Origin: Deltaproteobacteria bacterium
GTDB lineage: Bacteria > Desulfobacterota > Desulfobulbia > Desulfobulbales > Desulfurivibrionaceae
Assembly (NCBI GenBank): GCA_026388695.1
Contig: JAPLJH010000006.1
Span: forward strand, 1-64,000
DNA length: 64,000 bases
Direction of reading: 5' to 3'
Below the pieces are notes generated by a model, which saw only the letters and a program-made list of their open reading frames with translations, did no database searches and was not told where the DNA came from. Below, in pieces: positions 1 to 64,000 of the stretch. Position 1 is the stretch's first letter; each line of letters opens with the position of its first letter. The translations under genes and the position numbers were made by a program.

Positions 1-1
1 C

Positions 2-472
2 CGGGAAGAGGATCTGCCTGTGCTCCGCGGGGAGCTGGCCGCGCTCGGTGCCCAGTTCAAGGGGCCGGGTAAGTTCCCGATTCCCCGAGTCTGCATCGGT
101 GTGCGCGACTGCTCCATGGGCATCGGCGATCCGGAGCGGATTTCCGCTTTGATCCTTGAGAAGTTCAAGGGCCGGGAGAAAACCAAGCAGAAGTTCAAGA
201 TCGCCATCTCCGGGTGTACCTTGGGGTGTTCCGGGGTGTTGCTCACGGATATCGGGATCATGGCTACCCGTAAGGGGTTTGATCTTTTTGTCGGCGGCAA
301 GGGCGGCCCCAGTCCCAAGGTGGGGCGCAGGGTTTTGCGGGATTTGGATGAGCAGGGGGTTGTGGCTGCGGTGGCGGAGTTGGTGGAGTTTCATGATGCC
401 CATACCGAGACCAAGCAGCGGATGGTGAAATTGCTCGATCATCCGGATTTTCCGTATAAAGAGGCGGTGTAG
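2..472 (+). CDS. Siroheme nitrite/sulfite reductase-like protein, C-terminal part (5' end outside window)
   Basis: About 156 C-terminal residues are present; the reading frame is open to the left edge, so the gene is truncated by the window. The visible part carries a C-x5-C pair (VCIGVRDC) followed about 45 residues later by a C-x3-C pair (GCTLGC). This is the signature that holds the coupled [4Fe-4S] cluster and siroheme in nitrite/sulfite reductases. It is followed by a Gly-rich segment (FVGGKGGPSPKVG) usual for the C-terminal half-domain. The protein would be a cytoplasmic redox enzyme or a small siroheme protein; substrate (sulfite, nitrite or other) cannot be decided from this fragment. 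The next gene, 320 bp downstream on the same strand, is a TauE/SafE-type exporter, which fits sulfur-oxyanion handling, but the two are separated by a repeat element. Confidence 0.8.
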   Translation, partial: REEDLPVLRGELAALGAQFKGPGKFPIPRVCIGVRDCSMGIGDPERISALILEKFKGREKTKQKFKIAISGCTLGCSGVLLTDIGIMATRKGFDLFVGGKGGPSPKVGRRVLRDLDEQGVVAAVAELVEFHDAHTETKQRMVKLLDHPDFPYKEAV

Positions 473-506
473 GGTTCGTTTCTGGATTTTGGGAATGGTG
501 GAGGTT

Positions 507-711
507 GCTTTTCTGCGGTTCTCTTTTCTTCTTTTGCTTGCCCAAAAAAAGAAACAAGAAAAAGGCACCCCGCCACTTGTCCCGCCGAAGGCGGGATGCC
601 CTGTGCTCCTCAAAGCTGCCGGGATGTTGCAAACTCGGCTTCGCCTCAAACAGTGCAACCTCCCTTTTCGGCAGCTTTTCCGGTGCTCGGCTGCGTGCCA
701 ACGGGATCTTT
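507..711 (+). repeat. Palindromic intergenic element, copy 1 (left arm only)
   Basis: Fills most of the 322-bp gap between the reductase fragment and the exporter gene. It begins with a run like CTTTTGCTTGCCCAAA and continues through a small hairpin (CCCGCCGAAGGCGGG) to a segment ending near GTGCCAACGGGATC. The body matches copies at 3105-3500 and 25868-26168 with few substitutions. Only the left half is present here; the right half, which in copy 2 is an inverted version of the left, is missing. Spurious reading frames run through it on both strands and should not be annotated as genes. Confidence 0.85.
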
Positions 712-794
712 AGTGCATAAGGGCAAAAGCCATGATTGAGATGGTTTCTTGATTAGAGATTTCTAAACGGCAACAAAAGGGGTGTTGACCCGGC

Positions 795-1541
795 ATGACT
801 GGTATTTCCATGGCCCATCCCGAGATTCTTTTTGCCGTTGGCGTGCTGTTCTTCGCCTACTTTATTCGCGGCATCGCCGGGTTCGGCTCGGCGCTCATCT
901 CCGTGCCTCTGCTGGCCCTCTTTTTCCCTGTATCCCAGGTGGTGCCCCTGATCGGGCTGCTGGACTGGCTGGCCTCAATCAGCCAGGGTCTTCCCAACCG
1001 GCGGCTCATCCGCTGGCCCGATCTGCTGCCGCTGTTGCCCTTTACCGTGCTGGGCGTTTCCACCGGTCTTTTTCTGCACACGGTTCTGGCGCCGGGCAGT
1101 CTGCTCCTCGCCCTTTCCATCTTTATCATGCTCTATGCGGTCTATGCTCTGCTGCCATTCCCGCCCCTGCACGGTGGGCGTTGGCTGGCCGGGCCTGCCG
1201 GTTTGCTGGGGGGCACGGTGGGTGCGCTTTTCGGCACCGGGGGGCCGTTTTATGTGATCTATCTGACCCTGCGGCAACCGGATAAAACCGAGTTCCGCAC
1301 CACCATCGCCACGATTTTTGTGATCGACGGTCTCTGCCGGATCGTGGGCTTTTCCCTGAGCGGTTTTTATACCCTGCGGATCATGGCGCTTTTTGTGGGG
1401 ATCATGCCTGTTGCTGCTTTGGCCCTCTGGCTTGGCGGCCGGGTGCACCTGCGGATCAGCCATACGGCCTTTGTCCGTTTGGTAAGTATGATTTTGTTGG
1501 GCAGCGGGCTTGCCTTATTGGTGAAGGCGCTTAAGGTCTAG
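795..1541 (+). CDS. TauE/SafE-family membrane exporter (probable sulfite/organosulfonate permease)
   Basis: 248 residues, almost entirely hydrophobic with about seven to eight predicted membrane segments. The N-terminal signature FIRGIAGFGSAL and a second internal glycine-rich repeat (GTVGALFGTGGPFYVIY, about residues 137-153) are the paired motifs of the TauE/SafE (formerly DUF81) family, whose members move sulfite, sulfoacetate or related anions across the inner membrane. Its position after a siroheme reductase-like gene supports a sulfur-anion role by context only. An in-frame ATG at 810 is an alternative start; the ATG at 795 follows a weak GGGGTG sequence. The gene ends 31 bp before the M32 peptidase gene, so the two may be co-transcribed, although their functions are unrelated. 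Confidence 0.85.
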   Translation: MTGISMAHPEILFAVGVLFFAYFIRGIAGFGSALISVPLLALFFPVSQVVPLIGLLDWLASISQGLPNRRLIRWPDLLPLLPFTVLGVSTGLFLHTVLAPGSLLLALSIFIMLYAVYALLPFPPLHGGRWLAGPAGLLGGTVGALFGTGGPFYVIYLTLRQPDKTEFRTTIATIFVIDGLCRIVGFSLSGFYTLRIMALFVGIMPVAALALWLGGRVHLRISHTAFVRLVSMILLGSGLALLVKALKV

Positions 1542-1572
1542 TGGTATTCCGACACATAACAATGGAGGCCCC

Positions 1573-3054
1573 ATGCACACCCTCACAGAGCTAAAAAAAT
1601 ATTCCGCCGAACTGGTTGACCTGCACCATACCCTGGCCCTCATGCAATGGGATCAGGAGGTGCGCATGCCCCGCCGAGCTGCGGAAGGCAGGGCCGGGCA
1701 GTTTGCCACCCTGAGCGCTTTGGTGCACCGGAGGGAGGTGGCCGAAGAGCTTGGTGCTCTGTTGGCGCAAGCCGAGGCGCAGCAAGAATCGCTGTCCGTG
1801 GAGGATCGCGCTCTGGTGCGGGTCATGCGTCGCAGCTACAACCAGAACACCCGGCTGCCCGAGGAGTTTGTCGCCGAGTTTTCCCGCCTTACCTCCCAGG
1901 CCCAGATGGCATGGCTTGAGGCCCGGGAGCAGTCCGATTTCGCCATCTTTCAACCCCTGCTGGAACGATTGGTTGGCATGGCCCGGCAACAGGCCGAATA
2001 TCTGGGCTACGCAGCCCATCCCTATGACGCGCTGCTCGATCTCTACGAAGAAGGGCTCACCACCGTGCAGGTGGAAAGCATGTTTGCCGAGCTGCAAGCG
2101 CCCCTGGTTGCCATGGTCAAAAAGTTTGCCGGACGCCTGGCCCCCCTGGCCTTTGCCGAGCCCTTTGCCCTGGCCGGTCAGGAGCAGTTTGCCGAACACC
2201 TCCTGGTGGCCATGGGCTTTGATTTCAGCCGGGGCTGTCTGGCCCGCTCGGCCCATCCTTTCACCACCACCCTGGGGCACCACGACCGGCGTATCACCAA
2301 CCGCTATGCCCCCAAGAGCCTGGATTTTATCTTCGGCGCCCTGCATGAGGGTGGCCACGCCCTCTATGAGCAGGGCATTGCCGAGGACCTGGCCCACAGT
2401 CATCTTGATGACGGGGTTTCCTTGGGGATTCACGAGTCGCAATCCCGGTTTTGGGAAAATGTCGTGGGTCGGAGCCGACCATTCTGGCAGCGGTTTTACC
2501 CGGAGCTGCAACAGGCATTTCCGGCCCAGTTTGCGCACACGGAGCTTGGTGATTTTGTCCGGGGAATAAACGCCGTTACCCCTGGTCTGATCCGGGTGGA
2601 TGCCGACGAGCTGACCTATAACCTCCATGTTCTGGTTCGGTTTGAGATTGAAAAGGCCCTGATCGAGGGGAGCTTGGAGGTTGCCGAGTTGCCTCTGGTT
2701 TGGCGGGAGAAATACCGGCAGTATCTTGGGGTGGAGGTTGAATCCGATGCCGACGGGGTTTTGCAGGACATTCACTGGGCCCACGGTAGCTTCGGCTATT
2801 TTCCCACCTACACCATCGGCAACCTGGCTTCGGCCCAGATCTGGGAGGCCTATAAGCGGTACGATGCTGATTTTAGTCAGACCCTTGCCGATGGGAATCT
2901 GGTCAAGGTTAAGGAATGGTTGCGCAAGGAGATCCATGGCCACGGCAGCGTGTATCTGCCCGAGGATCTGCTGGTGCGGGTGACGGGCGCGCCGCTTTCT
3001 GCTGGGCATTTTCTTGTTTATCTTGAGGAAAAGTTCAGTGGTTTGGTCGGTTGA
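1573..3054 (+). CDS. M32-family metallocarboxypeptidase (Taq-type)
   Basis: 493 residues, the usual length of thermostable carboxypeptidase Taq. The zinc site HEGGH lies at about residues 258-262, followed about 25 residues on by HESQSRFWENVVG, which contains the third metal ligand and family signature. The family removes C-terminal amino acids with broad specificity, excluding proline, in the cytoplasm using Co2+ or Zn2+. No signal peptide is seen. The ATG at 1573 is preceded by GGAGG about 5 bp upstream, a good ribosome site. Downstream there is a 566-bp gap mostly filled by a palindromic repeat, so this gene probably ends its transcription unit. Confidence 0.93.
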   Translation: MHTLTELKKYSAELVDLHHTLALMQWDQEVRMPRRAAEGRAGQFATLSALVHRREVAEELGALLAQAEAQQESLSVEDRALVRVMRRSYNQNTRLPEEFVAEFSRLTSQAQMAWLEAREQSDFAIFQPLLERLVGMARQQAEYLGYAAHPYDALLDLYEEGLTTVQVESMFAELQAPLVAMVKKFAGRLAPLAFAEPFALAGQEQFAEHLLVAMGFDFSRGCLARSAHPFTTTLGHHDRRITNRYAPKSLDFIFGALHEGGHALYEQGIAEDLAHSHLDDGVSLGIHESQSRFWENVVGRSRPFWQRFYPELQQAFPAQFAHTELGDFVRGINAVTPGLIRVDADELTYNLHVLVRFEIEKALIEGSLEVAELPLVWREKYRQYLGVEVESDADGVLQDIHWAHGSFGYFPTYTIGNLASAQIWEAYKRYDADFSQTLADGNLVKVKEWLRKEIHGHGSVYLPEDLLVRVTGAPLSAGHFLVYLEEKFSGLVG

Positions 3055-3104
3055 TCTTTAGGGTTGAATCAGGCGATTGGCCTGTCCGCAGATGAAATAG
3101 GTAT

Positions 3105-3500
3105 GTTCATTTCTTTGCTTGCCCAAAGAAACGAACCAAAGAAAGGGCCCCCTGTGTCTCTTGTCCCGCCGGAGGCGGGATGCCCTGCGCTCCTCGATGC
3201 TGCCGGGGCTTTGCAAACTCGGCTTCGCCTCAAACAGTGCAAATCCCCTTTTCGGCAGCCTCTCCGGTGCTCGGCTGCGTGCCAATGGGAGTTTTTCCCC
3301 TCCCCCATTTTGTCCTGCCGCGCCTCGCAGGCGAGGGCGGAAAAAGATGCGGAAACTGTTTGAGGGCGAAGCCCGAGTTTTTCCGCGTCCCGCCCTCGGC
3401 GAGAAGTAAGGGAAGCCCGCAGGGTCAGGACTGGTCGGGGTGCCTTTTTCTTGTTTCTTCTTTTGGGCATGCAAAAGAAGAAAAAGAGAACAGCCGAAAA
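3105..3500. repeat. Palindromic intergenic element, copy 2 (complete, about 395 bp with inverted ends)
   Basis: The most complete of three copies. The left end (3105-3150, GTTCATTTCTTTGCTTGCCC...) and right end (3440-3495, ...TTTGGGCATGCAAAAGAAG) are inverted versions of each other over about 45-50 bp. The right arm, read on the minus strand, is closest to the left arm of copy 1. A second nested inverted pair lies inside: CGGCTTCGCCTCAAACAG (about 3221-3238) against CTGTTTGAGGGCGAAGCCCG (about 3356-3375). The element is not coding and lies between the M32 peptidase and the LysM transglycosylase genes. The layout resembles a MITE or a large folded intergenic repeat. Confidence 0.85.
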
Positions 3501-3620
3501 GCTCTTCCCGTCCCTTCGCCTGGAATTGTCGAACCACCCTGATTTTAGCGGCAAATCCCGGCAGGAGCGAGTATACTGGTCGCCTTACCCGTTGTGAATA
3601 CTGAGTAAATAAAGAAATTC

Positions 3621-5669
3621 ATGAGAGCTGTTATGGCATATCCTCGTTTGTTGCTGGCGGTGGCGCTGTTTTTCTGCGTGGCCGTCGTGAGTGTCTCCCC
3701 GGTCCGGGCTGCCCAGGACCCCTTTCCCCTCTACGATTGCGTCACGCCCAATGTGTCTTTCTGGTGTGATATCTACGGCAAATATCCTTCCACCCAGGGT
3801 GTTCTCCACGACAAGCGGGATCTGCGCGTTATCTACGAGGTGCTGGATGTCGAGGGGGTCTTTGAGGCCGGCGCCAAGGAACGGGACCGACAGAGGATAG
3901 AAAGGGCTAAGGAGAGATATCTGGATATCCTCAAATCCCTGGCCGCAGGCGTTCCCCCCCAGAACCGGGAGGAAAAACGGGTGGCCGGGTTGTTCGGCCC
4001 CAGGGCCACGGCGGAGGATTTTCGCCTGGCCCAGGACAATATCCGTTTCCAGTCCGGGCAGAAGGATAATTTCGAAAAAGGTCTGATCCGTTCCGGGGCT
4101 TATCTGGCCGAGATCAAGCAGATCATGGCGAGCTACGGAGTGCCCGAGGATCTTGCCTATCTGCCCCACGTGGAATCATCCTTCAACTACAAGGCGTACA
4201 GCAAGTTCGGCGCGGCAGGCATCTGGCAGTTCACCGAATCTTCCGGTAAGCAGTTTAATTTGGACGTGGATTATGCCATCGACGAGCGGCGCGACCCGAT
4301 CAAGGCCACCCATGCCGCAGCCAGAATGCTGAGACATAATTACGAGTTGCTCGGCACCTGGCCGTTGGCGGTAACCGCCTATAATCACGGGGTCAACGGC
4401 ATGATGCGGGCCAAAGCGGCCAAGGGGGATTATGAAAGAATCTTCCAGGAGCATGAAAGCGAGTTGTTCAAGTTTGCTTCGCGGAATTTCTACTCGGAGT
4501 TTCTTGCCGCCCGGGAGGTGGCCAAGAACTACAGGACCTATTTCGGCCAACTCCCCATTGAGCCGCCGGTGAACAGCAAGACTGTGACCTTGCCCAACTA
4601 TGCCCTGATGAACGATCTGGTCAAGCACCTCAAGGTTGACCTGGAAACCTTCAAGGCCTTGAATCCTGCCTTGCGCGAACCGGTGCACCTCGGTCAAAAA
4701 TTGATTCCCAAGGGCTATGAGGTCCGGGTGCCGCAACAGGGCAAGGCTGTCCGGTTGGCGGACAATATCCCCTCGGAGATTCTCAAGGAGGATCAGGCGC
4801 AGACCAATATGTATCAGGTGCGCCAGGGAGATACCGCCTATTCCATCGCCCTGACCCATGGTATTACGGTGACCGATCTTCTGCGGGGCAATGGGCTTGA
4901 TGAGCAGGCGGTGATCTGTCCTGGCCAGAATCTGCGCATTCCCAGCCTGGGCGAACGGGGTACGTTGGCCGCCGTGGTCGGGAAGAAGACGGAGCCCCCG
5001 CGTCCGGCCGGTCTGATTCCGGTGGTGCCCGGGGGAAAGACGGCGGCCCAGTCCGGGGGTGAGGTGGTCTCCCTGGTGAAGTTGGCGGGTGCGCCGGGTT
5101 CGGCGCAGGTGGTCCAGCCGGTGAAGGTCGCCTCGTTGCCTGAGGCTACCCCGGCCAAAGCCCCGGAGCCGGCAAAGGCCAAGGGCGCCCAGTGCCCTTC
5201 CCTGACTCCGGCCAAGGTTTTGGGCAATCTCGGAATTGAGGTGGTCAAGAAGCAGGGCAAGACCTATGGCGTCGTTCGGGTGGAAGCCGAGGAAACCCTG
5301 GGGCACTATGCACGCTGGCTCGGGGTGCGGGCCTGGGATCTGCGCCACTTCAACAACTTGCGCTACGAACAAGCCCTGGCGGTGAACCAGCAGATCAAAA
5401 TTCCCCTTGCCAAGGGGAGCAAGGAAAAGTTTGAGGCCCAGCGTTATGAGTTCCACAAGGAGATGGTGGAGGACTTCTTTGCCGCCTACCGGCTGATGGA
5501 AGGCACCCGCACCTACCGGGTGAAACAGGGCGACACCATCTGGTCCCTGTGTCAGAGCGAATTCGAGCTGCCTTTCTGGCTGATTAAAAAATACAATGAA
5601 TCCGTGGACTTCACCCAGCTGAAACCGGGACTGCATCTGGTGGTGCCCCGGGTTGAATCGATTCGCTGA
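3621..5669 (+). CDS. mltD: LysM-containing membrane-bound lytic murein transglycosylase D-like protein
   Basis: 682 residues. An N-terminal signal peptide (about residues 6-30, ending PVRAAQ) sends it to the periplasm. The SLT/goose-lysozyme-like domain spans about residues 165-300: the catalytic glutamate is E185 in HVESSFN, followed by GAAGIWQF and the AYNHG motif near 265. The C-terminal half has LysM-type peptidoglycan-binding segments: a clear one at about 397-441 (MYQVRQGDTAYSI), a clear last one at about 631-680 (YRVKQGDTIWSL), and two weaker ones near 317-370 and 540-595, joined by a Pro/Ala-rich linker. It would cleave glycan strands to 1,6-anhydro-muropeptides. An in-frame ATG at 3633 is an alternative start. 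pepN follows after 20 bp. Confidence 0.9.
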   Translation: MRAVMAYPRLLLAVALFFCVAVVSVSPVRAAQDPFPLYDCVTPNVSFWCDIYGKYPSTQGVLHDKRDLRVIYEVLDVEGVFEAGAKERDRQRIERAKERYLDILKSLAAGVPPQNREEKRVAGLFGPRATAEDFRLAQDNIRFQSGQKDNFEKGLIRSGAYLAEIKQIMASYGVPEDLAYLPHVESSFNYKAYSKFGAAGIWQFTESSGKQFNLDVDYAIDERRDPIKATHAAARMLRHNYELLGTWPLAVTAYNHGVNGMMRAKAAKGDYERIFQEHESELFKFASRNFYSEFLAAREVAKNYRTYFGQLPIEPPVNSKTVTLPNYALMNDLVKHLKVDLETFKALNPALREPVHLGQKLIPKGYEVRVPQQGKAVRLADNIPSEILKEDQAQTNMYQVRQGDTAYSIALTHGITVTDLLRGNGLDEQAVICPGQNLRIPSLGERGTLAAVVGKKTEPPRPAGLIPVVPGGKTAAQSGGEVVSLVKLAGAPGSAQVVQPVKVASLPEATPAKAPEPAKAKGAQCPSLTPAKVLGNLGIEVVKKQGKTYGVVRVEAEETLGHYARWLGVRAWDLRHFNNLRYEQALAVNQQIKIPLAKGSKEKFEAQRYEFHKEMVEDFFAAYRLMEGTRTYRVKQGDTIWSLCQSEFELPFWLIKKYNESVDFTQLKPGLHLVVPRVESIR

Positions 5670-5689
5670 TAGATTTTCGGACTGATCCC

Positions 5690-8344
5690 ATGGATGCCCA
5701 ACCCAAAACTATTCTGCTTAAAGACTACCGCCCGCCTGCTTACACGATTGAAGAGGTGTTGCTGGCCGTGGATCTGTTCGAGGAGCGGGCTCGGGTCTGC
5801 TCCCGCCTGGTCTGCCGCCGCAACGGCCCGACCGCACCGGATGCCCCCCTTGTACTCCAAGGGAGGAGCCTGGTGCTCAAGTCCGTTGCCCTGGACGGCG
5901 TTGCCCTCACCCAGGACCAGTATCGGCTTGACGATGAAACCCTCACCATCCCAACGGTGCCGGAGCGCTTCGTGCTTGCCGTCGAAACCGAGCTCTATCC
6001 CCAGAACAACACCTCCCTCGACGGCCTGTACCGTTCCAGCGGCAATTTCTGCACCCAGTGCGAGGCCGAGGGCTTTCGCAAGATCACCTATTTTCTAGAC
6101 CGGCCCGATGTGCTGGCCCGCTACGAGGTCACCATCACCGCAGAGCAACAGCGCTATCCGGTGCTTCTGGCCAACGGCAACCTGATGGAAGCCGGACCGT
6201 TGCCTGAAGGCCGCCATTACGCACGCTGGCAGGACCCGTTTCCCAAACCCTCCTATCTTTTCGCCATGGTTGCCGGTAATCTGGTCAAGATCGCCGATAC
6301 CTTCACCACCCGTTCCGGCCGCCCGGTTGCCCTGGAAATCTATGTGCAGGCCCACAACCGGGACAAATGCGGCCATGCCATGGTCTCGCTCATCAAGGCC
6401 ATGCGCTGGGACGAGGAGGCCTTTGGCTTGGAGTACGATCTTGACCAGTACATGATCGTGGCGGTGGACGATTTCAACATGGGCGCCATGGAAAACAAGG
6501 GGCTCAACGTCTTCAACTCCAAGTACGTGCTGGCCAGGCCAGACACCGCTACGGATGCCGATTACGAGGGGATCGAGGCGGTCATCGCCCACGAGTATTT
6601 TCACAACTGGACCGGCAACCGGGTTACCTGCCGGGATTGGTTCCAGTTGAGCCTCAAGGAAGGGCTCACCGTGTTCCGCGACCAGCAGTTCACCGCCGAT
6701 CAGGTCTCTGCCGCGGTCAAGCGCATCCACGATGTCCGGCTCCTGCGCAATGTGCAGTTCCCAGAGGATAACGGGCCCATGGCCCATCCGGTGCGGCCCG
6801 ATTCCTTCATGGAGATCAACAATTTCTATACCGTGACCATCTACGAGAAAGGGGCCGAGATCATCCGGATGCTGCACACCCTGCTGGGAGCGGAATTGTT
6901 CCGGCAGGGGCTGGCCTTGTATCTCACGCGCCACGACGGCCAGGCCGCCACCACCGATGATTTTGTCCAGGCCATGGCCGAGGTCTCTGGCCGCGATCTA
7001 ACGCAGTTCAAGCGCTGGTACACCCAGGCCGGCACGCCGCAGCTTATTGTGCAGGGCAAGTATGATGACCAGACTCAGACCTATACCCTGACCCTCGTGC
7101 AAACCACCCCACCCACCCCTGGCCAGTCCGAAAAGGAACCGCTGCATATCCCGGTGGTCCTTGCTCTGCTGGACAGCCAGGGTGGCGAGATGGCGCTGGT
7201 CTCCCCGGAGCGGCAGGCAGAGGCCGAGCGCGGTCTGTTTGAGCTGCACGGGGTCGAGGAAATCATTCACTTTAACGCGGTGTTGGAAAAGCCGCGCCTC
7301 TCGATCCTGCGCAATTTCTCCGCACCACTCAAGATTGCATACGATTGTGATGCGGAAGAGCTGCTCTTCCTCTTTCGCCATGATCAGGATTCTTTCAACC
7401 GCTGGGAGGCGGGGCAGTGCCTGGCCAGCCGGTTGCTCCTGGGGTTGGTGGAGGATTTTCGGAATAACCGCCCTCTGCTTCTTGACGAAAGATTTGTTGC
7501 GGCCTGTGCCCGGCTGCTTGAGGGAAAAGGCGGCGATAAGGCCCTTCTTGCCCTGCTGCTCACCCTGCCTTCGGAGGAATACCTGGCCGAGCAGATGGAG
7601 GTAGTGGATGTCGAGGCAATCCACGTTGCCCGCACCTTTGCCCGGCAGACCCTGGCCTGTTCCCTGCGGCCCCTGTGGGAACAGGCCTATCAGGCCAACC
7701 GGGCCAGCGGCCCATACCGCTACGCGCCGGGGTTGGCAGGGCAAAGGGCGTTTGGTAATCTCTGCCTCGCCTATCTGGTAAGCCTTGAAGACGATGCGGC
7801 TATCCAACTCGCTCTTGCCCAGTTTCGCGGGGCGGACAACATGACCGATCAGATGGCCGCCTTTGCCGCCCTGGCCCATTCCGCCCGTCCGGAGCGGCAG
7901 CAGGTGATCGCTGATTTTTACCAGCAATGGCAGGGGGATTCTCTGGTGCTGGACAAGTGGTTTGCGGTGCAGGCCACCGCCCCGCTGCCGGAAACCCTGG
8001 CCGAGGTGCAAGGGCTCATGGCACATCCGGCCTTTCAGTTGAAAAATCCCAACAAGGTCCGCGCCCTCATTGGCACCTTTGCCGCAAGCAACCCGCTCTG
8101 TTTTCACGACCCGTCTGGCCGGGGGTATCACTTTTTGGCCGAGCAGATTCTGGCCCTAGACCCCCTCAATCCGCAGATTGCCGCCCGTCTGGCCGCACGG
8201 CTCGGGCGGGGAGGGCGTTACGATGCAACCAGACGTGGCTTGATGCGGGTTCAGCTTGAGCGGATATTTACTGAGAAAAATTTGTCACGGGATGTATATG
8301 AGGTGGTGAGCAAAAGTTTGCAGAGTGGCCGGGCGGAAACCTGA
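5690..8344 (+). CDS. pepN: Aminopeptidase N (M1 family, long PepN type)
   Basis: 884 residues, the normal size of proteobacterial PepN. The exopeptidase motif GAMEN begins near residue 265 and the zinc motif HEYFHNW at 301-307, with the third ligand glutamate in LKEGLTVFRDQ about 19 residues later. The N-terminal LYRSSGNFCTQCEAEGF segment is also characteristic. The enzyme removes N-terminal residues from peptides in the cytoplasm; no signal peptide is present. It lies 20 bp after the transglycosylase gene and probably shares its transcript. It converges on the response-regulator pseudogene with a 5-bp gap. This is one of two M1-type proteins in the window; the other (13131-16196) is a secreted, atypical fusion. 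Confidence 0.96.
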   Translation: MDAQPKTILLKDYRPPAYTIEEVLLAVDLFEERARVCSRLVCRRNGPTAPDAPLVLQGRSLVLKSVALDGVALTQDQYRLDDETLTIPTVPERFVLAVETELYPQNNTSLDGLYRSSGNFCTQCEAEGFRKITYFLDRPDVLARYEVTITAEQQRYPVLLANGNLMEAGPLPEGRHYARWQDPFPKPSYLFAMVAGNLVKIADTFTTRSGRPVALEIYVQAHNRDKCGHAMVSLIKAMRWDEEAFGLEYDLDQYMIVAVDDFNMGAMENKGLNVFNSKYVLARPDTATDADYEGIEAVIAHEYFHNWTGNRVTCRDWFQLSLKEGLTVFRDQQFTADQVSAAVKRIHDVRLLRNVQFPEDNGPMAHPVRPDSFMEINNFYTVTIYEKGAEIIRMLHTLLGAELFRQGLALYLTRHDGQAATTDDFVQAMAEVSGRDLTQFKRWYTQAGTPQLIVQGKYDDQTQTYTLTLVQTTPPTPGQSEKEPLHIPVVLALLDSQGGEMALVSPERQAEAERGLFELHGVEEIIHFNAVLEKPRLSILRNFSAPLKIAYDCDAEELLFLFRHDQDSFNRWEAGQCLASRLLLGLVEDFRNNRPLLLDERFVAACARLLEGKGGDKALLALLLTLPSEEYLAEQMEVVDVEAIHVARTFARQTLACSLRPLWEQAYQANRASGPYRYAPGLAGQRAFGNLCLAYLVSLEDDAAIQLALAQFRGADNMTDQMAAFAALAHSARPERQQVIADFYQQWQGDSLVLDKWFAVQATAPLPETLAEVQGLMAHPAFQLKNPNKVRALIGTFAASNPLCFHDPSGRGYHFLAEQILALDPLNPQIAARLAARLGRGGRYDATRRGLMRVQLERIFTEKNLSRDVYEVVSKSLQSGRAET

Positions 8345-8349
8345 GGCTT

Positions 8350-9287
8350 CTAATGGGGTGCTGTTGTCACCCTGTTGCGGCCATTATTTTTTGAATCATA
8401 CAGGGCGGCATCGGTCTTTTTCATCAAGGAATCGTAGTCGTCGTCTTTGGCGATGAATTCGGCAACGCCAAAGCTACAGGTGAGCGAAAGGGAGTCCTTT
8501 TCGGAAATAGGTATGGCGAGGAATCTGATGTCTTCGCACAATCTTTCTGCCAGCATCGTGGCGTCGGAGAGCTTCGTGTTGGGCAGGATCAGGACAAATT
8601 CTTCCCCGCCGTATCGGCAAGGGTAATCAACCTCCCGGACCTGTTTTTTTGTGAACGCCCCCAGATACCGCAAGACCAGGTCTCCGGCGAGATGGCCGTA
8701 TTGGTCATTGGTTTTTTTGAAAAAATCAATGTCGAACATGACGAGGGTAAGGGCAGTTCCGTATCGCTTGGCTCGGGATATCTCCGTTTCGAGAAGAATC
8801 CTGAAGCTGTTTCTGTTGTAAAGACCGGTCAGTTCGTCGAAGGTGGCTTGTCTGTGCAGTTTTTTCTCAAACTTCCACATTTTGACAAGATTACCGGCCC
8901 TGGCCAGTAATTCTTCGGGGTGGTATGGTTTTCTGATGTAGTCATTGGCCCCCTTTCTTAGGGCAACAACGGCTTCTTCCGTGGAATCAAGGACGGTAAC
9001 CATCAGAAAGGGGATGTTTTCAAGTAAGGGAGTTTGGCGGACCAGGGATAAGAGTTCCAGCCCGTCCATATTTGGCATGAGCCAATCTGAAATAATCAGG
9101 CAGATATTTGCTTCGTTTTTGAGAATGTCCATGGCCTCGTGGCCGTCTTGGGCAGAGATGGATTCATGGCCCCGGCGAGTTCGAGCTGTCTTTCCATGGC
9201 GCGCAGAACAGAAGGGCTATCATCCACGATGAGGATTTTTCCTGGATCATCATGGGGACCGAGTTGGATGTCTTGCGGATTTTTCAT
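8350..9287 (-). pseudogene. Response regulator with GGDEF domain, split by a frameshift in the receiver domain
   Basis: Read on the minus strand, the N-terminal part (from ATG at 9287) gives a receiver start KILIVDDSPSVLRAM in one frame. The continuation HESISAQDGHEAMDILK and the phospho-acceptor segment ISDWLMPNMDG are in another frame. The two meet at GGCCCCGGC (about 9168-9176), where the spacing is wrong by one deleted or two extra bases. After the switch the frame stays open through the receiver end (IRKPYHPEELL) and a full GGDEF domain with active motif GGEEF and an inhibitory-site RxxD (REVD) five residues before it. Without the shift it would be a ~310-residue receiver-diguanylate cyclase. 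It may be a real mutation, a phase-variable tract or a sequencing error. The downstream part could still be translated from the ATG at 9132. Confidence 0.8.
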
Positions 9288-9431
9288 GGGGATGTTCTCT
9301 GCCGTTAATCTTGGATGCCGATGATGAATCATATCATATCGGTGATAGTCAGGGCGGATCTTCTTTTGGGCAATAGTTTAGATAGAGAGAAGTTATAGTC
9401 GACAAAACAATCTTGGCTTGCAGGTGATTTC

Positions 9432-9797
9432 ATGGATATTTCAAAAACGATTGCGGAGATGAAGAAGAACCCCGCCTTTGCCGAGAACGTCGGCATGGTG
9501 CTGGTCCACAACGGCGTGGTCCGGGCCTGGTCGCGCAAGACCAGGGAAGGGGTCTCGGCTCTTGAGGTCACCCCGGATCAGGACAAGATCGAGGCGATCC
9601 GTCAGGAGTTTCTGCAAAAGCCCGGCATCTTCGATATCGTTATCGAGGCCAAAAGCGGCAGTTTTCAGCCCGGCGACGATCTATTGTTCATCATCGTGGC
9701 TGGAGACATTCGGGAAAATGTGAAACCGGTGTTGGGCGAGCTGCTGGACCGTATCAAGTCCGAGGCCATCGGTAAAAAGGAAGTGATGCTGGCCTGA
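9432..9797 (+). CDS. moaE: MoaE-family molybdopterin synthase catalytic subunit-like protein
   Basis: 121 residues. The pattern VHNGVVRAW near the start, then a Gly-Asp turn (FQPGDDLLFIIVAGD) and the C-terminal DRIKSEAIGKKEV with the catalytic-type lysines match MoaE, which with thiolated MoaD adds the dithiolene sulfurs to cyclic pyranopterin monophosphate in the cytoplasm. It is shorter than the usual 140-150 residues because the N-terminal strand is reduced, as in several anaerobe homologues. A ribosome site AGGTG sits 5-6 bp before ATG 9432. No other moa gene is adjacent. It is followed by a possible weak terminator and then efp. Confidence 0.75.
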   Translation: MDISKTIAEMKKNPAFAENVGMVLVHNGVVRAWSRKTREGVSALEVTPDQDKIEAIRQEFLQKPGIFDIVIEAKSGSFQPGDDLLFIIVAGDIRENVKPVLGELLDRIKSEAIGKKEVMLA

Positions 9798-9815
9798 AGT
9801 TCACCCTTGCAAAAA

Positions 9816-9858
9816 TGCGGGAATCCGGTTAGTAAGGGGCCGCACAGTGTTTTTTTTT
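9816..9858 (+). terminator. Weak intrinsic terminator candidate after moaE
   Basis: TGCGG (9816-9820) can pair with CCGCA (9840-9844) around a long loop, and a run of nine T follows at 9850-9858. The stem is only 5 bp, so termination is uncertain, but it would separate moaE from efp. Confidence 0.35.
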
Positions 9859-9893
9859 ACTTTGATTTTGATTGCCACAGGGAGATAGCAAGT

Positions 9894-10457
9894 ATGTATT
9901 CCGCTTCTGATTTTCGCAAAGGCCTAAAGGTTCAGATCGACGGTGAACCGTATATCATGACGGATTTTTCCTTTTCCAAGCCAGGCAAGGGCCAGGCCCT
10001 GTATCGCGCCCGTCTGCGGAATATGATCACCGGCAATGCCTTTGAAAAGACCTTCCGCTCCAACGACAAGCTGGAAAAGGCCGCCCTTGAAGAGCGGACC
10101 ATGCAGTACCTCTACAAACAGGGGGATGAATATTTCTTCATGGACAACGTCTCCTTTGAGCAGCTGGAGATGTCCAAGGCACAGCTGGGCGATGCCACCA
10201 ACTTTCTCACCGACAACATGGACGTGGATGTGCTGCAGTACAACGGCCGTCCCATCGGCGTTACCCTGCCCAACTTCGTCAGCCTCAAGGTCACCCAGTC
10301 CGACCCGTGGGTCAAGGGCGACACCAGCGGCAGCGACTCCAAGCCCGTGACCATGGAAACCGGGTATGTGGTTCAGGTGCCGCCCTTTATCGAAGAAGGG
10401 GATAAGCTGCAGATCGACACCCGCACCGGGGTGTATGTTACCAGAGTAAAAGAGTAG
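9894..10457 (+). CDS. efp: Translation elongation factor P
   Basis: 187 residues from ATG 9894, chosen because a GGAG-type ribosome site precedes it and the protein then begins like EF-P (MYSASDFRKGLKV); an upstream in-frame extension is not supported. The modification loop SKPGKGQA places the modifiable lysine at K32, equivalent to E. coli K34. Domains II and III are complete, ending in DTRTGVYVTRVKE. EF-P binds ribosomes stalled at consecutive prolines and speeds peptide bond formation. The next gene on the strand, 157 bp on, is EpmA, the enzyme that adds beta-lysine to this lysine, so factor and modifier are physically linked here. Confidence 0.97.
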   Translation: MYSASDFRKGLKVQIDGEPYIMTDFSFSKPGKGQALYRARLRNMITGNAFEKTFRSNDKLEKAALEERTMQYLYKQGDEYFFMDNVSFEQLEMSKAQLGDATNFLTDNMDVDVLQYNGRPIGVTLPNFVSLKVTQSDPWVKGDTSGSDSKPVTMETGYVVQVPPFIEEGDKLQIDTRTGVYVTRVKE

Positions 10458-10458
10458 C

Positions 10459-10572
10459 CGTAAAGTCCCCTCGCCCCTTGCGGGAGATGGATAGGGAGAG
10501 GGGGAACGTCTTGGATGTGATGCCGTTGGCAAAGTCACCCACCCCCAGCCCCTCCCGTCAAGGGAGGGGAGT
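10459..10572 (-). repeat. G/C-run palindromic intergenic repeat, copy A
   Basis: About 114 bp between efp and epmA. Read on the minus strand it starts CTCCCCTCCCTTGACGGGAG, continues GGGGCTGGGGGTGGGTGA, has a variable middle, and ends with CCCCCTCTCCC ... GCGAGGGGAC. Copies in the other orientation lie at 12962-13076 and 22921-23046. Each end can fold into a G-run/C-run hairpin. It is not coding. Confidence 0.75.
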
Positions 10573-10614
10573 TAAGGTAAAAGCCGAACCGAAACCGGAC
10601 TCTGCACAACGACT

Positions 10615-11517
10615 ATGATCCCCACTCACGGCCTGCATTTGCGGGCCGTTCTCATTCAAGCTCTGCGCACCTTCTTCATCGACCGAGGCTATCTCGAGGT
10701 CGAAACCCCCATCCGTATTCCTGCCCCTGCCCCGGAAGCCCATATCGTGCCGCTGACCAGCGAGGGTTGTTTTCTGCAAACCTCGCCAGAGCTCTGTATG
10801 AAACGGCTGCTGGCCGCAGGCATCCCCAAGATTTTCCAGCTCTGCAAATGCTTCCGTAAGGCTGAGCGCGGCGACCGCCACCTGCCCGAGTTCACCATGC
10901 TGGAGTGGTACGCGACCGGAAGCGACTACCGCGATCTGATGGCGGACTGCGAAGCGCTGCTGCGCCATTTGGCTGCGGCCATGGGCAAGGGTGGGGTGCT
11001 GGAATGGCAGGGATGCAGGATCGATCTTGGGTCGGAGTGGGAGCGACTCACCGTGGCCGAGGCCTTTCGCCGCTACGCGCCCTGCACGGTGGAAGAGGCG
11101 CTGGCCCAGGACCAGTTCGATGAGATGCTGGTGGAGTACGTGGAGCCGCATCTGGGCATGACAACCCCCACCTTTCTCTGTGACTACCCGGCCACGCTGG
11201 GCGCGTTGGCCCGGCTCTCTCCGACTGATCCAACGGTGGCCGAGCGTTTTGAACTCTACGTGGCCGGGCTGGAGCTGGCCAACGGTTTTTCCGAGTTGGT
11301 TGATCCCGTTGAGCAGCGGGCCCGGTTTCTGGCGGAGCAGGAGGGTATCCGGCTGCAGGGCCGCGACCCTGGCCCCATGCCGGAACGGTTTCTAGATGGT
11401 CTTGAGGCAATGCCTCCTGCTGCGGGCATTGCCTTGGGGGTGGATCGGCTGGTCATGCTTTTTACCGGGGTGGACAGTATCGATCAGGTGGTGGCCTTCA
11501 CTCCGGAGAGATTGTAG
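10615..11517 (+). CDS. epmA: EF-P (beta-)lysine ligase EpmA (PoxA/GenX, LysRS-like)
   Basis: 300 residues resembling a class II lysyl-tRNA synthetase catalytic core without the anticodon-binding domain. Motif 2 is seen in FQLCKCFRKAERGDRHLPEF and motif 3 in AGIALGVDRLVMLFTGVDSI. The family activates (R)-beta-lysine as an adenylate and transfers it to the conserved lysine of EF-P. ATG 10615 gives the expected family start (HGLHLRAVLIQALRTFF). Its location just after efp strongly supports the assignment over a truncated LysRS. EpmB, which makes beta-lysine from lysine, is not seen in the window. Confidence 0.93.
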   Translation: MIPTHGLHLRAVLIQALRTFFIDRGYLEVETPIRIPAPAPEAHIVPLTSEGCFLQTSPELCMKRLLAAGIPKIFQLCKCFRKAERGDRHLPEFTMLEWYATGSDYRDLMADCEALLRHLAAAMGKGGVLEWQGCRIDLGSEWERLTVAEAFRRYAPCTVEEALAQDQFDEMLVEYVEPHLGMTTPTFLCDYPATLGALARLSPTDPTVAERFELYVAGLELANGFSELVDPVEQRARFLAEQEGIRLQGRDPGPMPERFLDGLEAMPPAAGIALGVDRLVMLFTGVDSIDQVVAFTPERL

Positions 11518-11617
11518 CCTTTCGCCAGTAATCGGCACCAAATATGCGAATTACCCCGCACGATAAGTAAAGCGGACGCTAAGAATGCCGCCCTCAACCT
11601 CGCCGAAACAGCATCTT

Positions 11618-12034
11618 TCAATCATTGTCTTTTCTGGCTAGTTTTTCTTTATAGAACTCATTCTCAATCTGATGTACGAACTGGACAAATTCATCATATG
11701 TCAGAGAAACAGCCTTCTTGTCATTCTTGAAGTGATATCCCTCCTCGTCAATTGAGAAGTTATTGTGGGCTATAGAATCTCGTATGACCTTAATTTGTTC
11801 GATCACTCCTGTTAGGTCTTTTCGGTCATTTTTGTACTCCTCCTTTATGAGGAGGAGCGGTAACAGTCTGCAGATTCCGAAATTTTGATTCAGCAGGACG
11901 TGTTGGGTCGAAAATCGTTTTTCAAATTCTTCCCTTATTGTCTTGAGTGTCGTTGTGTTTGGGTAAGTATCGAATATATGTAACAAGTATTCGACGTACT
12001 TGAGGTGGGCATTGATCGCTAGAATTGTTTCCAT
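11618..12034 (-). CDS. Small HEPN-like protein of unknown function
   Basis: 138 residues, all-helical in appearance, in DNA visibly richer in A+T than its neighbours. The segment IRDSIAHNNF (about residues 87-96) fits the R-x4-H pattern, with an acidic residue after the arginine, that marks HEPN-superfamily RNases and nucleotide-binding partners of minimal nucleotidyltransferases. No nucleotidyltransferase or antitoxin gene is adjacent; the neighbours are epmA (convergent) and a uracil-DNA glycosylase-like gene 30 bp upstream on the same strand. It may be an orphan defence or toxin-like gene acquired by transfer. The family call rests on the motif and the helical pattern only. Confidence 0.55.
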   Translation of the reverse strand: METILAINAHLKYVEYLLHIFDTYPNTTTLKTIREEFEKRFSTQHVLLNQNFGICRLLPLLLIKEEYKNDRKDLTGVIEQIKVIRDSIAHNNFSIDEEGYHFKNDKKAVSLTYDEFVQFVHQIENEFYKEKLARKDND

Positions 12035-12064
12035 GAATCTGTTCTCATGACCTACGATGTAAAG

Positions 12065-12880
12065 CTATACGTCCTGAATCTTCTTCTGAATCATCTGCAA
12101 ATCCAGCCAAGTCGCCTTCTTCATCTCTGGATTTCTCAAAAGAAATTCCGGCGAAAAGGTGGGGATCAGCGGGATGCCCTGAAAATCGTGGAACCTGCCG
12201 CGCAATTGGCTTAAGGGTTTGCTGGTGTGGAGCAGCTTTTGGGCGGCGAGTGGTCCCATGGCGCAGATGACCGTTGGGGCGACGAGCATGATTTCCTTGA
12301 GCAGGAAGGGCAGGCAGGCGTCCACCGCCTCCTTGCCTGGCGACTCCTGGGCATGGCATCTGGTGAGCAGGCTCAGGTGGACCGCATCACGGTTCAGGCC
12401 GATGGCCTCTAGCATTTTGTCGAGGAGCTGGCCCGGTTCCCCGCTCATGGGTAGGCCGGAATGGTCGTCCTCGGCAGAGGGCGCATCGGTGATGATCAGG
12501 AGCTTGACCCCGATTGTGCCCTCTCCGGTTATTGCCTTGTTCCGGCTTTGGTGCCGTGGGCAGCGCTGGCAGGCCTGCATTTCGGCATACAGCTCGGTCA
12601 GGGTGGTGTCCGGCATGACGGCGGATGTGGTCTGCTGCCGGGCTGATGGGGCCAGGGGTGTCTTCGACTTGGAGGCGGCTACGGTTTGCGGTTTGGCAGT
12701 AGCGGCGACCGGTTGCTGCGGCCCGGCAACAAAGCGTTCAAGTTCCGGGGTGCGTGGGTAGCCATCGATCCCGATTGCCTGCTGGAAGGCGACAAGCTGC
12801 CGGACATCCTGAAGAAACTCCAAGGCGGACTGGGCTGGGATCGGTGGGGTGGTAGTGTAGTTTCCGTCGGGCGTTGTCAT
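12065..12880 (-). CDS. Family-4-like uracil-DNA glycosylase with altered active-site motifs
   Basis: 271 residues from ATG 12880, which has AAGGA about 6 bp upstream; longer starts lack a ribosome site. The C-terminal ~190 residues follow the iron-sulfur UDG layout: a CQRC pair, then LLTRCHA and DACLPFLLKEI supplying the other two cluster cysteines. Both catalytic motifs differ from the family norm. Motif 1, usually GEAPGxxE, reads TDAPSAED, and motif 2, usually HPS/A-x-LLR, reads SPEFLLRN. The N-terminal ~85 residues are an Ala/Pro-rich extension. The fold and cluster are therefore probably kept, but glycosylase activity is uncertain. The HEPN-like gene lies downstream. Confidence 0.8.
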   Translation of the reverse strand: MTTPDGNYTTTPPIPAQSALEFLQDVRQLVAFQQAIGIDGYPRTPELERFVAGPQQPVAATAKPQTVAASKSKTPLAPSARQQTTSAVMPDTTLTELYAEMQACQRCPRHQSRNKAITGEGTIGVKLLIITDAPSAEDDHSGLPMSGEPGQLLDKMLEAIGLNRDAVHLSLLTRCHAQESPGKEAVDACLPFLLKEIMLVAPTVICAMGPLAAQKLLHTSKPLSQLRGRFHDFQGIPLIPTFSPEFLLRNPEMKKATWLDLQMIQKKIQDV

Positions 12881-12961
12881 GGGTGGTCCTTGATTTTTGC
12901 CCATTATAGCCCGGAGCAGGGGGAAGGCCAAAAGAAAAGATGGGTGGGGCTCTTCCAAATT

Positions 12962-13076
12962 ACTCCCCTCCCTCGACGGGAGGGGGCTGGGGGTGGGTGA
13001 AGCTGGACTTGCCGATTTCGTGGCTGCTTCCCCCTCTCCCTAGCCCTCCCCCGCCAGGGGGGAGGGGACTTTTCGG
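12962..13076 (+). repeat. G/C-run palindromic intergenic repeat, copy B
   Basis: About 115 bp between the UDG-like gene and the M1/ChaN gene. It opens ACTCCCCTCCCTCGACGGGA, continues GGGGGCTGGGGGTGGGTGAA, and ends CCCTCCCCCGCCAGGGGGGA GGGGAC. It matches copy A in opposite orientation and copy C in the same orientation at both ends, while the middle differs. Confidence 0.75.
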
Positions 13077-13130
13077 ACTGTGGCAACTGTTCCTTTAAAA
13101 GAGAGAACCTGGCCGCTTGTGAGTTTGTTA

Positions 13131-16100
13131 TTACAGTACAACCGGAATGGAAAGCACCGACTCCTGCTTAAACAACCCCCCTGACTTCCGCTTGATCCGC
13201 ACCGTCACCGACTTGCCGATTTCCTTGCCCAGTAGGATGATCTTCAGGTCGTCGATGGTGGCCACCGGTTCATCATCCAGCGCAAGGATCACATCTTTTT
13301 CCTTGATCCCTGCCGCCCCGGCCTTGCTCTTTTCGGATAATCCTTGCACCAGCGGGCCATCGGGAGTGTTGGCCAGCATCACCCCGAGAACCGCAGCCGG
13401 TGGCAGCTCCACGGGTTTGGAAAAGATCAGGTAATCCGCCTCGGTCTGGTCCAGCGCTTCGTTCTCGCTGTTCAGGATGACGGCTTGGCGAATTCCTGGC
13501 AGGCGGCGGGCGACTCGGGGCGGGATGGCCGTGGCCTTGTCGGTATGCCCCTGTCCGGCCAGCACCACCATTCGGCTCTCCGGATGGGCGGTGAGGAAGG
13601 TGGTCACGGACTCGGCCATGGTCTCGTCCCAAATGGCCTGGGCCTGGAAAAAGCCGTTGATCTGTTCCGGCGTGCTGTGCTCACCGTGCATGGTAAAGAC
13701 CTCGGTGATCCGCTCACGATAGCCGGGGATGGCAAGGTCGCGGTCTGCGGGAATCTTGACAAGTTCCTCGGCACTCAGGGCGGCAGTGCCCTCCTTGAAG
13801 ACCTTGCTGACGATCTCTTTTTCCTGGTTGAGGGCCACGATGGGCAGTTTGTTGCGCCGGGCAAAGTTGATGATCTCCCGGTACAACCGGTAGTCAAAGC
13901 TCCATTTGGAAAAATATCCCGATTGTTTCAAGAATTCCCGCTCGTTCAGCTCTCCTGCCACATACCGATCAAGAACGGGTTGCGCCTCGTGGCTGAACAT
14001 CTCCATGCCGATGGCAAGCTTGGGGTTCTGGGTGAACAGCGCCCGGATCACCCGCAGTTGCAGGAGATGGTCCTCGTTGCGGGTGTGGCTCTCCCCCACA
14101 TAGACCACCCGTTTGTCGGCGATCTGGTCCATGATTGCGGCAAAGGACAGGGCCTGGGGCATGGCGATGCCCATGGGCGGGGTATCGATGGCCAGGCGGA
14201 TGCCCTGGTCGGTCTCGGCAATGGTTTTCCGCTCAATTCGGCCCAGGTTGAAATAGAGCGCGCTGTACTTGCCGTAATGGGAGAGCTTGGGCGCGGCTGC
14301 GGCTGTTTCCGCCGCACTGCTCGAAGCGATCAGCACCGCAACCTGGCCAGGGGCCAGGGGGTTCTCCCGCGCTTCCAGGCTAAAGCCCTTGGTGGTTTGA
14401 GGTGGAGAGGCAAAGATGGAGCGGGCCAGGCGGCTGTTGGTGCCGAGGAAAAGTACGGCCTTTCCTGCCAGATCCTTGTCCGTGGCCTCGCTGGCGGTCT
14501 TGACCGGGCACTCCATGGAAGTGAGGAGTTCGATGAACGGGGCATAGATCTGCCGGTCTTCCGCCTCCGGGACAATGGCCAGCCTTTCGCGGGCGCCGAG
14601 GAAGCGCGACCAAGTGGGCGGCAGTTCTTCCGGTGCCAGGGCCCGCATCAGATCGTAGTCGGGATCGGCAACCACCAGCGTGGGATAATCACTCAGGCTG
14701 AGGTTTAGTTTGGTCTCGGTTTCGGTAAGAGTCACCTCGCGTCGTTCCTTGCCCTTGGCAGTGACGATATCCAGGGGCAATCTCAGGCGGTAGGGTTTTT
14801 CCTGAAGTTGCTTGATGGTGAGGGTCAGTTCGATCTGGCCGTCTTTTTCCTTGAGGCTATCGGCGAGTTCCAGGCGGGGAATATCGGCGCGGTTGAGCCA
14901 TTGGCTGAAAAACGGTTCGAGATTCTGGTGGGAGCTTGCGCTGAAACTTGCGGCCAGATCCTGCCAGCTCGCCTGTTGGTTACGGAAACGGGCATAGAAC
15001 TCCCGCAGTCCGGCGTAAAAGGGCGCGTCGCCGATCTCCCGGAGCAGCATGTGGAAGAGCATGCTCCCCTTGTCGTAGCCCAACGCGCGATTCGCCTTGT
15101 CCCCGGAGGCAACATGGCTGCCGGCCCCGCTGAAATCCTTGAGCGCCTTGGTGTTGTCCTGCCCCACATAGCTCTGGTAGGTGATGAGCTGTTGCTTTCT
15201 GAATGTGGCATCGGCCCGCTTGTCTGCGGCAAAGGCCTGATCCGCCAGGTAGGTGGTCAGCGCCTCGCACCAGTTGCCCTGGCTGGCGTCCACGCCAACC
15301 GCGTTGCCGAACCAGCTGTGCAGCACCTCATGGCCCAGGGAGGTCTCGGTGATAAAGGGCAGCCGAACCACGGCCTGGCCGAGCAGGGTGAAGGTGGGCA
15401 TGGCGTAGCCGGTGGGGAGTCGGTTTTCCACGATGCTGAAACGCTTGTAGGGGTAGGTCCCGATCAGCTCCTGGTAGCGTTTGAGGTAGGCAAGGGTTTT
15501 CTTGCGGTATTCCGCAGCCAGTTGCAGGTCTTCCGCAAAGAAGTAGGAGTACAGGGTTTGGCCTGGGCCGATGGGCTGGTGCTCCACCACATAGGGCCCG
15601 GCCACGAAGTTGAGGCTGTCTGCGGGATGATGGAAGCGGAAGCGGACGGTGCGGATATTTCCGGCCACTGTGCTGCTGATCTCCTCGGCCTCGGAGATGG
15701 CCTCAAACTGTTTGGGGATGGCGGCGGTCAGCTCCTGGAGACAGTCGGTGTCCAGGAGCGGATGCCAGATCCCGGTGAGGGCGATGCCTGTATGGTCGAT
15801 GAGTCCGTCGGCCTGGCTGCCTGCCATGGTTTTGCGAAAGCTGATGGCCACCTGCCGGTCGTTTGCCGTGGGCGGGAGAACCACCTGCTCCGTGGCCTGG
15901 AGCGGAACGCCGTCCAGTTGTAAGGCGGTGATCTCGATTCCGATAAGGGAGACGGTGACAGCGGTCTGGGCCGGGATGGTGATGCGTGATGTGCCAATGA
16001 GCCGATGGCCGGCAAGGTCAAAGGCAATGTCGAGCTGTTGCTGGGGGATACGTGTGGCTGCGGCGGACTGGGCCACGGGGAGGATCAGCAGGCCAAAGAG

Positions 16101-16196
16101 TAGGAGAAGGCAAAGCAGGCGGGGCGCATGCTTAAGCCGGTTCCAGATTTTCCGCGTCGCAGAACTGTTTGAGGGAAGCCAGGGCTGTTTCCGCAC
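13131..16196 (-). CDS. Secreted three-domain protein: M1-peptidase-like, ChaN/Tiki-like and PDZ
   Basis: 1021 residues from a GTG at 16196; no ATG precedes the signal peptide (hydrophobic segment about residues 25-48, ending AQSAAA). Residues about 50-500 resemble an M1 metallopeptidase: HEVLHSW at 289-295 and a glutamate 18 residues after the second histidine (E311 in [11 protein letters not shown]). The GAMEN exopeptidase motif is absent (that position reads GYAMPTF). Residues about 680-915 form a ChaN/haem-binding-uptake (Tiki superfamily) domain: [31 protein letters not shown] and [16 protein letters not shown] domain closes the protein at about 925-1020 ([17 protein letters not shown]). 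The start overlaps the end of trmFO by 65 bp, suggesting translational coupling. It would act in the periplasm; the substrate is unknown. Confidence 0.85.
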
Positions 16197-17484
16197 GTTG
16201 TTGTCCTCGCAGTTTTTTTGGTAGCTTCGTCGCCCAGGCCGGGAACAGGCCGAAGTTGATGTTGGAGGGTTGGAAATGCTTGGGGTCGGTCAGGGTCAGA
16301 TGGCCGATCAAAGCGCCCAGGGCGGTGTCGTTGGGCAGCTCAAGAGCCGGTTGCTCATGAGCCAGCCGCACCGCATTGATCCCGGCCAGCAAGCCCATGG
16401 CCGTGGACTCCACATAACCCTCCACTCCTGTGAGCTGCCCGGCCAGCAGGAGATCGGGCCGGTTTTTCACTTGCAGGCTGGGGAGCAGCACCTTGGGTCC
16501 GCAGACAAAGGTGTTGCGGTGGATGCTGCCGAGCCGGGCGAACTCTGCCTGGGCCATGCCCGGAATCAGGCGGAACACCGTCTGCTGCGCGCCATAGGTC
16601 AGCTTGGTCTGAAAGCCCACCATATTGTAGAGCAACCCATCCTTTTTTTCCATGCGGAGCTGGACCACGGCGTACGGGTCGCGGCCGGTTCTCGGGTCGG
16701 GCAGTCCCACCGGTTTCATGGGCCCGAAGCGGAGGGTGTTCTCGCCGCGCTCCATCATGACCTCGATGGGAAGACAGCCCTCAAAGTATTTTTGTTCCTC
16801 GAATTCCTTGAGCGGCACCTTGTCGGCGTTGCGCATGGCCTCGATAAAGGCCGCGTATTCGTCGCGGTTCATGGGGCAGTTCAGGTAATCGCCTGGCCCG
16901 TCATCATAGCGGGAGGCCCGGTAGACGATGCTCATGTCCAGGGAGTCGGCGCTAACAATGGGAGCGATGGCGTCGTAAAAGGCCAGGTGCTCTTCCCCGG
17001 TGAGTTGGGCCAGGGATGCGGCAAGGGGTGCAGAGGTGAGCGGGCCGGAGGCCAGGATCATCGGCCAGGTTCCGACAGGAGGGAGTTCGGTGACTTCCTC
17101 CCTAACCACGGTGATGGCCGGATGCAAATCGATTTTTTCGGTGATAAACTGGGCAAAAAGCTCACGATCCACGGCCAGGGCCCGACCAGCCGGAACCTGG
17201 GTCTGGTCGGCTGCCGCCATGATCAGGGAGCCCAGGCGACGCATCTCTTCTTTAAGCAGACCTACAGCGGAAGAGACATCGGCGGAACGCAGGGAGTTGC
17301 TGCACACCAGTTCGGCCAACTGCGGCAACTCATGGGCCGGACTGAAGCGTACCGGTTTCATCTCATGGAGCGTTACCCTGCAGCCGCGCTGGGCAGCTTG
17401 CCAGGCGGCCTCGCATCCCGCGTGGCCGCCGCCGATGATGGTGATATCCGGGGTATTAGAGGCCAAGTTGCTTCTTGATGGCAT
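16132..17484 (-). CDS. trmFO: tRNA (uracil-54-C5) methyltransferase, folate/FAD-dependent
   Basis: 450 residues from ATG 17484; this start overlaps the end of adk by 29 bp, and a TTG at 17466 is an alternative. The N-terminal dinucleotide fold [16 protein letters not shown], then [20 protein letters not shown] and the C-terminal [20 protein letters not shown] are hallmarks of TrmFO, related to MnmG. It makes ribothymidine at position 54 of tRNA using methylenetetrahydrofolate and FAD. Cysteine motifs [11 protein letters not shown] and [11 protein letters not shown] include the catalytic cysteines. It sits between adk and the M1/ChaN gene in an overlapping string, so all three are probably one operon. 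Confidence 0.95.
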
Positions 17485-18103
17485 CAACCACCACGTCGCT
17501 GGAGGTGCCAACGATGGATTTCAGCAACCCTGACTTCTCGTAAAAACCGGCCAGAGGTGCGGTCTTCTCGTTGTAGGTGTCCAGACGGTGGGCGATGGCC
17601 TCTTGGGTTTCATCCTCGCGCTGGATCGCCGGGCTGCCGCATTTGTCGCAGATCCCTTCCACCTTGGTCGGGTTGCTCTTGGTGTTGTAGATCGCCTGAC
17701 AGGTGGAATTGGTGCAGGTTCTTCTGGTGCAGAGCCGGTCGAAGATCACATCGCGGGGCACGTCGATGGAAGCGACCATGTCCAATTTGATGCCCAGTTT
17801 CTGCAAGAGCGCGGTCAGGGCTTCGGCCTGGGGGATGGTGCGGGGGAAGCCGTCCAGCAAAAAGCCCTTGGCGCAATCGGGCTCTTGGAGGCGGTTTTCC
17901 ATGATGCCCATGATCAATGAGTCGGGAACCAAGTCGCCGCGATTCATGTAGCCCTCTGCTTCCTTGCCCAGTGGGGTGCCGGCCTGAACCGCGCCGCGGA
18001 GAATGTCGCCTGTGGAAATCTGTACCGAGCCGTCGATGGCGGTGAGCAGCTTTGCTACTGTGCCTTTGCCTGCGCCGGGTGCGCCCAAAAGAATAAGTTT
18101 CAT
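17456..18103 (-). CDS. adk: Adenylate kinase (zinc-LID type)
   Basis: 215 residues from ATG 18103, with AGGAG about 9 bp upstream. The P-loop GAPGAGKGT is at residues 7-15, DGFPRT is present, and the LID contains several cysteines ([11 protein letters not shown] ... CDKCGS) able to bind a structural zinc. It interconverts AMP+ATP and 2 ADP in the cytoplasm. A second, different adenylate kinase is encoded at 59020-59700. The 5' untranslated region contains a long imperfect hairpin (18173-18229). trmFO overlaps its 3' end. Confidence 0.95.
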
Positions 18104-18172
18104 GGTGTTTCTCCTGTTTCGATGAATGTATGCCCGCAACAGACGGCACGGGGCCGCAATGGGGGTAAGGGT

Positions 18173-18229
18173 TTGCCGGAATACCAGCAGCGCTGCTTGC
18201 ACTGCTATTAGCGGCGCTGGCCTCGGCAA
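18173..18229 (-). other. Imperfect hairpin in the adk leader
   Basis: TTGCCG (18173-18178) pairs with CGGCAA (18224-18229) and CCAGC (18184-18188) with GCTGG (18216-18220), with further G/C pairing inside. It lies 70-126 bp upstream of the adk start. No known riboswitch was recognised; it could be a leader structure or a remnant repeat. Confidence 0.45.
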
Positions 18230-18364
18230 GTAGAATCCGGGTCGCAACTATACCCGATTTTTGTTGTGGATGGTAGGGGAATCATCGCTGTTTGGGTATT
18301 GCCTTGTCAGCATGAGGCAGGAAGTTCATGCTACACGCGGCGAAGAGCGAAGGTGCGGCGGGAA

Positions 18365-18562
18365 TCAGACTCGCTCGATCTCGATGCATTTTTCAGGGCA
18401 CATGGCTGCGGCCCGGTCCAGAGATTCGCTGCACGCCACGGTGTCGGAGGTGGATTCTGCTTTTTCCGAGGACTCGTTCATTCGGAAGACCTCCGGGCAG
18501 ATGACCACGCAGGTTTCGCAACTGTTGCAGCGGTAGGTGTCGATGTTTACCCGGCAGTTCAT
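18365..18562 (-). CDS. Small [4Fe-4S] ferredoxin
   Basis: 65 residues, acidic. The N-terminal cluster motif C-x2-C-x2-C-x3-CP (CNSCETCVVICP, residues 12-23) is intact, and the C-terminal half has MCPEKCIEI supplying the remote CP cysteine. Only one complete cluster motif is present; the second half has lost the C-x2-C-x2-C part, as in monocluster ferredoxins of sulfate reducers. It would carry electrons in the cytoplasm. It follows the hemerythrin gene on the same strand but is separated from it by a strong terminator hairpin. Confidence 0.92.
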   Translation of the reverse strand: MNCRVNIDTYRCNSCETCVVICPEVFRMNESSEKAESTSDTVACSESLDRAAAMCPEKCIEIERV

Positions 18563-18588
18563 GGGGACTCCGTGATGTCTGTAAGTTG

Positions 18589-18629
18589 AAAAAGGCCGGA
18601 GGAACGGAGCTGGCTGCTCCTTCGGCCTT
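18589..18629 (-). terminator. Intrinsic terminator downstream of the hemerythrin gene
   Basis: On the minus strand AAGGCCG (18629-18623) pairs with CGGCCTT (18598-18592) and GGAGC with GCTCC inside, loop TGGCT complement at 18611-18615. A T run (complement of A at 18589-18593) follows. It sits just after the hemerythrin stop codon and before ferredoxin. Confidence 0.65.
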
Positions 18630-18641
18630 GTGCGGGATCGG

Positions 18642-19049
18642 TTATTTCACGCCCTTGCTTTTCAGGTAGGGGCTGTATTTTTGGTCTGTTTCCATGATGT
18701 GCTTGTCCAGCCAGTTTTTGAGGAAGTTCATCACCTCGATGCTGACTGTGCTTTTGCCGCTTTGCACTTCGCCGATGAGCGCCGTGACCTTGTCGGTCAT
18801 CTTGCGATGTTTGTCCTTGTGGTCGGCGGTTTCCGGGTAGGCATGGGTGTCGAACAGTTTTTCCTCCACGGCGAAATGGCTCACGCAGTAGTTGGCGAGC
18901 TTGTTTAGCACCGTCATCAGGACCTCCTTGCCCTTGCCCGCCAGCATGGCGTCGTTGAGTTCGTTGATCATGATGATGAGTTGTTTGTGCTGGTCATCGA
19001 TTTCTCGGATGCCCACGGAATACTTGTCCTGCCAGGTTAAAAGTGCCAT
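18642..19049 (-). CDS. Bacteriohemerythrin
   Basis: 135 residues with the seven-ligand diiron pattern: H in DDQHKQL, H and E in HFAVEEKLF, two H in DHKDKHRKM, and H and D in DKHIMETDQKY. The opening LTWQDKYSVGIREIDDQH is characteristic of single-domain bacteriohemerythrins, which bind O2 reversibly and in anaerobes and microaerophiles are thought to store, deliver or scavenge oxygen, or to sense it. No signal peptide is present. A GGAGG-type site precedes ATG 19049. The gene appears monocistronic because of the terminator immediately downstream. Confidence 0.95.
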   Translation of the reverse strand: MALLTWQDKYSVGIREIDDQHKQLIIMINELNDAMLAGKGKEVLMTVLNKLANYCVSHFAVEEKLFDTHAYPETADHKDKHRKMTDKVTALIGEVQSGKSTVSIEVMNFLKNWLDKHIMETDQKYSPYLKSKGVK

Positions 19050-19157
19050 TGTTGCCTCCTGTTCGAGTAGTCGTTGTCTTGACGGAAAAAACTGTGTCTG
19101 GGATCAGGATAGTATTTTATGGGAATTTTTATCAAGTAGAAAAAATGTTTTTTTGGT

Positions 19158-19234
19158 CGTCATTCCGGCGTAGGGAAATCAGTATCTTTAGGCAAGTGCA
19201 GGTATGCTGGACCCTGGCATCCGCCGGGGTGACG
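19158..19234. repeat. REP-like palindromic element
   Basis: Ends CGTCATTCCGGCG (19158-19170) and CGCCGGGGTGACG (19222-19234) are inverted copies with 11 of 13 positions matching. Such 'GTCATTCCGGCG ... CGCCGGGGTGACG' pairs are common short interspersed palindromes in proteobacterial genomes. It lies in the 423-bp gap between the hemerythrin and chemoreceptor genes. Confidence 0.6.
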
Positions 19235-19284
19235 AGTTGTTGCGAGGCCGATCAACATCGGGGAGAAAACACCCCGCATGCCGC

Positions 19285-19327
19285 AAAAAAACAGAGGCCA
19301 TTTCCGGAGGGGCGGAAATGGCCTCTG
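19285..19327 (-). terminator. Strong intrinsic terminator of the chemoreceptor gene
   Basis: A 15-bp perfect stem, 19292-19306 (CAGAGGCCATTTCCG) with 19313-19327, encloses a 6-base loop. On the minus strand it is followed by seven T (complement of A at 19285-19291). It is 146 bp beyond the chemoreceptor stop codon. Confidence 0.85.
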
Positions 19328-19472
19328 AGTGCCGCTTGGGGCGGCGAGGAAGAGGGGGGAAGAAGAAACAAGGTGAAAAGAAACCAAGGGGAGGAGATTT
19401 CTTTGTTTTCACGTTGCCTATGAATTTAAGACCTTCCCCTCTTTGTAAAAGTTCCCATTTTTTTTAAAAGAA

Positions 19473-21074
19473 TCAAAAATCCTCGAAGTCATCGCCCATG
19501 GGGATGATGTCCTCGGGCTTTGATCCCCTTGCCGGTGTCTTCTTCGCCGCAGGGGGAAGAGCCTTTCTGGCCGGGGCCGCGAGTTTTTTGGCGCTGGATT
19601 GCATCGGAGTGGGGGGGCGTCGCAGCCTTTGGGCATCCTGTCGCTGTTTCACTGGGCCTTCTGCGCCGCCCACCATTTCGAGCAGGTTGCCTACCGAGGC
19701 CTTCATCATCTCCGCCTGGGCGTTCAACTCTTCGGAGGCAGAGGCGGATTCTTCCGCTGCTGCCGCGTTGCTTTGAGTTACGGTGTCGATTTCGTGGATG
19801 GCCTTGGTAACCTGGGTGACGGCATTGGCCTGCTGGCTTGCCGATCCGGCGATCTCGCTAATAATGGTGCCGATGCGGGTGGTGGATTCGGCGGCGGTGT
19901 TGAAGGATTCACTGGTTTCCTTGACCAGGGCGCTGCCGGTGTTGACCTTCTGCACCGTGCCTTCGATAAGATTAGAGGTGTTCTTCGCCGCCTCCGCCGC
20001 ACGCATGGCCAGGTTACGAACCTCGTCGGCCACCACGGCAAATCCCGCCCCGGCCTCACCGGCTCTGGCTGCTTCCACCGCAGCGTTGAGGGCCAACAGG
20101 TTGGTCTGGAAGGCGATCTCGTCGATGGTTTTGACGATCTTCTGGGTTTGGGCGCTGGCAGCGGAGATTTCTTCCATGGAGACGGTGAGCTTTCGCATGG
20201 ATTCGTCCGCGCTCAGGATTACCGTGTTGGCCTCTTTCATCAGGTCGTCGGCCTGCCGGGCATGGTCGGCATCCTGCTTGACCATGGCCCCGACCTCTTC
20301 CAGGGAGGCGGAGGTTTCTTCCACTGCCGCTGCCTGTTGGGAAGCGCCTTCGGCCAAGGTCTGACTGGAGGATGATACCTCGCCCGCAGCTGCAGCCACC
20401 TGCTCTGCCCCTTCGTTTAAGGTCAGGCTGACCTGCTTGAGGGTGGTGGATATCCCCTTGCCCAGGAAAAAGGCCAGGGCCGAGCCGCTGCCTAAGGCAA
20501 TAACACCCAAAGCTAGGGCCAGCAAACCGAGAAATTTGGCCCGCTCCTTGGCGGTAACCGTGTCTTGGTTCGCCTCGTCCTGGACGGTTTTGTACATCTC
20601 TACCAGGATCGGTTCCGCGATATGGGAGGCCTCTTTAATCTTTGGCAGAAGGCTCATCCGCTCATATTCGGGAGCAGTGAATACAAGCTCGACATTTTTC
20701 TGGTAGGTGTTCACTGCCGCGCTGACTTTCTGGACATCCTCGATCAACTTGGTTTTGCCGCTCTTCTTGGCCATGGACTCGATGGTATCCAATTGGTCCT
20801 CAAGGTCAGCAAAGCTGTCTTTCTGCGATTTTATATGTTTCTCATCTCCGGAGATGAGAAAGTCCTTTTCGAAGCGGCGACACTTGTTGAGGTCGTTCCT
20901 GGCGGTGAGGGCGCGCACGGCAATGGACATCTCCACCTCAAGGAGCTCGCTGAACGAGGAGGTGGCGGAGGAGAGCGCGAATTGGTAAACGCCCACGATG
21001 ATGGCGGTCAGGAGCAACACGATACCAAAGCCACCGCCGATTTTTTTGCCTATTGTTGTCTGTTGTCTGGCCAT
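19473..21074 (-). CDS. Methyl-accepting chemotaxis protein
   Basis: 533 residues. Two membrane segments (about 11-33 and 183-206) flank a ~150-residue helical periplasmic sensor of the four-helix-bundle kind. The cytoplasmic part is a long coiled coil whose tip carries the conserved [20 protein letters not shown] segment that contacts CheA/CheW. The typical HAMP region is poorly recognisable ([19 protein letters not shown]). The C-terminus is a basic Ala/Pro/Lys linker ending in an acidic aromatic tail (GDDFEDF), not the NWETF receptor pentapeptide but possibly a docking tail. The gene stands alone with its own strong terminator. The ligand is unknown. Confidence 0.93.
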
Positions 21075-21203
21075 TTCTCTCCTCCGCGCAGCGGGTTGAT
21101 CATTGGAAAATTTGTGTGAATTACTTCAATACTTTACAGCATATAGAAAAATAGGAGATGGCGTCAAGCCCTGTTTTGCAGGATGGACGCTTTTTTGTGC
21201 CGG

Positions 21204-22886
21204 TCAATCGCGGCTGAGCACCCGGCCCAGAGTGGCGTCCACGGCCAGGGCCTGCTGCATCCGGTCCTTGAGGAAGGATTCGCTGAGATATTTCCGGTTG
21301 TCCTCGATCAGGGTGCAGAGCGTTTCGATGTCGCCGGATTCGGCAAGTTTGGTGATCCGGTCGAGGTTTTCGGCAAAGCTTTGGACAATGCGACGGCCTT
21401 GGCCGCTGGTGGCCATGATCTCTGCGTAGGTTCTGGGGTTTTGCCCATGCACCCTGGCCATGGAGAGGATGGAGTAGAGCGAGGTCAGGGTGGCGTGGCT
21501 ACCGATGGCCTCCGGGGGGATGGCGTTGTCCTTGAGGGCCATGGCCAGGGCGACCGAGATGGAGGTGGGCAGCTTCTGGCTGACCCCCATCATCAGGTCG
21601 TGCTGGCCCGGCGCGTCCAGGGAAATCTTGGCTCCGTGCTTGTATAAAAAGGCCTCGAACTCGCTGCTCAACACGCCGCTGCGCGCAGTGCGGACCACCG
21701 AAGCGTTCTTGTCCTTCATCGTTGCGGCTTGCGGCCCCCACAGGTTATGGACCAGCAGCACCTCCACCCCCTCCTTGGTGTGGCTCAGGGCGGTGTGCAG
21801 CACGTTTTCCGCCTCGCCCGCCAGCAGGATCAGGGCCTGGTTTTCCGCCAGCAGCGGTCCGTATTCCGCCACTGCCGCAGGGGTGGCGCTGATGGGTACG
21901 CAGATCACCACCACCTCCACCTGGGGGATCATTGCTTCGGGCCGCAGCGCGGTGCTGCGGCCGGTGATCATGGTTTCGTAGCCTTCGCTTTTCAGGCGCT
22001 CGGCAAACCAGAGGCTCATGTCGCCGCTGCCGATAAAACCAAAGGTCTTGATGCGCTTGACCCGCATGTCCACCCTGGGGAAGCTGCCCAGCACCCGCAC
22101 CGAGCCCGGCTCCTGGATGATCTGGTGCTCGATGCGCTCGATGGCTTGGCGAACCCGCTCGTCGGCAAGATGCCCCTCGAACTCGATGAAGAATTGCAGC
22201 TTCTGGCTCTGGGGGTCGGTTTCCGTCTGCATGTCGATGAGGTTGATGCTGCGCTTGGTAAACTCGTGCAAAATTTCCGCCAGGATGCCGACCCGGTCCT
22301 TGATCGGAGTGGTGACCATGGCGGTCGCGTCATACCCAGTGCGGGGGGCCGGAGTCTGGCCCAGCACGGCGTAGCGGGTCCGGTTGTGGGGCACGATCTC
22401 TCGGGCGCGGATGGCGAAGCCGTAGGCGCGCAAGGCCTCCTCCGATTCGATGACCCCGTGGCCGACAAGTCCCTTCGCCTTGATGTCGCGCACTGCCGCG
22501 TCCAGATCATGTACCGAGGTAAGGGTGGCGTCGGGGTAGACGCTGGTGATGTAGTCCTCGCATTGCCGCAGCACTCCGCTTTTTCCCAGGAGCATGGTGA
22601 GGGGTGCGTTGGCGTCAAGGCTGCCCAGGGAAAGATGGATGGGCAGAACGATGTTATCCTGCCAGAAGCCCTTGTCCATGGCCTTGATCAGGCGGCTGTA
22701 TTCCTTGACCTGACCCTCGCGGGTATTGAAAACCGGCGCCAGGGCCAGATCGGTTTCCTGGGCGGCAAAGGCCGTGAACACTGCAGCGAGATTCGGGAAA
22801 AGCCTGATGGTTGCGTCCGGGTTGTACTGGCGGGCTGCCTGCCAGGCGAGGGAGCCTTCCGGGCCGAGGGTGGCTATGGAAACCAT
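21204..22886 (-). CDS. Prephenate dehydratase-ACT-prephenate dehydrogenase fusion
   Basis: 560 residues from ATG 22886. Residues 1-~185 are a prephenate dehydratase (PheA-type) domain starting IATLGPEGSLAW; the catalytic TRF motif appears as TRY in HNRTRYAVLG. Residues ~190-275 are an ACT domain (DRVGILAEILHEFTKRSIN). Residues ~280-555 form a TyrA-like dehydrogenase: nucleotide-binding GFIGSGDMSLWF, VVVICVPISAT, VHNLWGPQ in the place of the usual HPMFGP, and GQHDLMMGVSQKLPTS. One polypeptide would therefore convert prephenate both to phenylpyruvate and to 4-hydroxyphenylpyruvate, with phenylalanine feedback probably through ACT. No chorismate mutase domain is present. The dehydratase domain is less canonical than usual. 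Confidence 0.82.
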   Translation of the reverse strand: MVSIATLGPEGSLAWQAARQYNPDATIRLFPNLAAVFTAFAAQETDLALAPVFNTREGQVKEYSRLIKAMDKGFWQDNIVLPIHLSLGSLDANAPLTMLLGKSGVLRQCEDYITSVYPDATLTSVHDLDAAVRDIKAKGLVGHGVIESEEALRAYGFAIRAREIVPHNRTRYAVLGQTPAPRTGYDATAMVTTPIKDRVGILAEILHEFTKRSINLIDMQTETDPQSQKLQFFIEFEGHLADERVRQAIERIEHQIIQEPGSVRVLGSFPRVDMRVKRIKTFGFIGSGDMSLWFAERLKSEGYETMITGRSTALRPEAMIPQVEVVVICVPISATPAAVAEYGPLLAENQALILLAGEAENVLHTALSHTKEGVEVLLVHNLWGPQAATMKDKNASVVRTARSGVLSSEFEAFLYKHGAKISLDAPGQHDLMMGVSQKLPTSISVALAMALKDNAIPPEAIGSHATLTSLYSILSMARVHGQNPRTYAEIMATSGQGRRIVQSFAENLDRITKLAESGDIETLCTLIEDNRKYLSESFLKDRMQQALAVDATLGRVLSRD

Positions 22887-22920
22887 GTGATGACCTGTGG
22901 GTTGCGTGGTTGATCTTGCC

Positions 22921-23046
22921 AAACTCCCCCTCCATTTACGGGAGGGGGCTGGGTGGGTGAAGGTGGCAGCTACCGCATCTGGGCTTCCACCTCATCCCGA
23001 CCCTCTCCCGCAGGTAAGCGAAGACTCCGGGGGAAGAGGGAGTTTT
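22921..23046 (+). repeat. G/C-run palindromic intergenic repeat, copy C
   Basis: About 126 bp upstream of the PheA/TyrA fusion. It opens AACTCCCCCTCCATTTACGG and continues GAGGGGGCTGGGTGGGTGAA; the far end has CCCTCTCCCGCAGG ... GGGGGAAGAGGGAGTT. It shares its ends with copies A and B; the inner part carries extra bases near 23015-23030. Confidence 0.7.
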
Positions 23047-23105
23047 CTGCTATGCGGACAGAACCTTTCTTCTTTTAGTGTGTTCGTAAGGGCTGGTCAA
23101 TAGCT

Positions 23106-23145
23106 TTCCTTACCCAGGCCGGTACCGGCTAGCCTGGGTAAGGAA
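23106..23145. other. Long hairpin between the Cache-protein and PheA/TyrA genes
   Basis: TTCCTTACCCAGGC (23106-23119) and GCCTGGGTAAGGAA (23132-23145) form a perfect 14-bp stem around CGGTACCGGCTA. No T run follows on either strand, so it is not a typical terminator; it may be a processing or repeat structure. Confidence 0.55.
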
Positions 23146-23266
23146 GGTGGACATGTTCCGGCAAGCAGCCCATCAGGAAAGGATGATGAAACTGAAGCGG
23201 GAATAGGGGGGATGAAAAGTATGGCTTTGGTTCACACTGATTTGTGACAGCCAGACCTGTGTCAAA

Positions 23267-23821
23267 TTATTTGGGATTTGTCGCAAGCAACTTGTCGGCT
23301 GTTGCCTTATCGCAATAAATCCCGCAGCCTACCACATAATCCTTGTCAGCTTTTACAAGTTTCACATAGGAAACTTTCTGTACCGGCGCGTCTGAACCGG
23401 GCTTGGGCCACATATAAGCAACCCAACCGGCTCCGCTTTTTTTACAAAGATCGTTCATATCGCTGAAAAGTGGCTTGCCGTTTGGGTCTTTAATCCCTAA
23501 GATCTTGGTCCCGTCAAGAGTATCTTTCAAAGGATGCACGATCATTTTTCCGTTTAAATCATGAATCCAGATATAGGTGCCATTGCCGATAAATTCACTG
23601 TCGCCTTTGAATTTATCTATGGATTTACTTCCTTCAGCCATTACTAGTTTGGCAGCTTTTTCAACCCGCGCAATAATCTGGTCCGGAGTGATAGGGGCAC
23701 CAACCTCGGCCTTTTTCGCGGCCTGCGCAGACAATCCCTCCGAGGACTCGGCAAAAGCATTGCCTACGGCGAACATTCCCACAAGAGACATGGAAAGCAT
23801 AATGCCAATAAATCGTTTCAT
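23267..23821 (-). CDS. Secreted single-Cache-domain protein
   Basis: 184 residues from ATG 23821, which has AAGGAG about 8 bp upstream. A signal peptide covers about residues 1-24 (ends GNAFAES). The mature protein has the Cache pattern: helix PDQIIARVEKAAKLV, then GTYIWIHDLNGKMIVHP, LFSDMNDLCKKSGAGWVAY, and paired cysteines near the end (VVGCGIYCDKA). Similar soluble periplasmic Cache proteins bind small ligands and may feed chemoreceptors; a chemoreceptor and Che genes are nearby, but a partnership is only inferred. The local DNA is somewhat A+T-rich. It is monocistronic by position. Confidence 0.8.
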   Translation of the reverse strand: MKRFIGIMLSMSLVGMFAVGNAFAESSEGLSAQAAKKAEVGAPITPDQIIARVEKAAKLVMAEGSKSIDKFKGDSEFIGNGTYIWIHDLNGKMIVHPLKDTLDGTKILGIKDPNGKPLFSDMNDLCKKSGAGWVAYMWPKPGSDAPVQKVSYVKLVKADKDYVVGCGIYCDKATADKLLATNPK

Positions 23822-24060
23822 TGAGGACTCCTTTTCGTTGAATGAAGTAATACGGAAAACTATGCACAAAGCCTATTGAAAATAATGCTCTCAAAAAAAA
23901 TGGGTAAAATCAAGAGATTATCAGGAAGAAATCATTTTTTTTGATAAGCGCTAATCAGAATACTTTTTTTGGGAGGCGCTGCGGAAAACCGGAGATGTGG
24001 CGGGGCAAGGAAGGTTTGAAACGTTTGAAATGGCGGACGACGGACTGGTCCGAAAATATT

Positions 24061-24453
24061 TCAGGCCACGGCCTGTGCCTGTGGCAGGGCGGAAGCGATC
24101 TGGCTCAGAACTTCTGCGGGAACGAAAGGCTTATCGATGTAGGAAGCGTGGCCGCGTTTGTGGAGCTGCCGGAGGAGCTCCTTGTCGCCGTAACCGGTGA
24201 TGACCATGATGGGGATCGAGATGCCCGCTCTCTGGAGTTTGTCGATCAGGCCAAGGCCATCGAGTTCCGGCATTTTGAAATCGGTGATGATCAGGCTGAT
24301 GGGGCGGCTGGCAGGCTGTTGTTGGATCTTCTCATAGGCATCCCGGCCATTGGTCGCCAGGATCACGCTGAAACCGGCTTGGCGCAATACTAAATGCAGG
24401 GCCAGCCGGGTGTGTTTCTCGTCTTCCGCTATCAGGATGTGTGGACTGATCAT
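24061..24453 (-). CDS. CheY-like single-domain response regulator
   Basis: 130 residues, a receiver domain only. The acidic pocket is at EDE near residues 10-12, the phospho-acceptor aspartate in ITDFKMPELDG (about D58), the switch threonine in VITGYGD, and the lysine in IDKPF. No output domain. It could interact with a flagellar or other motor, or relay phosphate within the nearby chemotaxis-like set. It starts 21 bp after the cheD stop and is probably co-transcribed with cheD. Confidence 0.9.
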   Translation of the reverse strand: MISPHILIAEDEKHTRLALHLVLRQAGFSVILATNGRDAYEKIQQQPASRPISLIITDFKMPELDGLGLIDKLQRAGISIPIMVITGYGDKELLRQLHKRGHASYIDKPFVPAEVLSQIASALPQAQAVA

Positions 24454-24474
24454 GGTGTGTACCGGCCCTGGGTG

Positions 24475-25095
24475 CTACTGGGCGGCCTGTCTACTCATGG
24501 CTTGCGCGAAGCTTTTTGCGAGGCTGGGGGCGATGCGCCGCACAAAAACTTCGCCGGTGTCGGTGTTGAAAAATAGCTTGTATCCCTTGGTGCCTCCGGT
24601 TTTCTGTACATTGGGGGTAAGGCCAAAACGGGCAAGTGCCGTAAGGGCGGCGGTAATATTCTGTTGGCCGATGGCAAGTCCATCGGGGGTGGGCAGGCCG
24701 GTTTGGATGACGCTTGCCCCGCCGAACATTTTTACTGTCAGCGCTGATGGGGCGAGGCCGAAGCGGCTGGCCATGGTTTCGAGCATGTGGGGCACCACCG
24801 TGTCCAGATACGGGAAATGCCCGGCAACGGGCGGTTTTGTCTGGCGGGGCAGCATGCCGTGGCAGATGGCCCCGATCCTGAATTTCTCGCTGTGCAGGCA
24901 CAGGGAAACGCATGAGCCGAGGATGGTGGAGACAATGGATGCCTGTTTGGTGATCAGCAGCTTGCCGGGAGGCAGGTTTATAACCGGGAGATCGGGGTAA
25001 GACAGCAAAAGAGGGATTTGCAACATGGATGGGGCCAGTCCTGTGGGAGGAGGTTGTGGAATGGCGGCAATTATCGGTGTTCCGCCGTGCTCCAT
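24475..25095 (-). CDS. cheD: Chemoreceptor glutamine deamidase CheD
   Basis: 206 residues from ATG 25095, supported by GGGAG about 7 bp upstream; an internal ATG at 25026 lacks a site. The catalytic cysteine is in STILGSCVSLCL and the histidine in GAICHGMLP; VKMFGGAS is the third family signature. CheD deamidates receptor glutamines and in some bacteria is released by CheC or CheY-P. There is an N-terminal extension of about 35 residues before the usual start of the domain. It lies between a receiver gene downstream and a short CheW upstream; no cheA, cheB, cheC or cheR is seen in the window. Confidence 0.92.
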   Translation of the reverse strand: MEHGGTPIIAAIPQPPPTGLAPSMLQIPLLLSYPDLPVINLPPGKLLITKQASIVSTILGSCVSLCLHSEKFRIGAICHGMLPRQTKPPVAGHFPYLDTVVPHMLETMASRFGLAPSALTVKMFGGASVIQTGLPTPDGLAIGQQNITAALTALARFGLTPNVQKTGGTKGYKLFFNTDTGEVFVRRIAPSLAKSFAQAMSRQAAQ

Positions 25096-25125
25096 GGAGT
25101 GCTCCCGGTCATTTTTTTGCCTTGC

Positions 25126-25174
25126 AAAAAAAGCCAACTTCCTGCCAAGCCCCCGGAGGGACTTGGCAGGAAGT
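25126..25174 (-). terminator. Strong intrinsic terminator between cheW-like gene and cheD
   Basis: A 13-bp perfect stem, 25137-25149 (ACTTCCTGCCAAG) with 25162-25174, and a 12-base loop. On the minus strand it is followed by TTGGC and seven T (complement of A at 25126-25132). It closes the transcript of the CheW-like gene. Confidence 0.8.
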
Positions 25175-25246
25175 CTTGGATCGGCGAGGGGGGGGGACCG
25201 ATCCAAACGGCTACTTGTGTCAGGCCCGGTCGGGCCTGTAATCTTT

Positions 25247-25585
25247 TTAGTGGGTCTCTCCGATGATCAGCTCGTAGGCGTCTGCTTCCGAATCCAACAG
25301 GGCGCCGAAGATAAGGGGCTGAATCTGGTCGGCGCTTTCCGCCGATAGGATGCAGATCTGTTCGGCAAAGCCGTTGAGACCGGGTGTGGGGTTCATCCGC
25401 AGATCGATGACCGGGACGGTTCTGCCTCGGAAATTTATGATGCCCATGACCGTATCGTTGGCAAGGGGAAGGGCAGAAGCCGACATGAGACCGAGGATTT
25501 CGGTGATCCGCAGCGCGCCGTGGATGTATGTTTCCCGATCAGGTATGAGCGTTGCCAGCGTGGCTTTCACTGCTGATGTTCCCAT
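25247..25585 (-). CDS. Short CheW-like scaffold protein
   Basis: 112 residues; CheW is usually 150-170. The core VMGIINFRGRTVPVIDLRM is the CheW signature loop and strand, and the C-terminal part (QPLIFGALLDSEADAYEL) covers one further barrel segment. The first and last barrel elements appear shortened. The start is secure, with a near-perfect AGGAGG about 7 bp before ATG 25585, so the short length is not an annotation error. CheW couples receptors to CheA. A terminator follows the gene, so cheD may be transcribed separately. Confidence 0.75.
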   Translation of the reverse strand: MGTSAVKATLATLIPDRETYIHGALRITEILGLMSASALPLANDTVMGIINFRGRTVPVIDLRMNPTPGLNGFAEQICILSAESADQIQPLIFGALLDSEADAYELIIGETH

Positions 25586-25867
25586 GGTCTTTCCTCCTGG
25601 GCAGGTGGCATTCGCCTCCGTGGTTTTCGGGGGGTTGCTTCTTGCTTATGGAAGAAATGTGCCAGGCGGGAAAAAAATTGTCTAACTAGATGATATCGCA
25701 TGGAATATTTTTTTATGCGATGGGGCGAAGGGGTGATGGTTGATCAAGATATATTTATTATCGGGATGGGGAATGGGGCTAGGGAGGCAGTGGTGTGGCT
25801 GAAATGAATGAATATTGATGGGTGTCAACAAAAGTTGATGTTCTGTGGGACAGGAGGAAATTAATTT

Positions 25868-26168
25868 GTTCATTTCTTTGCTTGCCCAAAGAAACGAACC
25901 AAAGAAAGGGCACCCTGTGTCCCTTGTCCCGCCGAAGGCGGGATGCCCTGTGCTCCTCGATGCTGCCGGGGCTTTGCAAACTCGGCTGCGCCTCAAACAG
26001 TGCAAATCCCCTTTTCGGCAGCCTCTCCGGTGCTCGGCTGCAGTTTTTCCGCGTCCCGCCCTCGTCGAGAAGTAAGGGAAGCCCGCAGGGCCAGGACTGG
26101 CTGGGGTGCCTTTTTCTTGTTTCTTCTTTTGGGCACGCAAAAGAAGAAAGGGGGAATAGCAAAAAAGT
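25868..26168. repeat. Palindromic intergenic element, copy 3 (internally deleted)
   Basis: Occupies half of the 609-bp gap between the histidine kinase gene and the CheW-like gene. The left half is nearly identical to copy 2 through GGTGCTCGGCTGC. It then jumps directly to AGTTTTTCCGCGTCCCGCCC, omitting about 97 bp that copy 2 has there (3275-3371), and continues to the same inverted right end (26107-26155). The rest of the gap (25586-25867) is A+T-rich, with a small inverted repeat ATCGCAT/ATGCGAT at 25695-25721, and presumably holds the cheW promoter. Confidence 0.85.
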
Positions 26169-26194
26169 CCTTCCCCGACCTTTCGGGATAAACC

Positions 26195-27514
26195 TTATTT
26201 CTCCCCGGACACGGTCATGGGAAAAACCGCTCTGGCAATGGTGCCCTTGCCGGGCTGCGAGTTGAATTCCAGCCGCCCCCCATGCTCTTCCATGATCCCT
26301 GCGGAGATGGAAAGGCCGAGGCCGCTGCCGCCGCCATCGCGTTTGGTGGTGAAAAACGGGTCCAGGATGCGTTTGAGATTTTTTTGGGAAATCCCGCCGC
26401 CTTGGTCTGCTATTTCCACAAAAAGCGTGTCGGTCTTCGCATCCAGGCCGGTGGAAACAGTCAGGTGGTTGTCGGGGGAGGCGAGGGACTGGTAGGCGTT
26501 TTGCAACAGGTTGATGATGACCTGCTCGGTCCGTTGGAAATTGCCCCGCACCGGAGGCAGCCCTTCGCCGTAGTGGATGCTGAGGTGATCGGTCGCTTTT
26601 TTAAGCGGGTTGGCAAGCAGGACCAAGGCGGCGCGTAGCGCGGTGTTGAGGTCAACGTCCTGGTCCATATCGGAGATGCCCTGGCGCGCGTAATCCCGCA
26701 GGTTGAAGACGATCTTGCGGATGCGTTCCGAGCCGTCGAGGATGCCGGAAAAAAGCTCGGGGATATGTTCACGCATCTCGGAAAAGGGGATGCCTGCCAC
26801 GGGAAAATCGCCGTGTTCCTGGTAATGCTCTGCCAATATAGGCAGGAAATCCTCCCAGGCGCGGTGGAGGATGGGGGCGTTCATGGTGATGAAGTTGTTG
26901 GGATTGTTGATTTCATGGGCCACCCCGGCGACCAGGATGCCAAGGGAGACCATTTTGTCGGCTTCGATGAGCTGCCGCCGCCGTTGTTCCGCTTCTTTTT
27001 CCGCTTTTTTTCGGGCCTTGATATCCGCCTGGAGCTGTTTGTTGATGTGGGCCAGTTCTGCGGTTCGTTTGGTTACCAATTGCTCCAGATGGTCGCGGTG
27101 TTGGCTCAGTTCCTGCTGGCTTTTTTTGAGGGCCTTCAGCAGGGCAATCCGTTCCATGCCTCTGGCCAGGGAGACTTCCAGCTCGAGCAGGGAGATCGGT
27201 TTTTGGATATAGTTGATCGCCCCCATTTTCATGGCTTCTACGGCGATGGTAAGATCCGCCTGGCCGGAAATCACGATGCATTCAAGGTCGGGTTGGATGG
27301 CCACGGCCTGTTGCATGAGGGCCAGGCCATCCATATCCGGCATCATGATATCGGTAATCAAAAGATGGAAAGGGTTTTTGCCAAGAAAGGCCAGGGCCTC
27401 CGGGCCGTTGCTCGCACCGATTGCCGCATAGCCGAGGCGCTCCACCTGCATGGTGAGCAGCTTGAGGACCATGGGCTCATCATCAACAACAAGTATTTTT
27501 CCTTTGCTTGCCAT
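26195..27514 (-). CDS. Receiver-histidine kinase (hybrid arranged receiver first)
   Basis: 439 residues. The N-terminal receiver (about 5-120) has VDDE, the aspartate in ITDIMMPDMDG and the lysine in IQKPIS. A coiled coil (about 125-190) leads to the dimerisation/phospho-transfer box VAHEINNPNNF and a HATPase domain (NLLQNAYQSL, DQGGGISQKNL, GGGSGLGLSIS). There is no membrane segment, so it acts in the cytoplasm, probably receiving phosphate from or sensing with another partner. The NtrC-type regulator gene ends 26 bp upstream of its start, so the two form a co-transcribed pair. Confidence 0.93.
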   Translation of the reverse strand: MASKGKILVVDDEPMVLKLLTMQVERLGYAAIGASNGPEALAFLGKNPFHLLITDIMMPDMDGLALMQQAVAIQPDLECIVISGQADLTIAVEAMKMGAINYIQKPISLLELEVSLARGMERIALLKALKKSQQELSQHRDHLEQLVTKRTAELAHINKQLQADIKARKKAEKEAEQRRRQLIEADKMVSLGILVAGVAHEINNPNNFITMNAPILHRAWEDFLPILAEHYQEHGDFPVAGIPFSEMREHIPELFSGILDGSERIRKIVFNLRDYARQGISDMDQDVDLNTALRAALVLLANPLKKATDHLSIHYGEGLPPVRGNFQRTEQVIINLLQNAYQSLASPDNHLTVSTGLDAKTDTLFVEIADQGGGISQKNLKRILDPFFTTKRDGGGSGLGLSISAGIMEEHGGRLEFNSQPGKGTIARAVFPMTVSGEK

Positions 27515-27540
27515 GGTCGTGCGGTGGCCTTTTTTCGTGA

Positions 27541-28965
27541 TTACGCCTGGCGTTTGAGCCGTTGATTTAAAGCCTGCGGCGTTATGCCCAGAAGAAGGGC
27601 GGCGGCCCGTTGGTTGTTGCTGCTGCGTCTGAGGGCTTCGGTGATGAGTTCCTGATCCGCGTCTTTCAGGGTGGGCAGCCGATCAAACCCGGCGGCCCAG
27701 GATTTTTGCGGGAGAACCTTGGCAAGGGAGGGCTGGCTTGCCGTCGGGATGGTTGCGCCGAGCTCCTTGTGAAAAAATGCCAGGGAGAGGGTGGCTCCCC
27801 GCTGATGGCTCATGGCATCAAAGGCCAGGGCCCGCAGCTCCCGGACGTTGCCGGGAAAAGCATAGCCGGAAAGCAGGGGGATGAGTCCCTCCGGGCAGCG
27901 GGGTTTTTCTTTTTTGAACTCCGCTGCGGCCTGGGTAAGAAAAAAGTCCAGCAGGGCAGGGATATCGTCCTTGCGCTCTCGCAGCGGGGGGACCTGGATA
28001 CGGTGGGTGCGCAGCCGGTAAAACAGGTCGGTGCGGAACAGGCCTTTTTGGTGTTGCTGCTCCAGGTCGTGGTGGGTGGCGACGATGACCCTGGTGTCGG
28101 AATGATGCACCTGGTCGGAGCCCAGGGGGTAATATTCGCGTTCCTCAAGGAAACGCAGGAGCTTGACCTGTGAGGCCTCGCTGAGATCGCCGATTTCGTC
28201 AAGAAACAGAGAGCCTCCGGCGGCTTTTTCCACCAGGCCGGAGCGGCTGCGATCCGCACCGGTGAAGGCCCCCTTGGCGTGACCAAAGAGGGTGTCGGCA
28301 AAGATCTGGTCGTCAAGGCCGGCCACGTTGACCGCCACATATTCCCCTGCTCTGCCGCTTAAGTCATGGATGGCCCTGGCGATGCTTTCCTTGCCCACCC
28401 CGGTTTCCCCGGCGATCAGCACCGGCTGCCGCCCTTCGGCGATGGCCTCGCAATAGCGGAACAGGGCTTTCATGGTGTCGTTGCCCGTGATGATCTGGGA
28501 AAACACCTCCGGGCGGGTCGGATCTTTTTCAAAAAAACTGCTGGCAAGCCGGGAGTTTTCCCGGCGGAGCTGTCTGACCTCAAGGGCACGTTTGATGCTG
28601 GGCAGGAGGCGTTCGATCTCCACCGGTTTGAGCACGTAATCGAAAGCCCCCTGCTGAATGCAGTGGACCGCGGTATCCACCTCGTTGACTCCGGTGACGA
28701 TGATGACCGGCAGATCCGGGAAACGCTGGCCGACGTCCTTGAGGATGTCATGCCCGGAAACATGGGGCATCATCAGGTCGAGAAGGATGATCTCCACGGG
28801 CTGCCGGGCGAGGATGCCCGCGACCTCCCGGCTGTCTTGGCAACGGATCGTATTGTTGATGCCATGGGAGCGGAGGGCGATATCAAAGCTGGCAAGGGTG
28901 TGGGACTCGTCGTCAACCAGGAGGACGGGATGCAGCGGATATGCCGGAGGAGCTTTTTTGCCCAT
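27541..28965 (-). CDS. Sigma-54-dependent NtrC-family response regulator
   Basis: 474 residues from ATG 28965. Receiver (about 10-125) with VDDE and LLDLMMPHVSG; AAA+ domain with Walker A GETGVGKES, the sigma-54-contact loop GAFTGAD, and Walker B GGSLFLDEIGDL; arginine fingers in LFRTDLFYRL; C-terminal Fis-type helix-turn-helix (NNQRAAALLLGITPQALNQRL). It would activate sigma-54 promoters when phosphorylated, with the kinase gene just downstream the likely partner. A longer frame to 29046 is open but would overlap the SH3-protein gene. Target genes are unknown. Confidence 0.94.
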   Translation of the reverse strand: MGKKAPPAYPLHPVLLVDDESHTLASFDIALRSHGINNTIRCQDSREVAGILARQPVEIILLDLMMPHVSGHDILKDVGQRFPDLPVIIVTGVNEVDTAVHCIQQGAFDYVLKPVEIERLLPSIKRALEVRQLRRENSRLASSFFEKDPTRPEVFSQIITGNDTMKALFRYCEAIAEGRQPVLIAGETGVGKESIARAIHDLSGRAGEYVAVNVAGLDDQIFADTLFGHAKGAFTGADRSRSGLVEKAAGGSLFLDEIGDLSEASQVKLLRFLEEREYYPLGSDQVHHSDTRVIVATHHDLEQQHQKGLFRTDLFYRLRTHRIQVPPLRERKDDIPALLDFFLTQAAAEFKKEKPRCPEGLIPLLSGYAFPGNVRELRALAFDAMSHQRGATLSLAFFHKELGATIPTASQPSLAKVLPQKSWAAGFDRLPTLKDADQELITEALRRSSNNQRAAALLLGITPQALNQRLKRQA

Positions 28966-28984
28966 GGAGCTTGGGGGGCTTGGG

Positions 28985-29542
28985 TTATGGCAGGATGTTG
29001 GGCCAGAGGAGCTTGCCCAATATCCAACCGGTGGTGCCGTCCGCATGCTTGACCTTGACCCAGTCGCCTTCGGTGGTCAGGGTTTTGAAGACCACGCCGT
29101 GCTTGACTTCCGCCGCGATTTCGTAGTCTTTTCCCGCGCCAACGCGGAGATTGGCGGTGGCTGCCTTGACAATGACGGTTTTCTCCTTGGCCAGCAGATC
29201 GGTGGTGATCCAGCCCTTATCTCCGTCAAAGTCCACCACGTGGGCCCATTTCCCCTTGCGTTCGGTTACCTGCAACGGGTAGCCCTTGAATACCGTCCAG
29301 AGGATTTCTTTGGTTGCCTCGGGGCCGGAGCGGATATTGGCGCCGTTTTTTAGGACACTGAGGTGTTGCGTCTCTGTGGCGGAGGCCTTTTCGGGAGCCG
29401 TGTGCTCGACGGATTTTTCGGAAGCTGCTTTGGTCGGAGCCTTTTTTGGGGCGGCTTGGGCAGAGGCTCCAACCGCAAGGAAAAAAGCGCAGGCGAGACC
29501 GCAAAACAGAAATAGTCGGGAAAGGGAAGGTGTTTTGGTCAT
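28985..29542 (-). CDS. Secreted bacterial SH3-domain protein
   Basis: 185 residues from ATG 29542, with AGGAG about 9 bp upstream. Signal peptide about 1-30 (AVGASAQAA), an Ala/Lys/Glu-rich linker to about 60, then two SH3b domains: one about 62-115 (VLKNGANIRSGPEATKEIL ... WITTDLL) and one about 123-182 (VKAATANLRVGAGKDYEI ... GWILGKLL). SH3b domains commonly bind cell-wall peptide stems or regulate periplasmic enzymes. It is the first gene of the set with the NtrC regulator (19 bp apart) and kinase, so it may be sensed by or functionally linked to that two-component system. Confidence 0.85.
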   Translation of the reverse strand: MTKTPSLSRLFLFCGLACAFFLAVGASAQAAPKKAPTKAASEKSVEHTAPEKASATETQHLSVLKNGANIRSGPEATKEILWTVFKGYPLQVTERKGKWAHVVDFDGDKGWITTDLLAKEKTVIVKAATANLRVGAGKDYEIAAEVKHGVVFKTLTTEGDWVKVKHADGTTGWILGKLLWPNILP

Positions 29543-29731
29543 GATGGATAAACTCCTGAAGAAACTTGTAAATAGTATGGTCAGCAGAGCGCAGGAAATG
29601 CTGAACAGGTCTAGGGAATTGCACCGCACCCAAGGTAGCATTTTCGCTCCGGCAAGTCAACCGTCTCCGAGGTCTTTTGCCTTCTGGGCAATTGGACAAG
29701 CTGCGACGGTGCTTGTTGTTCTAATGTGGAA

Positions 29732-29760
29732 TTGCTTGTCATCGTGTTCTGTCGTATAAT
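29732..29760 (+). promoter_or_regulatory. Sigma-70-type promoter for the GAF-HD-GYP gene
   Basis: TTGCTT (29732-29737), 17-bp spacer, TATAAT (29755-29760). Transcription would start near 29767, giving a leader of about 90 bases that contains a small hairpin GTGCC/GGCAC (29762-29776). The rest of the 313-bp divergent gap 29543-29855 shows nothing else recognisable. Confidence 0.7.
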
Positions 29761-29855
29761 GTGCCTGTATGGCACAGGATTTTTCCCCTATCCCGCCATG
29801 GACTGGGTAGGAAGTGTAAGGGCAAGAATTACCGCCTCAGGCAAGGATAAAGGTC

Positions 29856-31619
29856 ATGAATACTCTCCCGGATAAGGCTCGGGTTCGCCGGCAGCCAGCA
29901 GTGGACCTGCTCATGCAGAAGGTCGTGCGGGGCATCGAAGACTACGCCGGGCAGGCAATGGCCGGGATTCCGGCGGAGGTTATCACCGGCCTTGCCGACC
30001 GGGTGGTTCAGGAGGTTCGGGCGTTCAGCGAAGGTCAGGGGAATCATCTCTATCAACTGGTAAAGATCGGCCTGGGGCTCTCTTCGGAAAAGAACATCGA
30101 TCGACTTTTGGAGAGAATCGTTCGGGAGGCCAGGCATTTCACCAATGCCGATGGCGGCACTCTGTACATCAAGGAGGATGAGCAGGAGGCCCTTGATTTT
30201 GCCATTGTCCAGAATGATTCGCTCGGGGTGTTTATGGGAGGGAGCGGGGAAGCCATCTCCTGGCCTCCTGTGCCGTTGCGCCTTGAGGATGACCGGGAGA
30301 ATCATCGCAACGTTTCCGCCCACTGCGCCCTCACCGGCGAGCCGGTCAATATCCCAGATGTGTACGACGCCGAGGGCTTTGATTTTCAGGGAACCCGTGA
30401 TTTTGACGCCTCCACCGGGTATCGCTCTTGCTCGATGCTGGTGATCCCCCTGCGGGATCATGAGGATGAGGTTATTGGGGTGTTGCAGCTGCTCAATGCC
30501 AAGGATCGGGAAACCGGTGTGGTTGTTCCCTTTCTTGAGCACGAGGTGGGGATGGTCATGAGTCTGGCCTCCCAGGCAGCCATAGCTCTTACCAAGATAC
30601 GGCTGGTCCGGGGGCTTGAAAATCTGTTGGACGCCTTTGTGCGGACAATTGGCGATGCCATTGATGAAAAATCCCCCTATACGGCAGGGCATGTCTTTAG
30701 GGTTGCCAATCTTACCGAGAAGATCGCCCTGGAGGTGAACAGCACCACCGTCGGCAAGTTCGCCCCGATCAGCTTCAGCGCCGACGAGCTGGCCGAAATC
30801 AGGATGGCGGCCTGGCTCCATGACGTGGGGAAGATCACCACGCCTGAGCATCTCATGGACAAGGCGACCAAGCTTGAGACTATTTTTGACCGGATAGAAC
30901 TGATTCGGCACCGTGTGGAAATTTCCAAGTTGAATGATGAGGTTACTCGGCTGGAAAACGAGCCATGCCCGAGGGAAGAGGGACGCCCTGTTCCTCAACG
31001 GCCTGTTGGAAAAACGGAAGAATGGCAGGAGATCATCAATTTTCTCGATACGATCAATTTGGGCGGCGAGGGATTGCCTGCCGACAGCATCGAAAAAGTA
31101 CAGCGGCTTGCCGGGTTGACCTATGCCATGAGCGGGATGGATATGCCTCTGCTCGCCCCCGATGAGGTTGAGAATCTTTGCGTGCAAAAAGGCACCTTGA
31201 CTGCGGCGGAACGCAAGGTGATGAACCACCACGTGGATATGAGCATCAGGATGCTGGAGGGCCTGCCTTTTCCGAAAAAACTTCGCAATGTAGCGGCCTA
31301 TGCCGGGATGCATCACGAAAAGCTCAATGGTACCGGCTATCCCCGGGGGCTTGCAAACGGCGCTATTCCCCTGCCCGCGAGAATGCTGGCGCTGGCCGAT
31401 GTTTTGGAAGCGCTGACCGCTGCGGATCGGCCCTACAAGCCGGGGAAAATGCTTTCCGAGGCCATGGGTATTCTGGAAGGGCTGGTTGAGCGGGGGGATC
31501 TGGATGGGGAGCTCTGTGATCTGGTGGTTGAGTCCGGCTTGATCGCCCGTTTTGCTCAGGACCTGTCAGGACGCCAGCGGGATGATTTTTTCTGGCGCGG
31601 CAAGCGTTACTGCGTCTAG
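29856..31619 (+). CDS. GAF-HD-GYP domain protein, probable c-di-GMP phosphodiesterase
   Basis: 587 residues. A GAF sensor spans about 65-240 (GGTLYIKEDEQEALDF, VIPLRDHEDEVIGVLQLLNA). The HD-GYP domain spans about 260-560: metal motif AAWLHDVGKI, helix NHHVDMSIRML and the signature HHEKLNGTGYPRG are intact. It carries a ~130-residue insert between the HD dyad and the second half, predicted helical. The protein would hydrolyse c-di-GMP in response to a small ligand or redox signal. It converges with tlyA, the two stop codons sharing one CTAG. Confidence 0.93.
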   Translation: MNTLPDKARVRRQPAVDLLMQKVVRGIEDYAGQAMAGIPAEVITGLADRVVQEVRAFSEGQGNHLYQLVKIGLGLSSEKNIDRLLERIVREARHFTNADGGTLYIKEDEQEALDFAIVQNDSLGVFMGGSGEAISWPPVPLRLEDDRENHRNVSAHCALTGEPVNIPDVYDAEGFDFQGTRDFDASTGYRSCSMLVIPLRDHEDEVIGVLQLLNAKDRETGVVVPFLEHEVGMVMSLASQAAIALTKIRLVRGLENLLDAFVRTIGDAIDEKSPYTAGHVFRVANLTEKIALEVNSTTVGKFAPISFSADELAEIRMAAWLHDVGKITTPEHLMDKATKLETIFDRIELIRHRVEISKLNDEVTRLENEPCPREEGRPVPQRPVGKTEEWQEIINFLDTINLGGEGLPADSIEKVQRLAGLTYAMSGMDMPLLAPDEVENLCVQKGTLTAAERKVMNHHVDMSIRMLEGLPFPKKLRNVAAYAGMHHEKLNGTGYPRGLANGAIPLPARMLALADVLEALTAADRPYKPGKMLSEAMGILEGLVERGDLDGELCDLVVESGLIARFAQDLSGRQRDDFFWRGKRYCV

Positions 31620-32356
31620 CTTTCGTGCTGCGAAACAAGGTAGATCAAAAATTCCCGATTCCCCTTGGGGCCAAGGATCGGGGATGGGCTGACGCCAACC
31701 GGGATAAGGCCCAGCCCATCTGCAAATTCACGGATTTCCTCAATCACCTTTTCGTGCAGATCACTGTCCCGGACGACTCCGCCTTTGCCGATCTGGCCCT
31801 TGCCGACTTCGAATTGCGGTTTGATCAGGGCCAGGACCCGGATGGTTCCGGGGAAAAAAACCAGCAGCGGCGGTAAAAGCGTTTTTAGGGAAATAAACGA
31901 AGCATCGATCACTGCCAGGTCAAGGGGGGCGTCAAGATCGTCGGCTTGTAGGTTTCTGGCGTTGGTTCTCTCCATGACCACCACCCGCGGGTCTTGTCGC
32001 AGTTTCCAGGCCAGCTGGCCATAACCGACATCAACGGCATACACCTTGGCGGCTCCGCGTTGCAACAGGCAATCGGTGAAGCCCCCGGTGGAGGCGCCGA
32101 TATCGGCGCAGACCAGCCCGGCGGGGTTGATCTGGAAATGATCCAGCCCCGCCTCCAGTTTGAATCCGCCCCGACTCACATAGGGGCAGGTTGTTCCCTT
32201 CAGCCGTATCTGGCAGTCATCAGCAAAAAGCGAGCCGACCTTGTCGGCTGGTTGGTCGTTCACCAGTACCTGGCCTGCGGCAATCAGGGCTTGGGCTTTT
32301 TCAAGGGTGGGGGCCAGTTCGTGTTGGAGCAGGAGCTGGTCGAGTCGGATTTTCAT
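31616..32356 (-). CDS. tlyA: TlyA-family rRNA 2'-O-methyltransferase
   Basis: 246 residues. An S4 RNA-binding domain (about 1-60; IRLDQLLLQHELAPTLEKAQ) precedes an FtsJ-like Rossmann domain with ADIGASTGGFTDCLLQ and DLAVIDASFISLKTLLP. The family methylates 2'-O of cytidines in 16S and/or 23S rRNA. Immediately downstream of glmM on the same strand with an 11-bp gap, so it is the last gene of the cdaA-cdaR-glmM unit. Its stop codon overlaps that of the convergent HD-GYP gene. Confidence 0.93.
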   Translation of the reverse strand: MKIRLDQLLLQHELAPTLEKAQALIAAGQVLVNDQPADKVGSLFADDCQIRLKGTTCPYVSRGGFKLEAGLDHFQINPAGLVCADIGASTGGFTDCLLQRGAAKVYAVDVGYGQLAWKLRQDPRVVVMERTNARNLQADDLDAPLDLAVIDASFISLKTLLPPLLVFFPGTIRVLALIKPQFEVGKGQIGKGGVVRDSDLHEKVIEEIREFADGLGLIPVGVSPSPILGPKGNREFLIYLVSQHES

Positions 32357-32367
32357 GGTGTGAGTGG

Positions 32368-33726
32368 TTACGCGTTGGCGGTGTCAGCCTTGCGGATCAT
32401 CTCGCAGAGTTCATCGGCCATGGCGTTGATCAGCGCGGCGTCCTTGCCCTCCACCATGACCCGGATAACCGGCTCGGTTCCTGAGGGGCGGACCAAGATG
32501 CGGCCGTCCTTGTCTAGTTTCTTTTCCAGTTCTTTAAGTTTTTTACTGAAGCCGGGGATGCTGCTGGTGTTGATTTTCTTGGCGGTGCGGACATTCTTGA
32601 GCACCTGGGGAAAGCTTTCCATGATTGTGGCCAGCTCCGACAGGGGCTTGCCTTTTTTGATCATCACTGCCAGCAGCTGGAGTGCGGCGAGGATGCCGTC
32701 GCCGGTGGTGTTGTGCTCCAGAAACACCAGATGTCCAGATTGCTCTCCACCGAAATTGTAGCCGGACTTGCGCATCTCTTCCACCACATAGCGGTCGCCG
32801 ACCTGGGTGCGGACCATGGCCCCGCCCAGGCGCTGCATGGCGACCTCAAGGCCGAGATTGCTCATTACCGTGGCCACCAGGGTTTTTTTCTTGAGTTTCT
32901 TGCGGCTGAGTAAGTCGGCGGCGCAGATGGCCATGATGTGGTCGCCGTCCACGATGTTGCCGTGTTCATCCGCCACGATGATCCGGTCGCCGTCGCCGTC
33001 TAGGGCGATGCCGATGTCCGCCCCGAGTTCCCGTACCTTGGCGGCCATGTGTTCCGGGTGCAGGGCGCCGCAATCGCGGTTGATGTTGGTGCCGTCCGGC
33101 TCGGCAGCGAGGACGGTGACCGTGGCGCCCAGCTCCTCGAAAACGTGGGGAGCAACCCCGTAGGTGGCGCCGTTGGCGCAGTCCAGCACGATGTGGAAGG
33201 CGTCCAGGGTGTATTCTTGGGGAAAGGTGTTTTTTAAGGAGACGATGTAGCGGCCCTTGGCGTCATCGATTCGGGTGGCGCGGCCCACCTCTTCGGCCAC
33301 TGGCCGCAGGGCCGTCATCTTATCGGAGAAGACCAGGTCTTCGATCTCCAATTCCAGATCATCTTGGAGCTTGAAACCGTTTCTGGCGAAGATCTTGATG
33401 CCATTGTCCTGGAAGGGGTTGTGGGAGGCGGAGATCACCACCCCGGCATCGGCCCGCATACTGGTGGTGATGAAGGCGATGCCGGGTGTGGGCAGCGGTC
33501 CGACCAGGAGGACATCCACCCCCATGGAGCAGATGCCTGCGGCCAGGGCGTTTTCGATCATGTAGCAGGAAAGGCGGGTGTCCTTGCCGATGACGATCCG
33601 GTGCCCGCGCCGCATGTCTTTGACCAAAAAGGCCAGGGCCCGGCCTATCTGCATGGCGATTTCGGTGGTCATGGGATAGGTGTTCGCCACCCCTCGCACC
33701 CCATCGGTGCCGAATAATTTTCTCAT
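32368..33726 (-). CDS. glmM: Phosphoglucosamine mutase
   Basis: 452 residues from ATG 33726, preceded by GAGGA. It opens [14 protein letters not shown]; the phosphoserine loop [16 protein letters not shown], metal loop DGDGDR, sugar loop GGEQSGHL and phosphate loop [11 protein letters not shown] are all intact. It converts glucosamine-6-phosphate to glucosamine-1-phosphate for UDP-GlcNAc, the precursor of peptidoglycan and LPS. Following cdaA and cdaR, it completes the conserved cda operon in which the cyclase binds GlmM and is regulated by it. Confidence 0.97.
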
Positions 33727-33790
33727 GGTTTCCTCGTGTGGGGCGAAAAAACGGGATAGGCAATGCAATCTATCATGGACGGTCCCTGAC

Positions 33791-34759
33791 TCATTTGCCA
33801 GGGCTCTTGCCAATCCTTACGGTGACGGTGGGCGGGACAGTCTCGATAATTTTTATCTGCTCCGCCGCCGTGATTTTAACCGGGACTCTGTGGACGCCGA
33901 CCGACAGCCCGTCTGTTGAGACAGTGGCCTCGAAAAGCCTAGCCTGGTTTCCTTTGCTGCTCAGCGGCAGCAGGGCGCGGATGTCGATGGTGTTCGGCTC
34001 GATGGTCACCTTTCTTGCAGAATCGGTGTCAGCGAGGTGGATGGGAACATCCGCGATGGTTCTTTCTGAGGTTTTTTCGCGGATCACCACATTGGCGGTG
34101 ACCACGGTTTCACCCATGAGTTCGAGAAGCGCGGGGCGCAGTTCCAGGGGAACCTGGATGGTTGTCGGTCCTTTCAGCCCGCTGATGTCGATGGGCTTTC
34201 CCGTAAAGAGTTTTTCCCGCCCGACAATGGCCTTGGGGCCGGCAATCTTGATAAGCGGGGGTTCGAAAACTACCCCTGCCAGTTCGTGGCCAATGGCCGG
34301 TTCGCCGATTGTTCTGGCCTGGACCGGAAGGTCTTTTTCGACCAGTTCGTCGATGAGCAGAGTGATGTGGGTGGGCTGGATGCGGGATACGGTGACGCCC
34401 CGCGGAAATTGGATCGTTTCCGGTTCGTTGCGGATGACAATGGTGCCGGGGGTGGCCTTGGCAAGGTTGATGGTTCTGGTGATCCGCTGGCGGTTGATGC
34501 CGCTGATCAGGCCGCGGGGGCCGCGGACCGTGGCCTCTAGTTGTTTCTTGAACTGGTTAGAGATGATCAGTTCCTTGGGCAGATTGACAATTTCAACCGG
34601 AATGTAGACCGTGGTGTCAACCTTGTCCTCACCCACCACGAAATACCAAAGGAGGACGGCGAAGATCAGGGAAATGAGCTTCAGCCCCCAATTGTTCGGC
34701 CAGTTGAGGAGATTGGGGGTGGGTAGGCGCCGGATTATTTGCTTAACCAGTTTTTCCAT
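33791..34759 (-). CDS. cdaR: YbbR-domain regulator of the diadenylate cyclase (CdaR-like)
   Basis: 322 residues. One membrane segment near the N-terminus (about 26-43, [17 protein letters not shown]) places the remainder outside the membrane. It consists of consecutive YbbR-type beta repeats ([46 protein letters not shown]). In Firmicutes the equivalent protein binds CdaA and tunes c-di-AMP output. Its start overlaps the 3' end of cdaA by 25 bp, indicating coupled translation. glmM follows after 64 bp. Confidence 0.9.
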
Positions 34760-35526
34760 AGCAGGGGGGTCGTATTTTCCTTGGGAACAAAGATTGCGTC
34801 AAGTCGGCTTCTGAGAGCGTTTTCGTCGAGATCGGAGGTCATGGCCCCATGCTGGACCAGGGATATCTTCTGGGTTTCTTCCGAGATCACGATGATCACC
34901 GCGTCTGTTTCTTCGGAAAGCCCGATGGCGGCCCGATGGCGGGTGCCAAGCTGTTTGCTGATGTAAGGGTTTCTCGTGAGGGGGAGCAGGGCCCCGGCCG
35001 AACGGATTCGGCCATTATGGATGATTACCGCTCCGTCGTGGAGGGGGGCGGTGGTCTGGAAGATGCTGACCAGGAGCTGTCTGCTGACGATGGCATCCAG
35101 GCTGTGGGCGGATTCGATGTAGTCGTTGAGCCCGGTTTCTCGTTCGATGACGATGAGGCCGCCGACCTTGCGTTGGGCCATTTGCTGCGCCGCCCTGACG
35201 ATCTCAAGCAGAATGTGCACCATGTCTTCCTGGGGTTTGGAAAAGGTGGTTTGCCCGACCTGGGTGAGGGCGCGTCGGATATCTCGCTGGAAGATGATAA
35301 TAATGATCAGGAAGATGGAGCTTAAAAAAGTTCCCAGCAGCCAGTACAGGGTCAGGAATTCGAATTCCCGTGCGGCAAAATAGAGCGTGATGAGCACAAC
35401 GATGCCCGCCAGCATCTGGACGGCGCGGGTTCCGCGGATTAGCAGCATGATTCGATAGATGATGAACGAGACGATCATGATATCGAAGATGTCTTGCCAG
35501 CGGAGTGACTGTGCGAATTCCAGCAT
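34735..35526 (-). CDS. cdaA: Membrane diadenylate cyclase
   Basis: 263 residues from ATG 35526; longer frames upstream are not supported. Three membrane helices fill the first ~90 residues. The DAC domain (about 100-245) has the catalytic DGA and RHR motifs, seen as LHDGAVIIHN and GTRHRAAIGLSE. It makes c-di-AMP from two ATP at the inner face of the cytoplasmic membrane. The gene heads cdaA-cdaR-glmM-tlyA on the minus strand and is divergent from rpsT. Confidence 0.95.
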   Translation of the reverse strand: MLEFAQSLRWQDIFDIMIVSFIIYRIMLLIRGTRAVQMLAGIVVLITLYFAAREFEFLTLYWLLGTFLSSIFLIIIIIFQRDIRRALTQVGQTTFSKPQEDMVHILLEIVRAAQQMAQRKVGGLIVIERETGLNDYIESAHSLDAIVSRQLLVSIFQTTAPLHDGAVIIHNGRIRSAGALLPLTRNPYISKQLGTRHRAAIGLSEETDAVIIVISEETQKISLVQHGAMTSDLDENALRSRLDAIFVPKENTTPLLWKNWLSK

Positions 35527-35751
35527 CGGGGTTCGGGTTCCGTTAAAAAAATATGGGGGTGAAAAGGTTTTAATATCTGATCTCTTTTTAAAGTAAACGA
35601 AAAGCAGGGTGCCAGGCAAGGGGCATGAACGAATTTTTTTAAAAAAATTGAGGAGATCGGGTATGGTCTTGCGCGAAGAAAGGATGTTTTTGTATGCAGG
35701 ACTTGTCGGGTCTGCCCCACAAAGATTCAAAACAGTCTGCCCAGTTGTTGC

Positions 35752-35780
35752 TTGACAAGGTGGGCGATTTGATTTATCTT
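35752..35780 (+). promoter_or_regulatory. Sigma-70-type promoter for rpsT
   Basis: A perfect -35 box TTGACA (35752-35757), 17-bp spacer, and TATCTT (35775-35780). It would give a leader of about 125 bases before the TTG start of rpsT. A reading frame from 35694 crosses it and is not regarded as a gene. Confidence 0.75.
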
Positions 35781-35911
35781 CACAAAATTTTCCAGCATAT
35801 TTCTGTCGGTGTTGTCCGGAAACGGCGGCCGGGCAGAAAACCTGCCAGCCGTCAGATGACGTGGGCAGAGTGTCTTGAATCAATCAACAATACAGTAACA
35901 GGAGTTGAGAA

Positions 35912-36184
35912 TTGGCTAATCATAAGTCCGCTGAAAAAAGGAATCGTCAGAATCAGTTGCAACGGCTTCGCAATCGCTCCAACAAGAGCAAGATGAAGGG
36001 TGTTGTCAAGAAGGTCCTTGAGGCTGTTGAGCTGAAAGCCGGGGATCAGGCCCAGGAAGCACTGAAGCTGGCGATCCCCATTATTGAGAAAACAGCGGTG
36101 AAGGGTTCCATTCACAAAAAGAATGCCTCCCGCAAGGTTTCCCGTTTGACCAAGCGGGTAAATGCTATGTTGGCCGCGGAGTAA
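35912..36184 (+). CDS. rpsT: Ribosomal protein S20
   Basis: 90 residues, strongly basic, beginning ANHKSAEKRNRQNQLQRLRN after the initiator and ending TKRVNAMLAAE, as in bacterial S20. It binds 16S rRNA early in 30S assembly. The start codon is TTG (35912) with GGAG about 7 bp upstream; no ATG is available. E. coli rpsT also starts with UUG and is autoregulated at translation, so the rare start is probably meaningful. It has its own promoter and a strong terminator downstream. Confidence 0.96.
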   Translation: MANHKSAEKRNRQNQLQRLRNRSNKSKMKGVVKKVLEAVELKAGDQAQEALKLAIPIIEKTAVKGSIHKKNASRKVSRLTKRVNAMLAAE

Positions 36185-36195
36185 TACAACAAGAG

Positions 36196-36248
36196 AGCCG
36201 GTAACGGCTGGAGCCTTGGCGTGTTCTCCAGTAGGAGAACGCTTTGCC
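36196..36248 (+). other. Structured segment between rpsT and trpE
   Basis: Two hairpins: AGCCG-GTAA-CGGCT (36196-36209, tetraloop) and GTTCTCC-AGTA-GGAGAAC (36223-36240), the second extendable by GGC/GCC (36218-36220 with 36246-36248). A tiny frame ATG at 36313 (10 codons) has no Trp codon, so a classic trp leader peptide is not visible. Function unknown. Confidence 0.4.
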
Positions 36249-36343
36249 TGAGGCCCTTCCGATTGGCCTGGTTGTGCCTCTTCCGCCGTGCGCAGGGATC
36301 AGACCTGTAATTATGAAGAGTGTTTCGCTGCGAAAAGAAAAAT

Positions 36344-36382
36344 AAAAAAGCCATGGGACGCTTGTGTTCCATGGCTTTTTTT
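36344..36382 (+). terminator. Intrinsic terminator between rpsT and trpE
   Basis: AAAAAAGCCATGGGA (36344-36358) pairs with TTCCATGGCTTTTTT (from 36367), ending in seven T. The symmetric A/T arms allow action on either strand. It lies 160 bp past rpsT and 24 bp before trpE, so it ends the rpsT transcript and could also act as an attenuator of trpE. Confidence 0.8.
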
Positions 36383-36405
36383 ATGATATGAGTTGAGGAG
36401 CCATT

Positions 36406-37914
36406 ATGTTCCGACCTTCCTTGCAGGAGTTTGAACACCTGGCGGTCGATGCCGGTCTGGTGCCGATCTATCGGGAAATCGTCGCCGACCTCGATACGCC
36501 GCTGACCATCTTTGCCAAGGTGGCGGGCGGGGAGTCGCACGCCTTTCTCTTTGAAAGCCTTGAGGGCGGCGAGAAATGGGGGCGTTATTCCTTTATCGGG
36601 TTTGACCCCATCGTCACCTTGGCCAGCCGTGGCACCCATATCACCATCACCCGTGAGGGCGCAGTGGAGGCGCAGGAGGGCGACCCGCTTGAGGCCCTGC
36701 AAGAACTGCTTAAGTCCTTCAATGCCTGCAACTCCGAAATGGCCTGCGACCCGGAGCTGTTGCCGCGTTTTTTTGGCGGGGCGGTCGGGTTTCTGGGCTA
36801 CGACATGGTGCGCTTCATGGAGCGCTTGCCCGAGCGCAACCCGCCCCTGGCCCAGTTTCCAGACAGCTCGTTTATGGTGCCGCGCACCGTCTTGATCTAC
36901 GACAATCTCCGGCAGTTACTCACCGTGGTCAATCTGGTGCAGACCTCCGGGGTTGCGGTGGGGGATATCCCGCCCCTGTATGCGAAGGCGCAGGCCGAGA
37001 TCGAGGAAGTCATCGTTCGTCTGCAAGCGCCCATGCCCACGGAGTATCTCGGCGGTGTTGGCAAGAAAGCCACCACACCCCACGCCTTTACCTCCAATAT
37101 GAGCGAGCAGGCCTTCGAAAAGATGGTGGAAGCGGCCAAGGAGTATATCCAGGCCGGGGATGTCATCCAGGTTGTTTTGTCGCAACGCTTTCACACCAAA
37201 ACAGAACTGGCACCTTTCAAGCTCTATCGCGCCCTGCGTCATATCAATCCCAGCCCCTATCTTTTTTACCTTAAGCTCGGGGATCTGGTTCAGATCGGTT
37301 CCTCCCCAGAGATTCTGGTCCGTCTGGAGCAGGGGGATATCGAGCTGCGGCCCATTGCCGGGACGAGAAAACGCGGGAAAACCAAAGCAGAGGATGCTGC
37401 CCTTGAGCAGGAGCTGCTGGCCGATCCCAAGGAGCGGGCCGAGCATCTGATGCTGGTCGATCTGGGGCGAAACGATGTGGGCCGAGTTGCCCAGTATGGC
37501 TCGGTGGAGGTCCGTGATCTCGTGGTGGTCGAGCGTTACAGCCATGTCATGCATTTGGTTTCCGGGGTGCATGGGACTTTGGCTCCAGGTAAGGATCAGT
37601 TCGACGTCCTGCGTGCCTGCTTCCCAGCAGGCACGGTGAGCGGTGCCCCGAAGATTCGGGCCATGGAGATCATCGAAGAGCTTGAGCCAGAGCGGCGGGG
37701 GCCCTATGCCGGTTCCGTCGGATATTTCGGCTTTTCCGGGAATATGGATTTTTGTATCACTATCCGAACCTTTGTCATGCAGGGTGATGATCTCTGGGTG
37801 CAGGCCGGTGCGGGGATTGTCGCCGATTCGGTGCCCGTCCTGGAATATCAGGAAACCATCAACAAATCCATGGGGCTGCGGCGGGCAGTGGAACTGGCAG
37901 AAAAAGAGTTTTAG
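36406..37914 (+). CDS. trpE: Anthranilate synthase component I
   Basis: 502 residues, the standard length. Chorismate-binding core motifs are intact: SPYLFYLKLGDLVQIGSSPE, RPIAGTRKRGKT, MLVDLGRNDVGRV, FPAGTVSGAPKIRAMEII and QAGAGIVADSVP. It forms anthranilate from chorismate using ammonia supplied by TrpG. First gene of trpEGDCF, immediately after a terminator-like hairpin. A hairpin (37914-37951) and 123 bp separate it from trpG. Confidence 0.97.
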   Translation: MFRPSLQEFEHLAVDAGLVPIYREIVADLDTPLTIFAKVAGGESHAFLFESLEGGEKWGRYSFIGFDPIVTLASRGTHITITREGAVEAQEGDPLEALQELLKSFNACNSEMACDPELLPRFFGGAVGFLGYDMVRFMERLPERNPPLAQFPDSSFMVPRTVLIYDNLRQLLTVVNLVQTSGVAVGDIPPLYAKAQAEIEEVIVRLQAPMPTEYLGGVGKKATTPHAFTSNMSEQAFEKMVEAAKEYIQAGDVIQVVLSQRFHTKTELAPFKLYRALRHINPSPYLFYLKLGDLVQIGSSPEILVRLEQGDIELRPIAGTRKRGKTKAEDAALEQELLADPKERAEHLMLVDLGRNDVGRVAQYGSVEVRDLVVVERYSHVMHLVSGVHGTLAPGKDQFDVLRACFPAGTVSGAPKIRAMEIIEELEPERRGPYAGSVGYFGFSGNMDFCITIRTFVMQGDDLWVQAGAGIVADSVPVLEYQETINKSMGLRRAVELAEKEF

Positions 37915-37951
37915 GAGCCGTTACGAAACAAGGGTTTTCTTGTTCGTTTCG
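37914..37951 (+). other. Hairpin overlapping the trpE stop codon
   Basis: GGAGCCGT (37914-37921) pairs with ACGGCTCC (37944-37951) and the stem continues through ACGAAAC with GTTTCGT after one mismatch. No T run follows, so it is probably not a terminator; it could adjust expression or mRNA stability between trpE and trpG. Confidence 0.45.
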
Positions 37952-38037
37952 TTACGGCTCCTTATGCCGATCACTGCATTTCAAGGGTACAGTTTTTCTG
38001 AACAACGGCTTAGCCCAGGCGGCGTGCGAGAAAGAAT

Positions 38038-38646
38038 ATGATAGTCATCATCGATAATTACGACTCCTTTACCTACAATATTGTCCAGACCCTTGGGGGC
38101 ATGGGCGCCGAGATGAAGATCTTCCGCAACGACGAGGTGGATATCTCCTTCATCGCCGGGCTTGCGCCCGACCGGCTGCTGATTTCACCCGGCCCTTGTT
38201 CTCCGGCTCAGGCAGGCATCTCCATCGAGGCGATCCGCTTTTTCAGCACCAGGATTCCGGTGCTGGGTGTTTGCTTGGGGCATCAGTCTTTAGGCGAGGC
38301 CTTTGGCGGACAAACTGTGCGCGCCGGCCGACTCATGCACGGCAAGACGAGCCCCATCAGCCATGATGGGTTGGGGGTGTTTACTGGCCTGCCCAACCCC
38401 TTTGAGGCCATGCGTTACCATTCTCTGGTGGTCAGGGAATCGGATCTGCCCGCCTGCCTAATGGTGACGGCGCGTTCCGATCAGGGCGAACTTATGGGCC
38501 TCAGGCATCGGACTTTGCCGGTGGAAGGGGTGCAGTTCCATCCCGAATCCATCATGACCCCGGCTGGGGTGCAGTTGCTGAAAAATTTCCTTGATCCGGC
38601 CTACCCGGAAATCCTTGCCAAGCAGCGCCGGGAGATGCCCGTATGA
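38038..38646 (+). CDS. trpG: Anthranilate synthase glutamine amidotransferase
   Basis: 202 residues, class I amidotransferase. Catalytic cysteine in GVCLGHQSLGEAFGG, histidine and glutamate in VQFHPESIMT. It begins MIVIIDNYDSFTYNIV, the usual family start. It releases ammonia for TrpE; it might also serve PabB, as many single TrpG/PabA proteins do. The stop codon overlaps the trpD start (ATGA). Confidence 0.96.
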   Translation: MIVIIDNYDSFTYNIVQTLGGMGAEMKIFRNDEVDISFIAGLAPDRLLISPGPCSPAQAGISIEAIRFFSTRIPVLGVCLGHQSLGEAFGGQTVRAGRLMHGKTSPISHDGLGVFTGLPNPFEAMRYHSLVVRESDLPACLMVTARSDQGELMGLRHRTLPVEGVQFHPESIMTPAGVQLLKNFLDPAYPEILAKQRREMPV

Positions 38647-39671
38647 TGAAGGAAGCCATTGCCAAAGTGGTGGCGGGCACCGACCTGAGCGAAGCGGAGA
38701 TGGTTGGGGTGATGGAGACCATCATGGGCGGCGAAGCCACCCAGGCCCAGATCGGTGCCTTTATCACCGCCCTGCGGATCAAGGGCGAAACCGTGGATGA
38801 AATCACCGGCGCGGCCAGGGTGATGCGGGCCAAGGCCACCAAGGTGCATGGGGTTGCCGAGGGTGAGATCCTTGTGGATACCTGCGGCACTGGGGGCGAC
38901 GCTTCCGGCACCTTCAATGTTTCCACCACCACTGCCTTTGTCGTGGCCGCAGCCGGGGTTCCGGTGGCAAAGCACGGCAACCGTTCCGTTTCCAGCCATT
39001 GCGGCAGCGCCGACGTACTGGAGGCCCTGGGTGTGGACCTGGCCTTGAGCCCGGAGCAAATCGGCCGATCCATCCGGGAGATCGGCATCGGCTTCATGTT
39101 TGCTCCAGCGCTCCATGGGGCAATGAAGCATGCCATCGGCCCGCGTCGCGAGATCGGGATTCGGACGATCTTCAATATCCTTGGCCCCCTGACCAATCCT
39201 GCCGGGGCCAATGTGCAGGTCATGGGGGTGTTTGATCCTTCCCTCACCGACACCCTGGCCAGGGTGCTGGGGCGACTTGGCACCAAGCGTGCTTTGGTGG
39301 TATGCGGCGAGGGCAATCTTGACGAGATCACCATTACCGGGACTACCAGGGTATCCGACTGGGTCAATGGCGCATTGACAACATACAGCATCCATCCTTC
39401 GGATTTGGGCATGGCTACGGCCAGCCTGGCTGAAATCAAAGGCGGGACAACCGCAACCGAGGCGGCGGCGCAGTTGCGGTCGGTGCTCAGCGGCAAGGCC
39501 GGTCCCTGTTTGGACATGGTCCTGCTCAATGCCGGCGCCGCCTTGATGGCTGCCGGGCGCAGCGACTCTCTTGCCTCCGGCGTGGCCCTGGCCCGTGAGG
39601 TGGTGGTCAGCGGGGGGGCGCTCAACAAGGTGGACGCGCTGGTCGCCTTTTCCAAAGCGGTGCAAGCATGA
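38643..39671 (+). CDS. trpD: Anthranilate phosphoribosyltransferase
   Basis: 342 residues. The PRPP/anthranilate-binding glycine loop DTCGTGGDASGTFNVST and the KHGNRSVSSHCGSADVLE segment are intact, with NILGPLTNPAG later. It transfers phosphoribose to anthranilate. It overlaps trpG and trpC by 4 bp each, indicating translational coupling. Confidence 0.97.
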   Translation: MMKEAIAKVVAGTDLSEAEMVGVMETIMGGEATQAQIGAFITALRIKGETVDEITGAARVMRAKATKVHGVAEGEILVDTCGTGGDASGTFNVSTTTAFVVAAAGVPVAKHGNRSVSSHCGSADVLEALGVDLALSPEQIGRSIREIGIGFMFAPALHGAMKHAIGPRREIGIRTIFNILGPLTNPAGANVQVMGVFDPSLTDTLARVLGRLGTKRALVVCGEGNLDEITITGTTRVSDWVNGALTTYSIHPSDLGMATASLAEIKGGTTATEAAAQLRSVLSGKAGPCLDMVLLNAGAALMAAGRSDSLASGVALAREVVVSGGALNKVDALVAFSKAVQA

Positions 39672-40441
39672 TTTTAGATACCATCGTGGCCCGGAAGAAA
39701 GAAGAGGTCGCGGCCCTCAAGGCCAGAGGCATTACCACCCCTGATCTTGAGATTCCGTCGCCGCGCGGTTTTATCCGGGCGCTCACCGACTGTGCCGGGG
39801 TGGCTGTTATCGCCGAGGCCAAGAAGGCATCCCCGTCCAAGGGTGTGATTCGGCCTGATTTCGATCCGGTGGCCATCGCCCGCAGCTATCAGGCTGGCGG
39901 CGCCCAGGCCTTGTCGGTGCTCACTGACGTGGATTTCTTCCAGGGCTCGCTCGCCTATATCCCTGCGGTGCGCGCTGTTGTTGCCCTGCCGGTTCTGCGC
40001 AAGGATTTCATCATCGATCCCTTACAGATCCGGGAGGCGCGGGCCTATGGCGCCGACGCGATTTTGCTGATCGCCGCCATTTTGGAGACCAGCCAGATAG
40101 AAGAGTATCAGGCCCTGGCCTCCGAGCTTGGCATGGATGCCTTGGTGGAGGTGCATGATGAGGCGGAGGTCGAAAAGGCCGTGGCTGCGGGGAGCCGCCT
40201 GATTGGGGTCAATAATCGCGATCTCCGCGATTTTTCCATGGACCTGAACACCACCTTCCGCCTGCAGAAGATGATTCCGAAGGATATCCCCCTGGTGAGC
40301 GAATCAGGAATCCGTGACCATCAGGATATGTTGCGGCTGGCAGAGCATGGGATTCGGGCGGCGCTGGTTGGGGAAACCCTGATGCGTGCTGCGGACCCGG
40401 CCGAGGCCCTGCGAACGCTGGTTGGCGGGCAGCAAGGATGA
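39668..40441 (+). CDS. trpC: Indole-3-glycerol-phosphate synthase
   Basis: 257 residues, a stand-alone TIM barrel. Signature VIAEAKKASPSKGVI near residue 51, catalytic LRKDFIIDPLQI, ALVEVHDE and VNNRDLRDF are intact. It closes the indole ring of CdRP. Overlaps trpD and trpF by 4 bp each. Confidence 0.97.
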   Translation: MILDTIVARKKEEVAALKARGITTPDLEIPSPRGFIRALTDCAGVAVIAEAKKASPSKGVIRPDFDPVAIARSYQAGGAQALSVLTDVDFFQGSLAYIPAVRAVVALPVLRKDFIIDPLQIREARAYGADAILLIAAILETSQIEEYQALASELGMDALVEVHDEAEVEKAVAAGSRLIGVNNRDLRDFSMDLNTTFRLQKMIPKDIPLVSESGIRDHQDMLRLAEHGIRAALVGETLMRAADPAEALRTLVGGQQG

Positions 40442-41106
40442 AGAGTATGCACACCAGAACGCGGATCAAGGTATGCGGGATGCGGGAGATGGCCGAGGTC
40501 GCCGCCGTGGTGGCCGCAGGGGTGGACGCAATCGGCTTGATCTTTGTCGAGCAAAGCCCCCGGTATATTGACCCGAAACGGGCGCGCGAGATTGTGAGAA
40601 GTCTGCCACCGTTTGTCGATGCGGTGGGGGTTTTTGTCGATCAGGAAGCCGCAGCGGTGAATGAGATCGCCCGTTACTGCGGGTTGAGCAAGGTTCAATT
40701 GCACGGGGCCGAGTCCCCAGCATACTGTGCGGAAATCGCCTGCCGGGTGATGAAGGTTTTTCGGGTGCGGGAAACCCTGACCTCGGCGGATCTGGCGCCC
40801 TATGCCGACATGGTTTCCGGGTTTTTGTTTGACACCTTTCATGAGAAGGCAGCCGGGGGTACCGGGCAGACCTTTGACTGGGCTCTGCTGGAAAAACTGT
40901 CTTCTCCTCGACCGGTTGTCCTGGCAGGCGGCCTCACCCCGGATAATTTGGGCGAGGCGGTTCGGCAGGCGCGTCCCTTTGCCGTGGATCTCAATTCTGG
41001 GGTGGAGAGTGCGCCCGGACGCAAGGACATCGCCAAGGTCCGGGCGGCCATTGCCCAGGTCGCGGCAGCGGATGCCGCCGCGCTTCGTTTGTCAGCCGGT
41101 AGCTGA
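40438..41106 (+). CDS. trpF: Phosphoribosylanthranilate isomerase
   Basis: 222 residues. The catalytic cysteine lies in KVCGMREMAEV and the aspartate in FAVDLNSGVESAPGRKD; LAGGLTPDNL is the phosphate-binding loop. The start ATG 40438 overlaps the trpC stop; an ATG two codons on (40447) is possible. It is the last trp gene here: trpB and trpA do not follow. Instead a convergent lipoprotein gene ends 2 bp away. Confidence 0.96.
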   Translation: MKSMHTRTRIKVCGMREMAEVAAVVAAGVDAIGLIFVEQSPRYIDPKRAREIVRSLPPFVDAVGVFVDQEAAAVNEIARYCGLSKVQLHGAESPAYCAEIACRVMKVFRVRETLTSADLAPYADMVSGFLFDTFHEKAAGGTGQTFDWALLEKLSSPRPVVLAGGLTPDNLGEAVRQARPFAVDLNSGVESAPGRKDIAKVRAAIAQVAAADAAALRLSAGS

Positions 41107-41108
41107 AA

Positions 41109-41867
41109 TTACCTGAGCGCAGGATAGAGAACAACCACCTGCGGCGTGTTGCCGATGGTTACGGAGAGCCGCAGTTCTTTCACCCCCTCTGCTTCCTCGC
41201 CCGGCATCCCAGGAAAGAAAAGAACGCCGTAGGCGATTTGGTGCGGCAGGATCGTTTGGTTCCGCAGGCTTTTGGAGGCAAGGTCTTCCCTGATTTTGTC
41301 TCCGCTTTCGCTGTAACTCTTGGCTCCCCCGACAATCGCTCCGCCCGCCGCGCCAAGCACCGCACCGGTTCCCATTGCTTCGCCGACATTCTTGCCGGTG
41401 ACCACCCCTACGGCCAGCCCGGCCAGCGCTCCGGCTGCGCCCATGAGCAGAGCCGGTTTGCCTGCGCCTTTGGCTGTTTCCCCAAGATCAACATGCCCTG
41501 AGGTCCGCTGGTAGGTTTTCTCCAGGGTGAGGATCGGCCAGGCCCTGTTGTTGTTATCGATGAGAAAGGTTTGCTCGGGATTGATCTTTACCTTTTCCGA
41601 GCCGTCGTTTTGCAGGGTGAGCTGCACGGGCAGCAGGCCGGCATTGCGTGCGCCAAAGCCAAATGCCTGTTTTGCAGCGTCATCGTCGTTGAAAGCCAGG
41701 GCGGAGATTTTGACTCCATCGCCCACCACAATGCCGCCGTTTTTGGCGTCCGGCAGGTTGAGCGGGGCGACCCGGTCCTGATAGGTGCAGCCAGTGGCCA
41801 AGCTGAACATGCTCAGCAGGGCGGCAAGGCAGCCCAGACGTTTTCCGAAACCATGCATACTTTTCAT
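41109..41867 (-). CDS. Lipoprotein with glycine-zipper segment
   Basis: 252 residues from ATG 41867, favoured over ATG 41873 because GAGGA is then about 7 bp upstream. A lipobox SLATGC predicts lipidation of Cys27. The middle (about 140-180) is a glycine-zipper (GAAGALAGLAVGVVTG, GAVLGAAGGAIVGGA) able to insert in or associate with a membrane; the flanks are beta-rich. Similar outer-membrane lipoproteins occur in envelope-stress regulons. It follows htrA by 18 bp and is likely co-transcribed. The function is unknown. Confidence 0.8.
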   Translation of the reverse strand: MKSMHGFGKRLGCLAALLSMFSLATGCTYQDRVAPLNLPDAKNGGIVVGDGVKISALAFNDDDAAKQAFGFGARNAGLLPVQLTLQNDGSEKVKINPEQTFLIDNNNRAWPILTLEKTYQRTSGHVDLGETAKGAGKPALLMGAAGALAGLAVGVVTGKNVGEAMGTGAVLGAAGGAIVGGAKSYSESGDKIREDLASKSLRNQTILPHQIAYGVLFFPGMPGEEAEGVKELRLSVTIGNTPQVVVLYPALR

Positions 41868-41885
41868 CTTCATTCCTCGTGTTGG

Positions 41886-43334
41886 TTACTTGAGTTTCAA
41901 GCCAAAAAATCTGGTGCGGCCTTCTCGCTTGATAAAAAAGGACACCGTTGCTTTTGTTTTTATTCCTTTGACCTCGTTGAGAAAGGCCTTCACATCCCGA
42001 ACAGGCTTCTGGTTGAATTCAAGGATCAAGTCGCCTTTGTGCAGGCCCGCTTCCGCCGCAGGGGAATCCGGTTCAACCGCAGTGATCAGCACGCCCTGCT
42101 TATCGGTAAGGTTAAGGGCTGCGGCAATCTCCGGGGTAAGGTCCTGCACCCCGAGGCCCAGGCGCTTGTTGAGGCTTTCGGTCGATTCGCTTGCGGCCGC
42201 CTGCTCCTCATTGAGCTTGGCAATGACAATGGGGAGTTTTTTCAGCGCGCCTTTCCGGAAGAGGGTGATCTCTGCCTTGCTTCCCACCGTGGTTTCCGCT
42301 ACCAGATTGGGCAGCATGCTCACCTGGGATATTTCCGTGCCGTTGAATGCGACAATGACATCGCCGGGCTTGATGCCGGCCTTGTCCGCCGGGCTAGCAG
42401 GGGTGACCTCGCCCACCAGGGCGCCGATGGGCCGCTCCATTTTGAACTGGGCTGCCAACTCAGGCGTGACGGGCTGGATCATCACCCCAAGCCAGCCGCG
42501 CACCACCGAGCCATGTTCCTTGAGCTGGCTGACAACATTTTTTGCCATGTTGGCGGGAATGGCGAAGCCGATGCCGATGTTGCCGCCGCTGCGGCTGTAG
42601 ATGGCGGAATTAATCCCGACCATCTCGCCCTTGAGATTGAAGAGCGGCCCCCCGGAATTGCCGGGATTGATGGAGGCATCGGTCTGGATGAAGTTTTCAT
42701 AGGGGCCGCTGCCCAGGGAGCGGCCTTTGCCGCTGACAATCCCGGCTGTCACGGTCTGTTCAAAGCCAAAGGGATTGCCGATGGCCATGACCCAGTCGCC
42801 TACCCGCAATTTGTCCGAATCTCCGAAGGCTGTAACGGGCAGGCCGTTTTTGGGCGCGATTTTGAGGAGGGCAAGATCTGATTTCGGGTCGCGGCCGATG
42901 ATCTTCGCGTCGTATTCCTCGAAGTTGGTCAACCGTACATTGATGGTGTCGGCGTTTTCCACCACATGGTTGTTGGTGACAATGTATCCGTCCTTGGAGA
43001 TGATGACGCCGGAGCCAAGGCTGGTCCGCTTTTGGTCCTTCTGGGGCTGTTCTTGGCCAAAGGGAGAGGGGCCGAAGAAGTGACGGAAGGGCTCGGGGAT
43101 GTCTCGGTCATTGAACATGTCATGGGGCGAACGGGAGGCCTTGACCACCTGGGTGGTATAGATATTGACCACGGTGGGGCTGAGTTTTTCCGCCAGATCG
43201 GCAAAGGTATCCGGAGGGCTGCTCGCCGCCCGGCATGTTTCGGGGAGGGTCACGAGAAAGAGCCCCAGAAGCAGGACGGTCAGAAAACCAAAAACGGGGT
43301 GGCGGTGGGAGAAGGTTGGCAGAGAGGAAATCAT
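41886..43334 (-). CDS. Periplasmic serine protease HtrA/DegP (two PDZ domains)
   Basis: 482 residues. Signal peptide about 1-37. Protease domain with the triad histidine in IVTNNHVVENAD, aspartate in PKSDLALLKI, serine in NPGNSGGPLF. Two PDZ domains follow (about 280-370 and 385-475: AGIKPGDVIVAFNG, AGLHKGDLILEFNQKPV). It degrades or refolds damaged envelope proteins. A ribosome site AAGGAG precedes ATG 43334. It lies directly downstream of the ECF sigma/anti-sigma pair but beyond a terminator, with a possible TTGACA at 43439-43444 of its own. Confidence 0.96.
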   Translation of the reverse strand: MISSLPTFSHRHPVFGFLTVLLLGLFLVTLPETCRAASSPPDTFADLAEKLSPTVVNIYTTQVVKASRSPHDMFNDRDIPEPFRHFFGPSPFGQEQPQKDQKRTSLGSGVIISKDGYIVTNNHVVENADTINVRLTNFEEYDAKIIGRDPKSDLALLKIAPKNGLPVTAFGDSDKLRVGDWVMAIGNPFGFEQTVTAGIVSGKGRSLGSGPYENFIQTDASINPGNSGGPLFNLKGEMVGINSAIYSRSGGNIGIGFAIPANMAKNVVSQLKEHGSVVRGWLGVMIQPVTPELAAQFKMERPIGALVGEVTPASPADKAGIKPGDVIVAFNGTEISQVSMLPNLVAETTVGSKAEITLFRKGALKKLPIVIAKLNEEQAAASESTESLNKRLGLGVQDLTPEIAAALNLTDKQGVLITAVEPDSPAAEAGLHKGDLILEFNQKPVRDVKAFLNEVKGIKTKATVSFFIKREGRTRFFGLKLK

Positions 43335-43440
43335 AATCTACTCCTTGGTGGGTTGAGCGATACAAAATGTTGTCTCGGTTCGGAGCAACCGGTTTTTGCT
43401 GTGTATCATTGTCTATTGTGTATATCTCTTTTCCCGGATG

Positions 43441-44343
43441 TCAAGCCCGGTGCGTGGGCGACCTCGTTAAAAAAAAGCGGGACCGCAGGAGCGGGGCGGC
43501 TCTGCGGTCCCAGGAAAGAGCCCTTCTGGGGAAGAAGGGGGAGGAAGGAAGGCGGAGAGCAGCGGTCAAGATCTGTTTGTCGCGGCCGAATTCTATTTCC
43601 GCTGCCGCAGCAGGCATTAGGGCGGAATGGTGACGGCCAAGGAGTTCATGGAAATTCTCCAGTTCTGCCTGGGGGAAATGGATAAGAAACAGGGCGGTGC
43701 TTATACGATGGATTTGCCAGTTCCGGTCTAACATCTCCCGAAAGAGCAGGACCTGACTGTCGTGGTCGATATGCTCGATGAGTACATGCATATCCGGGGA
43801 CAACAGGTGGGGAGCATCATTTTCCGGTGCCAGCTGGGTCGCCAGGGCGGTTCGGTTCAGCGGCACCAGATCCCCGCCCTGCTGCCCCCCATTATGGGAC
43901 ACGGCGAACATGGCGTTCTGGGCAATGGGGAGTCGTCTGGGGGTGAGAACCTCTCCTTGCTGTAGCTGGGCAGACCGCGAGGGGAAGATGTTGGGCTGTT
44001 CCAGGGGGGAGGTCTTCAGCAGAAATCCGGCCAGCATGGCGATGGTGAATATGGCCGCAGCTGCGGGGATTGACAGGGAGAAATTCAGGGTCTCGACAAG
44101 CGCCCAGGCCCGGTCGAAAACTCCCTTGTGTGCAAGTTTGGCATGGATGCCCGGCAGCAGGTCGGCGGGGGGAGCGTGTGTCTCAAGGCTGTGCACTAGG
44201 TTGAGGGTCTGCTGAAACTCCCGCCATTCCAGGGCGCAGGTTGGGCAGCCGAGGAGATGGTCGGTCAGGGCGTGCAGCTCCTCGCGGCCAAGGGTGTTGT
44301 CGGCGAAATCGGTGAACAGTGTTTGGGTTTCAGTACATTGCAT
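43441..44343 (-). CDS. Zinc-finger anti-sigma factor (RseA/MucA-like function)
   Basis: 300 residues. The N-terminal anti-sigma domain has the H-x3-C-x2-C zinc signature HLLGCPTC (about residues 29-36). One membrane segment at about 92-112 (IPAAAAIFTIAMLAGFLL) leaves a ~185-residue periplasmic part with no recognised domain. The gene starts 11 bp after the ECF sigma gene and would hold that sigma factor at the membrane until envelope stress. The last ~25 codons are read through a strong terminator and look non-native (basic, Arg/Phe-rich). The true end may therefore be earlier, through a frameshift or sequence error. Confidence 0.85.
   Translation of the reverse strand: MQCTETQTLFTDFADNTLGREELHALTDHLLGCPTCALEWREFQQTLNLVHSLETHAPPADLLPGIHAKLAHKGVFDRAWALVETLNFSLSIPAAAAIFTIAMLAGFLLKTSPLEQPNIFPSRSAQLQQGEVLTPRRLPIAQNAMFAVSHNGGQQGGDLVPLNRTALATQLAPENDAPHLLSPDMHVLIEHIDHDSQVLLFREMLDRNWQIHRISTALFLIHFPQAELENFHELLGRHHSALMPAAAAEIEFGRDKQILTAALRLPSSPFFPRRALSWDRRAAPLLRSRFFLTRSPTHRA
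43469..43511 (-). terminator. Intrinsic terminator lying inside the 3' end of the anti-sigma gene
   Basis: GGGACCGCAG (43479-43488) pairs perfectly with 43502-43511 around a 13-base loop. On the minus strand GC and then eight T follow (complement of A at 43469-43476). The anti-sigma frame runs through the hairpin and stops 26 bases after the T run, at 43441. Confidence 0.75.
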
Positions 44344-44354
44344 GGGCGGACCCT

Positions 44355-44915
44355 TTACAGGTAATGTTTTAGGCGGTTTTTCAGGGCCAGTCTGGCCCGG
44401 TTCAGCTTGGACTTGACCGTGCCCATCGGCAGATCAAGGATTTCACTGATTTCTTCGTACGACAGCTCTTGGAGATCGCGGAGAAGAATGACCTCCTTTT
44501 CTGCTGGCGCCAGGGAGGCAATGGCTTCTCTCACCAGGCGTGCGGTGTTTTCCCGCTCATACTCTTTTTCCGGGGTGGCCCCGGAGCTTAGGTTCAGGCC
44601 GGTTTCCGGGTCATCAAGGGACTGGTTGCTGAAAAATCCCCGACGGCGCAGTTTCTGGTAGCGGTTTCGGCAGTGGTTCAAGGCCAGTTGGTAAAGCCAG
44701 GCCCCGAACTTGCTCTCTTCTTTGAGTTTGTCGATCTGTCGGTATACGGTGACGAAGATGTCCTGGGCCAGATCCTTGGCTTCATCTTCCTGCTTCACGT
44801 AGCCCAGGGCCAGATTGTAGATCTTTCTCTGGTACAGCGTCACCAGCCGGTTAAAGGCCTGGTGGTCCCCCTGGCGGAAGGCGCGGACAAGTTCGGGTGC
44901 TTCTTGATATGGCAT
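44355..44915 (-). CDS. rpoE: ECF RNA polymerase sigma factor, RpoE type
   Basis: 186 residues. Region 2 (AFRQGDHQAFNRLVTLYQ, DEAKDLAQDIFVTVYR, FGAWLYQLALNHCRNRYQ) and region 4 (PAEKEVILLRDLQELSYEEIS, GTVKSKLNRARLALKN) are complete and typical of the RpoE/AlgU group. It would direct transcription of envelope-stress genes. It is followed by its anti-sigma gene and then htrA and a lipoprotein gene. A matching sigma-E-type promoter lies 50 bp upstream, indicating autoregulation. Confidence 0.95.
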   Translation of the reverse strand: MPYQEAPELVRAFRQGDHQAFNRLVTLYQRKIYNLALGYVKQEDEAKDLAQDIFVTVYRQIDKLKEESKFGAWLYQLALNHCRNRYQKLRRRGFFSNQSLDDPETGLNLSSGATPEKEYERENTARLVREAIASLAPAEKEVILLRDLQELSYEEISEILDLPMGTVKSKLNRARLALKNRLKHYL

Positions 44916-44963
44916 CGGTATCCGCTTGCCCTAAGAACCAGGGCCAATTTTTCTGTATGTTGT

Positions 44964-44991
44964 TAAGACACGCCACCGGATAAAAAGTTCC
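44964..44991 (-). promoter_or_regulatory. Sigma-E-type promoter of the ECF sigma gene
   Basis: On the minus strand GGAACTT (44991-44985), 16-bp spacer, TCTTA (44968-44964). The -35 box equals the RpoE consensus and the spacing is right; the -10 box is one base from common TCTAA/TCTGA forms. The start of transcription would be near 44957, about 40 bases before ATG 44915. The remaining gap up to 45219 shows nothing else recognised. Confidence 0.75.
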
Positions 44992-45219
44992 AGGCAAAGT
45001 GGGGAATGTGTTTCGGTGCTTCTTTTACAAGAGAGGCGTGGCCGAAGACAAGATCTTGCAGGATTAAACAAAAAAAGGATCAAAAGAACAACAGGAAAGC
45101 GTGGTGATCCGTGGTACATTGCTGAGTGCGTTCTGGTTGAAAGAATTTTCCTGATTGGCTATCTTGCTTAGCTTGTGATGGCACTATGCCTTTGTTTCCC
45201 TTTTTGTGAGACTCTTCCC

Positions 45220-45591
45220 ATGATAGAAAAAATTGTAAACGATTTGAAAAATATCTTTGTTTTCAAGGAGACCACCCAGGTCGGGGATATTGTCCTGATC
45301 GTGGCCGAACGGATCATGTATGCCTTGGTCACCGGGATCGAGAGGGATTATAATAAAAAAGACGAGTGGTGGCAGGTGAGCTTGCAGTTGCTGACCATCC
45401 CTCCGCAGAAAGTGGCCTGGACTCTGCGGACGCCGCAGTTCACCGGACAGGAATTATTCACCATGGGTGGCGAGGAGCGGTTTATCAAGGCCATTGATTT
45501 TGGCGGGGGCGGGGAGTCGGCGCAGAAGAAAAGCGAGGGACAGCTTGGATCTGGGAAAAAGAAAAAGCCCTTCCTGACGGTAATTAAGTAG
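45220..45591 (+). CDS. Conserved-looking small cytoplasmic protein, function unknown
   Basis: 123 residues from ATG 45220; the longer in-frame start at 45175 has no ribosome site. No signal peptide or membrane segment. The sequence has an alpha/beta core (VGDIVLIVAERIMYALVTGI, WWQVSLQLLTIPPQKVAWTL, LFTMGGEERFIKAIDF) and a basic tail rich in Lys. The family was not recognised. It is preceded by the divergent rpoE gene and converges with a 57-residue zinc-ribbon-like gene ending 9 bp away. Confidence 0.65.
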   Translation: MIEKIVNDLKNIFVFKETTQVGDIVLIVAERIMYALVTGIERDYNKKDEWWQVSLQLLTIPPQKVAWTLRTPQFTGQELFTMGGEERFIKAIDFGGGGESAQKKSEGQLGSGKKKKPFLTVIK

Positions 45592-45600
45592 CCAGACGGG

Positions 45601-45774
45601 TCAGGCGCTTTTGCGGCAGTCGTTCATGACAAAGAAGTTTGTAACCCTCTCCATCACCTGCTGGTAACACTGGGGGCAATAGCCGTGTGAGAGCTGCACC
45701 CCGGACCTGGCAGCCTGTTTTGCCCAGCCCTTGTGGTTTTTTGTTTTGTGACAAACGCAGCAGATTACTTGCAT
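45601..45774 (-). CDS. Small cysteine-rich (zinc-ribbon-like) protein
   Basis: 57 residues from ATG 45774, preceded by AAGGAG with 8-bp spacing, the best translation signal in this area. It carries two metal-binding knuckles: CCVCHK at residues 5-10 and YCPQC at 32-36, a spacing suited to one Zn2+. The pattern 'VICCVCHK ... SHGYCPQCY' is like small ribbon domains attached to or near signal-transduction proteins in deltaproteobacteria. Function unknown. Confidence 0.7.
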   Translation of the reverse strand: MQVICCVCHKTKNHKGWAKQAARSGVQLSHGYCPQCYQQVMERVTNFFVMNDCRKSA

Positions 45775-45849
45775 GATCGGTTCTCCTTGTCCTTTGGCTA
45801 ACAGATCGGGATAGTTTTAAGAAAACTTGATAAAAAAATAAGGATGAGC

Positions 45850-46842
45850 ATGGCGCGGCCCGAAGGAGAAAGAGAGATCATCGCCCGTATCCGCCAGGCG
45901 GCTGGGAGTTCCGGCGATCTTTTGCTCGGGATCGGCGATGACTGCGCGGTATACAAAACTCCCCCGGATCGGGTCAGTCTGGTCACCACCGACACCATGG
46001 TGGAAGGGGTTCATTTTGATTTGGCCTGGCATCCTCCTCTTGAATTGGGCCGGAAGGCGGCTTCGGTCAATATCAGCGATATCGCGGCCATGGGCGGCCT
46101 GCCCCGGTTTGCCTTGCTTTCCTTGGCCCTGGCCCCGGCCTTTGATGGCCGGTGGTTGGATGCGTTCATGGTTGGGTTCCTTGCCGTGCTTGCCGAACAT
46201 GGGGTTGCCCTGATCGGTGGGGATACCGTGCAGAGCGGGCATGAGAGTGTGCTTGCCGTTACGGTGCTTGGCGAGATGGCCGAGGCCGAGCTGGTTACCA
46301 GAAAGGGTGCCCGGCCAGGGGATGTGGTTCTGGTCAGTGGTTTCTTGGGTGAGGCGGCGGCGGGTTTGGCTTTGTGCCGGTTGGGATTGGCCCACGAACC
46401 CGATTGGCAGACTCTGGTTGCCGCGCATCTGGACCCTGTGCCCCAGGTGGCGTTGGGCAGGGCGCTGGCTGTGAGTGGGTTGGTTTATGCCATGCAGGAT
46501 CTCTCCGACGGCTTGGCCACCGATCTTGCCCATGTCTGTACCGAGAGCGGGGTCGGGGCTTTGGTGATGGCGGACAAGATTCCCCTTTCACCTGTGCTGC
46601 GCCAGGCGGCGGAAATCTGCGGGCAGTCGCCGCTTGACTGGGCTCTTTCCGGGGGGGAGGATTATCAATTGCTTTTCACCGTGGGCGAGCAGCAGGTGGC
46701 GGAGCTGTGCACTCTGGTCAGGGAACAAACCGGGCGAGAGCTTTTTGCAGTGGGGCGTATTATTGAAGGCCAAGGTGTTTTTCTTGAAGAAGCGGGCCAG
46801 CGCCGGGAGATCAGCTATCGAGGCTATGAGCATTTCAGATAA
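45850..46842 (+). CDS. thiL: Thiamine-monophosphate kinase
   Basis: 330 residues from ATG 45850, chosen over ATG 45844 because AAGGA is then 5-6 bp upstream. ATP/metal motifs LGIGDDCAVY, TTDTMVEGVHFD, DLSDGLATDLAH and LSGGEDYQLLF are all present, as in the PurM/ThiL fold. It phosphorylates TMP to TPP. No TPP riboswitch is seen in the leader. The following pseudouridine synthase-like gene overlaps by 17 bp. Confidence 0.95.
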   Translation: MARPEGEREIIARIRQAAGSSGDLLLGIGDDCAVYKTPPDRVSLVTTDTMVEGVHFDLAWHPPLELGRKAASVNISDIAAMGGLPRFALLSLALAPAFDGRWLDAFMVGFLAVLAEHGVALIGGDTVQSGHESVLAVTVLGEMAEAELVTRKGARPGDVVLVSGFLGEAAAGLALCRLGLAHEPDWQTLVAAHLDPVPQVALGRALAVSGLVYAMQDLSDGLATDLAHVCTESGVGALVMADKIPLSPVLRQAAEICGQSPLDWALSGGEDYQLLFTVGEQQVAELCTLVREQTGRELFAVGRIIEGQGVFLEEAGQRREISYRGYEHFR

Positions 46843-47704
46843 CAGCCCAGAGGCAGTGCCTCTTCCGGCAGCGTTTACTCTGCGGATCACCATTACCCCC
46901 GAGGATGTCGGCACGGCCTGCGACCTGATCGCGGCCCGAGCCGGGCTTGCCAAGAGTCGGGTGAAAGACGCCATGTGCAAGGGGGCGGTCTGGCTGACGG
47001 AGAAAAGGGGTAGTCGGAAACGGCTGCGCAAGGCAACCGCGCAACAGCGGCCAGGCGATATCCTTGAATTGTCTTATGACCCCCGGCTTCTCGCAGTGAA
47101 ACCCCCTGTGGCCCAGTGTCTGCACGATGCCCGGCAGTACAGCGTCTGGCTGAAACCAGCCGGGCTGCTGGCCCAAGGGACGGATTACGGCGACCACTGT
47201 TCGTTGGTCCGCCAGGCCGAGGTCCATTTTCGGTTGAAGCGGCCAGTCCTGCCTGTACACCGGCTCGATCGGGAGGCGGCGGGCCTGATGATCTTAGCCC
47301 ACAGCAAGACGGCGGCAGCCAAACTTTCCAAGTTGTTGCAGGACAATGCCATCGACAAGCAGTACCGGGTGACGGTGCTCGGCCGTCCCAGCCCAGAGCA
47401 AGGAGTGATCGAACTGCCGTTGGACCATAAGCCCGCCATCACCCATTATACCCTCACCGCCTACGACCAGGCCAGCGATACCTCCGTGGTCGAAGTCACC
47501 CTCAAGACCGGACGCTTGCATCAAATCCGCCGCCATTTTGCCCTGCTCGGCCACCCTGTTCTTGGCGATCCGAAATACGGGGTGGGGAACAAGAACACCA
47601 CCGGCATGGAGCTTGTCGCCCATCGGATGGCCTTCCGCTGTCCCTTTACCAGGAAAGAGGTGTGCCTCAGCCTCGATGCACAGGACACCAAGGTTATTTC
47701 TTAG
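46826..47704 (+). CDS. RluA-family pseudouridine synthase
   Basis: 292 residues from ATG 46826, overlapping the thiL end by 17 bp. The catalytic motif reads PVHRLDREAAGLMIL; the aspartate is kept while the usual TSG after it is AAG. KTGRLHQIRRHFALLGHPVLGD is the C-terminal family motif. It converts specific uridines in rRNA or tRNA to pseudouridine; which site cannot be said. The 3' end overlaps the convergent mtgA gene by 11 bp. Confidence 0.9.
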   Translation: MSISDNSPEAVPLPAAFTLRITITPEDVGTACDLIAARAGLAKSRVKDAMCKGAVWLTEKRGSRKRLRKATAQQRPGDILELSYDPRLLAVKPPVAQCLHDARQYSVWLKPAGLLAQGTDYGDHCSLVRQAEVHFRLKRPVLPVHRLDREAAGLMILAHSKTAAAKLSKLLQDNAIDKQYRVTVLGRPSPEQGVIELPLDHKPAITHYTLTAYDQASDTSVVEVTLKTGRLHQIRRHFALLGHPVLGDPKYGVGNKNTTGMELVAHRMAFRCPFTRKEVCLSLDAQDTKVIS

Positions 47705-48455
47705 GATTTGGGCCGAGGGGTTTGTTGAGAGAGGGAGTGCCGCCCATGAGCTGCATCTGCTGCTGGATTTGCCCGGCGCGTTGACTGATGTAGCCGGAGG
47801 GGCGGGCCGGGTTTGAGCGCAGGGGGCTGGGCAGGATTGCCGCCAGGATGGCGGCCTCCCCGCTGGTCAATCTGGCGGCGGGCTTGTGGAAATAGGTCTG
47901 GCTGGCTGCCTCGATCCCAAAGAGGCCGGGGCCGAACTCCACGATGTTGAGGTAGACTTCAAGGATGCGCCGTTTGGGCCAAAGACCCTCGAGCAGCAGG
48001 GTGAAATAGACCTCCATCCCCTTGCGGAGAAAGCTTCTCTCCGGCCAGAGAAAGAGATTCTTGGCAAGCTGTTGGGAGATGGTGCTTGCTCCATGCACCC
48101 GCCGTCGATGCAGGTTGTGTTCCCAGGCCTTTCCCATGGCCTCAAAATCAAAACCCATATGCGTGAAAAATTTCTGGTCTTCCGAGGCGACCACCGCCAG
48201 GGGCGCGTAGGGAGAAATGCGCCCCATGTCCACCCAGTGGTAGCGGAAGTGGTACGCCTTGTCTTGCTCCCACAGGGAGGCGATCTGCCGTTGGATCATC
48301 AGGGAGCTGAATGGCACAGGCACCCAGCGGAAGAGGATGGTGATCGCCATGGTTCCCGCGACACAGAAGAGAAACCAGCGAAAGACCAGACGACACAACG
48401 AACGGAGGCGACGGAAAAATCCCGTCTTTCCGTGGGGCAGATCTTTGGAGGGCAT
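47694..48455 (-). CDS. mtgA: Monofunctional biosynthetic peptidoglycan transglycosylase
   Basis: 253 residues. One membrane anchor (about 22-44), then a GT51 domain: catalytic VVASEDQKFFTHMGFDFEA, HGASTISQQLAKNLFLWPER, RRILEVYLNIVEFGPGLFGI and EAAILAAILPSP. It polymerises lipid II into glycan strands at the outer face of the inner membrane. The C-terminal ~20 residues are a low-complexity tail. It follows the glucan synthase gene by 32 bp on the same strand. Confidence 0.95.
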   Translation of the reverse strand: MPSKDLPHGKTGFFRRLRSLCRLVFRWFLFCVAGTMAITILFRWVPVPFSSLMIQRQIASLWEQDKAYHFRYHWVDMGRISPYAPLAVVASEDQKFFTHMGFDFEAMGKAWEHNLHRRRVHGASTISQQLAKNLFLWPERSFLRKGMEVYFTLLLEGLWPKRRILEVYLNIVEFGPGLFGIEAASQTYFHKPAARLTSGEAAILAAILPSPLRSNPARPSGYISQRAGQIQQQMQLMGGTPSLNKPLGPNPKK

Positions 48456-48487
48456 CGGGTGCGGGTTTCCTTGGGGCGCGGCCTGCT

Positions 48488-51109
48488 TCAGGCCGCGCTC
48501 TCCGGTTCACGTACATCCGTCGGGGATGCCGTGATGCTGCTGATGATCTTTTCTTCTGTTTTTGAGAAGCCGCTCACCATGGACATGATGACCGCCGCCA
48601 GATAAGGGATCGATTGGACCAGCAGGACCATGATCCAGACCATGAGATCCGCAGTTTCTGACCCTTGCCACACCACGATGCAGATGGCGGCAAGCCAGAG
48701 GGCGATCATGATCAGTCCTTCTTCCCTGGCGGATTGCAGGGCCTGGAACAGGGCATGGCGCTTGGCGCATTTCGGGGTTCGGAAAAACGGGATGTCCTTG
48801 GTGCAGAAACCAAGGAGAATCGCCCGGGAAATGGTGTGGGACAGGGAAAGACCAGCCAGGGCCGAGGCCAGGGTCTGCCCGGCAGTGGCTCCGACTCTGG
48901 TCCGGTACAGGTAAATCATCTTGCCCACCTTGAAAACAAAAAGGGTGAGCGGCATGATCGACAGGATCACCAGGGGTGGGTCAATCTGGAGCGGAAAATA
49001 AACCATGCCCAAGGACCAGCCCAGGGCAGCCACGGTGAAAAACAGGTTCAGGCTGTCCGCCAGCCAGGGTATCCAGCCGGCGACAAAATGGTAGCGCTGC
49101 CCTCTGGTGAGGGCGGTTTGCCTGCCAAATAGCAGGGCCTTGGCATGCCGCCGCAGAATTTGCACGGCCCCGTAGGCCCAGCGGAAGCGCTGTTTCTTGA
49201 AGTCGATGAAGGTGTCCGGCATCAATCCCCGGCCATAGCTCTTGGAAATATAGGTGGCTTCATAGCCGCGCTCAAAGATCTTCAACCCCAGTTCCGCATC
49301 CTCGGTGATGCACCATTCTGCCCAGCCCCCGACCTCTTGCAGCACGGATTTACGGACCATGGTCATGGTGCCGTGCTGGATGATGGCGTTGCGCTCGTTG
49401 CGGGTCAGCATGCCGATATAGAAAAACCCCTTGTATTCCGCGTAACACATGGCCTTGAAAAGGTTTTCCCCGTCGTCCCGATAATCCTGGGGCGCCTGGG
49501 CAATGGCCAGGGAGGGCTTGGCAAACTGGGGGGCCATGTCCCTCAGCCAGTCCGGGGTCACCATGTAATCGCTGTCGATGACCGCGAGGATCTCGGCCTC
49601 GGGCGCGGTATTTTTCAGGGCGAAGTTCAGTGCCCCGGCCTTGAACCCGGCCAGCGGGGCCACATGGAAGAAACGGAACTTGGGGCCGAGGGTTCGGCAG
49701 TGGGCTTCCACCGGTTGCCAGACTGCCGGATCCTTGGTGTTGTTGTCGATGACCAGGACCTCGTAGCGGGGGTAATCCAGCTGCGCTAAGGCGTTCAGGG
49801 TCTCGATCAGCATCTCCGGCGGTTCGTTGTAGGCGGGTACCTGGACGCAGACCATGGGCAGCTGGTCGTCTTCCAGATGTTGCGGGGTGAAGGGTCGGCG
49901 CCACTGGGAGAGCCAGGTTGCCTCCGCCCATTCATGGGCCTCGGCCAGGAGCACCACCACCACCCCGATCATGCCGATTACCATGAGAATGCCGATGAGG
50001 ATGGTGGTCGGGTTCAGGTATTGTCTGGTGTAGGTGTAAACGATCCACACCGCTCCGGTGGCCGCGCCGAAGGCGATGGTGGCAAGAAAGCTGCGTCCGC
50101 GGGTGCGCAGGGTTTTGGAGTCGATCAGGAGAAAGGCGAAGGTGATGATGGCGATTATTGCCGAAATCCCGGCCAGGGTGCGCCATTCCGGAATTCGGAC
50201 AATGGGTTCGGTAAAAGGAAACTTTGGCTGACGGTTGACATCGTATACGCCCCAGTACGCGCCCACCGAGCCCTCACTTCCCTGTTTCCAGGGTTGGTCA
50301 AAGGCCTCCATGATATAGTAGGTGTATTTTTCCTGTTCGGCCTTGGCCAGAAAACGGCGGAGAAAGATGGCCTCGTTGGCCGGGGAGGCCTCTGCCAGTT
50401 GCCGGGTTCTACCGTTGCTGGGCCAGCCAACCTCGCCGATGATCACCTGCTTGTCCGGGAATTTTTGCTTCAGCATGTTCATGTGTTTGACAATGTAGTC
50501 AATGGAATCGGCCATTTCCACGCCTTCCCAGTAGGGCAACATGTGGGTGGCGATGTAGTCTACATGTTCAGCGAGCTCCGGATACTTCATCCAGATATGC
50601 CACGGTTCGGCCGTGCTCACCGGAATTCCAGTGGCGGCCTGCACCCGGTCGATGTAGGCGATGAGCTGTTCCGGGGTCAGATCGCCCCGGAGGAGCACCT
50701 CGTTGCCGATGATGACCCGGATCACGTTCTTGGGGTTCTCGTTGGCGACCCTGATGGCGGTCTCGATTTCCCCCTCGTTTCGTTCAAGATCGCTGGTCAG
50801 CCAGGCGCCCAGAGTCACGTTGAGTCCGTGTTTACGGGCCAGTCTGGGGATCTCCGCCAAGGAGCCTTCCTGGGTATAGGTTCTGACTGCGTGGGTCTTC
50901 TTGGCCAGCAGGGCCAGATCCGCGTCGATCTCCTCCTCGGTGGGCAGGATGTGGTCTATGGCGCTCTGCTCATCGCGGAAAGGCGAAAAGGAAAAACCCT
51001 GGATGCGGTTGGGCCAGCGGGGTTCCTGCTCCGGCTGGTTGACGGAAGCCCAGATGCTGCTGGAAATAACCGCGATTGCTATGGCAATGAGGATGTTTGC
51101 CCTGGTCAT
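48488..51109 (-). CDS. Fused GH17-like / GT2 membrane beta-glucan synthase (NdvB-like)
   Basis: 873 residues from ATG 51109. After an N-terminal hydrophobic anchor, residues about 35-315 form a GH17 (beta-1,3-glucanase-like) domain with both catalytic-type glutamates (VIIGNEVLLRG and IIGEVGWPSNG). Membrane helices at about 325-400 lead to a GT2 domain (about 430-690) with VPAYNEPPEML, VIDSDYMV, ITEDAELGLKIFERG and the QRFRW motif. A cluster of C-terminal membrane helices follows. The layout matches Pseudomonas NdvB-type cyclic beta-(1,3)-glucan enzymes. It would make and trim or cyclise a periplasmic glucan. A sigma-70 promoter lies in the upstream direct repeat (51304-51333). mtgA follows. 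Confidence 0.88.
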   Translation of the reverse strand: MTRANILIAIAIAVISSSIWASVNQPEQEPRWPNRIQGFSFSPFRDEQSAIDHILPTEEEIDADLALLAKKTHAVRTYTQEGSLAEIPRLARKHGLNVTLGAWLTSDLERNEGEIETAIRVANENPKNVIRVIIGNEVLLRGDLTPEQLIAYIDRVQAATGIPVSTAEPWHIWMKYPELAEHVDYIATHMLPYWEGVEMADSIDYIVKHMNMLKQKFPDKQVIIGEVGWPSNGRTRQLAEASPANEAIFLRRFLAKAEQEKYTYYIMEAFDQPWKQGSEGSVGAYWGVYDVNRQPKFPFTEPIVRIPEWRTLAGISAIIAIITFAFLLIDSKTLRTRGRSFLATIAFGAATGAVWIVYTYTRQYLNPTTILIGILMVIGMIGVVVVLLAEAHEWAEATWLSQWRRPFTPQHLEDDQLPMVCVQVPAYNEPPEMLIETLNALAQLDYPRYEVLVIDNNTKDPAVWQPVEAHCRTLGPKFRFFHVAPLAGFKAGALNFALKNTAPEAEILAVIDSDYMVTPDWLRDMAPQFAKPSLAIAQAPQDYRDDGENLFKAMCYAEYKGFFYIGMLTRNERNAIIQHGTMTMVRKSVLQEVGGWAEWCITEDAELGLKIFERGYEATYISKSYGRGLMPDTFIDFKKQRFRWAYGAVQILRRHAKALLFGRQTALTRGQRYHFVAGWIPWLADSLNLFFTVAALGWSLGMVYFPLQIDPPLVILSIMPLTLFVFKVGKMIYLYRTRVGATAGQTLASALAGLSLSHTISRAILLGFCTKDIPFFRTPKCAKRHALFQALQSAREEGLIMIALWLAAICIVVWQGSETADLMVWIMVLLVQSIPYLAAVIMSMVSGFSKTEEKIISSITASPTDVREPESAA

Positions 51110-51197
51110 ATGATGACTCTCTTGTTTGGAAAATGTTTCTGTTGGCGCATGGGCGGTTGATTGAGAGAACACAGCGGGGGAGCTGGACTTTTGCGCC

Positions 51198-51361
51198 GCC
51201 CGGCGTTTTGTTTGGTCTGTAAGAAGATGTGCGGGGAGAAACCCATGTTTTGAATACGCGTATGGGGGGAAAGTGCTGGAAATTACACCATGAATAGAAC
51301 AAGTATATACGTCTGAAGGGCGCTGCTTGTCAATCCTGTTCGTGGGTGGGATGGTTTTTTT
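51198..51361. repeat. Direct repeat flanking the toxin-antitoxin module, left copy
   Basis: About 160 bp nearly identical (roughly 85-90 percent by eye) to 52286-52444, same orientation. It includes AAGATGTGCGGGGA, TATGGGGGGAAAGTGCTGGA, AATTACACCAT and CGTCTGAAGGGCGCTGCTTG. It serves as promoter and leader of the glucan synthase gene. Confidence 0.85.
51304..51333 (-). promoter_or_regulatory. Sigma-70-type promoter of the glucan synthase gene
   Basis: On the minus strand TTGACA (51333-51328), 18-bp spacer, TATATA (51309-51304). It gives a leader of about 190 bases. The same promoter is duplicated at 52386-52415. Confidence 0.65.
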
Positions 51362-51468
51362 CGAAATCCGGCATTTTTTAGATGGGCAAACGCCATCGAC
51401 CTTGGCTAGTGTTCAGGGGGCAGGGCAATCGGGTGCCCGGCTGGCGCCGGAGCGGTGTTGCCTGTACT

Positions 51469-51544
51469 TCTGACCGACTGACGACCCGAACATTGCTGAA
51501 ATTGCGCTGACAGTAAGCCAGTCCGAGTTGATTGAGCCGTTAGA
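51469..51544 (-). other. attC-like recombination site candidate downstream of the toxin-antitoxin genes
   Basis: On the minus strand it starts TCTAACGGCTCAATCAACTC and ends GTCAGTCGGTCAGA. The core TCTAAC/GTCAGA pair and partial complementarity of the flanks resemble an integron attC, but the inner stem is poor. On the plus strand TTGATTGAGCCGTTAGAAGC (51528-51547) mirrors 52239-52260. Confidence 0.3.
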
Positions 51545-51560
51545 AGCAGGATGTTGAAGC

Positions 51561-51866
51561 CTACATATGTGTAGGTTGCGCCACTAAACGTACGCCAAGG
51601 GCTGCACATACACGGTTAATGGTGTCGAAACGTGGGTGAGCATTCGGGCGAAGGGCTTTGTACAAGGCTTCTCTGGTAAGACCTGCTGCCTGTGCAATTT
51701 CACTCATTCCGCGCGCACGGGCTGCTACTCCAAGTGCGTGTGCAAGTTCGGATGAATCACCTTCTTCAATGACCATAGTTACATAGGCGGCGATGTCTTC
51801 TTCGCTCTTCAACTGTTTTGCCATATCAAATTCAGGCAGGTCTGAAATTTTGGTCTTTTTTTTCAT
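51561..51866 (-). CDS. HTH antitoxin of a HigBA-like toxin-antitoxin pair
   Basis: 101 residues from ATG 51866 with GGAGG about 9 bp upstream. The C-terminal helix-turn-helix (GMSEIAQAAGLTREALYKAL, then NPRFDTINRVCAALGVRL) is that of the addiction-module antidote family paired with RelE/HigB-type toxins. It should bind and neutralise the toxin and repress the pair. It begins 4 bp after the toxin stop codon (toxin-first order as in higBA). A short palindrome CCTACA-TATG-TGTAGG (51560-51575) covers its stop codon. Confidence 0.9.
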   Translation of the reverse strand: MKKKTKISDLPEFDMAKQLKSEEDIAAYVTMVIEEGDSSELAHALGVAARARGMSEIAQAAGLTREALYKALRPNAHPRFDTINRVCAALGVRLVAQPTHM

Positions 51867-51870
51867 TTGT

Positions 51871-52167
51871 TTAATCCTCCAAGCTGCTCGCAAGTTCAAT
51901 GGCTTTGGTAATGTCGTTGGCCTGTGTGCTCTTGTTGCCGCCCCCCAGCATTACGATAAGTACGTTGTTCCGCTGGAGGTAATACATGCGCCAGCCAGGG
52001 CCGAAATGTTCCCGCATTTCAAATACGCCGTCGCCAACCGGTTTTATGTCACCAAGACTGCCCCGCTGGGCCTTGTCAAGGCGACGGCTCAAGCGTAGAC
52101 GGGTGGTGTGGTCTTTTAGGCCGTCAAGCCAAGCGTCAAATTCAGGGATAGTCTTGATTATGAACAT
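51871..52167 (-). CDS. RelE/HigB-type toxin
   Basis: 98 residues, basic. Typical of the 'addiction module killer protein' branch of the RelE/ParE superfamily: FDAWLDGLKDHTTRLRLSRR, LGDIKPVGDGVFEMREHFGP, GWRMYYLQRNNVLIVMLGGG. Such toxins cleave mRNA on the ribosome. Transcribed first, from a promoter that is probably the duplicated one at 52386-52415, with the antitoxin directly downstream. Confidence 0.9.
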   Translation of the reverse strand: MFIIKTIPEFDAWLDGLKDHTTRLRLSRRLDKAQRGSLGDIKPVGDGVFEMREHFGPGWRMYYLQRNNVLIVMLGGGNKSTQANDITKAIELASSLED

Positions 52168-52242
52168 GATCTGAGTGTAATCGAACGATTACAAAATGAC
52201 AACATGAAAAATCTGAGCGTAGGAATGCAGTTTATTGTTGCT

Positions 52243-52307
52243 TCTAACGTGCAAGCTCAAGGACGCGGAGCCGGGCTGTTCCGATGCCCGGCGTCTTGTC
52301 TGTGAGA
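52243..52307 (-). other. attC-like imperfect palindrome upstream of the toxin gene
   Basis: On the minus strand it starts TCTCAC and ends GCACGTTAGA; inside, GACGC and CGGGC pair with GCCCG and GCGTC leaving a 5-base bulge, and CAAG pairs with CTTG. Length (65) and core GTTAGAAGC fit an integron attC, but the 5' arm lies inside the direct repeat and may be coincidental. No integrase in the window. Confidence 0.35.
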
Positions 52308-52444
52308 AGATGTGCGGGGAAAAACCAATTTTCTGCATACGCCTATGGGGGGAAAGTGCTGGAAATTACACCATAATAGAACCAGTATATACGTCTGAAG
52401 GGCGCTGCTTGTCAATTCTGTTCATGGCCGGGATGGGTTTTTTT
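52286..52444. repeat. Direct repeat flanking the toxin-antitoxin module, right copy
   Basis: Second copy of the 160-bp segment at 51198-51361. It carries the same promoter, here at 52386-52415 (minus strand TTGACA, 18 bp, TATATA), which points at the toxin gene about 220 bp away. Confidence 0.85.
52386..52415 (-). promoter_or_regulatory. Duplicated sigma-70-type promoter pointing at the toxin-antitoxin genes
   Basis: TTGACA (52415-52410) and TATATA (52391-52386) with an 18-bp spacer, identical to the glucan synthase promoter in the left repeat. Confidence 0.6.
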
Positions 52445-52461
52445 ATTCCAGGTGCAACGCC

Positions 52462-52503
52462 AAAATCCAGCCGCCGCCTTTAGCGGTCGGCTGGATTTTT
52501 TTT
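52462..52503. terminator. Intrinsic terminator enclosing the stop codon of the 337-residue membrane protein gene
   Basis: AAAATCCAGCCG (52462-52473) pairs with CGGCTGGATTTT (52488-52499); CCGC/GCGG pairs inside. On the plus strand eight T follow; on the minus strand only four. The stop codon of the minus-strand gene (52480-52482) lies in the loop. Confidence 0.7.
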
Positions 52504-53493
52504 GTTAGAAGCCTCATTCACAGACCAAGACAACACTTCTGAATTCCTGATCGTGAATTTTAAATCGTTTTTCATAATGTACATATCACTCCCTAGTCTA
52601 GATAAAATTTTAACCTCGGATAGTAAGCATTGTTTATTTTCTTTGACGTCTGTGAGCAGGCCGTAAAGCTGTAATGTTTCACACCCCTCAGGTTTTAAAA
52701 CAATTGATTTTGCGTTTATTGCCCCAAATTTATAGACTTCCATGACCCTCTCTGGAATTCTATGAAAAATTTCAAATGAAGCAAAAACAACAAAGAAGGT
52801 AGCAAGCCCCAAACCTAAGTAGTAAATGGCTCCATTCAGAGCCTTCGGCTTCGCTGTAGCTAGGACATTGATGAAAGCAATAAAGATGGCGATCAATATA
52901 CCTACAAATTCAGGGGAACCCTTAGTTGTAGATGTAGCTGATACAGCCAGTGTGAGTACAAGATATATAGGAAAGAAAGCAAGTATCGCACAAGCAAATG
53001 AAGAATAGGTATATCCCCATATTTCTTTTGCTAATTGCTTACCACTTAAGCCGAACTTTTTATGAACAAAAAATGAAAAACCAAATATACCGATTATAAG
53101 ATAAGGAATAGTGACTACCAAACTGAAATATAAAATTGTGAAAAAACCATAGAAAAATAAAACAGGACCGCCAAACCACAAAGTTGTTTTAAGTAAGTTT
53201 TTATCTCCCGTTGCATTCTCCCAATTAGTCTTCAATGAAGAATTATCTGCCCAAGTGTTAGCCCAAAACATGCCTGGCAATATGAGCACGATCAGAAAAA
53301 ACATGACAGTTAATATTGCCGTTATAGATGCCGCAGACAAAAGCGTTACTGATGATTTAAGGTCAAAATCAGGCATGTATCCAATATGTGCATAATAGGC
53401 GACAAATATCCCTCCTCCAACTAATAGAAAGGAAGACCAAAATAGGGACGCCAAATTGCTATAAAAATATTTTTTTAGTTTTTGCTTATCCAC
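52480..53493 (-). CDS. Multi-pass membrane protein of unknown function (AT-rich)
   Basis: 337 residues from a GTG at 53493, with AAGG about 6 bp upstream. About seven hydrophobic segments cover residues ~15-250, including long aromatic helices (WFGGPVLFFYGFFTILYFSL). The C-terminal ~85 residues are soluble and contain two cysteines. No family recognised. Codon use is strongly A/T-biased compared with surrounding genes, pointing to horizontal gain. The next gene upstream (53524-53901) has the same character, so the two form a candidate two-gene module next to the toxin-antitoxin patch. Confidence 0.7.
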   Translation of the reverse strand: MDKQKLKKYFYSNLASLFWSSFLLVGGGIFVAYYAHIGYMPDFDLKSSVTLLSAASITAILTVMFFLIVLILPGMFWANTWADNSSLKTNWENATGDKNLLKTTLWFGGPVLFFYGFFTILYFSLVVTIPYLIIGIFGFSFFVHKKFGLSGKQLAKEIWGYTYSSFACAILAFFPIYLVLTLAVSATSTTKGSPEFVGILIAIFIAFINVLATAKPKALNGAIYYLGLGLATFFVVFASFEIFHRIPERVMEVYKFGAINAKSIVLKPEGCETLQLYGLLTDVKENKQCLLSEVKILSRLGSDMYIMKNDLKFTIRNSEVLSWSVNEASNKKNPADR

Positions 53494-53523
53494 AGAGAAC
53501 CTTCTTGATGGATGGGTTAGGTA

Positions 53524-53901
53524 TTATCTGGTCTCAATTTTAGTTAAGTGATTTACCCAGCCCAATAGTTTATTTCTAAACCATATGTTGAATAGGCAAA
53601 CGTATGCCACTATCGCGGTATCCAGTATTGACCAAAAAACTCTGTAGTCTTTTGCAAAATCACTAGATAGACAAATTGCCACAAACAAACCACTAATCGC
53701 CGCGTAAAACCCAAAGAAACGCCCCATTGATTCGTTACCTCTGGTAACTGAGAGAGATACTCCGCCTCTACCCGCCTTGATTGCTCCAATAAGATTCATA
53801 AGTAATGAAAAAATGAAAAACGCTATTAATGCAATTTGCAGGGCGGGAAACAAATACGTGTCAGGCAAGAATTTAATAACGTAGGTAAATGAGCATGGCA
53901 T
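53524..53901 (-). CDS. Small membrane protein of unknown function (AT-rich)
   Basis: 125 residues from ATG 53901, preceded by AGGTGA about 8 bp upstream; the longer ATG at 53943 lacks a site. Three to four membrane helices (about 15-38, 55-77, 85-105). No family recognised. It lies 30 bp upstream of the larger membrane protein on the same strand, and both share AT-rich codon use. Confidence 0.65.
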   Translation of the reverse strand: MPCSFTYVIKFLPDTYLFPALQIALIAFFIFSLLMNLIGAIKAGRGGVSLSVTRGNESMGRFFGFYAAISGLFVAICLSSDFAKDYRVFWSILDTAIVAYVCLFNIWFRNKLLGWVNHLTKIETR

Positions 53902-54231
53902 TTTGATTTCACCTAAGAATGAGAATGGGGTCAGGCTTGACATTTTGACTTTCTAGTCTAGGTGTAAAGGGCTACACCTGGGAAGTTGTTGATGTTTAAA
54001 GTTTTATGGCATCCATGAATATCTTCTCCAAAAATATTAGGATATTTTCCGTTTCCTATGTGATTTATATAACGAGCGGGATTTTCGATGGCAAGCCTAA
54101 AGTTTGTTGGGCAGGTTTTGTTTGCAATCGAGGCATTGCCAGGTTCTGATTAGTCAGGATTGAAATTACGCCTCATCTTGAATATGATGCCGATTGCCTG
54201 CCCATTGTTCCTATCCCAGGAGATGCGATCC
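53902..54231. other. Divergent intergenic region upstream of uvrB
   Basis: 330 bp without a gene. The half nearest the AT-rich module is AT-rich. A 12-bp near-palindrome CTGATTAGTCAG at 54146-54157 lies about 75 bp before uvrB and could be an operator, but it does not match a LexA box I can name. No certain promoter. Confidence 0.35.
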
Positions 54232-56226
54232 ATGCCCTTTCAGATTGAAACCGCCTATGCCCCTGCCGGAGACCAGCCGGCAGCCATCGACCTTTTGTGT
54301 CGGGGCCTGGCGGAAGGGTTGCCGCACCAAGTTCTCCTCGGGGTCACCGGTTCGGGCAAGACCTTCACCATGGCCCAGGTCATCGCCAAAACAGGCCGTC
54401 CGGCCCTGGTCATGGCCCCCAACAAGACCCTGGCGGCCCAGCTCCATGCCGAGTTCAAGGAGCTGTTTCCCAATAACGCGGTGGAGTATTTCGTCAGCTA
54501 CTACGACTACTATCAGCCCGAGGCGTACATCCCCTCGTCGGACACCTATATCGAAAAGGACTCCGCCATCAACGAGGCCATCGACAAGATGCGCCACTCC
54601 GCCACCCGCGCGCTGCTTACCCGGCGGGATGTGATCATTGTTGCCTCGGTGTCCTGCATCTACGGTCTGGGCTCTCCGGAGGAGTACAAGAGCATGCATC
54701 TCCTGCTTAAGCAAGGGGAGGAGTATCCCCTGGAGGAGATGCGGCGCAGGCTGGTTCATATGCTCTATGAGCGTAACGATCTCGATTTTCACCGCGGCAC
54801 CTTCCGGGTGCGGGGCGATGTGCTGGAGATCTTCCCTGCCTATGAGGAGGATCGCGCTGTGCGGGTGGAGTTTTTTGGCGACACCATCGAGGCGATCAGC
54901 ATCATCGATCCCCTGCGCGGCAAGGTGCTGGAGCGGTTTTCTGAGTTGACCGTTTTCCCGGGCAGCCATTTCGTCACCTCCAAAGACCGGTTGCAGCGGG
55001 CCACGGCAACGATCAAGGAGGAGCTGCAGGAGCGGCTGGCCTTCTTTTATGCGAATAATCGGCTGGTCGAGGCCCAGCGCCTTGAGCAGCGCACCATGTT
55101 CGACCTGGAGATGCTCCAGGAATTGGGCTATTGCCACGGAATTGAGAATTACAGCCGCCATTTTACCGGCCTGGCGCCAGGGGAGCCGCCCCCAACCCTG
55201 CTGGACTATTTTCCCCCTGATTTTATTTTGTTTGCCGATGAATCCCATGTAACCATCCCCCAGGTGCGCGGCATGTACCGGGGGGACCGCTCCCGTAAAG
55301 AAACCCTGACCGAGTTTGGTTTCCGTCTGCCATCGGCCCTGGATAATCGGCCCCTGATGTTTGACGAGTTCGCGGCCCGCATATCCCAGGCGGTGTATGT
55401 ATCCGCAACCCCCGGCGATTTTGAGCTGGAGATGGCGGCCGGACGGGTGGTGGAGCAGTTGATCCGGCCCACCGGGCTTCTGGACCCGCCGATTGTGGTC
55501 CGGCCTGCAACCAATCAGGTGGATGACCTACTGGAAGAGGTGCGGTTGCGGGAGGAGCGCGGGGAGCGGGTGCTGATCACCACTCTGACCAAGCGGATGG
55601 CCGAGGATCTCACCGAGTATTACGCAAAACTCGGGGTGCGGGTGCGCTATCTGCACTCGGATATTAAAACTATGGAGCGCATGGAATTGATCCGCAATCT
55701 GCGCCTCGGGGAGTTTCAGGTACTGGTGGGGATCAACCTGCTCCGCGAGGGGCTGGATATTCCCGAGGTTTCGCTGGTGGCGGTTTTGGATGCCGATAAG
55801 GAGGGGTTTCTGCGCAGCGCCCGCTCGCTGATCCAGACCTGCGGTCGGGCCGCCCGTAATGTGCAAGGCATGGTGATTCTTTATGGAGATCGGATCACCG
55901 ACTCCATGCGCCAGACCATCGATGAAACAGCACGGCGGCGGATCATTCAGGCGTCGTACAATGAAGCCCACGGCATCACCCCGGAGAGCGTGCTGTCGCG
56001 GATCAAGGATCTCATGGATACGGTGTATGAAAAGGATTATGTTACTGTGGGAGTGGAAACCGGTGAGGCAGGGCAGCAGTATGGATCCCTGCCTGAACTG
56101 CGCCGGGAGATGAAGGCGCTGGAAAAGGAGATGCTTGCCGCAGCCAAGGAGCTAGCCTTTGAAGATGCGGCAGCCCTGCGCGACCAGCTCAAGAAATTGA
56201 AGGAAATGGAGCTTGCATGGCTGTGA
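54232..56226 (+). CDS. uvrB: Excinuclease ABC subunit B
   Basis: 664 residues from ATG 54232, supported by AGGAG about 9 bp upstream. Walker [13 protein letters not shown], the beta-hairpin region [20 protein letters not shown], helicase motifs ([37 protein letters not shown]) and the C-terminal UVR domain are intact. It verifies DNA damage and loads UvrC. The acyltransferase gene begins 10 bp before its stop codon. Confidence 0.98.
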
Positions 56227-56900
56227 AAAACGGTTTTTTCTATAGATTGTTGCTGGTCGTGGTGCCGTGGCTCTATGCCGGGGTGAGCCGGGTGCTTTTC
56301 GCCACCTGTAGGGTTCGGGTGCATGGAGCTGAAAACCTGGAACGCTGCGAGGCCAAGTGTGTCGCGGTGTTCTGGCATTACAGCGTGTTTCCTATTATTG
56401 CCGTTAACCGTGGCCGGGATCGGGGTTGGGCCGCCATGGTCAGCGCCAGCGATGACGCCGAATTTGTCGCTCGGATTCTCGCTCGGCAAGGGGTTGTCAG
56501 TGTGCGTGGCTCCCGGCACCGGGGAGGGCTTGCCGCGCTCAAGGGGTTGATAGGTCTGATGCACCAGGGCTATAATGCGGTGATCGTTGCCGATGGCTCC
56601 AAAGGTCCGGCGAAGGTAATGCAGGCCGGGGCCATCCTGCTCGCAAGCAAAAGTGCGGCGCCCATCCTGCCCATGGCAGTGGCGGCGGATCGCTACTGGG
56701 TCTTTCGCAGCTGGGACCGCACGTTGCTGCCCAAGCCATTTGCCCGGCTCGACCTCTGGTACGGCGAGCCCATGATCGTGCCGGAAAAGGCCGGGGCGGA
56801 AGAGATCGAGCGATGTCGCCTGGAGATGGAGCAGCGGCTCAATGGTCTGTATGCCCAGGCGTGGGCGGAGCTTGGTAAAAGTGGCCATGACGCGGTCTAA
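56217..56900 (+). CDS. DUF374/lysophospholipid acyltransferase-like membrane protein
   Basis: 227 residues. One N-terminal hydrophobic segment (about 8-30), then the DUF374 acyltransferase core: [13 protein letters not shown] (H-x4 type motif), [52 protein letters not shown], and [11 protein letters not shown]. Such proteins are related to lipid-A and lysophospholipid acyltransferases and probably modify a lipid at the inner membrane. Overlaps the uvrB end by 10 bp; a potassium channel gene follows after 30 bp. Confidence 0.82.
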
Positions 56901-56930
56901 ATCTGCGGCGGGGCCGGGGAGTTCCTTCTT

Positions 56931-57965
56931 ATGGCGCATAATCTGAAGAACAGAAGCCTCCTGGCTGGTTTTTTTCTGTTGGTGGTGACGGTCATCGGCA
57001 CCTTGGGGTATTACCTGCTGGGGTATCTGGCGCATGACCACCCTCTGTGGGCGTTGGGTGACTGCTTGTACATGACGGTCATCACCCTCACCACCGTGGG
57101 CTTCGGGGAAATCCTTGATGTGGCCAACGTGCCCGGAGCCAGACTTTTCACGATCTTTATCCTTTTGAGCGGCCTGGGGCTTGCCGCCTATTTTGTCTCG
57201 ACCCTCACCGCCTTCCTGGTCGAAGGCGAACTTACCAATGTGTTCTGGAGAAAAAAGATGGCGCAGCAGATTCGTAAACTTTCCGGTCATATCATTGTCT
57301 GCGGGGTGGGGCGTATCGGTTGTTCCATCATGGAGGAACTGCACCGGAACCATACGCCTTTTGTGGTCATCGACCCGGATGAACAACGGATTCGCAAACT
57401 TCAGGCGCAATTCGGCGATTTTCCGGCGGTGGTTGGGGATGCGACCCATGCGGGGTGTCTGGAGGAAGCGATGCTGGCCACAGCCAAGGGCGTGATCTCC
57501 ACCCTGAGCGATGACAAGGATAACCTCTGCGTGGTGGTGACCTGCCGACAGCTTAACCCCAGTCTGCGCATCATTTCGAGCTGCAAGGATGCGGAATTTT
57601 CCGGCAAACTCGAGCTGGTTGGGGCCGAGGTGGTGATGCCCAACGCCATCGGCGGGCTCCGAATCGCTTCCCAGATGCTGCGGCCCCAGGTGGTCGGGTA
57701 TCTTGATCTCATGCTGCGGGACAAGAATTGTCCGGTCCGGATCGCGGATGTCACCCTCAGCGATCGGTCGGGTCTGATCGGTGAGCCGTTGAGCGCGATC
57801 AATTTTGACGATTTCGGGCCATTGCTGGTCATGGCCATTATTCGCAAGAACAATTCGTATCCTCTGTACAATCCGCGACGAACGGAAGGATTGCAGGAGG
57901 GCGATACCCTGGTGGTGCAGACGGATATCGATTCCCTGGAGCGGTTTCGGCGGCTGCATGCTTGA
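56931..57965 (+). CDS. Two-helix potassium channel with RCK domains (TVGFGE filter)
   Basis: 344 residues. Two membrane helices (about 10-33 and 70-95) enclose a pore loop with TTVGFGE (residues 54-60), the K+ filter with Phe in place of the usual Tyr. An RCK_N Rossmann domain (CGVGRIGCSIMEELH, VVGDATHAGCLEEA) and an RCK_C domain (about 260-344) follow. It would form a tetrameric ligand-gated K+ channel in the inner membrane. It follows the acyltransferase gene. Together with the homologue at 60356-61342 it is one of two in the window, and RCK_C domains can bind c-di-AMP, which cdaA in this window makes. Confidence 0.92.
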   Translation: MAHNLKNRSLLAGFFLLVVTVIGTLGYYLLGYLAHDHPLWALGDCLYMTVITLTTVGFGEILDVANVPGARLFTIFILLSGLGLAAYFVSTLTAFLVEGELTNVFWRKKMAQQIRKLSGHIIVCGVGRIGCSIMEELHRNHTPFVVIDPDEQRIRKLQAQFGDFPAVVGDATHAGCLEEAMLATAKGVISTLSDDKDNLCVVVTCRQLNPSLRIISSCKDAEFSGKLELVGAEVVMPNAIGGLRIASQMLRPQVVGYLDLMLRDKNCPVRIADVTLSDRSGLIGEPLSAINFDDFGPLLVMAIIRKNNSYPLYNPRRTEGLQEGDTLVVQTDIDSLERFRRLHA

Positions 57966-57970
57966 AGGAA

Positions 57971-58050
57971 TGGGGGCTTCGTGACCAGATAGTGGTTGCG
58001 GCGTGAAGAGTAAGAAATGGGAACGATATATCTGGTAATCCCCCATTTTT
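57971..58050 (+). terminator. Probable terminator of the first potassium channel gene
   Basis: TGGGGG (57971-57976) pairs with CCCCCA (58040-58045), and ACCAGATA (57984-57991) with TATCTGGT (58029-58036), followed by five T at 58046-58050. The wide inner loop weakens it, but the double stem and T run are suggestive. It overlaps the end of the next, convergent gene by 2 bp. Confidence 0.5.
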
Positions 58051-58588
58051 AGCTGATGCCAAACTGCTTCATCAGCTCTATCGCACGTGGATCGGCAGCC
58101 AAGCGTCCCTTAACCGCCTGATAAATTTCATCAATCAATTTGTCATTATTTCTGGTTAGATTTTGATAATCTTCGATAGATTGCACCCCATTATTATGTC
58201 GTTCTTTATAAAAAACATTAGACAGCATTTGAGTATACTCATTTTGATTCTTGAGTTCTTCCGACGTGAGTTCGCGACCCGTATAAGCTGGTGCTCCGAT
58301 TTTAACTATTGGCACGGTGTCGGGTAATAAATTAGAATATGCCTCTGGAATATACATAAGCTCATCCCGCGAACCATCCATGAAAGAGCCTGTTAGGGCT
58401 GTCCCATTTTTTACTTGGCCACCATCTTCAGCCTTGGCCTTTTTCGCCATCGTCCAGGCTTCATCCGAGATATTAACGCTGTCCCCCCCAGATCGCCCGG
58501 ATGCCGATTCAGCAACAGGTTTTGAAGTTTTCTGGGTAAAAGTTGTCCCATATGCACCCTGCGTGGACGGAACTACTGAAATATTCAT
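58049..58588 (-). CDS. Protein of unknown function with a DSVNIS motif (AT-rich)
   Basis: 179 residues, no signal peptide, no membrane segment. The N-terminus MNISVVPSTQGAYG followed by a Ser/Thr-rich stretch and DSVNISDEAWTMAKKAKAE resembles the short start motif of many small unannotated proteins and, loosely, of anti-sigma-28 (FlgM-like) proteins. The remainder is charged and helical, ending ELMKQFGIS. Base use is visibly AT-rich relative to its neighbours. No family recognised. Confidence 0.6.
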   Translation of the reverse strand: MNISVVPSTQGAYGTTFTQKTSKPVAESASGRSGGDSVNISDEAWTMAKKAKAEDGGQVKNGTALTGSFMDGSRDELMYIPEAYSNLLPDTVPIVKIGAPAYTGRELTSEELKNQNEYTQMLSNVFYKERHNNGVQSIEDYQNLTRNNDKLIDEIYQAVKGRLAADPRAIELMKQFGIS

Positions 58589-58942
58589 ACCTGATACCTC
58601 CTATCTTGTTTTACGCCTCGACCAAAACAGAAAAGAGTTAATGGGGATCATTATGCGGGAGTCATATGCTGCATCTATTGCTTAGCGGATCGGCATTATT
58701 TGTTTAATAGTTAAATTATAATTTGACAACAAACCCACTTTTAACAGCAAAAAAATAGTCAAACAAAAACAAAAAGTTACAGTCGTAAAAAAACGCAGCG
58801 GCACTACATGAGCGTTTCCTGGATTTATGTTTTTTGCATATCATTTGATGTCGGAAAATCATAAATTGGCTATCTAGTCAGCACTAACAGACACCGCCGA
58901 GCGAGCCCAACGGCAGACGGGAGTTAGGTATATAATTCCTTA
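58589..58942. other. AT-rich intergenic region
   Basis: About 350 bp without a gene, presumably containing the promoter of the 58049-58588 gene. A 47-bp segment (58883-58929) reads ACTAACAG ... GAGTTAGGT, with inverted CTAAC/GTTAG ends and CCG/CGG pairs inside, somewhat like a short attC; this is not convincing on its own. Confidence 0.35.
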
Positions 58943-58986
58943 AAAAAATGGGGGGTGAGGACATGCGTCCTCACCCCCCATTTTTT
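58943..58986. terminator. Strong bidirectional terminator downstream of the second adenylate kinase
   Basis: A perfect 20-bp stem, 58943-58962 (AAAAAATGGGGGGTGAGGAC) with 58967-58986, loop ATGC, with A/T arms supplying T runs on both strands. It lies 34 bp beyond the stop of the adenylate kinase gene. Confidence 0.9.
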
Positions 58987-59019
58987 AAAAGATAACGCCC
59001 AGAACGGACTCGTTTTCGT

Positions 59020-59700
59020 TTAGGCCAACTGGCTCATGATGGTCTCGGTTACCGCCTTGATGGAGGTTGAACCATCCACGGAAATCACCTTGGCGCCGCC
59101 AGCTTTTTTGAAGTAATTGACTGCGGCCATGGTGCCGGTCTTCTCGTCGTAGTAGATATCATGACGTTTGCCGATGGCCTCTTCGTCCTGGTCGTCGGCC
59201 CGGGCGCTCAAGTCGCCGCCGCATACCCGGCAGACCAGCTTGCCGTCTTTTTCCACCGGCTTGATGGCCTCGAAGGCGATGTGGTTGGGGTGGTTGTTGT
59301 CGTTGGCGCAGAGACGGCGACCCATGATCCGCTCCTTAGCGATCTGGCGGTCCAGCAGGATTTCCACCACATAGCTCAGGGGCATATCCGCATCTTTCAG
59401 TGCCTTGTCCAGCGCTTCGGCCTGGGCCAGAGAGCGGGGGAATCCGTCCAGAAGCCAGCCCTTGGCCTTGGATTTCTTCAGGGTCTCAAGAACCATGGGG
59501 ATGGTGATCTCGTCGGGAACCAGATCGCCGCGCTCGATGAAGGCCTTGGCTTTCATGCCCAGCTCGGTGCCGCCCTTGATGTGCTCGCGGAAGATGGCGC
59601 CTGATTCAATGTGGTCGATGTTGTACTTGTCTTTGACAATGGCGCCCTGGGTGCCCTTGCCGCTTCCATTTGGTCCGAAAGCCAGAATGTTTACCGCCAT
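59020..59700 (-). CDS. Second adenylate kinase-like protein (distinct subfamily)
   Basis: 226 residues from ATG 59700, with GGAG about 8 bp upstream. P-loop FGPNGSGKGTQG, ESGAIFREHIKGGTELG, LLDGFPRSLAQAEAL, and a LID with cysteines LVCRVCGGD after RRLCANDNNH. It differs widely from the adk product at 17456-18103 and probably belongs to a separate paralogous line found in sulfate-reducing relatives. The role of two enzymes is not known; it may handle another nucleoside monophosphate or a different energy state. It is monocistronic with a strong terminator. An inverted motif TGAATGA-GCAT-TCACTCA (59768-59785) upstream may be a TetR-like operator. Confidence 0.9.
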   Translation of the reverse strand: MAVNILAFGPNGSGKGTQGAIVKDKYNIDHIESGAIFREHIKGGTELGMKAKAFIERGDLVPDEITIPMVLETLKKSKAKGWLLDGFPRSLAQAEALDKALKDADMPLSYVVEILLDRQIAKERIMGRRLCANDNNHPNHIAFEAIKPVEKDGKLVCRVCGGDLSARADDQDEEAIGKRHDIYYDEKTGTMAAVNYFKKAGGAKVISVDGSTSIKAVTETIMSQLA

Positions 59701-59767
59701 GACGATTCTCCTTTATCAATACAGTGTATGTTGGCGGGAACGCCAGATGCGCCCCGCTCCATGGACA

Positions 59768-59785
59768 TGAATGAGCATTCACTCA
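59768..59785. promoter_or_regulatory. Candidate operator upstream of the second adenylate kinase gene
   Basis: TGAATGA (59768-59774), GCAT spacer, TCACTCA (59779-59785): inverted half-sites matching at 6 of 7 positions, about 68 bp before the start codon. The pattern resembles TetR-family sites. No adjacent regulator gene. Confidence 0.35.
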
Positions 59786-59972
59786 AGGAATAAATAGGAG
59801 CAGAATATATCCCAAAAAAAGGATTGAGGCCAGAAAAAATATTTTTGAAGGGAAGATCGAGGGGGCGCTTGGCGGAGCGGGTGCCATTGTTGGCAGAGAG
59901 ACGGTGCCGGTCAAGATTTGGCAAGACTCTGAGTGAGCCTTGCCGAGGAAAAATCCTTTGTGTTCGACCGGT

Positions 59973-60089
59973 TCAGCTTGCGTTATGCAACTCGCAGAAT
60001 TCTTTGATCAGCAGTTTGCGGGCGACCAGTTCCAGTTTGAAATAAAAAGGGCTTTGCATGAGGATCTGGATGGCTTTTTGGGGGGTCAT
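59973..60089 (-). CDS. Small protein of 38 residues
   Basis: From ATG 60089 preceded by AAGGAGAATGCC, an excellent ribosome site. Sequence starts MTPQKAIQILMQSPFYFKLE and continues with LVARKLLIKEFCELHNAS, an amphipathic helix-rich peptide. The pattern 'LM.SPF ... ARK.LI.EF' is like small conserved proteins I have seen in deltaproteobacteria, function unknown. The flanking regions 59701-59972 and 60090-60250 show no other gene. Confidence 0.5.
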   Translation of the reverse strand: MTPQKAIQILMQSPFYFKLELVARKLLIKEFCELHNAS

Positions 60090-60250
60090 GGCATTCTCCT
60101 TCCTTGGGAATGGTTGGTCGCGTCATTCGCGGTCTCATTTGCTTATCTCATCGGAGGTTTTGTGGAAAAACTTGATTGGGGAAAATGAAAAGGCGAGAAG
60201 GCCTCATGGAGGGAAAAGGCGGCCCCGCCCCAGATGGGTTTTCTTACTCA

Positions 60251-60279
60251 TTGATACCATTGAAAAAATACAGCATAAT
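60251..60279 (+). promoter_or_regulatory. Promoter candidate for the second potassium channel gene
   Basis: TTGATA (60251-60256), 17-bp spacer, CATAAT (60274-60279), with a second -10-like TATAAT at 60286-60291. About 75-100 bp before ATG 60356. Confidence 0.45.
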
Positions 60280-60355
60280 AGCTACTATAATAATATTGTG
60301 TCTGGGTGGGAGTAAGTTCAGGGGCTGCCAAGGCTTCTAAATCTTCGAGGGCTGC

Positions 60356-61342
60356 ATGCAAAAAATCCTTTTCGCCATTTTCATGTTGGTCATGATTCTG
60401 TGCATTGGCACCTCAGGATACATGCTGATCGAAAACGGCTCTTTTATCGACAGTCTGTTCATGTCGGTGATCACCATCACCACGGTGGGCTATGGGGAGG
60501 TCATCCCTCTCAGTCCGGTGGGGAAGTATTTCACCATCTGCCTTATCCTGGTCGGGGTTGGCTTTGTCCTCTATTTGGTGGGCGAGGTCACGGAGTCCAT
60601 GGTTGAAGGGGGCTTGCGGAAAATCATGGGGAGGAACAACATGGAAAAGCGGGTGGCAGCCTTGAAAGACCACTACATTGTCTGTGGCTTTGGCCGGATC
60701 GGCAAGGTGATTTGTAAGAATCTCAAAGAAAGCAAACTCCCCTTTGTTGTTGTGGAAAGTGATACGCAAGAGGTTCAGAAGATTGATGAACTTGGTTATC
60801 TGGCTCTGCCCGGCACCGCTTCCAGTGACGAGATGCTGCTTAAAGCCGGGATTAAGCAGGCCAAGGGGTTGATTGCCGTGGTCTCTTCCGACGCGGAAAA
60901 CGTCTATATTATTCTTTCTGCCAGAGGGCTTAATCCCAATCTTTTTATTATGGCCCGTTCCAGCGGTACGGAAGGCACGGAGACCAAGCTGTTGCGGGCT
61001 GGCGCCAACAAGGTGGTTTCTCCGTATTCCATCGGGGCCCATCGTATGGCCCAGCTTGTCGTGCGGCCAACGGTGGTGGATTTTCTCGATCTTACCGTGT
61101 CTGGCGGGGAATTGGGCTTGCGTCTCGAAGAGCTGCGGGTTTCCGAGCATTCGGCCCTTGCTGGCAAGAGGCTAATGGATTCTGGGCTTCGCAAGGAGTA
61201 TGACCTCATCGTTGTCGCCATCAAGAGGGAGGAGGGGGAGATGCATTTCAATCCCAAACCGCAAACCACCATCCTGCCCGGAGACATCCTGGTGGTGCTT
61301 GGCGAGCATGAGCATATTACGGCGCTGGAAAAGCAACTGTAA
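60356..61342 (+). CDS. Two-helix potassium channel with RCK domains (TVGYGE filter)
   Basis: 328 residues. Two membrane helices (about 3-25 and 60-82) enclose the canonical filter TTVGYGE (42-48). RCK_N begins YIVCGFGRIGKVICKNL and has VVESD and GTASSDEMLLKAG; RCK_C is about 250-328 (SALAGKRLMDSGLRKEYD, PGDILVVLGEHEHI). Same architecture as the protein at 56931-57965 but with the normal filter Tyr. Start chosen at ATG 60356 with GAGGG about 5 bp upstream. FapA follows after 133 bp. Confidence 0.93.
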   Translation: MQKILFAIFMLVMILCIGTSGYMLIENGSFIDSLFMSVITITTVGYGEVIPLSPVGKYFTICLILVGVGFVLYLVGEVTESMVEGGLRKIMGRNNMEKRVAALKDHYIVCGFGRIGKVICKNLKESKLPFVVVESDTQEVQKIDELGYLALPGTASSDEMLLKAGIKQAKGLIAVVSSDAENVYIILSARGLNPNLFIMARSSGTEGTETKLLRAGANKVVSPYSIGAHRMAQLVVRPTVVDFLDLTVSGGELGLRLEELRVSEHSALAGKRLMDSGLRKEYDLIVVAIKREEGEMHFNPKPQTTILPGDILVVLGEHEHITALEKQL

Positions 61343-61475
61343 TACAACGCGATTGTGATATAGTGTAACCATTGGCAATATGGCTGTGTTTGAAGATTTT
61401 TTTCATACTGGCCGATAGGATAAGGGAAAGGGACTTTTAACCCGTTTTTTCATTCTTACGTGGGTGGCAGGCGCA

Positions 61476-62918
61476 ATGGCAAGTGAAAAACTTTTCAAAG
61501 GCGGGGTTGAGATTCAGAATGGCGCTTTTATTCTGAGGGTCACCAAGGACCGTCTCCAGGCCGTTGTTACCACTAAAGATATCAAGGCGGGAGCGCAGCT
61601 GGATCACGATCTGCTCCAGAAGGAAATTGCCGAGAACGGGATCGTCGGCGGGGTGTTGCCAACCCCCGAGTCGGCAGGGGGAGGATCGTTGCTTGTGGCT
61701 AAAGGGGTTCCACCGGCCCCTGGTGAGAATGCTAGGGTGAAAATGCATGTTAAACCGGCCACCCCGGGTCCGCAAAAAACGGACCCTGATAAAGACCAGG
61801 TGGATTATCGTGAGCTCGGCAGCATCGTCAATGTCGCCAAGGACAGGCTGCTGCTGGAAAAAGTCGCGCCCAGTCTGGGCAAGGCTGGTCAGGATGTTTT
61901 CGGGGTCGCCATCCAGGCCAAACCGGGGAAAGACAGCAAGCTCAAGTATGGCAAAGGGGTCACTCTCTCGTCTGACGAGATGAAGCTCTTTGCCGCGCTC
62001 GACGGCAAGTTCGTCATGTCAGATGGCAAGCCCACGGTCTTTGGCGAACATTCCGTTACCGGCGACGTGGATATGAAGGTGGGAAACATCGTCTTCGGTG
62101 GTTCCAAATTGACGATCAGCGGCGAGGTGCTTCCCGGCTTCAGCGTCAAATGTCGGGGGGATATCTGGATCGGACAGGGGATCAGCAATTCAGCGGTCAT
62201 GGCCGGAGGTTCTCTGACCGTTGTAGGAGGAGTTGTCGGCGAGGAATCGAAACTCCGGGCCAAGGGCGATATCACTGTTGAATTCGTGGAGAACGGTCCC
62301 AAGCTCGAAACGGCTGGCTATCTCCGGGTCAATGATGTGCTCTTACAGGCGCAGGCCAGTGTTGGCAAGGATGTGATCGCCACTCAAGGGAAGGGAACGA
62401 TTATCGGCGGTAAGATTGTTGCCGCAGGCTCTATACATGTCAAGGAGCTGGGGTGTGAGGCCGAGGTGATTACCGAGGTCTGTGTCGGGCTTGTTCCTTC
62501 TCTGCAAATAAAGAAACAGAAGATCGACGAGGACCTCGGTTTGTGGTCGGACCGGCTGAACGAAGTCATCAAGAATATCAGCTCCCTAGAAAAGATAAAG
62601 AAGGAACTGGCCGGGAAATTTCCCGAGGAGAAAAGCACCCTGCTGGCCAAGTGCAAGACTTTCATGCCTAAGGCCATGGACAAGGTCACTCTCCTGACCG
62701 AAGAAGGCAAGGCCCTTGAGGTTGAGCTGGAGCAGATGGTGAACGAGGTGGTGTATGTCTATGGCCGCCTTTTCCCAGGCGTGGTGGTGAAAATTGGCCC
62801 CCTGGCCCGGACCATTACCCTTGAGGAAGAGCGGTCGGTTATTTATTTCGACAAGGAAATCCACCAGATTTCGGTGCGGAAGATGAGCCGCGATGAGCGG
62901 GATGCCATGCCGGAATAG
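61476..62918 (+). CDS. FapA-domain (DUF342) polymer-assembly-like protein
   Basis: 480 residues from ATG 61476; a GTG at 61464 is possible. The N-terminal ~200 residues are an alpha/beta FapA domain (VDYRELGSIVNVAKDRLL, GKAGQDVFGVAIQAKPG). A right-handed parallel beta-helix of short repeats follows (about 205-350: GDVDMKVGNIVFGG, LTISGEVLPGFSVKCRGDI, VMAGGSLTVVGGVVGEES), and then a coiled coil (about 355-450). DUF342 proteins are common in deltaproteobacteria with many motility and adhesion genes and are thought to be cytoplasmic scaffolds. No partner gene is next to it. Confidence 0.85.
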   Translation: MASEKLFKGGVEIQNGAFILRVTKDRLQAVVTTKDIKAGAQLDHDLLQKEIAENGIVGGVLPTPESAGGGSLLVAKGVPPAPGENARVKMHVKPATPGPQKTDPDKDQVDYRELGSIVNVAKDRLLLEKVAPSLGKAGQDVFGVAIQAKPGKDSKLKYGKGVTLSSDEMKLFAALDGKFVMSDGKPTVFGEHSVTGDVDMKVGNIVFGGSKLTISGEVLPGFSVKCRGDIWIGQGISNSAVMAGGSLTVVGGVVGEESKLRAKGDITVEFVENGPKLETAGYLRVNDVLLQAQASVGKDVIATQGKGTIIGGKIVAAGSIHVKELGCEAEVITEVCVGLVPSLQIKKQKIDEDLGLWSDRLNEVIKNISSLEKIKKELAGKFPEEKSTLLAKCKTFMPKAMDKVTLLTEEGKALEVELEQMVNEVVYVYGRLFPGVVVKIGPLARTITLEEERSVIYFDKEIHQISVRKMSRDERDAMPE

Positions 62919-62925
62919 ATTGTAG

Positions 62926-63056
62926 CTGTCCAGTAGCACCGCATCTGCTTCGCAGTCTCGCTGGGCCCGCTTAGCTGTCATCGACCTGCTCATCATACGT
63001 CGCAGGTCTCTTCTGCGGCGCATCTGCGGCAGCAGCGAAGCGGCGCTACTGAACAG
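62926..63056. repeat. Palindromic intergenic repeat between fapA-like and pdxJ genes
   Basis: Ends CTGTCCAGTAGCACCGC (62926-62942) and GCGGCGCTACTGAACAG (63040-63056) are inverted copies with 15 of 17 matches, and TCTGCTTCGC further in mirrors GCAGCGAAGCGG. Only one copy is in the window; the style suggests a dispersed family. Confidence 0.65.
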
Positions 63057-63144
63057 TTACATGGCCTGTTTTATTTTTTTTGCGTTTTCGAGAAATACTT
63101 CAAGATTATTCTGGCAGGACAACTAACAGACTCGAAATTCATTG

Positions 63145-63864
63145 CTACCCCGCCGGCAACAAGGCCAGCATCTCCCGTACCGCCTGATCAAGCCCAACGT
63201 AGATAGCCCGCGCCATCACCGCGTGGCCGATGCTTAGCTCTTCAATGGTGCCCAGGGCGGCAACTCGCCGGGTGTTGAGGTAGTTGAGTCCGTGTCCGGC
63301 ATTGACCCGCAGCCCCATCTCATAGGCCTCTTCCGCCGCCGTGGCGATGAGGGTAAATTCCTTGTCTCGCAGCTGTTCTGTGGTGGCGTCGCAGTAGCGG
63401 CCGGTATGGATTTCGACAAAGGTCGCTCCAACCTCATGGGCCGCGTTGATCTGCCGGGAATCAGGATCGATGAACAGGCTTACCGGGATTCCGGCCTTGC
63501 GCATCCGGGCGATGACTTCCTGCATTTTTTTCTTCTGTCCGGCCACATTGAGGCCGCCCTCGGTGGTCAGTTCCTTGCGTTTTTCTGGGACCAGGGTGAT
63601 CATGTCTGGCTTGATCTCCAGGGCGATGGCGATGATCTCCTCGGTGGCCCCCATTTCCAGATTGAGCTTGCTTTTCACGGTCTGCCGGAGCAACCGCACG
63701 TCCCGGTCCTGAATATGCCGACGGTCTTCCCGAAGATGGACGACAATGCCCTGGGCTCCGGCCAGTTCGCAGATGCCTGCGGCCAGCACTGGGTCTGGCT
63801 CGGTAATGCCCCGGGCTTGACGCAGGGTGGCGACATGATCGACATTGATGGCAAGACTGACCAT
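63145..63864 (-). CDS. pdxJ: Pyridoxine 5'-phosphate synthase
   Basis: 239 residues from ATG 63864, preceded by AGGAGAGG. Family motifs [59 protein letters not shown] and [11 protein letters not shown] are intact. It joins 1-deoxyxylulose-5-phosphate and 3-amino-2-oxopropyl phosphate in vitamin B6 synthesis. Upstream there is no stop codon: the frame is open into the ybeY gene, so the product may be made alone from this internal start, as a fusion, or both. Confidence 0.94.
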
Positions 63865-64000
63865 TTTTCCTCTCCTTTCTTCGGTTAACAATTCACTCAA
63901 AAGCTGAGTTTCCCGTTCGAGCATGGCTAAAGCCTCGGCGCGGGAGCGTTCGTGGTCAAAGCCCAGCAGGTGCAGCAGGCCGTGGATCAGGAGAATCGTC
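63865..64000 (-). CDS. ybeY: Endoribonuclease YbeY, C-terminal part, in frame with pdxJ
   Basis: The window ends inside the gene. The visible 45 residues contain the zinc motif of Ybe[13 protein letters not shown], followed by a normal-looking C-terminal helix ([20 protein letters not shown]). No stop codon occurs between this helix and the pdxJ start: the codons run LTEERRGK-M. YbeY is a metal-dependent RNase that matures 16S rRNA. The boundary given here is the pdxJ start, not an observed stop. Confidence 0.85.

Follow-up and report, generated by a model that had tools for sequence, protein, structure and literature searches.

A PDT-ACT-TyrA fusion of Desulfobulbales as a probable TyrA with a remodelled dehydratase copy as its regulatory head

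Introduction

The nearest described system to the fusion reported here is the TyrA-AroQ-PheA-ACT protein of Archaeoglobus fulgidus, for which three catalytic domains are listed and which likewise holds prephenate dehydratase (PDT), ACT and TyrA in one chain (PMC1173090). That protein has the opposite order, with TyrA first, and contains chorismate mutase, whereas the fusion has no AroQ and an altered PDT site. In the AroQ-PheA-ACT enzyme (P-protein), known from Proteobacteria and also present in the genome studied here (P0002), PDT-ACT is homologous to that of the fusion over its full length; unlike the fusion, the P-protein has chorismate mutase, Glu159, Ser208 and the ESRP motif, and no TyrA. 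TyrA-ACT proteins such as Bacillus TyrA (5uyy) join TyrA to ACT, as the fusion does, but in general carry the ACT domain C-terminal to TyrA and have no PDT (PMC1173090). The AroQ-TyrA enzymes (T-proteins) of enterics provide the TyrA structure closest to that of the fusion (H. influenzae, 2pv7), but have a chorismate mutase head where the fusion has PDT-ACT, and keep the catalytic serine. We found no earlier description of a PheA-ACT-TyrA fusion in the open-access literature.

Here we describe such a fusion in a 64,000-nucleotide stretch of a Desulfurivibrionaceae genome (the window; contig JAPLJH010000006.1, positions 1 to 64,000). A pathway enzyme appears to have become a regulatory domain in the very enzyme that competes with it; the fusion is order-wide and occurs in cultured members, which makes it testable residue by residue. 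If the protein were annotated automatically as a dehydratase or as bifunctional, models of how Desulfobulbales synthesise Phe and Tyr would be misled.

Results

Architecture of the fusion

The fusion is encoded by one open reading frame (21204–22886) with no internal stop codons:

21204–22886, minus strand: complete PDT-ACT-TyrA fusion gene, 560 amino acids, ATG at 22886, stop codon at 21204–21206
22338–22886, minus strand: PDT-like head with a type II periplasmic-binding fold, residues 1–183 (PF00800 and structure match)
22101–22337, minus strand: ACT domain, residues 184–262 (PF01842)
21615–22052, minus strand: TyrA nucleotide-binding domain, residues 279–424, with the GFIGSGDMS loop and GRST after strand 2
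21207–21614, minus strand: TyrA dimerisation domain, residues 425–560 (Pfam and alignment)

Pfam recognizes PDT at residues 4–178 (PF00800, 93.9 bits against a cut-off of 25.2), ACT at residues 196–253 (PF01842, 33.5 against 27) and PDH_C at residues 426–526 (PF20463, 35.5 against 22); the PDH_N match is weak and below threshold (15.2 against 26.5). No chorismate mutase (CM_2) domain is found by Pfam, and by domain content the protein is neither an AroQ P-protein nor an AroQ T-protein. In an AlphaFold2 model built from 44 sequences (mean pLDDT 84.5, pTM 0.62), residues 1–275 resemble PDT-ACT structures (6vh5, Z 26.2, rmsd 2.8; 3mwb, Z about 26) and residues 277–551 resemble TyrA structures, the best being 2pv7 (Z 24.0, rmsd 3.3, 270 residues). 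Both folds are complete in the predicted structure: a PDT fold followed by ACT (PF00800; 6vh5 and 3mwb), and an N-terminal dinucleotide domain followed by a helical dimerisation domain as in TyrA (PF20463 and the 2pv7 match). Pfam and the model thus agree with the original prediction of a PDT-ACT-TyrA order in one chain without AroQ.

Distribution of the fusion

Matches to the fusion were found in 187 of the 194 sampled genomes of Desulfobulbales, an order of sulfur-metabolising bacteria (all but 12 of the 187 at E < 1e-150) and in 26 of the 27 genomes of the family. About 175 of the 194 hold an essentially full-length fusion, and a co-linear protein is present throughout the genus, family and order, with relatives in Desulfocapsa, Desulfurivibrio, Desulfoprunum, Desulfopila and Desulfobulbus. 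These genera put the window in Desulfobulbales, a lineage confirmed for Desulfurivibrio. The order genomes without a full-length match that were checked show contig ends or frame breaks, or gave no TyrA match whatever. Apparent splits of the fusion were traced to frame breaks in two genomes (G102 and G191) and to a contig end that cuts the gene in a third (G121). Outside Desulfobulbales, no full fusion was found in phylum samples of 148 and 395 genomes, the latter searched at E 1e-28, a threshold that remote variants could escape.

The genome that contains the window is an 87%-complete assembly of 114 contigs from a metagenome, a setting in which a pheA-tyrA join could be a chance event, local to one genome or mis-assembled. 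The full-length fusion occurs order-wide, including single-contig genomes and the records of Desulfoprunum benzoelyticum DSM 28570 and Desulfopila sp. IMCC35008, and this rules out an assembly artefact.

Other Phe and Tyr genes in the same genomes

The genome that contains the window encodes a separate canonical AroQ-PheA-ACT (P0002) on another contig (C67), and AroQ-PheA is present in 57 of the 58 order genomes searched. In one genome (G029) the fusion is the sole match to the AroQ-PheA search, and in two (G032 and G049) AroQ-PheA was matched in pieces. One further genome has, beside its normal AroQ-PheA, a second copy that is only 41% identical and may be foreign or a contaminant (G074, C144:929-1999).

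Searches with PDH_C and PDH_N revealed no second TyrA in the genome that contains the window. Across 16 genomes of the order, of which ten are in a single contig, PDH_N detected the fusion and sub-threshold noise only. No stand-alone TyrA replaces the fusion in the sampled order genomes that lack it, and phenylalanine hydroxylase was found in none of the 16. On these searches we rejected a hidden second TyrA or a phenylalanine hydroxylase; this leaves the fusion as the candidate tyrosine-branch dehydrogenase, and its TyrA half is probably that enzyme for the order.

It had been proposed to look for separate pheA and tyrA genes, an inactive domain with an active copy elsewhere making the fusion a regulator. 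A separate pheA does exist, in the same genome and in nearly all relatives, and for the dehydratase half the proposal largely holds; no separate tyrA turned up in that genome, in the 16 order genomes or in the fusion-lacking relatives, and for the dehydrogenase half it fails.

The dehydrogenase half

Two motifs of the TyrA half depart from the familiar sequence:

21732–21749, minus strand: HNLWGP (residues 380–385), corresponding to HPMFGP, with the catalytic His in 54/54 fusions
21807–21827, minus strand: LLAGEAE (residues 354–360), replacing DLxSxK, with Gly357 for the catalytic Ser and Ala or Ser for Lys178

The equivalents of TyrA His197, Arg294, His245, Gln298 and Tyr303 are invariant in 54/54 fusions, and these include the catalytic His and the substrate-binding Arg (E. 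coli H197 and R294; Arg478 here). The change of the HPMFGP region to VHNLWGP (residues 379–385) was correctly noted at the outset, and HNLWGP is the reading throughout the fusions. The catalytic Ser (E. coli S176, H. influenzae S179) is Gly in 54/54; the 12 stand-alone TyrAs of the phylum all keep it, and keep the Lys as well. This Ser has been described as conserved in all TyrA of all kingdoms (PMC2954222, PMC5681985), a universality that the fusions call into question. With the catalytic Ser replaced by Gly in all fusions and Lys178 gone, it is not certain that even the dehydrogenase half is active.

In E. coli TyrA, inhibition by tyrosine is abolished when His257 is lost (PMC2954222); 51/54 fusions have Thr at this position (Thr441 here), and 11/12 stand-alone TyrAs of the phylum have His. 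This replacement fits feedback control having moved to the PDT-ACT head. The nucleotide loop reads GFIG[ST]G..S, with Ser for the last Gly, and is followed by Arg310, which is invariant, with acidic residues absent at this point; by the logic of PMC2954222, these features point to NADP+ as the putative cofactor.

The dehydratase and ACT head

We compared the PDT domains of 54 fusions with E. coli PheA (L200) and with the AroQ-PheA enzymes of the phylum. Four sites in the head bear on its function:

22722–22730, minus strand: F53-N54-T55, aligned with E159-N160-T161 of E. coli PheA
22560–22586, minus strand: GKSGVLRQC (residues 101–109), aligned with SHPQPFQQC (E. coli 208–216)
22371–22379, minus strand: TRY (residues 170–172), corresponding to the TRF motif, with Thr278 and Arg279 invariant in 54/54
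22215–22229, minus strand: QTETD (residues 220–224), at the ESRP site of Phe-regulated PheA, with Arg/Gln and Glu at the Glu and Arg positions

A passage of PMC8192741, citing Zhang 2000, links Glu159 of E. coli PheA to substrate binding. This position is Tyr in 52/54 and Phe in 2/54 fusions; of the 36 AroQ-PheA rows that have a residue at this position, 35 carry Glu. The Ser208 position is Gly in 50, Ala in 2 and Ser in 2 of the 54, so the Glu159 and Ser208 pair of PDT is absent from the fusions; the His209 position is mostly Arg, Lys or Thr. Other residues are kept: Gly110, Pro111 and Gln215 in 54/54, Asn160 in 53/54 and Cys216 in 52/54. The TRF motif with its Thr278 is also retained, its third residue being Phe in 44/54 and Tyr in 10/54. 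The original prediction rightly read TRY here; with 44 fusions carrying TRF and 10 carrying TRY, we rejected this reading as a mark of altered function.

In the ACT domains of PDT enzymes, ESRP is a motif that binds ligand (PMC10845154). The ACT domain has lost it in 54/54 fusions, which read [RQ][STA]E[NTS] instead; GAL has become G[MLIV]L, so neither Phe-binding motif is present in its known form.

AroQ-PheA enzymes share 76 conserved PDT columns, of which the fusions retain 14, have a different fixed residue in 11 and are relaxed in 51. PDT is the least conserved domain of the fusion (mean pairwise identity 0.50 vs. 0.72 for TyrA-N). On the basis of these fixed and relaxed columns, the low PDT identity and the loss of ESRP, the PDT-ACT head appears to have been rebuilt, not merely decayed, with key dehydratase features lost. 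In a PDT tree, the fusions form one group against AroQ-PheA; long branches meet there, and the PDT donor is therefore not placed.

A shortened fusion in another order

A genome of another order of the same phylum (G528, contig C34, 3838–5226, plus strand) encodes a 462-residue protein, L201, that consists of PDT lobe 1, ACT and TyrA. It shares with the fusion the domain order and Gly for the catalytic Ser, and differs from it in lacking most of PDT lobe 2 and in keeping HxMFGP and Lys178. TRF persists in L201 although the cleft is gone; because there is no closed PDT cleft without lobe 2, L201 can hardly act as a dehydratase. The TyrA of L201 groups with those of the fusions in a tree (support 93/97), a placement on a long branch that carries moderate weight.

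Gene surroundings

Among 48 fusion loci whose neighbours were read by eye, no adjoining aromatic-pathway genes were recognised; the neighbours that recur are an SH3-type and a zinc-ribbon-like protein. In the window, the surrounding genes (16132–27514, all on the minus strand) encode a GidA-family (TrmFO-like) protein, an adenylate kinase with a lid domain, a hemerythrin, a chemoreceptor, a Cache-domain protein, a response regulator, CheD, CheW and a hybrid kinase, all unrelated to the fusion. There are no Rfam matches around the gene. A strong hairpin lies in the gap upstream of it (23108–23143, z −3.6); 15 close relatives do not have the stem sequence in the corresponding stretch, and we rejected the hairpin as a leader element.

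Discussion

Our analysis favours, with a probability of roughly 0.6, an NADP-type TyrA of Desulfobulbales that carries a remodelled second PDT-ACT copy as an N-terminal regulatory head. We infer the dehydrogenase reaction, the cofactor, a regulatory role for the head and its loss of PDT activity from several features taken together: the fusion is the sole TyrA found; the nucleotide loop and Arg310 fit NADP+; the His197, Arg294, His245, Gln298 and Tyr303 equivalents are invariant; a separate AroQ-PheA exists in 57 of 58 genomes; Glu159, Ser208, ESRP and His257 are changed; and L201 has lost lobe 2. In this view the tyrosine precursor would arise at the TyrA half by oxidation of prephenate or a different cyclohexadienyl substrate, with NADP+ the probable cofactor; dehydration by the PDT half would no longer be efficient; and PDT and ACT together may bind a small ligand or form a scaffold, with the signal passed to the dehydrogenase. 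Counting against this explanation, the TyrA half has lost the catalytic Ser and Lys178, and Thr278, Arg279, Gln215 and Asn160 are kept in 53–54 of the 54 fusions, more than is expected of a dead domain, although L201 retains TRF as well.

The same retained residues, the complete PDT-ACT fold of the model and the long-term constraint on both halves across the order would also suit a true bifunctional enzyme, in which PDT makes phenylpyruvate and TyrA makes 4-hydroxyphenylpyruvate from a shared prephenate pool and ACT decides how the flux divides. We consider this unlikely: Glu159 and Ser208 are replaced, His209 and ESRP are lost, a canonical AroQ-PheA coexists, PDT is the fastest-changing domain, and PDT lobe 2 is lost in L201. 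The PDT copy in front of TyrA is more likely a regulatory head than a second working enzyme. Control of both the Phe and the Tyr branch, as originally predicted, finds partial support: on the tyrosine side no other TyrA is found; two sites competing for prephenate fit poorly with the separate AroQ-PheA, the fixed PDT and ACT substitutions and the shortened L201.

Somewhat less probable still is a changed reaction, in which neither half performs its textbook step, the protein catalysing another dehydrogenation or serving mainly as a sensor while tyrosine is made by an unrecognised enzyme. Conserved columns have indeed switched to other fixed residues (11 in PDT and 16 in TyrA, including the catalytic Ser to Gly), and the TyrA family includes members that act on other substrates (PMC1173090). 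However, the catalytic His and Arg are kept, and the replacement of the Ser may be tolerated, since L201 is without it too and yet retains other TyrA motifs. A changed reaction would moreover leave the order without any TyrA, and cultured Desulfobulbales are regarded as amino-acid prototrophs.

Within the favoured reading of a TyrA with a regulatory head, we suggest only tentatively that Desulfobulbales use an order-wide TyrA without the catalytic serine, in which the former PDT is a built-in sensor of prephenate or aromatic compounds that sets the Tyr/Phe split. As to how such a fusion could arise, one genome (G207, L054:1474-4491, minus strand) carries a tandem array of unfused genes for DAHP synthase, AroQ-PheA and a stand-alone TyrA, with few bases between them, and a tandem of this kind could plausibly have served as raw material.
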